A stretch of DNA of 42,849 nucleotides from Candidatus Micrarchaeota archaeon CG1_02_55_22 (GTDB taxonomy: Archaea; Micrarchaeota; Micrarchaeia; Norongarragalinales; UBA97): positions 1 to 42,849 of the forward strand of contig MNVH01000031.1 of the NCBI GenBank assembly GCA_001871595.1, in the 5' to 3' direction. Within the stretch, counting starts at the first letter, position 1, and every line of letters begins with the position of its first letter. This document shows, piece by piece, positions 1 through 42,849 of the stretch. The position numbers were made by a program, and so were the translations under genes. The notes beneath the pieces are model-generated. The model searched no databases. It saw only the letters and a program-made list of their open reading frames with translations, and was not told the origin of the DNA.

Positions 1-1
1 C

Positions 2-3000
2 TCGCGGACGCTAGACTTCGGCAACGGTGCCCGCGCGGTATTCGACCGCGACCTCATCGTCGACGAACGCCGCGCCAACTCTCCCACGAGCACGTTCAAC
101 GAACTCGTGGTCACCGCTGGCACGCTCGTCACCTGGTCAGCAGGCATTGTCAAACCACTCAACCTCGACTCCTCGCCCCAGCGCTCGCCGTTAAATGGCC
201 TCGAACTCACCATTCCATCGATAACCGTAGTACGCATTCCCGACGACTCACCGGTCCAGCGCGGCAACGACGGCACCACGCTCGCTTTCTTCGACGACTA
301 CTACCTACGCCTGCCTACACAGGCAAGGCAAATCACCGAGTACGGACAAAGCGGTTACAAGTCGTACGAAATACCGGCCAACGCGGCGCTGCGCCTGGTA
401 CCCCGCGAGCTATCATTCGGAGCGCAGAGTAAGGGCTTCTCTCTCCCGTTCGATGCAATCATCGTCCTCCCCGCAAACGCCGCGACAACTGAAGCGAAGG
501 ACGGCTCGCGAAAGGTTACATTCAGCCAAGCAACCAACGGGATAAGCCTTGCCGGAGAAAGGGAAATCATTGTCTCGACTGAAGCAACGATAGAAAAGAA
601 CGCGCTCACCATCCCGGCAGGCACGATTTTCTTCCCATCCGAATCACTCATCACCGCCGAAGACAAACAAACCACGATGCAGGGTGCAACAGCAACCACC
701 ACGGTGAGGCGCTTGCGCACGCCCACGCAAATCATTGTCAAGCCCGCCGAAAAAGTTACGTACTCGGAAAACAAGGACGGCTCGATTACAACGTATTCAG
801 GCACACAGGAAGTGACTTTTGGTCCGGGCACGAAAGCGCAAGTAACGCCCCAATCGATACAGTTCCTCGTGCCTGCAAACACGTACATCGAAGTCAAGCC
901 AATCGACCCCATGCTCTCAGGCAACACCGCGACATTGACTCTACCAGTAGACGCCGAGTTCTCAACCTCGCCCGACACCCGCATACTTCCACCCGGCCCG
1001 TCAGGCGAACGCGCGATAATCTATTCACCCGGACGCGTCCTCGTCGTCCAACAAGACTCGCAACTCCGCGGCACTCCCCCAACGATTACAATAACGGCTA
1101 GCACGCCGTTCGCAGCCTCGGCACCACTCGTACGGACAATTGAAACAGATAGGCGCGACACGCGATCCGTTCTGCCGCCCGGCGTGCGTTTCGCCACCCC
1201 GACGCAGACAACGCTAGTGGTGACACGCGACGCAAAGATTACGCGCGACGACCGCGGCGCAATCGTGGTAAGCACGGGCTACGACGAAGTCGTCGTCCCC
1301 GCATCAGCGCAAATCGTACAGGGCCGCGGCAACACGGCAACGCGCATCACGCTGCAAGCGAACACGCTCATCGAAGTACGACCAATAGACTACGACTACA
1401 GCCAACTCATCGGAGTGACAATGCCCTACCGCGCAATATACGCGTTGCCAGCATCCGCCCGCGCACGCCAGTCGCCCGACTCGCAGACAATAATCGTCTC
1501 CCTGCAAGGAGGAAAGCGCCTCGCCTTCGAGAACGCCAAGCTCGTTGAAACGCAGGGCCGCGCCACGCGCGTTGACGCTCCCGAGAAGACGCTGCTCTAC
1601 GTGGATAAGGACGCCACGCGCGAGAACCCGCAAGGATTCGAAATCACCCTGCCAATAGCATGGAAACTAATCCTACCTAACGAGGCAACTGTACCGACAA
1701 CGATGCCGAACACCGTGAGGCTACCGGACAAGACCTCGATAACCACTTCGTTCACGCCCCAACTCCTCGACGGAACTGGAGAATCAGGCGAAACCGGCAA
1801 CCGCAAGCGCCTCGAAATACCAGCCGGCGCAACGGTAGCATTCGGCCCGACGTCGTTCACGAGCGACGAGGAAAGGGAGAAGAACGCGGGCGGTAGCACG
1901 GGCACGCTCGCATTCAACAACCGCGAGAACTCGGGCATAATCTTGCCAGCAAACGCCAAGGTGGAATCAACAGGCGGAAGCGTTTCCGTCGTCCTCCAGC
2001 AGTGCGTCAACCTAGACGTCAAGGCAACAGCCGACGCTTACAAACTCTACGGATTACCCGCGTCAATCGGCGGCAAGGCGCAAGGCACCGTCGTCGATGC
2101 GGGCAACGGGCAGAAACAAATCGTTCTCGCTGCCGGAACGAAGGTAACGCTCGCAACATGCAACCCTGACACCGATGACTCAAAGGTAATAACGTATTAC
2201 CCCCGCACCGAGACCACGTTCTTCCTACCAACTGACACCGAGCCTGCGGACAACCCCACGCCTACTGCAAAGTTCCCAGATTGCCGCCAGCTCCAATCGT
2301 TCGGTTCGAACCTGCCGCTCGAGAGCGCAACACAACTCGACTTCCCCTCGAACTCTAAAGTATACCCCGATCCCAACGTTGAATCAGAATTATTCAAGGA
2401 CAAGAAAAAACAAGTCACAGTGGCTGCAAAGCAGCCCGTCGGAATACACTCGTGCGCCGACCCGGTGGACACCGGCAGCGCCACGCTCTCGCAGAGCGAC
2501 TTGGAGAAGCCCGCGCTCGAAATCAAGCCCTCGCCGCTCATAATCGAGATAAAATCACCCGCAAACCAGAACACCACGCAAGTATGCGTGCAAGACCTCC
2601 TTGAAGAGACGCTCGCAGTGAGCGCGAACTTCCAGCAAGGCGGGGTGCGCGGCGACTTGAAGGAGTACGTCGACCCGCGCGGCGTGGTGTGGATCGGCGG
2701 CTTCCAGTCCGGCAGCCAAGAGATAGACATCTCACCCGGCAAGCCGTGCGAATCCAACCCTTACGACATCACGGCGCGAATCCCGGAGTACAGCGATGAT
2801 TTGGACATCAACGGCTGCATCAAGGAAGAAAAGGAAATCAAGGGAGAAATCGTGTTCAACGCGCGGAGCCAGAAGGACGGCGCTACCAAACAACCCGGCG
2901 TACTGCCGGTAACTCTCAAACTCGTGAAGGGCGGCGAGTGCGCGCCCAAGCAAAGCATTGCCAACGTCCCCCAGTTCAATGACGTGTACGGCACGCAAGC

Positions 3001-6000
3001 CGACTCGATACAGTTTGCAGGCTCGACGAGCGACACGATAAAACGCCAGCTCGTATTCAAGGCGCCAAAACATGTTCGCGTCTTCGCGCTGGTGAACAAC
3101 CGCAAGGAGAGCGTTAAGTTGCGCGAAACGTGGCAACAAGCACGCCAAATCGCTTCATGCCAAGTGGACGTCCTCGCATCTTTCGGCGGAGAAACCAAGA
3201 CGAATGCAAACCAACCCGTTGACGGCCTCGTACTCGCCCCGGGAGACGCGGCGCTCGTCAAGTGCGTTTCTAACGACGTGGTTGAAGCGAGCAACGCGAA
3301 CTACGAAGTAACGGCAATTGGCCAGACTACTGGCGAAGAACAAAAGACGACGATACTCTTCAAGATGACCGTGTACCAGCCCCTCGATGCGGTGAAAGAC
3401 CTTTACCCAATCTCCCCAATAGGCGAGTTGACGGGCGCGGAAGAAACCGTTTTCACACCCGCAACCGCTGAATCCGTTGGTGCAACGGGCGCGGGAGAGA
3501 CCACGACGACGGAGACAACTACTGAAACATCAACCACCGGAACATCGCCTGAAGCAAACCCGGCAACGCCGCCAAGTACCTCGACGACAACAGCTAAGAC
3601 TGCAGCAATCGACCGCATCTCGTTCGCCGACGTTGCGGTTGAGAATATGGGCGGAGCGACGACTGAAGGCGGCCCCGGCGGAGACTCCGTACTCGTTGAC
3701 CCGGGCGTGTGGCGGTTGTGCGAGGAAAAGTTCTGCGACTCGCCGCAATTCAAACGCGCCGCCGCATCCTACGCAAACAACATCTACAATTACTTGCAAG
3801 GCCGCATGACGCCGGCTGACGAGAAGGAAAAGGTCGGCGAGAAGATTGATGCGGTTTACAAGACTACTAACGAAGGCGTGATTCGCAAGAGCTTCGTACT
3901 ACAGAAGGCGGGGCGCGACTCGATTACCGAGGCGCAACTTGATGACGCGGTACAGCAAGGCAAACCGTCCAACTGGAAGGCGAATATTCCCTTAGGCGTA
4001 AACGGTCCGGTCGAGGGCTGCGGCATCTGGTTCGGCGAGCTCGAAGTACGCTTGAAGCCGTCACCCATCCTGGGGAGCGCCGAATACGACGGCGGAGTCG
4101 ACTTCAGCCGCAAGTACCTCGACGACGCGGACGTCAAGATGACGCTCACAAAGGTGTACACGTGCGCGGACGAGCTCAACAACCTCGCGTTGCTTACCGG
4201 GCGACCCGAATTACAGGCAATAGGGCAGACTGGCTTCCTTAATCCAGAAGTATTCGTCGGACAAGAACGCGTGGAAGGCAACTCGGAAGAGTTTGGCCAG
4301 ATACTGCGCGAAATCAAGGAGGACGGCTTTAAGGGCGCCTTTGGCGCGATAACGATTGGTTCGTACCGCGACAAGCGCGATGCTGAGGACACGGAGACCG
4401 CTCAACAGTTATACGAAGCGCTCTACAACCAGCGGCTCGACGAGAACACCGAGATGAGCGACTCGCTCTACGACGGCACGGACGCGGCGGGTTGGTGCGT
4501 TGGCAAGGGCGCGGCAATCACGGCCAAGCTCGGCGGAGTAATGCTTACCGAGTCGCTTACAGTCGCAGCGATATCTATTGCATTAATAGCAACAGGCGCA
4601 GGATCTGTTCCGGGAATATTGGGCGCGGGCGCGGCCGTAGATGCGGTGCCAATCGGCACAAGGCTCGCCGCGTTCGGTAAGCAACTCGCACGAAGTTACA
4701 CGCGCGCACTAGCGAATTGCGGAGCTATAGGCGTTGGCGCGGGCGTTGGTTCTATTGGAGGCACGGGCGGCAACACGGTGTGCCAAGCGGTCAACGCGTG
4801 CATTTACTCTGAAGTATTCGACGCGGCCACATTCGGAATCGGTAGTACACTGAACTTGGGCGTCGGACCAGAGGGCGTCAAGGCCGCTGAAGCAGGCCTG
4901 CGCAACACGGCAACGCAACCGTTACTGCGCGGTTCTGTTGGCTCGGTACGCGGTTATTTGGGCGTCGCTGGCGCTACTACCGTAATCACGGGCGGTATAC
5001 GCGGCCTTGAAGCGGTTACCGCGCTCAAGCCCGGCCACGCCGTGCCCGTTGCAGTCCGCGCGGTGCGCGTCACGCAAGAAGTTGCACGCGCCGGACTACG
5101 CAGCCAGTTCGTACAACGCGCGGTCCAGCAAGGCGCGTCAGCCGGAGCGGCCAACGCGTGGCTTGAACAATTCGTGAACGACTATCCGCGGTACACCCGG
5201 TTGTACGCCTCGCGCGCAGCGCGAAACCCGGGCGTAACAGCGACACAGTACGCCTTGCGCAGCGCGGGGCTTGAGGCGGGCAGAATCGCAGGACTGCCTG
5301 CAGGCGAGAGCGCCGCACTTACCGCTGCTGCCAGCGATGGAGCAGTGCTCACCCAGATGGAGCCCGTTGTCGCGCCGTTCGTGCGCGAGTACGGACAGGC
5401 AATAGCACTGCAGGTAAAAGCAGCGTTCGGAGACGCCAAGCCTCCTTGGTCGGCGAGTACCACTTACGCGCAAGAATTCGATTCCCGAATAGCTAGTGGC
5501 ATTGCACCGCAACAAGCGATGGAGGAATTAGCAGACCAGTACAACACTTTCAGGCGCGGCAACGAACTTGCCGGGTTCGAGGTAACCCGGGACGGGTACA
5601 TCTCGGGTGCGGCAACGCACGACGACATACTCTCACGGTTCGCCGACCCGGCCACCGGTTTGGATGACTTGACGAAGCTTGACGACTTGCTGGTGCAAGC
5701 GAGGGCTTACACAGTACCTGCATTGCCCGGCGGAGCGCCGGATACCGCAGCTCAGGACTATTTAGATGATGTGGTACGCCAGCTTGTTGAGCGCCGAACG
5801 GCGGTTACCGACGCTGCTTCGCCGGCTTTCGTACAGGCGTCCGAACGAGAGTTCGTACAACTCATGCAACCTAAATATATTTCATCCACCGGTGCAACCG
5901 CTCCGATTACGGTGGCGGAAGCGATGACGATAATGGAGGGCCAAGTCTCAAAGAACGGTTTCTTCAACCGCTTGAAGGTCAAGTGGGGCAACTTGAACAA

Positions 6001-6640
6001 GAAGGCAGCCGGCACCACGCTGGCCTCGCTTGCAGTGTCGCTGTTATTCCACGCGGAAGTCCGTCCAGTCGCTGCGCACACGTTGCCGCCGCTTGACTCG
6101 TTTATTGTGGCAACGCAGTCGCAACCGTTCCGCAAGGGCATTGGCGTTATGCAGACCGCCCCGTTGCCGAGCATTACTTTTGGTTGCGAGATCAACAGCA
6201 ATGTTGACCCGACGGCGGAAGCGATTTACTGCGGGCCCAAGCTGATCGACTTGTCCAAGTCGTGCGAGTACGAAAGCGGCCGAGGCATATGCCTGATTTA
6301 CGGCAAGAAGCCGAACGGCCGGTACTTCCTGACAACTGTACTTACCAAGGGAGCGACGTCGTCCTCGGCGGTGACTGCAACAACATCGTCGAGCGTGACA
6401 CCTGCATCGCGCAGCACGCGCGCGCCAACTCCAGAGAAACCAAAGGAAGCGGTTCAAGACGGGCAGACTACCGTGCTTGGTCCGGCTGCAGGCGAGTTAT
6501 TCAGGTCCATGTTCCGGCCCGACGACCGAATAGTTACCCCCGTGCTTCTTGGACGCGCCAAGGTAATACCGTACAATGCTGGCACGCCAGTACCAACCGA
6601 GCCGTTGCCGCCGGACGCGGAGGCGGGCACAACCGGGTAG
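2..6640 (+). CDS. giant secreted/surface protein, 5'-partial (frame open to left window edge)
   Basis: The frame is open from base 2 through the predicted GTG at 107 with no stop and no signal peptide at 107, so the true start lies outside the window. Repeated beta-type modules (ANTxIEVxPID), a Thr/Ser/Pro-rich linker (TTTTETTTETSTTGTSPEANPATPPSTSTTT), internal hydrophobic segments. Confidence 0.85.
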   Translation, partial: SRTLDFGNGARAVFDRDLIVDERRANSPTSTFNELVVTAGTLVTWSAGIVKPLNLDSSPQRSPLNGLELTIPSITVVRIPDDSPVQRGNDGTTLAFFDDYYLRLPTQARQITEYGQSGYKSYEIPANAALRLVPRELSFGAQSKGFSLPFDAIIVLPANAATTEAKDGSRKVTFSQATNGISLAGEREIIVSTEATIEKNALTIPAGTIFFPSESLITAEDKQTTMQGATATTTVRRLRTPTQIIVKPAEKVTYSENKDGSITTYSGTQEVTFGPGTKAQVTPQSIQFLVPANTYIEVKPIDPMLSGNTATLTLPVDAEFSTSPDTRILPPGPSGERAIIYSPGRVLVVQQDSQLRGTPPTITITASTPFAASAPLVRTIETDRRDTRSVLPPGVRFATPTQTTLVVTRDAKITRDDRGAIVVSTGYDEVVVPASAQIVQGRGNTATRITLQANTLIEVRPIDYDYSQLIGVTMPYRAIYALPASARARQSPDSQTIIVSLQGGKRLAFENAKLVETQGRATRVDAPEKTLLYVDKDATRENPQGFEITLPIAWKLILPNEATVPTTMPNTVRLPDKTSITTSFTPQLLDGTGESGETGNRKRLEIPAGATVAFGPTSFTSDEEREKNAGGSTGTLAFNNRENSGIILPANAKVESTGGSVSVVLQQCVNLDVKATADAYKLYGLPASIGGKAQGTVVDAGNGQKQIVLAAGTKVTLATCNPDTDDSKVITYYPRTETTFFLPTDTEPADNPTPTAKFPDCRQLQSFGSNLPLESATQLDFPSNSKVYPDPNVESELFKDKKKQVTVAAKQPVGIHSCADPVDTGSATLSQSDLEKPALEIKPSPLIIEIKSPANQNTTQVCVQDLLEETLAVSANFQQGGVRGDLKEYVDPRGVVWIGGFQSGSQEIDISPGKPCESNPYDITARIPEYSDDLDINGCIKEEKEIKGEIVFNARSQKDGATKQPGVLPVTLKLVKGGECAPKQSIANVPQFNDVYGTQADSIQFAGSTSDTIKRQLVFKAPKHVRVFALVNNRKESVKLRETWQQARQIASCQVDVLASFGGETKTNANQPVDGLVLAPGDAALVKCVSNDVVEASNANYEVTAIGQTTGEEQKTTILFKMTVYQPLDAVKDLYPISPIGELTGAEETVFTPATAESVGATGAGETTTTETTTETSTTGTSPEANPATPPSTSTTTAKTAAIDRISFADVAVENMGGATTEGGPGGDSVLVDPGVWRLCEEKFCDSPQFKRAAASYANNIYNYLQGRMTPADEKEKVGEKIDAVYKTTNEGVIRKSFVLQKAGRDSITEAQLDDAVQQGKPSNWKANIPLGVNGPVEGCGIWFGELEVRLKPSPILGSAEYDGGVDFSRKYLDDADVKMTLTKVYTCADELNNLALLTGRPELQAIGQTGFLNPEVFVGQERVEGNSEEFGQILREIKEDGFKGAFGAITIGSYRDKRDAEDTETAQQLYEALYNQRLDENTEMSDSLYDGTDAAGWCVGKGAAITAKLGGVMLTESLTVAAISIALIATGAGSVPGILGAGAAVDAVPIGTRLAAFGKQLARSYTRALANCGAIGVGAGVGSIGGTGGNTVCQAVNACIYSEVFDAATFGIGSTLNLGVGPEGVKAAEAGLRNTATQPLLRGSVGSVRGYLGVAGATTVITGGIRGLEAVTALKPGHAVPVAVRAVRVTQEVARAGLRSQFVQRAVQQGASAGAANAWLEQFVNDYPRYTRLYASRAARNPGVTATQYALRSAGLEAGRIAGLPAGESAALTAAASDGAVLTQMEPVVAPFVREYGQAIALQVKAAFGDAKPPWSASTTYAQEFDSRIASGIAPQQAMEELADQYNTFRRGNELAGFEVTRDGYISGAATHDDILSRFADPATGLDDLTKLDDLLVQARAYTVPALPGGAPDTAAQDYLDDVVRQLVERRTAVTDAASPAFVQASEREFVQLMQPKYISSTGATAPITVAEAMTIMEGQVSKNGFFNRLKVKWGNLNKKAAGTTLASLAVSLLFHAEVRPVAAHTLPPLDSFIVATQSQPFRKGIGVMQTAPLPSITFGCEINSNVDPTAEAIYCGPKLIDLSKSCEYESGRGICLIYGKKPNGRYFLTTVLTKGATSSSAVTATTSSSVTPASRSTRAPTPEKPKEAVQDGQTTVLGPAAGELFRSMFRPDDRIVTPVLLGRAKVIPYNAGTPVPTEPLPPDAEAGTTG

Positions 6641-6690
6641 AAGAGTTGAAATGGATGCGTGATGTAATTGGTTCTTGGATGTGATTTGGC

Positions 6691-7254
6691 TTGAAGCTTT
6701 CCGGGATATTGTTATTTTTGGTAATCCTCTTGGCCGTGGCGTACGGGGTTTACTGGTATGCGCAAGGCGAGGGCGACCGAGTTGCTGCTGACGCGCGCGG
6801 CTATCTGGGGAAAAACAAGGCTTCGGCGTTGAAGTACAACGATAACGTGTACGGTTTCTCGTTTGAGTACCCTGACGGTTACGATATTGGGACGGATTCG
6901 GTTGAAGGGTTCCGCGCGTATTTCTCGGCCGGTGAAGAAGGCGAGTTCCCGGAACTGTTCACCGTGCTCGTTGGGCCAGAGGACGACGCTTCAGGAATGG
7001 AGGCCGAGTTCAAGTCGATTGAAAACGTTTCATCGTTCAGGAAGTTCAACGCGCGGGAAGGCACGGCCATGGTGGTAGCATACAACTATACGCCGGATTA
7101 CTCTTACGAGACGCTTTTCTACCGCCAGGCGTATTATCCGTGCAGTTTTGTTAACGGTTCGCGGTACGGTGCGTTGTTGACCGCAATGATACCGCAAACG
7201 TACGCCGCCGACGTAAAGGTCGCTGACTTGTTCGTCGAGTCCTTCGAGTGCTGA
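6691..7254 (+). CDS. membrane-anchored hypothetical protein (N-terminal TM, extracytoplasmic domain)
   Basis: TTG start; MKLSGILLFLVILLAVAYGVYWYAQ hydrophobic N-terminus; full-length ORF on the coding strand. Confidence 0.75.
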   Translation: MKLSGILLFLVILLAVAYGVYWYAQGEGDRVAADARGYLGKNKASALKYNDNVYGFSFEYPDGYDIGTDSVEGFRAYFSAGEEGEFPELFTVLVGPEDDASGMEAEFKSIENVSSFRKFNAREGTAMVVAYNYTPDYSYETLFYRQAYYPCSFVNGSRYGALLTAMIPQTYAADVKVADLFVESFEC

Positions 7255-7259
7255 AAAAA

Positions 7260-7568
7260 ATGTACGCGAAACTGCACGAGAAGGATTACAAGGGATTCAA
7301 GCGCCGAGTCGTCGCGGTGTGCGACGCCAAGCTCTTGGGAAAAATTTTTGAGAGCAACGGCCACGTGCTCGACTTGAAGGCGTACCGCTCTTTCTACGAG
7401 GGCGAACGCGTTACGGTTACGCGTTTGGGTGAAATGCTTGAAGGAATAGAGAACGTCAACCTTATTGGAGAGAAGTCTATCGAGGCCGCGTCGAAACACA
7501 TCAAGGTATCTTTAGAGAAGGCGCGAATAATCGGCGGCGTGCCCCACCTCCAGTACTACAAGCTCTAG
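7260..7568 (+). CDS. DUF424 family protein
   Basis: MYAKLHEKDYKGFKRRVVAVCDAKLLGKIFE...NLIGEKSIEAA...RIIGGVPHLQYYKL matches the archaeal DUF424 pattern; ATG at 7260 preferred over GTG 7248. Confidence 0.8.
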   Translation: MYAKLHEKDYKGFKRRVVAVCDAKLLGKIFESNGHVLDLKAYRSFYEGERVTVTRLGEMLEGIENVNLIGEKSIEAASKHIKVSLEKARIIGGVPHLQYYKL

Positions 7569-7576
7569 CCAAAAGA

Positions 7577-7584
7577 CTTTTATA
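7577..7584 (+). promoter_or_regulatory. putative archaeal TATA box for vapBC
   Basis: CTTTTATA about 25-30 nt upstream of ATG 7607. Confidence 0.5.
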
Positions 7585-7606
7585 CGCATAAACATAAGTA
7601 ATACAT

Positions 7607-7792
7607 ATGAAGGTCAGGACTACGTTGATGCTGGACGAAGCAGTGCTGCGAAAGCTCCAATCCGAAACGGATAATATGAGCGCGTTCGTGAACAAATCGC
7701 TGCGTGAATCGTTGTTCGGCTCGAAACAATCAATGCTCGGGGCACTGAAGGGCCGGGTCAGCGGCGCGGACAAGACCGAGGACGACGACTGA
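7607..7792 (+). CDS. vapB: VapB-like antitoxin
   Basis: 61 aa, MKVRTTLMLDEAVLRKLQSE ribbon-helix-helix-like N-terminus, directly upstream of a PIN toxin with stop/start overlap (TGATG). Confidence 0.75.
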   Translation: MKVRTTLMLDEAVLRKLQSETDNMSAFVNKSLRESLFGSKQSMLGALKGRVSGADKTEDDD

Positions 7793-8160
7793 TGGCATTC
7801 TTGCTTGACTCCTACGCATGGCTCGAGTACTTTGGCGGAAACGGAGAGTACGCCAAGTATGCTGAGTCGGAGGAGCCGCCTTTCACCGCTGCAAGCTCGT
7901 TGACAGAAATAGTACGTGCTTTCACCCGAAAGAAGGTTTCGACCAAAAAAGCCGAGGAATTAATCCGTTTTGTTACCGAACGCAGCGTTATACTGCCATT
8001 AGAGAAGGACGACGCAATCAAGGCAGGGCTTTTAGCGGAAGAGTTCGGCCTGCACTTCTCGGATGCGCTGATTTACGCGTTCGCATCTAATGATCGAAGG
8101 CTAGTTACAGGCGACGCGCACTTCAAGGGACTACCATTCGTCGAGTTCGTTCAAGCCTAA
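7792..8160 (+). CDS. vapC: PIN-domain toxin VapC
   Basis: MAFLLDSYAWLEYFGG..., LTEIVR, GLHFSDALIYAFA, LVTGDAHFKGL: PIN acidic residues and motif order. Confidence 0.88.
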   Translation: MAFLLDSYAWLEYFGGNGEYAKYAESEEPPFTAASSLTEIVRAFTRKKVSTKKAEELIRFVTERSVILPLEKDDAIKAGLLAEEFGLHFSDALIYAFASNDRRLVTGDAHFKGLPFVEFVQA

Positions 8161-8196
8161 CGCGCTTTTTATATTGACGCGTGATGTTATGCGTCT

Positions 8197-8664
8197 ATGC
8201 GGGCTTCGTTCGTGTTGAGCATCACGGCATTCTTCTTCATAGCATTCGGCTTCTTCGTGCTCGGTGCGTCCGGCACTGGCACGCCGGACGTGCCGCTTGC
8301 GTACGGTTACTCTATTGGACAATACGGCGCTGACGCAGGGCACCCGGACTTGCTCGGCGTGCTTAACGCGTTCTTCTTTGTATTCACTGCATCCTTGTTG
8401 TTTTTCGGTTTCGGCGGCATTCCCGCTCTAGCCTACGAAGCGGCAAAGTACGCCTCGTTCTCGGCGCACGGGCTGAGTTGGTACGCGTTGCTATACTTTT
8501 TCCCCCAGCTCTTGGCGTGCTATTGCGGCACTCTCCTTGCGGCAAGGCAGGCGGACGGAACGCTGGATTGGGTTGTTGGCAAGAAAGCCGTGCTCTACCT
8601 AACCCTGGCTTTTCTGGTAACGCTGCTTTTGTACTTCAGCAGGCCGTTCCTGCTAGCGCAATAA
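8197..8664 (+). CDS. small multi-pass membrane protein
   Basis: 155 aa with several hydrophobic helices; TATA-like CGCTTTTTATA at 8163-8173. Confidence 0.7.
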   Translation: MRASFVLSITAFFFIAFGFFVLGASGTGTPDVPLAYGYSIGQYGADAGHPDLLGVLNAFFFVFTASLLFFGFGGIPALAYEAAKYASFSAHGLSWYALLYFFPQLLACYCGTLLAARQADGTLDWVVGKKAVLYLTLAFLVTLLLYFSRPFLLAQ

Positions 8665-8695
8665 CCGTTAAAAAGCGGGGAAGCGTTAACTCGTT

Positions 8696-9160
8696 ATGGT
8701 GGTTCTTGTCGCGGCCGACGTGTTCGGCCTCTTCGACACTATTAACGACTTGTCGTTCGTGATAAAGCTCATCGCGTTCGCCTACTTGACGTTCTATTTG
8801 TACATCACTTTCGCCGAAAACATGCCCCTCTTCGGCCTCTCCGAAATCATTTTAGGCTATTTGTTGATGTTCCACGCGCCAGTAATCGTCTCACTCGGCC
8901 TCATCGTGCTCTTCGTCATGTTTGGCGGAATGCTACAGATGAACCTGCAGATGGGCCTCGAGCAAGCCGTCCGCGGCGGACAACAGATTCAAGAGATGGA
9001 GCGACAAGAGGCATTCCAGCGAAAAGTGCAGTCGGGCGCCGCGCTCAACGCGCAGGAGCAGCAGATGTACGCCGAGATGCAGGCCCAGCAGCAGATGCAG
9101 CAAGGCTACCAGAACTCGATGCTGCAAGTGCGCAGCGGCGGAAACTTTGGCGGTTATTGA
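8696..9160 (+). CDS. membrane protein with Gln/Met-rich C-terminal tail
   Basis: N-terminal TM helices, then QQIQEMERQEAFQRKVQSGAALNAQEQQMYAEMQAQQQMQQGYQ. Confidence 0.7.
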   Translation: MVVLVAADVFGLFDTINDLSFVIKLIAFAYLTFYLYITFAENMPLFGLSEIILGYLLMFHAPVIVSLGLIVLFVMFGGMLQMNLQMGLEQAVRGGQQIQEMERQEAFQRKVQSGAALNAQEQQMYAEMQAQQQMQQGYQNSMLQVRSGGNFGGY

Positions 9161-9161
9161 A

Positions 9162-9443
9162 ATGGGCTTGTTCGACGACATTATATTGTACGGTAACCTG
9201 CTTTGGTATGCGGTTCTGGTCTACGTTGCGTACTGGCTTTACAATTGGTCGAAGGAAAAGCTCGGCTTTTCGCAAGTGCTAGTATTCGTCGTTGCCGGCC
9301 TCTTAATCTACTTCCTCGTCATCGAGCACCCCATCATCGGGGCGTTCGGCGTGATTACGTGGATAATTATTTCAGGCGGGTTACTACTCGTGCTCGGAAT
9401 GTTCCCGAGCCTTTACATGCTCTTGAAAGGGCACAGGCAATAG
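9162..9443 (+). CDS. small membrane protein
   Basis: MGLFDDIILYGNLLWYAVLVYVAYWLYNW...; ATG at 9162 directly after the previous stop (9158-9160). Confidence 0.65.
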   Translation: MGLFDDIILYGNLLWYAVLVYVAYWLYNWSKEKLGFSQVLVFVVAGLLIYFLVIEHPIIGAFGVITWIIISGGLLLVLGMFPSLYMLLKGHRQ

Positions 9444-9462
9444 TTTTTGGGGGGTTAATAAA

Positions 9463-9855
9463 ATGAGCAAGCTGAAAAAATTGAAGAAGTTCGCAGGTTA
9501 CTACGGCGAAGCCAACCGCGCCAGGACGCAGCACTCGAGCGGAAAGTGGCGCATACTTGTCGTGCTATTGCTCATCTCCACCATCCTCGTTGTCAAGGAC
9601 TACTTATCGGACAAGTATATTGCCGAATTCGCCGAGAACCCGATAGCGTACCTGGTACTGGATAAAGTGTTGTACTGGTTCGTTAGCGGCATCATGGTGG
9701 GAATAGCGTTCTCGTGGCTCATGTTTGAAGGCGAGTTCATGATAGCGGTGTGGCGCATAGGCAAACAGCTTGAAGGCAACGCGATTCGCGGCCTAGAGAA
9801 AGCGGCGGGCGTGAAAAGCGCGCGGCGTGCGCCGGCAAGGCGCAAAAAGCGCTAG
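9463..9855 (+). CDS. small membrane protein with basic C-terminus
   Basis: 130 aa, two TM segments, ARRAPARRKKR tail. Confidence 0.65.
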   Translation: MSKLKKLKKFAGYYGEANRARTQHSSGKWRILVVLLLISTILVVKDYLSDKYIAEFAENPIAYLVLDKVLYWFVSGIMVGIAFSWLMFEGEFMIAVWRIGKQLEGNAIRGLEKAAGVKSARRAPARRKKR

Positions 9856-10154
9856 ATTGCGCCCAAGGTAAGCACGGCTATGGCTGAAAAGACTATGAGC
9901 GCGAGCCCTGCTTCCCCGATTCCACCGCTCACTACACTCAAATAAACGAAGATTAGGATTATGGCGAATCCAGCAAGAGCCCCAACACCCAATGAACCGG
10001 CCCACGAGAGTGGCGCGAGCAAGAGTTGCCCGGGCGCAAATATCAACGAGGCGCCTGCGGCGGGGTTGCCGAACGGCATAGTCATTAGTAGTAGCCCGAA
10101 TATGAACGCCAGTATAACGGCGCTGGGCCCGTCAATCTCACTTATTAGCGGCAT
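9852..10154 (-). CDS. small membrane protein
   Basis: 100 aa with three hydrophobic segments; convergent CTAG overlap with the preceding CDS; promoter-like CCTTAAATACTT on the minus strand upstream. Confidence 0.6.
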   Translation of the reverse strand: MPLISEIDGPSAVILAFIFGLLLMTMPFGNPAAGASLIFAPGQLLLAPLSWAGSLGVGALAGFAIILIFVYLSVVSGGIGEAGLALIVFSAIAVLTLGAI

Positions 10155-10302
10155 TAGTTAACCAACTTGTATACACTTTAGGGTAGTAACAAGTATTTAA
10201 GGGTTTCGGGCGAACCGCTTAAAGAAAGTAATGATGCAGAGAGTCGGAAAAACGGAGTTTGCTAGCCGAACGTTTTAATAGTGCTTGCGGCGTAAGACGA
10301 GT

Positions 10303-10530
10303 ATGGTTGACGTCTGGGGTAACCTCGATATCATAGTGCTGATAATCGACTTTATCATGCTCTACCGCTTGTTCTACCCGTCGATCTCAGGGAGCCAACT
10401 CGTCGGAATTGCAATGGCGGCCTTGATAACGTTCCTCCTAATCATCCCCAGCTCGTTCTTCATGTGGATGGTGTTCTTCGGCCTCTTCCTGTACTCTTTC
10501 TTCTGGAACTTCAGGCCGTGGGATTGGTAA
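10303..10530 (+). CDS. small membrane protein
   Basis: MVDVWGNLDIIVLIIDFIMLYRLFYP...; ATG 10303; TATA-like GTTTTAATAG upstream. Confidence 0.6.
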   Translation: MVDVWGNLDIIVLIIDFIMLYRLFYPSISGSQLVGIAMAALITFLLIIPSSFFMWMVFFGLFLYSFFWNFRPWDW

Positions 10531-10531
10531 A

Positions 10532-10813
10532 TTGGATTTCACGTTCATGTTCATGGTCATCCTCATGCTCTTCGCCCTACAGAACGGCATGCCTATCATT
10601 GCGGTGGCATTGCTGCTCGTGGCAGTAGTAACAGCAGTCAAAGGCAAGGGAACCCTGCTCTTAGCTGCGTTGCTCGCAGTAGGGCTCCTCGTCGCAGTAT
10701 TCATCGGCCTTGGTGACGCAACCGGGCAGCTAGTAATCGCTGGGCTCTTCGTCATCTTTCTCATCACGCTCGTAAGCGACAAGGGCCAACCAGCGTACGG
10801 CCCCGGCATGTAG
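10532..10813 (+). CDS. small membrane protein
   Basis: TTG start at 10532 right after the previous stop; highly hydrophobic. Confidence 0.6.
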   Translation: MDFTFMFMVILMLFALQNGMPIIAVALLLVAVVTAVKGKGTLLLAALLAVGLLVAVFIGLGDATGQLVIAGLFVIFLITLVSDKGQPAYGPGM

Positions 10814-10823
10814 TTGGTGTAAA

Positions 10824-11225
10824 ATGAACTTTACTCTCGCCGCGCTCCTCCTGCTCTTGGCCGTAATTTTTGCGTCGTACGGCTTGGGTTTTCTGGCGTT
10901 CATCATCATAATCATTCTAGTGCTCCTCGCCATAACCGAAACCGGCGCCAGGGCGCGCGGCGGGTACTCTGTTGATGCTTCCGGCAGCGCCAAACCGCAG
11001 ATGATGAAAAAAACGGTTACCACTAGTGCGGACGGCACGAAGAAGACAAAGATAACCAGCCAGGTTTCCGCCGACGAAGTAAACTTTCCGGCACCAGGCC
11101 AGCCGGCAGATTACGGCAAGACGAGTTATGAGCAGTTCGGCTCCGGTTTGGGCGCAGTAGTGTGGGGCACGGCGCGCTTGGCGTACAACGGTGCCAGATG
11201 GATTTTTGGGGGCAAGAAAAAGTGA
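10824..11225 (+). CDS. small membrane protein with cytosolic/extracytosolic tail
   Basis: MNFTLAALLLLLAVIFASYGLGFLAFIIIIILVLLAITETG...; operon-like spacing. Confidence 0.65.
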   Translation: MNFTLAALLLLLAVIFASYGLGFLAFIIIIILVLLAITETGARARGGYSVDASGSAKPQMMKKTVTTSADGTKKTKITSQVSADEVNFPAPGQPADYGKTSYEQFGSGLGAVVWGTARLAYNGARWIFGGKKK

Positions 11226-11518
11226 GCGTCATCCTCGCCATTGCAATGTTCTTCCTCGGGTGGCTATTAATAGAGAACGGATTCGTCTTCTTCGGCTTCG
11301 TCGCCGTAGTCGCCGGCGTCTTCGCGCTTGTGGCCAACCTCGACGGCAACCGCACGCAAAGAGCGCGCATCGGCGGGGAACAAAAGCGTTTCGAGGCCAA
11401 GCACAACCCGCCGGCCAACTACCAGCTCGCCCGCGCTGGGGAGGGCTTCAGCAACCTCGGCCGCGGCATAGTCTGGATATTCCGCACCATCTTCGGAATG
11501 CCTAAAAAGAAGGACTAG
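11222..11518 (+). CDS. small membrane protein
   Basis: GTG start at 11222 overlapping the previous stop (GTGA); VSVILAIAMFFLGWLLIENGFVFFGFVAVVAGVFA. Confidence 0.6.
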   Translation: MSVILAIAMFFLGWLLIENGFVFFGFVAVVAGVFALVANLDGNRTQRARIGGEQKRFEAKHNPPANYQLARAGEGFSNLGRGIVWIFRTIFGMPKKKD

Positions 11519-12021
11519 CTTTTTAGCCGCAAGAGTATGTCGCGGTTGGCTTCGAGGATTTTCTTGTTCAAGTCGTTCAACGCTTTAAGCAGTGCGATTG
11601 CCTCGTCTAGCTTGTCGTCGCTGCTGCCGGGCAACGACGGGGCAAGGGTCTGCATTGCCTCGGCAACTGGAGCAGTTTTTTGTGCGTCGCCGGGCTCAAC
11701 GAGCGACGGCATTTGAAACAATTCATCGGAAGAAGGTTGCACTGCCGGTTTTGCGGCTTGCGGACGCGGTGCGGGAGGCGTTGGTTGCGAGGGCGAATCG
11801 CCTAGTGGCTGGAGGCTCATCTCACTCATGTCACTGGCGGGTTTTGCGGGCGCGGGCGGGCGGGGCGCGTTGCCGACGGAGACGCTTTTGAGCTGCTCGG
11901 TCGCAGCAGCGTACATCTCGTCCGCGTTCTCCACGCCTAGTTCGGCGAGATTGTCTTTTATCTGCTGCTCGCTCATGCCTTTGGCAAGCATTTCGCGTAT
12001 AACCGTGCGTAAGTCTGCCAT
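11515..12021 (-). CDS. hypothetical protein, N-terminal helical domain, Pro-rich linker, C-terminal helix
   Basis: MADLRTVIREMLAKGMSEQQIKDNLAELGVENADEMYAAATEQL..., PAPAKPAS/PPAPRPQAAKPA linker, LDEAIALLKALNDLNKKILEANRDILLRLKS; internal ATG at 12021 preferred. Confidence 0.7.
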   Translation of the reverse strand: MADLRTVIREMLAKGMSEQQIKDNLAELGVENADEMYAAATEQLKSVSVGNAPRPPAPAKPASDMSEMSLQPLGDSPSQPTPPAPRPQAAKPAVQPSSDELFQMPSLVEPGDAQKTAPVAEAMQTLAPSLPGSSDDKLDEAIALLKALNDLNKKILEANRDILLRLKS

Positions 12022-12076
12022 GGTCGAAAACATTAGCGGAAGCGGCTTTTTATTGCTTTGGCGCGTCAAAAGTACC

Positions 12077-12583
12077 ATGGCCTCATTCATTCCAGAGTCG
12101 TTTTCGCTCCCTAAAGAGTTTGTTTTTGATGGGCTGAGATTAGAACCCCTCACGCCGAAGCACGCGGAAAAAGATTACGCTGCGGTCATGAGCCATTTGG
12201 ATGAGATTGCGGGCGTTTTCGCGCCGGGTTACCCGTGGCCGCGCAAGAGCCTGACGCTTGAAGAAGATTTTTCTGACCTTGAGTGGCACGAGAACGAGTT
12301 TAGACAAAAGACTTCTTTCGCGTACACCGTTTTGTCTGCAGACTGTTCGGAGTGTCTTGGTTGCATCTACGTTTACCCGCCAACGGCGCGGGGCTTTGAT
12401 GCAGAAGTCTTCTTCTGGGCTGCTGGTGAGAGGGGCGGCGGTCTTGATGCCCGCTTGGCGGTAGTAGTATCCGCATTCTTGAAGAGCTGGCCTTTTGCGA
12501 GGATCGCTTTTCCGGGTCGTGCTTTGTCTTGGCAGGAGTGGCGGGCGCTTGGCGGCAGAACCTACGGCACTGAGAAGTCATAG
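12077..12583 (+). CDS. GNAT-like acetyltransferase fold protein (tentative)
   Basis: MASFIPESFSLPKEFVFDGLRLEPLTPKHAEKDYAAVMSH...LGCIYVYPP...VFFWA; GNAT-like arrangement read by eye. Confidence 0.5.
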   Translation: MASFIPESFSLPKEFVFDGLRLEPLTPKHAEKDYAAVMSHLDEIAGVFAPGYPWPRKSLTLEEDFSDLEWHENEFRQKTSFAYTVLSADCSECLGCIYVYPPTARGFDAEVFFWAAGERGGGLDARLAVVVSAFLKSWPFARIAFPGRALSWQEWRALGGRTYGTEKS

Positions 12584-12614
12584 CAAAACGCTTTAAACGA
12601 CGGCCTAGTAATTC

Positions 12615-14084
12615 ATGGGAATGGAACTCGAACTGCCTTACGGGCCGTGGACACAACTGGTCAACGCCAGGTGGCGCGACTACCCCGTCGGCATCTACAT
12701 GAACGCGGATAAAGTGCTCATGCTTGTATTGTACGAGAAGCACGGCGACGACGTTACCGGAATGCTCGTCGCACTCAAGAAGGTATTCGTCGTCGACAAC
12801 GATTTGAACAAGGCCGTTCAGAGCCAGCAACGCGAGATTACACTTATTCAGAAGTATTCAAATCAGGACTCGACGCGCTTCGTTATGCTCGGCGGCACGC
12901 CCACCTACGTAAAGTACTCGCAAGAAGCGCTCGTCGAGGCAATCGGAAAACAGTTTTCCGAACTGAAGTCGCTCACCAAATACATTGAGGACATGGGCGC
13001 GGCCTACAAGACTCACGTAAAGGAACTCGCCGAGGCATCGCCGTCCGAGATAGACTCGTTCCTCGGGGACCCGTTCTCGTTGTTCTCCATGGTGAACCCG
13101 AACGCGATACGCCACGGTGAAGAAAAGAGCACGGTCAAACTGCAAGTGGGCCTTGACTCGACGGACGCACCAGTCGTCTTGCCCCTCGAAGCGCTCTCGG
13201 GCGCGGTTGTTTTGGGCGGCTCGAAACAGGAACGCGTCAACGCCGCGCAAGTCCTGCTTGAAACCGCACTAACCAGCTCGATTCCCATAGTATTGTTCGA
13301 CTCTACTGGCGCGTTCTCCGGATTGGGCGCACCCAACCCCGAAACGTCCGAATTCTCAAAACACAAGATGACCGCGATGCCACTGGGCTTCCCGATGAAA
13401 CGGTTCAAGCTCGGAAACGGTTTGTACATCGACTTGCAGCACGTCACGAAGGAAGTATTCCTTGAAGCTTTCGGTCTCGAAGAAACTGACGTCGGCAACC
13501 TCATCGCTTCGTCTTGGGATAACACTCCGGAAAAGCACGTCTTGGGCGACGTGGCTGCCGCGGTTGACGACGTTACTGGGAAATCGCACGAGGCAACAAA
13601 GTACGCGGCGGCTAAAGCGGCGCGCCTGCTTAAAGTAATCGGCAAGTGCTATCCCGCAATATTCAACAAGAACGCGGCGAGCGAGCTCATGGTACCGTGG
13701 CACGAGGGAATAGGCAAGGTATTCTACGTTGACGTGACGGGTTACCCTGAGAATGTCAAGCACCTCCTCGTCTCCTCCCTCCTCAAAGCCATTCCCGTTC
13801 CAACGGGACGCAAGATAAAAGTAGTAATCGGCTTTGACTCGGACATGCACGAGATATTCGGCGACGTGCTCGAACTACTCGTTAAGCTCCGCGGCAACAG
13901 CACGGGCTTCGTGCTCAACGCGGAACACGAGATTGACGCCGAACTAATCCAGAACCCCGGCGTCCGCATCCAGCTCGTTGGACGCGAGGCCGTGGCCACG
14001 ATGAACAAAGAGAAGCCCTTGCGCTTCAAGTGGCGCCCCACCTACACGCGACCCTTCACCGCGCCGCCACAGAACGAGGCCTAG
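12615..14084 (+). CDS. HerA/DUF87-like ATPase homologue with degenerate P-loop
   Basis: GAVVLGGSKQERVNAAQVLLETALTSSIPIVLFDSTGAFSGLGAPN aligns with the HerA-type Walker A to strand-2 block, but the GxxGxGKS motif is absent; C-terminal half KVFYVDVTGYPENVKHLLVSSLLKAI...VVIGFDSDMHEIF resembles the HerA Walker B region. Confidence 0.55.
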   Translation: MGMELELPYGPWTQLVNARWRDYPVGIYMNADKVLMLVLYEKHGDDVTGMLVALKKVFVVDNDLNKAVQSQQREITLIQKYSNQDSTRFVMLGGTPTYVKYSQEALVEAIGKQFSELKSLTKYIEDMGAAYKTHVKELAEASPSEIDSFLGDPFSLFSMVNPNAIRHGEEKSTVKLQVGLDSTDAPVVLPLEALSGAVVLGGSKQERVNAAQVLLETALTSSIPIVLFDSTGAFSGLGAPNPETSEFSKHKMTAMPLGFPMKRFKLGNGLYIDLQHVTKEVFLEAFGLEETDVGNLIASSWDNTPEKHVLGDVAAAVDDVTGKSHEATKYAAAKAARLLKVIGKCYPAIFNKNAASELMVPWHEGIGKVFYVDVTGYPENVKHLLVSSLLKAIPVPTGRKIKVVIGFDSDMHEIFGDVLELLVKLRGNSTGFVLNAEHEIDAELIQNPGVRIQLVGREAVATMNKEKPLRFKWRPTYTRPFTAPPQNEA

Positions 14085-14884
14085 CGCTTTACTCTTCGGC
14101 CTTTAGAGCGGCGTTCGAGACGTTGAATTGCCACGGGCGTTCGCTTGATGCGTTCGAGTACTTGACGGACTATTTCCGCATGCAAGTCGTAGGTTTGTTT
14201 ACGGGCAGATTGCAGGGGAGAATCCAATTCCGCGCGGTGATAGAATACGTCGGCGTCTCGGCAGAGTGCTATATCCCCTGCGTGAAGCGCGCCTACCGTA
14301 TTATAATCTATATTTTTAGACGAAGCCAAATCATACTGGTGCATTGAACGATAGAAATGCATGGCTTTAGCCAAGTGAGCTAACCTAGCGCCCGGAGGAA
14401 GGTTATCGCGCAAGAACTTTAGTCCAGCGAGCATTTTAGACCCATCAGGATAACGGGACGCGTTCGGCTCGGCCTGTGCGATTATTTGCGAAAGGCCTTG
14501 AATGGGATTTGGGGCACCCGCGGCCATTGAAAGAATTGCTGCAACCGTGCCCAATACGCGGTGGTCCGCGTCCTCCAAACTTACTAGTTTTATGCCTGCC
14601 GCTTTTGCGGCGTCGGATAACGCGAAATGGTAGCGAGTAAAGTCATCAGGATTTGACGGGTCCAGTCCATCAAGCTCGCATCGTCTGGCGTAATCTTCTC
14701 GCGAGAAATCTCCTTCAACACCCAGGCGTTTCACGCCAAGACCAGATAGATGTTCGACGAGTTCGCGGGCCGGATTCTCACGGGCACCCGCCCGGAGTTC
14801 GTGGGTTACACCTATGAATACAAGCTTGGTGCGCTCTGAAGCACGCGGCACTTCAGAAATCGGCCGTTTAAAAGAACTACGCAC
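14081..14884 (-). CDS. TraB/ChaN/EreA-like (TIKI superfamily) protein (tentative)
   Basis: LVFIGVTHELRAGARENPARELVEHL...RLGVEGDFSRE...ARLAHLAKAMHFYRSMH...GALHAGDIALCRDAD; resembles TraB/ChaN-type motifs. Confidence 0.4.
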   Translation of the reverse strand: MRSSFKRPISEVPRASERTKLVFIGVTHELRAGARENPARELVEHLSGLGVKRLGVEGDFSREDYARRCELDGLDPSNPDDFTRYHFALSDAAKAAGIKLVSLEDADHRVLGTVAAILSMAAGAPNPIQGLSQIIAQAEPNASRYPDGSKMLAGLKFLRDNLPPGARLAHLAKAMHFYRSMHQYDLASSKNIDYNTVGALHAGDIALCRDADVFYHRAELDSPLQSARKQTYDLHAEIVRQVLERIKRTPVAIQRLERRSKGRRVKR

Positions 14885-14894
14885 TATTACTCAC

Positions 14895-15320
14895 TCATAT
14901 CTTCTCGAACATTCCCGTTGCCGAGGAGTCTTCTTTTTCGGAGTCTTTCTTGAGCGAGGCGACCGTTTTCTTCACGTCACCGAACTTCTCGTTTATGAGG
15001 TCACGCACTTGCGAGACGGTGGCGTACTCGAGCGGGTTGATTGAGTCTAGAACGTAGCGTATTTCGGAGAGCTCTTGCTTGGTAGCGTACTTCAAGTCGA
15101 GCGCCTTGCCGTCGGTAGAGCCGCTCGAAGAAGCTGAAGGGCGCGTAGTCGAGCCGCCTTCCTCAATCTTCTTGATGCGGTTGTTAAGCGCAATAAGCGT
15201 CCTGCCTAGGACTTCCTCGTTCTTTTCAATGGTGCGCATCTTTTGCGCGAGCAAGTTGATCTTGGAGTCGAGCGTGTGCAAGTCGGACACTATGGTCACG
15301 AGCTCGGTTGCCTTAGCCAT
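14895..15320 (-). CDS. coiled-coil protein
   Basis: LVTIVSDLHTLDSKINLLAQKMRTIEKNEEVLGRTLIALNNRIKKIEEGG heptad pattern, Ser-rich linker. Confidence 0.65.
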   Translation of the reverse strand: MAKATELVTIVSDLHTLDSKINLLAQKMRTIEKNEEVLGRTLIALNNRIKKIEEGGSTTRPSASSSGSTDGKALDLKYATKQELSEIRYVLDSINPLEYATVSQVRDLINEKFGDVKKTVASLKKDSEKEDSSATGMFEKI

Positions 15321-15377
15321 ACAGGTTTTAACGCCAACGGGCCTTAAATAGCTTTGTTGAGAGGTTAGTAGTACGGC

Positions 15378-18300
15378 ATGAAAATCAAGGCTTTTCCATT
15401 CATTGTAGAGGCCGCCAGCCGGTGCGGGAAGAGCGGCGCAAGGCTGGTTTACAAGACCGAGGACGGCGCGACTGCACGGGCTTTTGCGCCCTTTGACGCG
15501 TATTTCTACCTTCTCCCCGAAGGCGATGCCGAGGCTGCGGCCAAGCGTGCAGCAAAACTTAAAGCAACGGTCCGCAAGGGCGAGGCAACAGTCACGCGAG
15601 TCGAACGCGTCAAGCTAAAGCTCGGTTTTGAAGAAAAAGCTTTCCTGAAAATCTTCGCTTCGGCGCCCGAACACGTCCCGCGGCTGCGGGACGAAGCCAA
15701 GGTGCTTGGGGAAACGTTCGAGTACCGCATTCCGTTCACCAAGCGTTTTGCAATCGATACTGGTTTGGTACCGAACGAGGCGCACGAGTTCGAGGTCGAC
15801 TCGGGCGAAATATCATCCATAAAACGCGTTGACCGCGCGAAGATGCCGGAATTGCGCGTAATGAGCTTCGACATCGAGACCTACAACCCCGTCGGGATGC
15901 CGCGGTCGGACAAGGACGCAATCCTAATGATTAGTTACGCGACTTTCAAGGAAGGAAAACCCGTCGGAAAGGTACTTTCGTGGAAAGAATCCAAGCACGA
16001 GTTCGTCGAAGCATTCAAGGACGAAAAGTCAATGATTGCCGAATTTATAGAGCGCGTAAGGCTCGAAAAGATCGACGTCTTGACGGGCTACAACAGCGAC
16101 GAATTCGACCTGCCATACTTTGTCGAGCGCTGCAAGAAGCTCAAAATCGCGTTCAACGTGGGCCGCGACAAACACCCAATATCCTTCAAGCAAATCGGCC
16201 TCCGCAAGCGGGCGCGCGTTTCCGGCAGGGTGCATTTCGACGCGTTCAACGCGATTGCATTGCTTAACAAGGTTGGTGCGAACAAGTTCTCGCGCCTCTC
16301 ACTCGAAGTGGTCTACTCAGAATTACTGGACAAAAAAAAGCCGAGCGTCAAGAAACTCGAAATCTGGAGGGCGTGGGACAACGGCGGCAAGGCCCTAGAG
16401 GAATTGTTCGAGTACTCGCGCTCGGACGCAATCGCGTGCCTCGAGATTGCCGACTACGTTCTACCGATGGAAATAGAGCTGAGCCGCATCACGGGACTGC
16501 CGCTCTTCGAAGTTTCGCGCGCGTCTGCCAGCGAGATGGTTGAATCCCTGTTGATGCGCCGCGCGTTCGAACGCAAAGAAATAGTGCCGAAGAAGCCGGA
16601 CTACGCTGTAGTCGAACAACGTCTCCGGCAGCCCATTGAAGGCGCTTTCGTCAAAGTGCCCGAGCCCGGCGTGTACGATGACATCGCGGTATTCGACTTC
16701 CGCTCGCTCTACCCCTCGATAATAGTCTCGCACAACATCGACCCCGCCACAATCGGCTCGAAAGAAAAAGATGCGTTCGAGTCGCCCACCGGCGCGCGCT
16801 TTTCGAAACGCAGGGGGATCGTGCCCGAGACGCTTGAACGAGTCCTCGACGAGCGCATTGAAGCCAAGAAGCTCATGGCCAACGCCAAGCCCGCAGACAA
16901 GCCCGCGCTTAACGGCCGGCAAATCGCGCTCAAGATTCTTGCAAACAGCTTTTACGGGTATCTTGCTTACGCCCGTTCGCGCTATTATTCGCGCGAGTGC
17001 GGCGAGAGCACTACTGCGTGGGCGCGAAAGTACATTCACGAGACGATTGAACACGCTGAGAAGGCCGGCTTCAAGGTTCTCTACGGAGATAGCATCACGG
17101 ACGAAAGATGCATCGCGTACCTTGACTGCAACGGAATATTGCGGTTAGCACCGATAGCCGAAATCTTCGACCGGTATGGCAAGACAAAAACCGCGTGCGG
17201 CGATAAGGAAGTAATCTACGCACCGGGCATACGCGCGCTGTCTGTCGACCCCAAAACAATGGAGCCGATATGGCGCCCAGTCACGGAGATAATCCGGCAC
17301 CGTAACACCAAACGGGTTTATCGTGTACGCCAAAAGACTGGCGAAACCCGCGTAACCGAAGACCACTCCATAATGATTGACAAACGCGGTTTTCTCGAGG
17401 AATGCAAGCCCGCCGACATCGGCAAAAAAAGGCTTGCCTACCTACGGAAAATACCCGCGGTAAAGGAAATAACTGAAATAAATCTGACGGACTGGCTTGG
17501 AGAATATGAAAATAAGGTTAGGTACAAAGGCCGGATAAAGACGCGGGCGATTAAGGTAGCGGACGACGGGTCATTGACTTTTTCCTGGACCGCGCAAAAA
17601 CGTCAGATAAAGGTGCAACGACGCTACCCCGTCGAGTCGCCACGATTCGAAGCGCTATGCCGGCTGCTAGGCGCTTACATTGCCGAGGGAAGCGCATCAA
17701 CTCCGGAGACTACCGGCACCCGTATGGGCGCAAGCATTGCTTCTGGCAACCGCGAGTGGCTTGAGAGCTTGAAAATGGATTATGAATCTCTGTTCACAAA
17801 CGCGCGCGCCTGCGTGATACGTTCCAATATCAAGACCCGGCACTTGGATTACGTTAACCTAGACGGCATGGCGCACTCGACGGTTTACGATGACGCCACT
17901 TGCAAGCTGCAGATGATGAACGCGGTTTCTGCAATGGTATTCAAGCAGCTTTGCGGCCAGAAAAGCTACGGCAAACACCTTCCGGAATTCATCTATCACG
18001 TCCCGCGCAAGTACAAGCTGCTCATGCTGGAGAAAATGGTGGAAGGCGACGGTTCACGGGCCTGCGGCCCGCGCTATACGCGAGAGTACCGCGACCGTAA
18101 CTTCAAATACCACACGAGCTCCTTGCGGCTGGCAAGCGGATTGAGCCTGCTCTTGAACCAGTTGGGAATAAACCACTCCATCCGCTATTATTCGAAACGA
18201 AAAAGCTACTGCGTAACGACATGCAGCATTACCAACGACCGCCTGGGTACTGATGTTGTTGAGGAGCCCTACCAAGGCTTCGTTTATGACCTCTCGGTTG

Positions 18301-19040
18301 AAGGAAGCCGAATGTTCACCGATGCCTGCGGCAGCGTGGTACTGCATAACACAGACTCAATATTCTTGCGGCTCGGCGACAAGACCAAGAACGACGCGCT
18401 CGCCTTTCAAGCCGGCGTCAACGCGTCCCTGCCGGGGCGCATGGAATTGGAGCTCGAAGACTTCTATCCTCGCGGCATATTCGTGAGCAAAAAACAAGGC
18501 GAGAAAGGCGCCAAAAAGAAGTACGCTCTGGCCAATGACAAGGGCGAGATAAAGATTCGTGGCTTCGAGCTAGTACGGCGCGACTGGAGCCCGATAGCGC
18601 GCGACACGCAGCGCGAGGCCCTAGAGATACTGCTTAAAAGCGGTAACGTGGGCAAGGTGAAAGAACTCGTCGCGAGGCGCATTGACGAACTCAAGTCTGG
18701 CAGGATGCCGCTCGCACAGCTCGCGGTGCGCACGCAACTGAGAAAGAAGGCTGGCAACTACGACATCGTGTCTCCCGAAGTATCAGCGGTAAAGAAAGCC
18801 CGCGCTGCAGGAGTGGACGTTGCCGAGCACAGCCTTATCGAGTACGTGATAACAAAGCAGGGCAAGAGCATCAGCGAGAAAGCCTCGCTTATTGAGCTGG
18901 TAAAGGAAGGCGATTACGACGCGGACTACTACGTTAACAACCAGCTCTTGCCCGCCGTGCTCAAACTACTCGGCGCACTGGGCACGGACGCGGACGACTT
19001 GAAAGCGAAAGGCAAACAAAAAGGCTTGATGGATTTCTAG
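15378..19040 (+). CDS. polB: family-B DNA polymerase, intein-containing
   Basis: Exo I DIETYNP, Exo II YNSDEFDLPYF, Exo III YSRSDAIAC; Pol motif A DFRSLYPSII, motif B ANSFYGYLAYARSRYYS, motif C YGD|intein|TDSIF. Confidence 0.95.
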   Translation: MKIKAFPFIVEAASRCGKSGARLVYKTEDGATARAFAPFDAYFYLLPEGDAEAAAKRAAKLKATVRKGEATVTRVERVKLKLGFEEKAFLKIFASAPEHVPRLRDEAKVLGETFEYRIPFTKRFAIDTGLVPNEAHEFEVDSGEISSIKRVDRAKMPELRVMSFDIETYNPVGMPRSDKDAILMISYATFKEGKPVGKVLSWKESKHEFVEAFKDEKSMIAEFIERVRLEKIDVLTGYNSDEFDLPYFVERCKKLKIAFNVGRDKHPISFKQIGLRKRARVSGRVHFDAFNAIALLNKVGANKFSRLSLEVVYSELLDKKKPSVKKLEIWRAWDNGGKALEELFEYSRSDAIACLEIADYVLPMEIELSRITGLPLFEVSRASASEMVESLLMRRAFERKEIVPKKPDYAVVEQRLRQPIEGAFVKVPEPGVYDDIAVFDFRSLYPSIIVSHNIDPATIGSKEKDAFESPTGARFSKRRGIVPETLERVLDERIEAKKLMANAKPADKPALNGRQIALKILANSFYGYLAYARSRYYSRECGESTTAWARKYIHETIEHAEKAGFKVLYGDSITDERCIAYLDCNGILRLAPIAEIFDRYGKTKTACGDKEVIYAPGIRALSVDPKTMEPIWRPVTEIIRHRNTKRVYRVRQKTGETRVTEDHSIMIDKRGFLEECKPADIGKKRLAYLRKIPAVKEITEINLTDWLGEYENKVRYKGRIKTRAIKVADDGSLTFSWTAQKRQIKVQRRYPVESPRFEALCRLLGAYIAEGSASTPETTGTRMGASIASGNREWLESLKMDYESLFTNARACVIRSNIKTRHLDYVNLDGMAHSTVYDDATCKLQMMNAVSAMVFKQLCGQKSYGKHLPEFIYHVPRKYKLLMLEKMVEGDGSRACGPRYTREYRDRNFKYHTSSLRLASGLSLLLNQLGINHSIRYYSKRKSYCVTTCSITNDRLGTDVVEEPYQGFVYDLSVEGSRMFTDACGSVVLHNTDSIFLRLGDKTKNDALAFQAGVNASLPGRMELELEDFYPRGIFVSKKQGEKGAKKKYALANDKGEIKIRGFELVRRDWSPIARDTQREALEILLKSGNVGKVKELVARRIDELKSGRMPLAQLAVRTQLRKKAGNYDIVSPEVSAVKKARAAGVDVAEHSLIEYVITKQGKSISEKASLIELVKEGDYDADYYVNNQLLPAVLKLLGALGTDADDLKAKGKQKGLMDF
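17091..18350 (+). mobile_element. intein (420 aa) with LAGLIDADG homing endonuclease inside PolB motif C
   Basis: Insertion between YGD and TDSIF; starts SITDERCIAYLD, ends GSVVLHN, next residue Thr; dodecapeptides LLGAYIAEG and LMLEKMVEGDG. Confidence 0.93.
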
Positions 19041-19084
19041 ACTCTATTGGGGAATTATAAGCTTTTTCGGGAGAAAACAAGTGT

Positions 19085-20029
19085 ATGACTGAAGACGGTT
19101 CAATTGCAGCGAGTGAGAACGAGGCAACGAGCGGTGCGCCGGCAGAGGAAGAGCTCACGGTCGAACAAGTTCTTGAGAAAGCGGGCGTAATCGCACGCAA
19201 GGCACTGCTCTACGCACAAGGGGAAGCCAAGCCCGGCGTCAAGCTCTTGGACTTGGCTGAAAAGATTGAGTTATTCATCACGGACAACGGCGGAAAGCCC
19301 GCTTTCCCGGTCAACCTTGGAATCGGCAACGTTGCCGCGCACTATACACCGAGCGCGGAAGAAACGGCGGTGTTGGGCGAGAAAGACGTGCTCAAAGTCG
19401 ATTTGGGCGTGCACATTGAAGGCTTAATAGTTGATTGCGCGCAAACGATTGACTTGTCGGGCGAGAACGGCAAGCTCGTCGAGGCGAGCAAAAAAGCGCT
19501 CGAGAACGCCCTCTCAGTAATGCGCGTTGGCGCCAATAGCCGTGATGTGGGCGCCGAGATACAAAAAACGATTGAATCCTACGGCTTTAAGCCGATAGAA
19601 AACTTGTGCGGCCACTCGCTGCAGCACTGGGAACTCCACGCCGGACGCGAGATACCAAACGTGGCCATGGGAAACTCTTTGCTGGAGGAGGGCGAAATCT
19701 ATGCAGTCGAGCCTTTTGCATCAACCGGAAGCGGCCGCGTACGCGAGGCAACCGATTCCGCTGAAATCTACTCTTTGATGGGCGCAAAGAACGTGCGCAT
19801 GCAGGCGTCCCGCCGCGTTCTCGAACTCGTAGCGGAAGAGTACCGCACCCTGCCTTTTGCGAAGAGGTGGCTACAGGAAGTACCCATGCTCCAGTTTGCG
19901 CTCAGTGATTTAGAGAAGCAAGGACTAATCCATGGTTACGGCGTGCTGCACGACGACGCAAAGTCGCTCGTCTCTCAAGCCGAGACAACCGTGATAATCG
20001 AGAAAGACGGCGTCAAGGTCCTTGTCTAA
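19085..20029 (+). CDS. map: type II methionine aminopeptidase
   Basis: PAFPVNLGIGNVAAHYTP, DLGVHIEGLIVDCAQTI, CGHSLQHWELHAGREIPN, EEGEIYAVEPFAS. Confidence 0.92.
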   Translation: MTEDGSIAASENEATSGAPAEEELTVEQVLEKAGVIARKALLYAQGEAKPGVKLLDLAEKIELFITDNGGKPAFPVNLGIGNVAAHYTPSAEETAVLGEKDVLKVDLGVHIEGLIVDCAQTIDLSGENGKLVEASKKALENALSVMRVGANSRDVGAEIQKTIESYGFKPIENLCGHSLQHWELHAGREIPNVAMGNSLLEEGEIYAVEPFASTGSGRVREATDSAEIYSLMGAKNVRMQASRRVLELVAEEYRTLPFAKRWLQEVPMLQFALSDLEKQGLIHGYGVLHDDAKSLVSQAETTVIIEKDGVKVLV

Positions 20030-20070
20030 TCAGCAACGCTTTTTAACCAACCTGCACTATCGTAACTATA

Positions 20071-21183
20071 ATGCCGCCCGTCAAACTGGAAAAAAAGGAT
20101 TCGAAGCCCGAAGCAGCCGCGGCGAACGACACTATTGAACTAAAAATCAGCGTACCAAAGTTCGCCTTTGAAACCGGGCCGGTTTTCCAGATGAAGCTCA
20201 TCTTACTAGGGTTATTCGTCCTGATTTTCGCTTTCGCGCTCTTCATGTTCGTAAGGGCAGATTTTGCAACGAGCGACTTATTCCAAATAAACCGCTTGAC
20301 GGAGAACGTACAGAAGCTCTGGAGCGTTTCAGTCGTGCTCTTCATCGTGCTTTACGGCGTTACTCTCGGCCTCGCCATGTTTTACGGACAAGGCTTGCCG
20401 CGCGCGCAGGCCGCACTGCCCCTCGCCGTCGCAGTGGTAATAGCATTCATTGCAAGCTTCCTCGCCGGGCCGTACTCTCCTGCGTTCTACGCCTTTGCCC
20501 TGACGGCCGGCGCAGCCAGCCTCTTAGCCACCAATGCACAAGACCTCAAGCTCTCGACCATTTGGGGTACGACTGGCAAGGCACTCACGCTGTTGCTCGT
20601 AATCGCATTCCTGTTCACATTTCTTAAAGTCAACGCGTCGCGCGACGCCTACTTCGGCTCGCTCGCCGAAGGCATGGCCGAGAGCGTGCCCGCACTCGCT
20701 GCCGAGGCCGCGCCGCAAGTGGGAGGACAGGCTCTAGCGTTGTGCGCAACCGCCATAGACCAGGCAACGATTGACGAGAACGCAGTAAAGAAAGTAATTA
20801 CTGAAGACGCGTTTAAAACGCAGCTAGCATCGGCTTCGCCGGAATACACCGCGCTGCCGGGAGCAACGCAGACTGCTTTAGCCGCTTCGCTTTATCCTGC
20901 CATGGTGATGCAGGCGGTAACATTGTCGAACGCGGTGAAAACGGATTTGGCGCTGCAGCTGCGCAACGTTGACGCGTCAAAACAAGTGGCGAACGCGCCA
21001 CCCCTCTCCGCCGGCGAGGTCAAGACGATTCTCACCAACCTGCCGTTCGGCAGACAGATGTACGCGGCCCTGCCGCTCGGCACTGCGCTAGCTATAGTAT
21101 CGATCCTCACGCTGCTCAACTTCTTCATCCACATCGTCGCAGCCGGCACGGCGTACGGACTAGGCAAGTTCTTCGCGGTCTAG
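20071..21183 (+). CDS. multi-pass membrane protein
   Basis: Several TM segments; charged N-terminus MPPVKLEKKDSKPEAAA; TATA-like CTTTTTAA at 20039. Confidence 0.7.
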   Translation: MPPVKLEKKDSKPEAAAANDTIELKISVPKFAFETGPVFQMKLILLGLFVLIFAFALFMFVRADFATSDLFQINRLTENVQKLWSVSVVLFIVLYGVTLGLAMFYGQGLPRAQAALPLAVAVVIAFIASFLAGPYSPAFYAFALTAGAASLLATNAQDLKLSTIWGTTGKALTLLLVIAFLFTFLKVNASRDAYFGSLAEGMAESVPALAAEAAPQVGGQALALCATAIDQATIDENAVKKVITEDAFKTQLASASPEYTALPGATQTALAASLYPAMVMQAVTLSNAVKTDLALQLRNVDASKQVANAPPLSAGEVKTILTNLPFGRQMYAALPLGTALAIVSILTLLNFFIHIVAAGTAYGLGKFFAV

Positions 21184-21191
21184 TAAAAGTG

Positions 21192-22847
21192 CTAGCTTTC
21201 GACGAATTCGCCGCTTTCTTTTAGTTCGCGGTCTTTCACGCTGCCGTGCTTGTTCAACTTCAAGCGCCGGCTCTTCTCATCCTTGCGATAGGACAAATCA
21301 AAGTGTGAAAGCAGGTTCTTGACTCCCTCGCCCTTGGAATAGATACCGTCAACCGTGCCGTGCTTAGCCGGAGTGCCACCGAAGATGATGAGGCGGTCGC
21401 ACGTGTTGTACAAGAACTCGAGGTCGTGGTCAACCACGAGCAACGCCACGCCGTCGGTGACGGCTTTCTCGCGCAACAGTTTCGAGAGCGCGATGCGCCC
21501 GGTTACGTCCATCATGTTCGACGGCTCGTCGAGCACGAACAAGCTCGCGTCGTCGTTGGCGAGGCAGCGGAATATAGCGGTTTTTTGCAATTCGCCGCCC
21601 GAGAGCTGGCGTAGAGAGAGGAATTCGAGGCGCTGTAAATTCATCTGCCGGACGAAGGATTCCTTGAAGGGAGTGTCGCGGTCGAGGAAAGTGCCGACGA
21701 ACTCGTCCGGCCTTTCAAGTATTTGAGGCTTCATGCTCACCCCCCCAAGCGTTTTAGCGAGTTCATTGCACAGCGTGCTCTTGCCAGTGCCGTTTGGCCC
21801 GGCGATGCCGACTACTTCGCCGGGGTGCAGGGCGATTTCGGACGCATTTTCGAGCGTGAAAGAGCCGCGCTTGAGCTTGAGCGCGGGAATCTTTGCCGCA
21901 GTGCCCGAGCGCTTCTCCGGGGCGTGGTCTTTGTAGCGTATCTCGCCCCTAAAGCGAACGTTTTCGGGTTCGATGTAGCCGTCTAGGAACATGTTTATGG
22001 CGCGGTCGGTCGCGTAGGGTTGAGAGACGATTCCGTAAGCACCGGGAACGCCGTAGTTGAGGTAGACTTGGTCGCACAGGTACGAGAGCAGCGAGATGTC
22101 GTGGTCTACTACTATTACCTGCTTGTCGGAAAAGTTTTCGCGCAAGTATTCTATGAGGCGCAGTCGGTAGGCGTAGTCGAGGAAGGCAAGCGGCTCGTCG
22201 AGGACGTAGCTTTCCTTGTCGCGCGATAACGCGGCTGCGATGAAGACGCGTTGGAGTTCGCCGCCCGAGAGCTGTGAGAGGTCGCGGTCTTTGAGCGTGT
22301 CGAGGTCGAAGAGTTTCGATAATTCTTTTAGGCGCCCTGACTCATCCGTCTTTTTGAGGAGTTCGGTGACCTTGCCCTTGATTTTACTGCCGAGCTCTTG
22401 CGGCTTGTACACCGCCGTGTCCTTCTTGAGCGCGTCGAAATAGGCTTTGGATTCTTTAGAGTACAAATTGGTGGGCTTTAGGCGGCCGGTGATGAGCTTG
22501 ACGTTCGTGCTCTTGCCACACCCGTTCTCTCCCACGATACCGATTATGCCTTTCTTGGGGAGTGCAAAGCCGTAGAGGTCGAACGAGTTTTCGCCGTACG
22601 AGTACGCGAGCTTGTCTTCGACGGGGGCGACTAGGTTGACGATGTTGATTGCGTGGAACGGGCAGACGCGTATGCAGATTCCGCAGCCCGTGCAAAGCGA
22701 CTCGTCGATGACTGAAATCGTACTGTCTTTTGAGAGCACGATGCAGTCCTTGCCGTTGCGGTTGACGGGGCACTGGCGTATGCACTCGTGCTGGCATTTG
22801 GATGGGTTGCACAGTTCCTTATCAACAACAGCGATTCTTGTTACCAT
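21192..22847 (-). CDS. rli1: ABCE1/Rli1 ribosome-recycling ATPase
   Basis: N-terminal Fe-S motifs (CQHECIRQCPVNRNGKDCI, CTGCGICIRVCPFHAI), Walker A GENGCGKST and GPNGTGKST, two LSGGELQ signatures; ATG at 22847. Confidence 0.93.
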   Translation of the reverse strand: MVTRIAVVDKELCNPSKCQHECIRQCPVNRNGKDCIVLSKDSTISVIDESLCTGCGICIRVCPFHAINIVNLVAPVEDKLAYSYGENSFDLYGFALPKKGIIGIVGENGCGKSTNVKLITGRLKPTNLYSKESKAYFDALKKDTAVYKPQELGSKIKGKVTELLKKTDESGRLKELSKLFDLDTLKDRDLSQLSGGELQRVFIAAALSRDKESYVLDEPLAFLDYAYRLRLIEYLRENFSDKQVIVVDHDISLLSYLCDQVYLNYGVPGAYGIVSQPYATDRAINMFLDGYIEPENVRFRGEIRYKDHAPEKRSGTAAKIPALKLKRGSFTLENASEIALHPGEVVGIAGPNGTGKSTLCNELAKTLGGVSMKPQILERPDEFVGTFLDRDTPFKESFVRQMNLQRLEFLSLRQLSGGELQKTAIFRCLANDDASLFVLDEPSNMMDVTGRIALSKLLREKAVTDGVALLVVDHDLEFLYNTCDRLIIFGGTPAKHGTVDGIYSKGEGVKNLLSHFDLSYRKDEKSRRLKLNKHGSVKDRELKESGEFVES

Positions 22848-22936
22848 TTCTTTCGAAGCACCCTTCTTCACGTCGTGAAACGACGGGGGTTTGAATCCAG
22901 GGGTTTCAGGGGGCGCAAGCACCCTAAGACGCCTAG

Positions 22937-23056
22937 CGGGCCCGACGCGATTCGAACGCGCGGCCTCCTGGTTGCTCCCGCAACTTGCTTGCATCACTTT
23001 TGGGGTGCAAACGGCATTCGAAGCCAGGCACTCTATCCAGACTGAGCTACGGGCCC
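22937..23056 (-). tRNA. tRNA-Arg(TCG) with 45-nt intron at 37/38 (intron 22973-23017)
   Basis: Acceptor GGGCCCG/CGGGCCC, anticodon stem CCTGG/CCAGG, loop CTTCGA|intron|A, T-loop TTCGAAT; exons sum to 75 nt. Confidence 0.85.
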
Positions 23057-23133
23057 GTTAAATAGTATTTAGGCGGGAGAGGGCTTTTATTGGTTGGCGG
23101 CGCGAGCCTCGCGCGACTGGTGCCGATGCCCAA

Positions 23134-23382
23134 CTATTTGTAGACTCGGCCGCGGGCATCGAGCCAAGCGAACACTACAGACTCCTCGGAGATTTTATAG
23201 ATTATACGCAAGTTTTCGAGCCGCTCACTTTTGTAGTCATGCAGCGGAGCGTGAAGCGGTTTTCCCAGCTCGGGATTTAAGAGAATCTTCTCAATTTTTT
23301 TGAATACGAGTTCGCGCCGGCGCCGGTCGAGCTTTTTTACGTCTTGGAGAAGGCGGTCGGAGTAAGCCGCGGGCAAAGGCAT
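23134..23382 (-). CDS. RelE/ParE-family toxin
   Basis: 82 aa: RLLQDVKKLDRRRRELVFKKIEKILLNPELGKPLHAPLHDYKSERLENLRIIYKISEESVVFAWLDARGRVYK. Confidence 0.82.
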   Translation of the reverse strand: MPLPAAYSDRLLQDVKKLDRRRRELVFKKIEKILLNPELGKPLHAPLHDYKSERLENLRIIYKISEESVVFAWLDARGRVYK

Positions 23383-23383
23383 T

Positions 23384-23584
23384 TCACAGCTTCAACTCCT
23401 TTCTGAGCTGGTCTAGCGTCAGCTTCTTGGCCTGCCCGGCTTCCACCTGTTCCACGGCCGCCCAGAACTCGGGCATAGAATAGAGCTCCATGTTTTCTGC
23501 GTGCTCTAGATACTCTTCGCGCAGGCGGAGTGCGTCCTTGCGCATCTCTTTAACGGCGTCCTTGCGTAGGTTCGGCGAGTACAT
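23384..23584 (-). CDS. cognate antitoxin of RelE-like toxin
   Basis: 66 aa, directly upstream of the toxin; helical, ends KKLTLDQLRKELKL. Confidence 0.65.
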   Translation of the reverse strand: MYSPNLRKDAVKEMRKDALRLREEYLEHAENMELYSMPEFWAAVEQVEAGQAKKLTLDQLRKELKL

Positions 23585-23604
23585 CTTATTCCCTCGAATA
23601 AGAT
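23583..23604. promoter_or_regulatory. putative antitoxin operator palindrome
   Basis: ATCTTATT-ccctcg-AATAAGAT, perfect 8-bp arms, overlapping the antitoxin start codon (23582-23584). Confidence 0.55.
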
Positions 23605-23613
23605 ATTGGCGGG

Positions 23614-23634
23614 CCGGTTAATAAACCAAACCGG
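23614..23634. promoter_or_regulatory. inverted repeat around the likely TATA box of the TA operon
   Basis: CCGGTT...AACCGG arms flanking TTTATTAA (minus strand). Confidence 0.35.
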
Positions 23635-23721
23635 ACCTCGTTGCCAGTCCGGGCGTTCACACGCAATCCATAGCCTTAGCGTCCTGACCCGGGCTTTTAT
23701 TTATGGGCGCTTGGCCAGACT

Positions 23722-24336
23722 TCAAGGCCGGTGCGATTGCCCTTGAGGTTTTAGGACGCGTTCAACGATTTCGTCAACTCTATCCGGAATCACTGGGTTA
23801 TTTTTGCGCGTCCTTACAATACGATAGTCCGCGGTCTTTGCCAGAGCCCCCAGCTCACCCCACTTGCTATTGTGGGTTAAGTGTTCTATCGCGAAATCAA
23901 AAAGCACGCTGGAAGTCCGTCGTTTCACTCCCGGCTCAGTTACACGGGCTTTGTTTCTATTAAGCACTGATACCGCCCTAAGCAACTCTGGAGCGGACAC
24001 GTATAATGTTACAACCCGTGCATCCGGAAAGGCTTGTTTTACCGCGGCTACATGACTGGGGCGAGTAAGAAAATCAAGAACGACTCGAGGCGAATTACCG
24101 GCGTCCTGCACCATTCTTTGCACTACTTGCAGGTCGAACTCTTCAATCTGGTCTCTCGGGGCGTGCACGTACGCTGCCAGCGCTTCCCTGCGGGATTTCC
24201 CAAGCTCTTCACGGATTCTGCGCAACTGCGCCTCGCGGGAGACGTGCAGGAACCCGTACCGTTCGCTTAACATTCTGGCGATGGTTGATTTTCCCGCTCC
24301 ACTATGCCCGCTCAGACAGATGATGACGCGTTCCAT
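23722..24336 (-). CDS. P-loop nucleotide/adenylate kinase-like protein
   Basis: MERVIICLSGHSGAGKSTIARMLSERYGFLHVS; Walker A; internal ATG at 24336 preferred. Confidence 0.7.
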   Translation of the reverse strand: MERVIICLSGHSGAGKSTIARMLSERYGFLHVSREAQLRRIREELGKSRREALAAYVHAPRDQIEEFDLQVVQRMVQDAGNSPRVVLDFLTRPSHVAAVKQAFPDARVVTLYVSAPELLRAVSVLNRNKARVTEPGVKRRTSSVLFDFAIEHLTHNSKWGELGALAKTADYRIVRTRKNNPVIPDRVDEIVERVLKPQGQSHRP

Positions 24337-24400
24337 TGCCAAAGTAAGAAATCTATCGAAAGTTAATAAACCGTAGGCCAATCTACAGCGCTGGATTTAA

Positions 24401-26050
24401 TTACGGCCTGATAGCGAGGCGCAGGGCTTCGTGGCCTCTCTCGGTGAGGTTGAGTATGGTGGTCAGGTCGGGGCGCTCGCTAGCAGTGACGAGGTACAAC
24501 GGGTTTTTCGCTCGAATGTTTTCGCAGTAATGTAAATCGCACTCGCCCCAGATGCTGCATTCGGTGGGAGAACAGATTTGGTATCGTTCCCCGACTGCGG
24601 TGACGCGCACCCAGTTGTTTTGCGGTAACTCCTTACCGTTTGTTTGAGTTTGGAATTGTCCGGGCGGATAGGCTGCGTAAAAGAGTGCGTAGGCGTGCGG
24701 GTAGCTCGTCGAGTACTGGTTTATCGAGAGGAAGACTACGTCGTACTCGGGATGCGATTCGGCGTATTGTATTGCTTGCTTGAATCCGGCGCCGTACCAC
24801 GGTGCGGCCGCGGCGTCGGTTGCCGACGCGCCGTACAAATAACTGAGGAAAAGAAGGGTTGATGCTAGCGCCCATGCCGCAAGCAAGGCGAAGGTTGCCA
24901 GGGCCGCGTATTTCTTGAGTGAATTGCGCTTGAACGGATTGTGTTTGAGTATTTGCCGTAAAAGCACGATTGCTGCTGTTGCTGCAAGGATTTCGAGTGC
25001 GGGCGAGGCGAGGTTGAAACGGCGGGCGTTGGGGGCGGGGAAGAAGAGCGAGGCGGCGAGTGCGGCCGCAAAAATCCACCATAACAGCAAGGCGTATTTC
25101 TTGTCGCTGATTGCGTGGAGGAGCGCGATGGCCGAGCCTGCGAGTACGAGGGGCGCAAGGTATAACGGCAGGGCGTGGTTGGGCGAGTACTGGTAGTATT
25201 GCAGGCTAAAACCAGAAACGTCGGGGCTGAAAAGGAATTGCGGCGAGAAATATGCGGCCAAGTTGTGGGCGAGTGAGTCGGCGGGCGCGAGGTGTGCGTC
25301 GTTGCCCCAGGCGTTCGGGTTGTCGAACCTGATGAGTTGTGCGTAGACGCTTGCGGCCGGCGTGTTGTAGTGGGCTATTGCCAGTGGCAAGGCGAAGGCG
25401 GCGAAAACAATTACGGCGAGTAGGGCGTGGCGGCGATTGCGCCACAACTCTTTACGGTATAACAGCGCGTAACCTGCTAAAAGAAGGCCAGTGAAGGCGA
25501 TGGCGTTGCCGTACAAATTGATTGCCAAGCCGAAGAACGCGGCGGCGAGGGGGAGGCGTTCGGGCTTTCTGCTCGCGGTGAAGAGGAATGCGACGCCCAT
25601 TGCCGTGAAGGGGTAGGCGATGTTTGATTGTATTGCAAGGCGGCTTGAAAACAAGAGCCACGGGGAAACCGCCGCGAGTGATGCCGCAAGGAGCCCTGCC
25701 TTGTTTCCGGCGAGCTCTCGAGCAACGATGAATGCCGCAAGGGCGGCGAGGGCGCCGAAGAGTGCCCACGGCAGCCGCGTCGCGGTTTCGTTGAGGCCGA
25801 ACAAGGCAATAAACGGCAGCGTGAGGTAGGGTTGCAGTTGGGTGGCGTACATTCCGTATTCGCGGAAGAGTATTGGGGTGGCCTGTCCCCAGCTGTCTTT
25901 GCCGGTCAATAACAGGGAATAAGCATCATAGGCACCGAATGCTTCGTCTTGCTGGAGAGAGTGTGCGTCGCTGAGTTGGTAGACGCGGAGGAAGAGGGCG
26001 AGTAGTAGGATTGCTGCGAGCGCTGCGAACATGACGTGATTTTTTTGCAC
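24401..26050 (-). CDS. GT39/PMT-like membrane glycosyltransferase
   Basis: SLQQDEAFGAYDAYSLLLTGKDSWGQATPILFREYGMY..., many TM helices, soluble C-terminal domain. Confidence 0.78.
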   Translation of the reverse strand: MQKNHVMFAALAAILLLALFLRVYQLSDAHSLQQDEAFGAYDAYSLLLTGKDSWGQATPILFREYGMYATQLQPYLTLPFIALFGLNETATRLPWALFGALAALAAFIVARELAGNKAGLLAASLAAVSPWLLFSSRLAIQSNIAYPFTAMGVAFLFTASRKPERLPLAAAFFGLAINLYGNAIAFTGLLLAGYALLYRKELWRNRRHALLAVIVFAAFALPLAIAHYNTPAASVYAQLIRFDNPNAWGNDAHLAPADSLAHNLAAYFSPQFLFSPDVSGFSLQYYQYSPNHALPLYLAPLVLAGSAIALLHAISDKKYALLLWWIFAAALAASLFFPAPNARRFNLASPALEILAATAAIVLLRQILKHNPFKRNSLKKYAALATFALLAAWALASTLLFLSYLYGASATDAAAAPWYGAGFKQAIQYAESHPEYDVVFLSINQYSTSYPHAYALFYAAYPPGQFQTQTNGKELPQNNWVRVTAVGERYQICSPTECSIWGECDLHYCENIRAKNPLYLVTASERPDLTTILNLTERGHEALRLAIRP

Positions 26051-26093
26051 GATGATACTAGTATAGTGGCGCAGCGGTTAGAGAAAAGAGTTT

Positions 26094-27641
26094 CTATTCT
26101 CGTGCAAGCACGAGCGGACTAGCAGGTACATTCATTAGCGTGGACAGATTGCCTGCCTCGCCGTTGTTGAGGAGGTAGAGCGGGTTGCTCGCGGCAGGGC
26201 ACGAACTAGGCTGGCAGAAAAGGTAGCGTTGGCCGACTTGAGTGACTGCCGCCCAGTTGCCGGGAGGCGTGCTCTTGCCCGTGCTTTGTTGTTGGAATTG
26301 TTCGGGCGAGTACTTGGTGTAGAACAGCACGTAGGCGTAGGCTTGGTTCGAGTTGGGCGTGAGAAACACGTAATCGTACTCCGGGTGTGATTCGGCGTAT
26401 AGCACGGCTTGCTTCCATCCTGGCTGATGCAAGTAATCGTACTGAAGCGGATAGGTTGAATGGTTGAATTCTAGTGCGGTGATTGTTGTGGAGATGAATA
26501 CAGCGAGCACTATGGCGAGGGCGAGCAAGGCCAATCCGCGCAACGCCTTGCGCTTGTTCGTCGTGGCTTGGACATACATCCAACTAGCACCTATTCCGGC
26601 GAGTACGAGGAATGCGGGAAGGGCGTGGCTGTAACGGCGCGCGTTGCCAGCAGGGTAGAAGAAAGATACGGATAGCGCGGCTGCGGCTATCCACAATAAG
26701 GGCAATAGTGCGCGCTTGTCTTTTCTTGTATTATACAGTATAATCACCGCGCCGGCTAATGCGAGCAAGAGGATTTCTGGCGGTAGCAGGCAGGAGTAGG
26801 GTTCGCTTTGTGGCGTGCACGTTAGGACGCTTGGCGTAAAGTAGGAGAGGAAGTTTGAGGCGAGTGATTGCGGGAAGGCGTCGTGGTTGGCGTTGTAATA
26901 GGATTCGGTGTCGAAGACGCTGACTTGCGAGTAGTAGGCGTTCGACGCGGGGTTGGATAGATGTGCGTGCGCGAGGGGCAAGGCGAACGCGGCCAACACG
27001 ATGACAGCTAATAATAATTGCTTTTTGTCGCGCAACAATTCTTTTCGGTAGATTAGCGCTGCGGGGGCGAGGAAGAGCGGTACGAATGCGGTGAGCGTGC
27101 CGTAAGTGTTGGCTGCGATGCCGAAAAACAACGCAGAAAATGGGAGGAGTTTTGGTTTTCTTAGCCCGATTGCGAAGAGCGCGATTGCTGCTGCGACGGG
27201 AAAGTGCACGAGGTTGGATGGCAATGCCATTCTGCTTGCGGTTAGAAGGTAGGGAGAGAAGGCGGCGAAAAGCGCTGCGGCGAGACCGGCTTTTTCTCCG
27301 TACAATTCTTTTCCAAGAATGAACACGGCGATTGCAACGAGCGCACCCCACAGTGCCCACGGGACGCGCGCCGCTTCTTCAGTCAAACCGAGCAAGGCGA
27401 CGAACGGCAGCGCGAAATAGGATTGAAACTGGTTGACGTACATGCCGTACTCTCTGAATAGTATTGGCGTTGCTTGGCCCCACGAGTCCTTGCCCGTCAA
27501 CAAGAGCGAGTACGCGTCGTACGCGCCGAGCGCCTCGTCTTGGTTGAGCGAGTGCGCTTGGGAGAGTCCGTAAAAGCGGGCGGCGAGACCGGCGAGAGTA
27601 AGGACTGCCAGCAAGAAGAGTACAAGGCGCGCGCGTTTCAC
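26094..27641 (-). CDS. GT39/PMT-like membrane glycosyltransferase (paralogue of neighbour)
   Basis: SLNQDEALGAYDAYSLLLTGKDSWGQATPILFREYGMY..., same architecture as 24401-26050. Confidence 0.78.
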   Translation of the reverse strand: MKRARLVLFLLAVLTLAGLAARFYGLSQAHSLNQDEALGAYDAYSLLLTGKDSWGQATPILFREYGMYVNQFQSYFALPFVALLGLTEEAARVPWALWGALVAIAVFILGKELYGEKAGLAAALFAAFSPYLLTASRMALPSNLVHFPVAAAIALFAIGLRKPKLLPFSALFFGIAANTYGTLTAFVPLFLAPAALIYRKELLRDKKQLLLAVIVLAAFALPLAHAHLSNPASNAYYSQVSVFDTESYYNANHDAFPQSLASNFLSYFTPSVLTCTPQSEPYSCLLPPEILLLALAGAVIILYNTRKDKRALLPLLWIAAAALSVSFFYPAGNARRYSHALPAFLVLAGIGASWMYVQATTNKRKALRGLALLALAIVLAVFISTTITALEFNHSTYPLQYDYLHQPGWKQAVLYAESHPEYDYVFLTPNSNQAYAYVLFYTKYSPEQFQQQSTGKSTPPGNWAAVTQVGQRYLFCQPSSCPAASNPLYLLNNGEAGNLSTLMNVPASPLVLARE

Positions 27642-27689
27642 GCAAGAAATATCGAGCTAACGAGAGAAAAGGCTGCCGGTCTTTTGATT

Positions 27690-27754
27690 GACCTTTTCGC
27701 AGGGCGAGCGAGTCGAGCCCGCAGGCGACGCAGCGAAGCCATGCGGAAAAGGTC
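27690..27754. repeat. structured inverted repeat directly 3' of tRNA-Arg(CCG)
   Basis: GACCTTTTCGCA...TGCGGAAAAGGTC arms (one bulge) enclosing GGGC..GCCC and GGC..GCC hairpins. Confidence 0.5.
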
Positions 27755-27756
27755 AG

Positions 27757-27886
27757 CGGGCACGCCGGGATTTGAACCCGGAACCTACTGCTGTCTCCCA
27801 TCATTCGAGTTTTCTGGGGACCCCGTATTGGCTGGCTCGATTGCTATTCGGAAGCAGTCGCTCTATCCAGGTTGAACCACGCGCCC
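27757..27886 (-). tRNA. tRNA-Arg(CCG) with 55-nt intron at 37/38 (intron 27793-27847)
   Basis: Acceptor GGGCGCG/CGTGCCC, anticodon stem ACTGC/GCAGT, loop TTCCGA|intron|A, T arm CCGGGTTCAAATCCCGG; exons sum to 75 nt. Confidence 0.85.
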
Positions 27887-27895
27887 GTCTAATTA

Positions 27896-28663
27896 ATGGT
27901 ATGGCGGTGGAAGGCTTTTATTTGGTTTGCCCGCGTTAGTCTTGTTGGGTTGAAAGGGAATTTGGGTAACGTAGTCTTTTCACTGGTTATTCCGGCGCAC
28001 AACGAGGCCAAGCAACTGCCTGCGGCGGTCGCTGCCGCGGTTGGGGCGCTAGATGGAATTAATTTCGAGATTATTATTGCAGAGGACGGTAGCAGTGACG
28101 GCTCGCTCGCTGTTGCCGAAGCTCTCGCGAAGAAGGATGCGCGCGTGCGCGTGAGCCACAGCGACGAAAAGCTCGGCCGCGGCCGTGCGTTGTGCCGCGC
28201 ATTCCATATGGCGCGAGGCGAAATTGTCGGGTACATGGACGCGGACCTGTCGACCGAACCCAAGTACCTTAAAGCGCTCGTCGCGGCAGCGCGCGAGGCA
28301 GACTACGTAACGGGCGGGCGTTACCTGCCTGCAAGCAGTACTGCGCGGGGCGCGAAGCGTTACGCGTTCAGCAAAGGGTTCAACTGGCTCGTGCGTTTGT
28401 TGTTGGGCTCGAAACTGGGCGACCACCAGTGCGGGTTCAAAGCCATTCGCCGAAGCGAGGCGTTAGAGTTGTGCGCGTTGGCAAGGGAGAACCACTGGTT
28501 CTGGGATACTGAGACGCTCGTCTTGTCGCAGCGGCGCGGCAAGAAAGTAATTGAAATTCCTGTTGAGTGGCGTGAGTCGACGCGCGAGAGCAAGGTCAAC
28601 CTTCTCAAGGACGCTCTCTCGATGGGCAGCGCGATAGCGCGCATGCGTTTGAGGCGGTACTAG
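27896..28663 (+). CDS. family 2 glycosyltransferase (dolichyl-phosphate sugar synthase-like)
   Basis: FSLVIPAHNEAKQLPAAV, IIIAEDGSSDGS, GYMDADLSTEPKYL, HQCGFKAIRRSEA. True start may be internal (near VVFSLVIPAHNE). Confidence 0.85.
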   Translation: MVWRWKAFIWFARVSLVGLKGNLGNVVFSLVIPAHNEAKQLPAAVAAAVGALDGINFEIIIAEDGSSDGSLAVAEALAKKDARVRVSHSDEKLGRGRALCRAFHMARGEIVGYMDADLSTEPKYLKALVAAAREADYVTGGRYLPASSTARGAKRYAFSKGFNWLVRLLLGSKLGDHQCGFKAIRRSEALELCALARENHWFWDTETLVLSQRRGKKVIEIPVEWRESTRESKVNLLKDALSMGSAIARMRLRRY

Positions 28664-30541
28664 TTGAAGGACGCTGTATTCGCCGCGTTGCTCGTGCTCC
28701 TTTTGTCGGCTGCCGCCGCACTCGTATTCCCGTTAGCAGGCATCCCCGCAATTGTCGCTGCGTACTATATATTTCCCGGAATCGTTCTAGTTGTATTGTT
28801 GGGCAAGGGCGTTACCGCGCTTGAATCGATAATAATCGCGCTTGTCTCAAGCGTGCTCGTCTCAACGCAGCTAGCGTACTACGCCTCGCTTCTTGCCGGC
28901 TATACTCAGCCCGTGCTTGCATTGCTTGCGGGAGCACTCTGCCTAGGCGTTTTAGCGTTCAAGAAACCCGTGCTATCCAAAGTTGAAAAGAAGGCGTTGG
29001 TTGCCGGAGCAATCGTTTTCCTGCTATTCTTTGCCATTTACTCGAACAACTTGTATTCCGAACGGAACGGCAGCATTATTGTGGGGGGATGGAATTGGAG
29101 CGACTTGTTCATCCACCTGCCGATAATCAAGACGATTAATGCGGGCAATTTCCCGCCCGAGATGCCGTTCTTTGCCGGCGCGCCAATGCAGTACCACTAT
29201 TTCACCGACTTGCACTCGGCGATAGTGGCAAAGGCCGCGGGCCTCGATGCCATGTCAATCGTGCGCGCCGAGAACGCGTTTTACGCCGCGCTCTTCACGC
29301 TAGCGTGCTTCGCGCTCGCGTTGCGCGTGACGGGAAAGCCTAAGACCGCGGCGATTGCGGCGCTGCTCATCGTATTCGGCGGCGGCTTCGCATACTTGAA
29401 GCTCGCCGGCGATTTGCAGCACTCTTCCCTCGACGCGTTGTTGGCGCAGAGTGGTTACGATAACGACGGCGGGTTCTACCAAATCCCTTCGTTGTTGGGC
29501 GGGTACCTCATTGTGCAGCGCCCGCAGATGGTAGGGCTCTGTGCGCTCGTCGTGGTTGCCTTGGCATTGCTTGCGGCGCGGGAACAACGGAGTTGGCGGT
29601 TGTTCTTGCTTGCCGGCATCGTTGCTGCACTCACCGCACCATTCCATTACTACGCCTTTGCAACGTCGTTCATCCTCATCGTACTGTTTCTTGCATTGGA
29701 GGCGTGGCGTGAGAAGCGCGTCGAGTGGCGCAACGCGCTTGCCGCGCTGGCGCCCGGCGTCTTGGCGTTGCCGTTTGCCTTGCCCGCCTTGCTTGCAACG
29801 TCGGGCGCGGGACACGTTCAACTGAATTTCTTGTGGCTCGCGCCCCACTCGCCAATCGACGCTGCGGTGTTTTACGTGGCGAATTTAGGCCTCCCAGTTT
29901 TATTGGCGTTGGCCGCGCTTGCCTCGCGCAACACGAAGCAACGGATGTTTCTTGGGTTATGGGCGCTTGCTTGCTTTGTTATTCCGAACGTCGTGTCGTT
30001 GTCGGGCACGGTTTGGGACATGGCAAAGTTCTTTACCTACATGTGGATTCCAATCGGCGTGTTGGCCGCACAGTTTCTTGAAGGAAAGCACGTTGCGCTC
30101 ATCGTCGCCGCGGTGGCATTAAGCGTGGCCACGCCGTTGTTGATATTGCATTGGAATGCGTCGAGTGATTGGGTTGCTTTTTCGCAGGACGATGTCGCGG
30201 TGGGTGAGTGGATTGCACTCAACACACCACAGAAAAGCGTTTTTGTTACCACCACAACGCACTTGAGTCCGGTTGACAGTATTGGCGGCAGGCTGCGCGT
30301 AATCGGGTATTTGGGCTGGCTTTACAATTTCGGGCTCAACTATTCTGAACGCGAGGCGCTCGTGAAACAAGTTTATTGCGGCGATGCGCAGAGCGCGAGG
30401 GCGGCAGCTTTAAGGCTTGATGCCGACTACGTTTATTCTGGTGGAACCGAACGCAACGATTTTCCGTGCGCTGGCTCGCTCGACGCGGCGTTTGCATTGG
30501 TGCACGCGGCGGGCGCGAACAAGGTTTACGTGGTTAAATGA
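28664..30541 (+). CDS. large multi-pass membrane protein, probable glycosyltransferase (DUF2298-like motif)
   Basis: WNWSDLFIHLPIIKTINAGNFPPEMPFFAGAPMQYHYFTDLHSAIV; many TM helices; soluble C-terminal domain. Confidence 0.65.
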   Translation: MKDAVFAALLVLLLSAAAALVFPLAGIPAIVAAYYIFPGIVLVVLLGKGVTALESIIIALVSSVLVSTQLAYYASLLAGYTQPVLALLAGALCLGVLAFKKPVLSKVEKKALVAGAIVFLLFFAIYSNNLYSERNGSIIVGGWNWSDLFIHLPIIKTINAGNFPPEMPFFAGAPMQYHYFTDLHSAIVAKAAGLDAMSIVRAENAFYAALFTLACFALALRVTGKPKTAAIAALLIVFGGGFAYLKLAGDLQHSSLDALLAQSGYDNDGGFYQIPSLLGGYLIVQRPQMVGLCALVVVALALLAAREQRSWRLFLLAGIVAALTAPFHYYAFATSFILIVLFLALEAWREKRVEWRNALAALAPGVLALPFALPALLATSGAGHVQLNFLWLAPHSPIDAAVFYVANLGLPVLLALAALASRNTKQRMFLGLWALACFVIPNVVSLSGTVWDMAKFFTYMWIPIGVLAAQFLEGKHVALIVAAVALSVATPLLILHWNASSDWVAFSQDDVAVGEWIALNTPQKSVFVTTTTHLSPVDSIGGRLRVIGYLGWLYNFGLNYSEREALVKQVYCGDAQSARAAALRLDADYVYSGGTERNDFPCAGSLDAAFALVHAAGANKVYVVK

Positions 30542-30846
30542 ACGGATTGTTTGACGTTGTAGGGTTTACCGGCTGGCTTCAAACCGCAGTAGCGTTGGCG
30601 GTCTTTGGTTTCGCGCCGGGTTGTTTGTTGTTATTGGCGTTCAAGCACGAGAAAGACGTTTTAGCACTTTTGCGGGAAGATGTTTTTGAATCGGCGGGCG
30701 TGGCGATAGTGCTCTCGCTTGTTGTTCTGGCTCTCGCCTCGGCGGCGTTGGCGTTCAGCGTTGGCGTGAGCTTGTTCTCGTTGTTCCTCTTAGAGTTATT
30801 GATTATTGCGGGTTGCTGGTGGAATTGGAAGAAAAGTTCAGGTTGA
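30538..30846 (+). CDS. small membrane protein
   Basis: ATGA overlap with the previous gene; three hydrophobic segments. Confidence 0.55.
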   Translation: MNGLFDVVGFTGWLQTAVALAVFGFAPGCLLLLAFKHEKDVLALLREDVFESAGVAIVLSLVVLALASAALAFSVGVSLFSLFLLELLIIAGCWWNWKKSSG

Positions 30847-31331
30847 TTGCGGCGGCAGTGCTTTTCGCCGGCGTCCTAGCAGTAGCGTCGCAAGCTTACG
30901 CGTACAAGAACATGGAGAACGAGTTGGCGCCGTGGTATGGCCCGATGATATCGCAGGACGAGATTGCTGCGGCAATGTGGGCTGACGAGAATTTGGCGCA
31001 CTGGCAGCTTTTCTCAGCGGATTTGTTCGCCTGCGAGATGCTTACAGCGGTGGCTCGGCAGTATTGCTCGGTTGGTGGGGCGTGGGAATTAGCTGACAAT
31101 GCAAACCAGCGTTTTGCTGACAACGAGAAAGTTTTCACTACCCCTTCAGCGCTCGAGGCGTGGCAACTCTCGAAAAAGTACGGCGTCAAGTACGTATTAG
31201 TTGAGGCGCGCCAGTCGTTCTACGGTTACGGGTACAAGCTGCCGAACGCGGGGAAGTTTTCTGACACTAAATACTTCCGGCTCATCCACCGCGTTGGCAG
31301 GGCATCGGTTTACGAGGTGGTTGGCGCGTGA
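30831..31331 (+). CDS. single-TM protein with extracytoplasmic C-terminal domain
   Basis: TM LIAAAVLFAGVLAVASQAYAY then soluble domain ...YGVKYVLVEARQSFYGYGYKLPN...; start between 30813 and 30840. Confidence 0.6.
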   Translation, partial: EKFRLIAAAVLFAGVLAVASQAYAYKNMENELAPWYGPMISQDEIAAAMWADENLAHWQLFSADLFACEMLTAVARQYCSVGGAWELADNANQRFADNEKVFTTPSALEAWQLSKKYGVKYVLVEARQSFYGYGYKLPNAGKFSDTKYFRLIHRVGRASVYEVVGA

Positions 31332-32392
31332 AAAAACAACTCGTCCTTGCAATTATTATCTTGCCCGCGCTGGTTTTCGGTTTCGCGTTGGCGTGGCACG
31401 GCATCTTCGGCGTTGCCGGCGACGCGCTTCCGGCGTTCGACAACGCGTTCTTGCACGTCGCCCGCGCTCGTTACATTATCGACACTGGCCTTTTTCACGA
31501 GAGCGAACTCGTTTTTGGCGCTGGAATAACGCCTACTTACCACGTGCCGTTCTACCCCGCACTTGTAGCAGGTTTTGCAACGCTTTCGGGCCTTGACGTG
31601 TTTTGGGCGGTGCGCGTCGTCTCCTTGCTTCAAGTGCTTCTTCTGGGCATCGGCTTTTACGTTCTTGGCAAGAGAATCTCGGGCGGAAACGCATTTGCAG
31701 GTGCAGCGGCCGCTTTCTTGGCGTACAACTCGGTTGCGTTGATGCAGTGGGGGACGAGGAATACGGCGATTAGTTTCGGCGTCCTGCTGGTGCCGCTCGC
31801 GTTATACTTCGTCCTGCGGCGTTGGTGGGTTGCCGCGCTCCTCGCCTCGCTCGCCATAGCACTCGACCACCCGCCCTCGTTGTTGGTGTTGTGCCTCTCG
31901 CTGCTAGTCTTTACTATCGCGTCATCCTTGCCTGCAGTAAAACCGTTCCTTGAAAGAAAGTGGCGCAAGGCATTGGCCGATGTGGAGTGGCTCGGCGTGG
32001 CGTGCGGCCTCTCGGCGTTTATGGTTTATATGGTGTGGCACGTTCGGCAGACTGGCCTTGCCTGCTTGGACTTCAAGTGCTTGCCGCAAGCCGCAGCGAG
32101 AGAGTTCGGGAAAAGCATTGACTTGGTTGCCTACGCGGCCAAGTTCCCACAGTTTTTGGGAGTGCTAGGATTTTTTGTCGCGGCGTTAGACCAGAAGATT
32201 GATTACCGTGCCAAGTTGTTGTTCTTTTCGTGGCTTGCGGCGTGCGTGCTCTTGGTGAAGAACGATGCGTTGGGTGCGGGCGTTTTTACCGAGAGGTTCA
32301 TCACGTTCCTCGACGAGCCCCTAGCGTTGACGGGCGGGTTGCTGGTCGGCTACGCGTTCTCGGTTGTCTCAGGCGAACGCAAGAAAGTCTAG
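31328..32392 (+). CDS. multi-pass membrane protein (glycosyltransferase-like)
   Basis: GTG start overlapping the previous stop; DNAFLHVARARYIIDTGLFHES...PTYHVPFYPALVAGF. Confidence 0.65.
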   Translation: MKKQLVLAIIILPALVFGFALAWHGIFGVAGDALPAFDNAFLHVARARYIIDTGLFHESELVFGAGITPTYHVPFYPALVAGFATLSGLDVFWAVRVVSLLQVLLLGIGFYVLGKRISGGNAFAGAAAAFLAYNSVALMQWGTRNTAISFGVLLVPLALYFVLRRWWVAALLASLAIALDHPPSLLVLCLSLLVFTIASSLPAVKPFLERKWRKALADVEWLGVACGLSAFMVYMVWHVRQTGLACLDFKCLPQAAAREFGKSIDLVAYAAKFPQFLGVLGFFVAALDQKIDYRAKLLFFSWLAACVLLVKNDALGAGVFTERFITFLDEPLALTGGLLVGYAFSVVSGERKKV

Positions 32393-33054
32393 CGCTTGCG
32401 TCCCTTGGCGTTCTCTTTTTTCCACAATACGTAAGAGTAACCGGTTATTGCCAGTACGCCTGCGACGAGCAGCACGATGGCGGGTACTAGAAAGCCCGCA
32501 GGGTAGGTTAGTCCGGCTAGCAGGAAGATTACTGCGAATGCTTTGAATAGTTTGCCGCCGAGCTCGTTCGTTTTCTTCCAAACCACGTCGCTTGAGAGTG
32601 TCCACGGGGTGCGGAAGCCGAAGAACCAGTTGCGCTTGCTTTGCGCCATTGCAACGCCGGCAACCCAGAATAGTACGGCGAAGGCGGGCGCAAAATAGGT
32701 GTTGAAGTCGGTTACGTAGCCGAGGTTGAATGCGGTTGATAGGAGAGAGAGGTAGACTAGGAAAGCGGTTATTGCGAGGACGAATTTCTGGTAGATTGGC
32801 ATGAACCCTTTGAAGTTTTTCGCTAGCGGGTCGAGTTTTGGTAGCGCGTAGAGTAAGGCGAGTATAGCCAGCGCGATTACGGGAATCAAGAAATTCCATA
32901 TTGGGGGCGCAAAGCCGTTGGCTTGACCTGCAGCGTTCCAGTGCGTCGCGATTTTTTCCGGCATCAGCGGGTGAGCCCAAACCGTGACCAATAAAGATAA
33001 CGCTACTAGCACTAGACTTGCCTTGAAATAGTTCACGGAGTCCTTTGGCGGCAA
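32389..33054 (-). CDS. SdpI/DUF1648-family membrane protein
   Basis: MPEKIATHWNAAGQANGF (DUF1648 pattern), NWFFGFRTPWTLSSDVVWKKTNELGGKLF (SdpI pattern). Confidence 0.82.
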   Translation of the reverse strand: MPPKDSVNYFKASLVLVALSLLVTVWAHPLMPEKIATHWNAAGQANGFAPPIWNFLIPVIALAILALLYALPKLDPLAKNFKGFMPIYQKFVLAITAFLVYLSLLSTAFNLGYVTDFNTYFAPAFAVLFWVAGVAMAQSKRNWFFGFRTPWTLSSDVVWKKTNELGGKLFKAFAVIFLLAGLTYPAGFLVPAIVLLVAGVLAITGYSYVLWKKENAKGRKR

Positions 33055-33090
33055 CGGAATATAAATCTTTTATGAACACTGCTGTTAGTC

Positions 33091-34008
33091 ATGGATTCTA
33101 TTAACGGCAGCATTCTTTGCTCTGGAAGCATTGCGTTGGATACGACGCGCACGCCGCAGAAAACTGTGGAGCGCGTGTTGGGCGGAGCGGCGAGCTACTT
33201 TGGTTTTAGTGCGAGCTTTTTCACGAAAGTAGGTGCGGTTACCGCGGTTGGCGGAGACTTTCCGCAAGAGTACTGGGACCTGCTTGCCAAGAGAATTGAT
33301 TTGGACGGAGTGCAACGCGTCGAGGGCGCGAAAACGTTTTTTTACGATTCTTCCTTTGATTCACAGGGCAACAGGACGACTAATGCCACGGAATTGAACA
33401 TTTTGGGAGATTACGACCCGGTGATACCGGCGCGTTTGTCGAACCCGCACTTGCTTTACTTGGCGACAATGCCGCCGGAGAAGCAGGAAAGCGTTTTGGC
33501 ACAAACAACGTGCCAACTGTCGTTCTTGGATACCATAAGCTACTATATAGCGAACGACGGCGAGGCGCTTAAACATGTGATGGGCCTCGTTGACGGCGTG
33601 CTCCTCAACGACGAGGAAGCCGCGGAGTTGACAGGCGAGTCCGGCGTCAAGGCTGGCAAAGCGTTGCAAGAAATGGGCCCGAAGATAGTGGTGGTAAAGC
33701 ACGGCGCGCTCGGTTGCACGCTGTTCTTTGACGATAAAGCCTATCCTTTCCCCGCGTTTCCGGTTGAGAACGCGCTCGACGCGAGTGGTGCGGGCGATTG
33801 TTTTGCGGGCGGAATGATGGGCGTGCTGACGGCGTTGAAGGCAACGCGTGAGAACGTTGACGCGTCCGTGTTGCGCGAGGCGGTTGCGGTTGGCAGCGTG
33901 ATGGGTAGTTTTGCCGTTGAAGGCTTTTCTCTCGATAGACTAGTAAAGCTCAAGGACGAGGACATCCGGGAGCGCTTGAAGGAGTACAAGACGCTCTTGC
34001 GGGTCTAA
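33091..34008 (+). CDS. PfkB-family carbohydrate kinase
   Basis: GGAASYFGFSASF, VDGVLLNDEEAAELTG, ALDASGAGDCFAGGMMG (PfkB signature 2). Confidence 0.88.
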   Translation: MDSINGSILCSGSIALDTTRTPQKTVERVLGGAASYFGFSASFFTKVGAVTAVGGDFPQEYWDLLAKRIDLDGVQRVEGAKTFFYDSSFDSQGNRTTNATELNILGDYDPVIPARLSNPHLLYLATMPPEKQESVLAQTTCQLSFLDTISYYIANDGEALKHVMGLVDGVLLNDEEAAELTGESGVKAGKALQEMGPKIVVVKHGALGCTLFFDDKAYPFPAFPVENALDASGAGDCFAGGMMGVLTALKATRENVDASVLREAVAVGSVMGSFAVEGFSLDRLVKLKDEDIRERLKEYKTLLRV

Positions 34009-34048
34009 GCGAAACTCTTTTTACGCTGCAAGCTTTAGGCTAGTAACT

Positions 34049-34552
34049 ATGAAACTGTTTCTGGCGGCGGCCTTGGCGCTCTTGCTGCTGGGGTGTGTTG
34101 GTTCCAATACGCCGATTGATGCGCCAGCAACGCCCATACCTCCAGCAAGCGTGAACTTGTCGATTGATTTCAACGGCGCGTCACCCTCTTCCTTTGACGG
34201 AAAAGAAAGCTGGTGGGAGTACTCTTTCGATTTGGAGGGATGGTTCGTGCGCAACCAGCAGGTCGGCGAGACGATTTACCATTTCACGGCATTGAATGGA
34301 ATGCACGACGATGCAGTTTCCGTGCTCGAAACGGCGGGCGCCGAAGCGGGCTTTATAGTAAAGACAAAGTTTTTTGAGTCGTACAATTCCAAACAAGTCG
34401 AATCCGTTGACGGCGTTGCTAACGGCGATTACGGCCGGTTTTGGCACGCCTACGTTAACGGCAAGCTGGTAAAGCAGGGCCAGCAGTCGCGAAAGCTTGT
34501 TTCCGGCGATGTTATCGAGTGGATTTTTGAAGAGGAGACCGTGGATGAGTAA
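34049..34552 (+). CDS. lipoprotein with DUF4430-like domain
   Basis: Lipobox LLLLGCVG; GETIYHFTALNGMHDDAVSVLETAG...YGRFWHAYVNGKLVKQGQQSRKLVSGDVIEWIFEE. Confidence 0.72.
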   Translation: MKLFLAAALALLLLGCVGSNTPIDAPATPIPPASVNLSIDFNGASPSSFDGKESWWEYSFDLEGWFVRNQQVGETIYHFTALNGMHDDAVSVLETAGAEAGFIVKTKFFESYNSKQVESVDGVANGDYGRFWHAYVNGKLVKQGQQSRKLVSGDVIEWIFEEETVDE

Positions 34553-34898
34553 GGGCAAACGGTTAACTGACGAGGAGCGGCATAAAGGCGTAGAATTATT
34601 CTTGGACGGCCTGCCGGACGAGGAACTTGCGTACACGCGTTGGAACCAAGACCACACCGTTCACCCGCAGATAGGTATAAGCCGAAAGGTTGCGGTGCAG
34701 CGCGTGCGAGAGTCTTATGCCGATGGAAAAGCCTATGCGGGGCACGGCACGTGGGAAGCATACTTAGAAGAAGTCCACAAGCGAATGATTCCGGTAAAAG
34801 CCGAGTACGCCGACTTTACGCCAGTGAAGCTCGCCCGAGCGCTAACCGCCTTGCGCGGGAACAATTACCGAACAAGAGGATTGACGTACCCCGCGTAA
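34545..34898 (+). CDS. hypothetical protein, possible DNA-binding regulator
   Basis: MSKGKRLTDEERHKGVELFLDGLPDEELAYTRWNQ...GISRKVAVQRVRESYADGKAYAG; ATG at 34545. Confidence 0.5.
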   Translation: MSKGKRLTDEERHKGVELFLDGLPDEELAYTRWNQDHTVHPQIGISRKVAVQRVRESYADGKAYAGHGTWEAYLEEVHKRMIPVKAEYADFTPVKLARALTALRGNNYRTRGLTYPA

Positions 34899-35104
34899 GA
34901 GGCACGCCGGCAAGACTAATTCTGGAACTGCACCGTAACGGCGAGCTTTCAGCCGACCACGCGCGCGTGGCGTTCCTTAGAATGGTTCACGAGATGAGCC
35001 CGCCAGAAGTGGCGCTCGCAACCGGGTTGCCACTGCATACAGTCGGGCGTTTGTACACGGATGCTAGCGCCAGAGTCGGGCTACCGCGTACCCGCCGGCG
35101 TTAG
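34896..35104 (+). pseudogene. HTH-like coding remnant in another frame, possibly the 3' part of the gene at 34545
   Basis: RGTPARLILELHRNGELSADHARVAFLRMVHEMSPPEVALATGLPLHTVGRLYTDASARVGLPRTRRR; no ATG/GTG/TTG start near the plausible domain start. Confidence 0.35.
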
Positions 35105-35152
35105 ACTGAAACCCTAATAAAACAATTCAAGCCAGAATAGTATAACGGGTAT

Positions 35153-35280
35153 GCCGGGGTGGCAGAACCCGGTCATTGCGCTGGTCTCGAAATAGCCTAA
35201 CGCCCACTTGGGGCTGCAAAACGGCTTTCAAGAAAACCAGTGGACGCAAGTCCTTACGAGTTCAAATCTCGTCCCCGGCG
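35153..35280 (+). tRNA. tRNA-Ser(CGA) with 43-nt intron at 37/38 (intron 35192-35234)
   Basis: Acceptor GCCGGGG/CCCCGGC, anticodon stem CTGGT/ACCAG, loop CTCGAA|intron|A, long variable arm GGAC-gcaa-GTCC, T arm ACGAGTTCAAATCTCGT. Confidence 0.87.
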
Positions 35281-35312
35281 CTTCAAGATTCCGTATTACA
35301 GCGCCCCGTCGG

Positions 35313-35336
35313 CTCCTAATAAGCGGGCATTAGGAG
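35313..35336. repeat. inverted repeat/hairpin downstream of tRNA-Ser
   Basis: CTCCTAAT-aagcgggc-ATTAGGAG, perfect 8-bp arms. Confidence 0.5.
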
Positions 35337-35344
35337 AGTATTGA

Positions 35345-35524
35345 CTGTCCACGCCTACCGTTGAGCGCGTCGGCATCTCGGGTTGGCAGCAGATTAAGAA
35401 GACCTATCCGGATTCTCGTTCCGCGTACCGCGCGCTGCGCAGGGTCAAGAGAAAAAACCCGAACAACGCATACACCAAGGTAGTTGAACGACTTTACCGC
35501 TATTGGATTAAACGCGAGAAATAA
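35345..35524 (+). CDS. possible small basic protein with non-canonical (CTG) start, or remnant
   Basis: Open frame STPTVERVGISGWQQIKKTYPDSRSAYRALRRVKRKNPNNAYTKVVERLYRYWIKREK*; no ATG/GTG/TTG start. Confidence 0.25.
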   Translation: MSTPTVERVGISGWQQIKKTYPDSRSAYRALRRVKRKNPNNAYTKVVERLYRYWIKREK

Positions 35525-35573
35525 CCCGCAGTATATCCGTGATTAGCTACGGCCGGTCGAGGCTGTCACCAAC

Positions 35574-35605
35574 CTTTAATAGCGGTAAAAACCGTATTTA
35601 AACGG
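35574..35605 (+). promoter_or_regulatory. putative hsdR promoter with operator-like half-sites
   Basis: TATA-like CTTTAATAG about 29 nt before ATG 35607, followed by CGGTAAAAACCGTATTTAAACGG. Confidence 0.45.
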
Positions 35606-35606
35606 A

Positions 35607-38255
35607 ATGACGGAATCTGAAGCCCAGACTCGTCGTAAGATTGACGCGGTTCTGGAAGCTTGCGGTTGGCGGGTTGTGCCGTACCAAGAAGGCAAAGACT
35701 ATTCATTGCAAGCCGCATGCGCCATAACCGAGTTTCCTACTGAAAACGGCCCCGCCGACTATGTATTGGCGGCTAAAGGCGAGCTGCTGGCCATCGTGGA
35801 AGCCAAAAAGGTGGCCTTGGGCGTCCAGAGCGTTCTTTCACAAGCCCAGCGTTACGCTAAGGGCATCAAGCCCCACAAGTACGGCGATTACGGCGTGCCA
35901 TTCGCGTACTCTAGCAACGGCAACGAGTTCTACTTCCAAGACCTACGCGAAACGCGCGGTTATTCTCGGGCGGTAGCCAAGTTTCACACCGTCAACGGCT
36001 TGAGGGAAATGCAATCCAGCAAGCAGGCGGACGGCTTGGCGTGGCTCAAGGCTAACGCGCGCCTGCCTGCCCGAGCAAGGCCCTACCAAGCGGAGGCTAT
36101 TAACGCAACCGAAAAGGCCCTCGCTTCAGGCAAGCGCCGCATGCTCGTCGCCATGGCTACCGGTACGGGCAAGACGTTCGCCATGGCGGCCGAAATATAC
36201 CGCCTGATGAAGTCCGGCTATGCCAAGCGCATTCTTTTTCTCGTGGACCGGCGCGCCTTAGCTGCTCAAGCCGTGCGTGAATTTGCTACGTTCGAGGCAG
36301 AGCCGGGCAAGAAGTTCGACCAGATATACGAGGTCTACAGCCAGCGTTTCAGGCGCGAGGACTTCGACGAGGAAGACAAGTTTGACCCAAAAGTGCTCCC
36401 ACAAGAGTATCTTGAGAATCCCAAGCTGGGCAACGCGTTCGTTTACGTGTCCACTATCCAGCGCATGCGGATGAATATCTTTCACGATGGCTTCGACGAG
36501 GAGGAACCGTCTGATGACGCCAACGTGCCGCAACTTGACATTCCTATTCATGCCTTCGATGTGATTATTGCTGACGAGTGCCACCGGGGCTATACGGCTG
36601 CCGAAGTGAGCAAGTGGCGGCAGGTGCTTGACCATTTCGACGCCGTTAAGATAGGCTTGACCGCCACGCCTGCCGAGCATACGACCGCTTACTTCCACGA
36701 CATTATCTACCGCTACGGCATTGACCGGGCGGTAGCCGAGGGTTATCTCGTTGACTACGACGCAGTAACTATCGACTCGAAAGTCAAACTCAAGGGCTTG
36801 TTCTTGAAGCAGAATGAACTCGTCGGGCTTGTGGACCGAGAAACGGGCTTGGAGAAGCTTGACAACGTGGAGGACGAGCGCGAGTTCGAGAGTTCCAAGA
36901 TAGAACGCGAGATTACTTCGCCCGACTCGACGCGCAAGATAGTAAAAGAGTTGTGCACGTTTCTAACCGACAAGGAAAAGGAGCTAGGGCACTTTCCTAA
37001 GGCGCTAGTCTTCGCAGTTCAAGACATGCCTCATACCTCTCACGCCGACCGGTTGGTTAATGCCTTACGCGAGGAGCTGGGCCGGGGAGACAAGTTCGTC
37101 CAAAAGATTACTGGCACCGTTGACCGGCCATTGCAGGAGATTCGAAAGTTCCGCAACCGCCCAGAGCCCGGTGTCGTAGTAACCGTGGACATGCTATCTA
37201 CAGGCGTAGACATTCCTGCGCTTGAAGCAATAGTCTTCCTGCGGCCAGTTCAGTCCCGCATATTGTTCACGCAGATGCTTGGCCGTGGTACTCGCCGGTG
37301 CGACGCCATCAACAAGACGCGGTTCTGGGTGTTTGATTGCTTCGGAGGCTCATTACTCGAATACTTCAAGAACGCAACAGAGTTCACCGCAGACCCGCCG
37401 GACAAGCCCACCCGGACGACCGCGGAAGTGATTGACTCAATTTATCGCAACAAGGACCGCGACTACAACACGCGTTGCCTCGTCCGACGCCTCCAGCGCG
37501 TGGCTAAAGACATGGACGGCGAAGCGGTAAGCGACTTCGCACACTTTATCCCGAAGGGCGACGTTTCACAGTTCGCCCAAGCGCTGCAGGGCAACTTGAA
37601 GTCCAACTTCGTTGAAACCATCGGCTTGCTGCGTGACGCTGGCTTCCAAAAGCTCCTCTTGTCGTATCCCCGCAAGCAACGCATATTCCTAATCGCTTAC
37701 GATACTAAGGACGAAGTATCGTCCGAACTCGTCTTTAGGACGGTTACGGGCGACGAACTCAAGCCACCGGACTACATTGCCGCGTTTGAAGAGTTCATCA
37801 AGAAGAACCCCGACAAGGTTGAAGCCATACGCATCCTACTTGCGCGTCCCAAGGACTGGGGTACTGACGCGTTGAGCGAGCTTGAAGACAAATTGGAGCA
37901 CCGGCCGGAGAAATTCACGCGCGAGCGGCTGCGAAAGGCTTATCACAACGAGCTTGCCGACATTATATCGCTAGTCAAGTACGCCGCCAAGAAAGAGCCG
38001 AGCCTGCTGTCGGCTGAAGAACGCGTTGAACGCGCCATGGCGCGTTTGACGAAAGGCAAGAAGTTTACTGCCGAGCAAGAGAAGTGGCTCGGCCTCATCA
38101 AGGCGCACTTGGTGCAGAACCTCGCCATCAGCGAGCAAGACCTGCAGGAAATGCAGATATTCGCCCGTGCAGGTGGCTTGAGGCGCGCTAACGCTGCCTT
38201 CGGCGGCGGCTTGCCAGCGCTATTGAAGCAAGTTAACGAGGAGATGGCCAAGTGA
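35607..38255 (+). CDS. hsdR: type I restriction endonuclease R subunit
   Basis: N-terminal nuclease-like PADYVLAAKGELLAIVEAKKV, helicase motifs ATGTGKTFAMA, DECHRGY, GLTATPAE, MLGRGTRRC. Confidence 0.92.
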   Translation: MTESEAQTRRKIDAVLEACGWRVVPYQEGKDYSLQAACAITEFPTENGPADYVLAAKGELLAIVEAKKVALGVQSVLSQAQRYAKGIKPHKYGDYGVPFAYSSNGNEFYFQDLRETRGYSRAVAKFHTVNGLREMQSSKQADGLAWLKANARLPARARPYQAEAINATEKALASGKRRMLVAMATGTGKTFAMAAEIYRLMKSGYAKRILFLVDRRALAAQAVREFATFEAEPGKKFDQIYEVYSQRFRREDFDEEDKFDPKVLPQEYLENPKLGNAFVYVSTIQRMRMNIFHDGFDEEEPSDDANVPQLDIPIHAFDVIIADECHRGYTAAEVSKWRQVLDHFDAVKIGLTATPAEHTTAYFHDIIYRYGIDRAVAEGYLVDYDAVTIDSKVKLKGLFLKQNELVGLVDRETGLEKLDNVEDEREFESSKIEREITSPDSTRKIVKELCTFLTDKEKELGHFPKALVFAVQDMPHTSHADRLVNALREELGRGDKFVQKITGTVDRPLQEIRKFRNRPEPGVVVTVDMLSTGVDIPALEAIVFLRPVQSRILFTQMLGRGTRRCDAINKTRFWVFDCFGGSLLEYFKNATEFTADPPDKPTRTTAEVIDSIYRNKDRDYNTRCLVRRLQRVAKDMDGEAVSDFAHFIPKGDVSQFAQALQGNLKSNFVETIGLLRDAGFQKLLLSYPRKQRIFLIAYDTKDEVSSELVFRTVTGDELKPPDYIAAFEEFIKKNPDKVEAIRILLARPKDWGTDALSELEDKLEHRPEKFTRERLRKAYHNELADIISLVKYAAKKEPSLLSAEERVERAMARLTKGKKFTAEQEKWLGLIKAHLVQNLAISEQDLQEMQIFARAGGLRRANAAFGGGLPALLKQVNEEMAK

Positions 38256-39655
38256 CTGACGTTGTACAAAAACTCTGGGGATTCTGCCACGTCTTGCGTC
38301 ACGACGGCATTGACTACGGCGACTACATAGAGCAGATTACTTATCTGCTGTTCCTCAAGATGGCCGAGGAACGCGGTGGCCTCTCCGTACCCGCCAAGTA
38401 TAACTGGGCGTCGCTGCGCGACAAGTCCGGCACGGAACTGCAAGAACACTATGTAGACACGCTGCGCGCGCTTGGCAAGGAGCCGGGTATTCTCGGCCAG
38501 ATATACTCCGGCGCGTTGTCTCGCTTCCAGAATCCTGTGAATCTAAAGAAGCTCATTAGTTTAATTGACGAGCTTGACTGGACTTCGCTCGACGTGGACG
38601 TCAAGGCAGCGGCTTACGAGGGCTTGCTTGAGAAAGCGGCTTCTGAAGGCAAGAAGGGCGCTGGCCAGTACTTCACGCCCCGCATCGTGATTGACTCTAT
38701 GGTGCGCTGCGTCAAGCCCGACCCGCGCGGAAAGAAGGACTTTACGGTTCACGACCCGGCAGCGGGTACGGGCGGCTTCCTCTTATCCGCCTATGAGTGG
38801 CTCATGCGCGAAACCAAGGGAGGCGCGCTCGACCGGAAAGACGCAGAGCGCATCAAGCACCGCGTCTATACTGGGCAGGAACTCGTCCCGCGGCCCCGGC
38901 GCTTGTGCCTCATGAATCTCTACCTGCACGGCTTGGAGTCGGACATTTACTTGGGCGACACTATCGCCGAGGCTGACTCCGGCAAGCGTTACGACGTAGT
39001 GTTGATGAACCCGCCGTTCGGTACGAAGGGGTCTGGTGAAGCGCCTGTTCGCGACGACTTTACTATCTCGACGAGCAACAAGCAGCTTAACTTCATCCAA
39101 CACGTCTTGACTATCCTCAAGCCGGGCGGGCGCGCTGCCATCGTGGTTCCAGACAACGTGTTGTTTGAGGAAAAGGCCGCGGAAGTCTTCGAGATTCTAA
39201 TGAAGGACTGTAACTTGCACACGGTCTTGCGGTTGCCTAACGGCACTTTCTCGCCATACTCACCCGGCGTGAAGGCCAATGTCATATTCTTCCAGAAGGG
39301 CTTGCCTACCGAGAAGACTTGGATATTCGACGCGCGCGCCAACGTGCCGTCAATAACCAAGAAAGACCGGCCCTTGACTAAGGAGCACTTCGCGGAGTTC
39401 GAGAAGGCTTACGGCGACAACCCCAACGGCACGAGCAAGCGCGTCGAGTCCGAGCGTTTCAAGTGCTTCACGCTGGAGCAGATTCGTGACCGCGGCTATC
39501 ACTTGGACATCAAGTGGATTGAAAGCGACGAGATTGACGAAGACGCCGACCTCGAACCTGAAGAGCTCATTGAAGCCATCAAGGAGAGCCAGCACAAGAT
39601 TCACGAACACCTAGAGAAAATCCAAGAAGTGCTCAACAATGGCAACGGAAACTAA
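38252..39655 (+). CDS. hsdM: type I DNA methyltransferase M subunit
   Basis: GAGQYFTPRIVIDSMV, DPAAGTGGFLLSAYEW, VLMNPPFGTKG; GTG start overlaps the hsdR stop. Confidence 0.94.
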   Translation: MTDVVQKLWGFCHVLRHDGIDYGDYIEQITYLLFLKMAEERGGLSVPAKYNWASLRDKSGTELQEHYVDTLRALGKEPGILGQIYSGALSRFQNPVNLKKLISLIDELDWTSLDVDVKAAAYEGLLEKAASEGKKGAGQYFTPRIVIDSMVRCVKPDPRGKKDFTVHDPAAGTGGFLLSAYEWLMRETKGGALDRKDAERIKHRVYTGQELVPRPRRLCLMNLYLHGLESDIYLGDTIAEADSGKRYDVVLMNPPFGTKGSGEAPVRDDFTISTSNKQLNFIQHVLTILKPGGRAAIVVPDNVLFEEKAAEVFEILMKDCNLHTVLRLPNGTFSPYSPGVKANVIFFQKGLPTEKTWIFDARANVPSITKKDRPLTKEHFAEFEKAYGDNPNGTSKRVESERFKCFTLEQIRDRGYHLDIKWIESDEIDEDADLEPEELIEAIKESQHKIHEHLEKIQEVLNNGNGN

Positions 39656-40799
39656 CGATAAGTTGCCTGAAGGATGGGTATTGCGGGAATTAGGCGACCG
39701 TGAATTATGTGAGGTGGTTGCAGGGTCAACGCCAAGCACAAGCAATCCTGAATTATGGGACGGCGACATCCTATGGATAACCCCTAAAGATCTTTCGGGG
39801 TTCAAGGGCGTGGAGATAAACGACACTGCCAAGAAGATTACTCGCGCGGGCTACGAATCATGTTCTACACACTTGCTCCCTGCTGGAGCAGTTCTATTGT
39901 CTACTCGCGCGCCCATAGGCTACCTTGCAATTGCAGGTAAACCGCTATGCACCAACCAAGGATTCAAAAGCTTCGTGTGCAAAGAAGAACTCAACAACCG
40001 GTACTTGTTCTATTATCTAAAGAGTATCGTTCCACAGCTGCAAGCCGAAGGTTCAGGAACCACATTTAGCGAATTATCCAAACAACGAGTAAGCGAGATT
40101 GAAATTCCGTTATCGCCCCTAGAAACGCAGCGTAAGATTGTCTCTAAGCTTGACGCGTTCTTCGCGGAGTACAACGCGGCGAAGAAACAACACGAACTAG
40201 CGAAGAAGAGAAGCGAGAAGATAATGCAAGCGGCGATAAGTAAACTGATTACTAATGCTGCGGGCACTTGGCCAGAAACAAAGCTCGGATCGCTTATATC
40301 TCTTAATTATGGTAAAGGTCTTACTAGCGTGGCTCGGTCGGGGGGACGCGTTCCCGTCTATGGATCTAATGGAATTGTAGGACAACACAATTCTGCGCTG
40401 GTTAATCAAGACACCATAATTGTTGGGCGTAAGGGCACGGTTGGTGCATTGCATTACGCACCTTTTGAATCGTGGCCTATAGACACGACCTATTATGTCA
40501 GCGTAACACAAGGGATTCACCTAGACCTGCGTTTCCTTTACTATGCATTGAAACAATATGACCTGCTCGGTATGGATACATCCTCAGCAGTTCCTGGACT
40601 TAATAGGAACGACGTGTATGCCTTAGACTTCAAACTTCCACCGCTAACAGAGCAGATGCGAATAGTATCAGAACTAGACGCTATTGCTTCACAAATTTCA
40701 AGCTTGACTGACCGTCAGTCCCGTGTTGGCCGAGCGATAGGAATCCTTCCGTCAGCAATACTTCGAAAAGCCTTTAGCGGCGAGTTGGTGGCGGAATGA
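39639..40799 (+). CDS. hsdS: type I specificity S subunit
   Basis: Two target-recognition domains plus conserved helices PLSPLETQRKIVSKLDAFF and PLTEQMRIVSELDAIAS; overlaps hsdM. Confidence 0.93.
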   Translation: MATETNDKLPEGWVLRELGDRELCEVVAGSTPSTSNPELWDGDILWITPKDLSGFKGVEINDTAKKITRAGYESCSTHLLPAGAVLLSTRAPIGYLAIAGKPLCTNQGFKSFVCKEELNNRYLFYYLKSIVPQLQAEGSGTTFSELSKQRVSEIEIPLSPLETQRKIVSKLDAFFAEYNAAKKQHELAKKRSEKIMQAAISKLITNAAGTWPETKLGSLISLNYGKGLTSVARSGGRVPVYGSNGIVGQHNSALVNQDTIIVGRKGTVGALHYAPFESWPIDTTYYVSVTQGIHLDLRFLYYALKQYDLLGMDTSSAVPGLNRNDVYALDFKLPPLTEQMRIVSELDAIASQISSLTDRQSRVGRAIGILPSAILRKAFSGELVAE

Positions 40800-41479
40800 A
40801 TTTAGAGCGATTAAAGCTTATCTGGCGCTATAATTCTAGGGAATTTTCTGCATATTTTATTCTGGCCCTAGTTCTTCCAATAATTATTCTCGCATTAGAC
40901 CTATTCACGACACAGAGCTGGACTGCTTCAACAGTCTTGTTCTCGGTATTCGCAGGCTTGGGCCTGAATCGCTTCTTTCAGGAATGCCGCAAAATTGACC
41001 GCAAGTTGGATGCACTTAGAGACGTATTACAGCAAGTACGCGTGTGGACGAAACCAATGAAGACGCTGGTTAAAAGAAAGTGGATGCCTCAGCTCAATTG
41101 GCTCGATGGTCAACTTAAGATGGAGCTTGTTGACTTTTTTGGACTTAAAGTATCGCCCCCAAGATATCTAATTCCGCACCCGTTCTCAAAAATACAAGCC
41201 GTATCGATTAAGAATTTAGCAAATATTACTGCTCCAGACAAACAAGCACAGCTTATAGGTTCCATTCAGTCAGTAAACCACAAGATAGATCACCTGAATT
41301 TTATCTTAGCCAAACTCCACGGCAGGGAGGCTATAAGCTCTGAAGAATTGGATGAAATTCGAAGGCTGGTATCCGGGAGTAACCGCGCAGTTCTGCAAAC
41401 GTTAAGAACGGAACTAAAAACGGTTGAAAAAGAGATTACTACTATTCTTAAGAAGTATGATGCTATGAATGCACCGTAA
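40796..41479 (+). CDS. two-TM membrane protein with coiled-coil C-terminus, coupled to hsdS
   Basis: ATGA overlap with hsdS; FSAYFILALVLPIIILALDLF and STVLFSVFAGLGLNRFF, then long helical cytoplasmic region. Confidence 0.75.
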   Translation: MNLERLKLIWRYNSREFSAYFILALVLPIIILALDLFTTQSWTASTVLFSVFAGLGLNRFFQECRKIDRKLDALRDVLQQVRVWTKPMKTLVKRKWMPQLNWLDGQLKMELVDFFGLKVSPPRYLIPHPFSKIQAVSIKNLANITAPDKQAQLIGSIQSVNHKIDHLNFILAKLHGREAISSEELDEIRRLVSGSNRAVLQTLRTELKTVEKEITTILKKYDAMNAP

Positions 41480-41498
41480 ATGAATCGGGATAGATGGC

Positions 41499-41720
41499 AT
41501 GACTCTTGAACTCAAGAACGGCGAGCGAACAATCTACTGCCCATTCTGCAGCAAGTACGGCGTCAAGGCGTTCTACCGCGCGCCCTTCAAGGGATTCGGC
41601 AAGAGCCGTGGCAGCGGCGTAACGAGCACGTTCTCAACAAAGCACAACGAAGAGTATCACGTTCTCGGAGATTGCCCGAGTTGCAAGGCGAAGAAAGAAG
41701 AGATTAAAAAGAAGCTCTAG
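41499..41720 (+). CDS. small zinc-ribbon protein
   Basis: 73 aa, CPFC ... CPSC. Confidence 0.65.
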   Translation: MTLELKNGERTIYCPFCSKYGVKAFYRAPFKGFGKSRGSGVTSTFSTKHNEEYHVLGDCPSCKAKKEEIKKKL

Positions 41721-41735
41721 TCCCGAGGCAATCGT

Positions 41736-42641
41736 GTGGTAAATTGGAAACCAATCATACATGAAATGAGCCGCACAGCGTTGATTGGCGCTAAAATCCT
41801 GTTTGGCCTACTTATCTTCGTGTTCATAGGCATTTTATTGTATTCCGGTGGCATCGCTAAAATATACTCATCAGTATACGCAAGTCCTGCAAGCCACTTG
41901 GCACCAAACTTGTGTGATGCTAACCCCGCTACCGCTGCCCGCAATATTATCGAATGGGAGCGCGTTAACATCAACAACGTAATTGGCAAGAGTGACTTAT
42001 GCCTGAAGGTAGCTAGTCTTGATGACGTTTCTTGGACATATCGCAGCCGATGCGGCGCTTGCGGCGAGTTCTCCTATTTATTCACAGACTTAGCAAGGGC
42101 CTGTAATCTTACGGTAATGACCGTCAACAATCCTGGCGAGGACCACCAATGGAATGCAGTCTTAATCAATGGGAGTTGGATTACGGTAGATTCCACTCAG
42201 CCAAATGAGTCACACGCAAACTATGGCTATGACGTACCTGACGACTTCTACGAGAACAACTCGTATGCAGGCGCGTGGGCCAAGAATCTATCATACGTTT
42301 ACGGCGAACTGCCAAATGGCTCGCGCATAGACCTGACTGCACGATATTCGACTACCGGCAATGTCAGCGTGTACATTAATCGCGACGGAGCATTGGTATA
42401 TGTTATCAGTAACTCGTACGTACCTCGCAAGCCTACCGGCCTCAAATGCACGCCGATTAATCATTACTGTAACTTTAACCTCGGTAACACGAGCTACGAG
42501 TTCATAGCCGTAGGACCCGGTTGGTTAGACTACGACTCGGTTCTCGTAAATGTTACCACGAACAGTGCAACGAACATTACGCTTGCACCGACGTTCAGGC
42601 CGTTGGAACGCTGGGGTGCTCTTGCCCAGACGATAGGCTAG
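41736..42641 (+). CDS. membrane-anchored transglutaminase-like protein
   Basis: N-terminal TM; SRCGACGEFSYLFTDLARACNL, GEDHQWNAVLINGSWITVDST (Cys-His-Asp); many N-X-S/T sequons. Confidence 0.78.
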   Translation: MVNWKPIIHEMSRTALIGAKILFGLLIFVFIGILLYSGGIAKIYSSVYASPASHLAPNLCDANPATAARNIIEWERVNINNVIGKSDLCLKVASLDDVSWTYRSRCGACGEFSYLFTDLARACNLTVMTVNNPGEDHQWNAVLINGSWITVDSTQPNESHANYGYDVPDDFYENNSYAGAWAKNLSYVYGELPNGSRIDLTARYSTTGNVSVYINRDGALVYVISNSYVPRKPTGLKCTPINHYCNFNLGNTSYEFIAVGPGWLDYDSVLVNVTTNSATNITLAPTFRPLERWGALAQTIG

Positions 42642-42701
42642 TTGACGACCACCGGCAAGCCACTCTAGCAACCTTTAAAGCTCCAGCGCAATAATTCTGT
42701 T

Positions 42702-42849
42702 ATGGGTGGCTTGTCGGGGCGGAGGAGGTTACTGTTGGCTACGGCCAAGGCCCTGCACGACGCGGGCAAGTACGGTCGCACCGCGCTCGTCAAGACGCTG
42801 TTCGTGCTCTCGCGTGAAGCCGACCTGCCTGGAATCAAGCAATACTCGT
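42702..42849 (+). CDS. 3'-partial CDS, uncharacterised (possibly SocA/DUF4065-like)
   Basis: MGGLSGRRRLLLATAKALHDAGKYGRTALVKTLFVLSREADLPGIKQYS..., open to the window edge; TATA-like CTTTAAAG at about 42673. Confidence 0.5.
   Translation, partial: MGGLSGRRRLLLATAKALHDAGKYGRTALVKTLFVLSREADLPGIKQYS

Follow-up and report, generated by a model that had tools for sequence, protein, structure and literature searches.

Type I restriction-modification (R-M) systems are usually viewed as cytosolic three-subunit machines, in which hsdS is the gene choosing the DNA target. In the window, by which we mean the whole 42,849-nucleotide stretch analysed here, the R-M operon carries a fourth gene, hereafter X, whose product is predicted to sit in the membrane. 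The window comes from contig 58 of a Micrarchaeota metagenome-assembled genome (MAG; 1.19 Mb, 82% complete). Does X belong to the R-M system, and what might a membrane protein do there?

The operon in the window

The four genes lie head to tail on the forward strand with overlaps of 4, 17 and 4 nt:

35607-38255, forward strand: hsdR, 882 aa, with HSDR_N, ResIII/DEAD helicase and EcoEI_R_C domains (Pfam), and Walker A MATGTGKT and DECH in the translation
38252-39655, forward strand: hsdM, 467-aa N6-adenine methylase (Pfam N6_Mtase, 1.9e-61), with DPAAGTGGFL and NPPF motifs in the translation; its GTG start overlaps the hsdR stop
39639-40799, forward strand: hsdS, 386 aa, two target-recognition repeats (two stretches of Pfam Methylase_S), GC3 0.455
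40796-41479, forward strand: X, 227 aa, unnamed family, predicted N-in/C-in two-TM (transmembrane) hairpin followed by a cytosolic helical domain, GC3 0.425
40844-40909, forward strand: TM1 of X by hydropathy, residues about 17-38 (model helix 14-38)
40919-40984, forward strand: TM2 and interface of X, residues 42-63, WTxxTVLFSVFxGxGLxRFFQE, its most conserved 22 residues (17/22 identical)
41276-41299, forward strand: cytosolic motif NHKIDHLN of X, residues 161-168, invariant in the two-sequence alignment

An HsdR with nuclease N-domain and helicase, an HsdM and an HsdS with two target-recognition domains are thus found in a single operon, as expected of a type I system, and judged by its sequence the operon looks intact. 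It shares R, M and S with their Pfam domains with the classical three-gene hsdRMS, but adds a fourth, membrane-type gene that is absent in most relatives. The preliminary description had reported the overlaps between hsdR, hsdM and hsdS and the start of X inside the hsdS stop; the coordinates confirm both, and Pfam confirms the three R-M genes. The ATG of X (40796-40798) sits over the TGA of hsdS (40797-40799). Such ATGA coupling alone is weak evidence for a functional link, because an unrelated pair of genes in the window (30813-31331 and 31328-32392) overlaps in the same way. At the hsdS/X boundary, promoter-like and terminator-like sites did not exceed chance; the consensus used is bacterial and says little for an archaeon.

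Downstream of X, a 73-aa zinc-ribbon-like gene follows after 19 nt (41499-41720, forward strand), and then a transglutaminase-like gene. Three genomes of the same order hold relatives of this zinc-ribbon-like gene; our search detected no hsdS in them, and the gene is probably the native one downstream of the island. At the other end, positions 2-6640 (forward strand) hold an ORF that is open at the window start and exceeds 2,200 aa.

Relatives of X and their genomic setting

A profile search of 301 genomes of the phylum revealed one clear homologue of X (E 6e-43, 41-43% identity), in a genome (G005) from another Micrarchaeota family of the same class as the window host. Since such a protein exists in another family, X is a genuine gene and not a chance ORF. 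The search beyond the phylum comprised one degenerate-pattern scan of GTDB genomes, whose sole match was the same homologue (JAKAJC010000001.1, Micrarchaeota archaeon), together with plasmids, phages and viral contigs, in which no relative was found. The NHKIDHLN pattern did match in four viral contigs, within 23-aa frames, and these matches were dismissed as chance. Weaker profile matches (L003, L004 and others, of which L003 alone was inspected in detail) resemble frames that are antisense or broken, or else generic helical segments within larger proteins. Pfam, NCBIfam, PHROGs, PADLOC and PDB sequences contained no match to the family. All conclusions on X are therefore drawn from a known family of two members.

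The second member also lies within a type I operon. In G005, the homologue (L005, 7807-8514) starts within the hsdR stop, again ATGA-coupled, and ends 12 nt before hsdS, which is followed by hsdM. The gene order is thus hsdR-X-hsdS-hsdM in G005 versus hsdR-hsdM-hsdS-X in the window; hsdS adjoins X in both, and both copies overlap the preceding gene by 4 nt (hsdS in the window, hsdR in G005). With identities of 31% for HsdR, 45% for HsdM and 41% for X, the two R-M systems are, on sequence comparison, distantly related. The expectation that homologues would recur beside hsdS is thereby upheld, as the only one found sits inside a distant type I operon, rearranged and still coupled. Past hsdM, two further coupled genes, both AT-rich (L005, 11411-14276, forward strand), extend the G005 operon. 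They encode 212 and 746 aa; the former has a weak HslV-type PHROG match (E 0.0014) and the latter no Pfam match.

The nearest relative of the G005 system, in G024 (HsdR 50%, HsdM 62%), is arranged as hsdR-hsdS-hsdM, with X absent and no room for it, and X must therefore have been gained or lost between R-M lineages. We found hsdS in 20 of the 301 genomes, both X-bearing genomes among them, a coincidence with a chance of 190/45150 = 0.004 under simple sampling that ignores phylogeny; the other 18 hsdS-bearing genomes are without X. The HsdRs closest to that of the window come from the MAGs G274 (69%) and G148 (62-63%), in which X was not found and the sequence downstream of hsd ends at contig ends. 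In the data searched, X occurs inside type I operons only, is missing from most of them and is tied to two distant R-M lineages. By its distribution and sequence, X is an exchangeable accessory of Micrarchaeota type I R-M operons and not an R-M subunit. The linkage to R-M proposed earlier therefore holds; an obligate subunit X is not, considering G024 and the 18 of 20 hsdS genomes that do without it.

Base composition hints at how the window operon was assembled. GC3 of hsdS and X contrasts with 0.69-0.74 for hsdR and hsdM and 0.63-0.74 for 13 other genes of the window; in G005 the values are 0.64 (R), 0.49 (X), 0.39 (S) and 0.50 (M). It looks as if hsdS and X of the window arrived later and together, possibly through exchange of an hsdS-X cassette. 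As hsdS genes often recombine, this shared composition is suggestive only.

Is a membrane gene unusual in such a place? By one hydropathy rule, membrane proteins account for 6 of 31 hsd-operon accessory genes versus 54 of 232 other ORFs of the same stretches, a background that still includes hsd genes, and we rejected a general enrichment in Micrarchaeota hsd operons. The membrane location of X could therefore be incidental. Finding a membrane gene among hsd genes is thus nothing special; what stands out is the recurrence of the same family in two distant operons. Other TM genes occupy comparable slots. In G180, hsdS is immediately followed by a gene for 385 aa with two TM segments near the N-terminus (L091, 4163-5320, reverse strand). 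In G014, a two-TM protein of 234 aa and another protein of 285 aa are encoded between hsdM and hsdS (L079, 6999-8590, reverse strand), and in G064 the gene for a 212-aa protein with an N-terminal anchor overlaps the start of hsdS (L076, 6073-6711, forward strand). The 285-aa protein weakly matches PADLOC Mem_04, a type III CRISPR membrane protein (E 0.04). The TM accessory genes of these three genomes have no profile similarity to X.

Predicted anatomy of X

Two N-terminal TM helices, a long helical cytoplasmic tail and a coiled-coil character had been predicted for X. TM1 stands out clearly (hydropathy (KD) peak 2.6); TM2, a short segment of weak hydropathy (16-residue mean about 1.4-1.5), is a helix in both of our AlphaFold2 models, which were built on two-sequence alignments (pLDDT 64 and 71.5). 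Both models contain TM1, a TM2 helix that runs on as a cytosolic stalk, and a C-terminal bundle of three helices (residues 147-223). The long helical tail is thus right in outline. A coiled coil as such is not supported, as the models show one helix of 43-53 residues that begins within TM2, then a linker that is modelled poorly, then three more helices. Charges of +4/-2 at the N-terminus, a neutral loop and +13/-7 over residues 61-120 fit an N-in/C-in topology, which we infer for X. Searching with the models produced no significant fold match; the best hits (E 0.09-0.4) were generic helical bundles and were rejected.

Conservation between the two proteins is uneven. From 40% overall, identity drops to 17% in the linker and rises to 77% in TM2 and its interface (residues 42-63), with a modest permutation P of 0.02 for a segment type that is often better conserved anyway. 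Two cytosolic regions also stand out, residues 96-108 (PQLxWLDGQL, 77%) and 151-172 around NHKIDHLN (59%).

A two-TM hairpin followed by a cytosolic helix is also the architecture of SLATT-type (SMODS/SLOG-associated) effectors, which are small effectors of conflict systems. The predicted shape of X may resemble theirs, at the model confidence given above and with a weak TM2. However, no Pfam SLATT profile matched X (E<=1) or its homologue (E<=0.01), and the partner of X is an R-M system whereas that of SLATT proteins is a nucleotide-signalling system.

Possible roles of X

Three roles had been suggested for X beforehand: tethering of the R-M complex, sensing of entering foreign DNA, and abortive action when R-M fails. 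Our preferred reading, to which we assign a probability of roughly 0.38, is that X may be an R-M-linked membrane effector or guardian, PrrC-like in logic but unrelated. PrrC is a latent anticodon nuclease sequestered by the type IC R-M system EcoprrI (PMC3874165; PMC12707154). X resembles it in occurring sporadically as an accessory gene within, or coupled to, a type I operon, and we propose that X, too, is held by the complex. It differs in being a 227-aa protein with a predicted TM hairpin: no NTPase or nuclease family match was obtained, and neither X nor its homologue has a PrrC/RloC nuclease or ABC-type NTPase domain in Pfam or PADLOC. As a putative inner-membrane N-in/C-in hairpin, X would contact the R-M complex through its cytosolic helical domain, probably at HsdS/HsdM, given that hsdS neighbours X in both genomes. 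More tentatively, X would be a latent effector kept quiet by the intact complex; when a virus inhibits or escapes R-M, the hairpin might oligomerise via its Gly-containing TM2 and damage the membrane. The scheme would follow PrrC/EcoprrI logic with a membrane effector replacing the tRNA nuclease.

In favour of an effector, we count the second type I operon with its rearranged, still coupled homologue adjoining hsdS; the greater similarity of X than of HsdR between the operons (41% versus 31%), with X lacking in G024 at 50% HsdR identity; the presence of both X genomes among the 20 of 301 with hsdS; the foreign GC3 common to hsdS and X, as if they co-arrived; the identity of TM2 (77% versus 40% overall), which is beyond an anchor's need; and the precedent of PrrC, a latent effector encoded within a type I operon. 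Against it, we count the family's two known members without an effector-family (Pfam, NCBIfam, PADLOC, PHROGs) or fold match, the lack of membrane-gene enrichment in hsd operons of the phylum, and the modest TM2 statistic.

Somewhat unlikely, in our view, is that X merely occupies a permissive site within a mobile R-M cassette, cotranscribed and acting alone (e.g., in superinfection exclusion) or without any role in defence. Unrelated accessory genes are numerous in Micrarchaeota hsd operons (31 counted), with unrelated membrane proteins in G180, G014 and G064, ATGA-type overlaps occur elsewhere in the window and most R-M operons are without X, all of which a passenger would explain. It would not explain why both known copies (2/2) lie in R-M operons of different lineages, adjoin hsdS and overlap the preceding gene by 4 nt. 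A tether role, in which X would keep the R-M complex at the membrane to meet foreign DNA as it enters, appears unlikely. The modelled hairpin anchor and helical domain would suit a tether and EcoKI is reported to be capable of membrane association, but most type I operons, including that of G024, manage without X. Hydrophobicity alone would suffice for an anchor, yet TM2 is the best conserved part; together with the two conserved cytosolic motifs, this argues mildly against a bare or passive tether.

Least probable is a control protein governing HsdR assembly or turnover (restriction alleviation). Archaea possess a membrane-bound Lon protease and are not known to have ClpXP, and X could for instance bring HsdR to Lon. 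Type I enzymes need HsdR control when entering a new host (PMC12707154). The coupling of X with hsdR (G005) or hsdS (window) would accord with such a role, but the sequence of X offers no evidence of protease-adaptor features, and G024 and other operons do without it.

The effector or guardian reading thus stays ahead of the passenger, tether and control readings. Its fullest form, a new DPANN guardian family of two-TM effectors that move between distant R-M operons beside hsdS, are silenced by the complex and disrupt the membrane upon restriction failure, is itself unlikely. Judged by sequence, the occurrence of X in two Micrarchaeota R-M operons suggests an add-on part of a defence system, in a phylum whose defence is little studied. 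The joining of one membrane protein family to two type I systems so far apart would suggest that archaeal restriction has a membrane step, be it anchoring, entry sensing or suicide, and the operon in the window offers a small, testable four-gene system.
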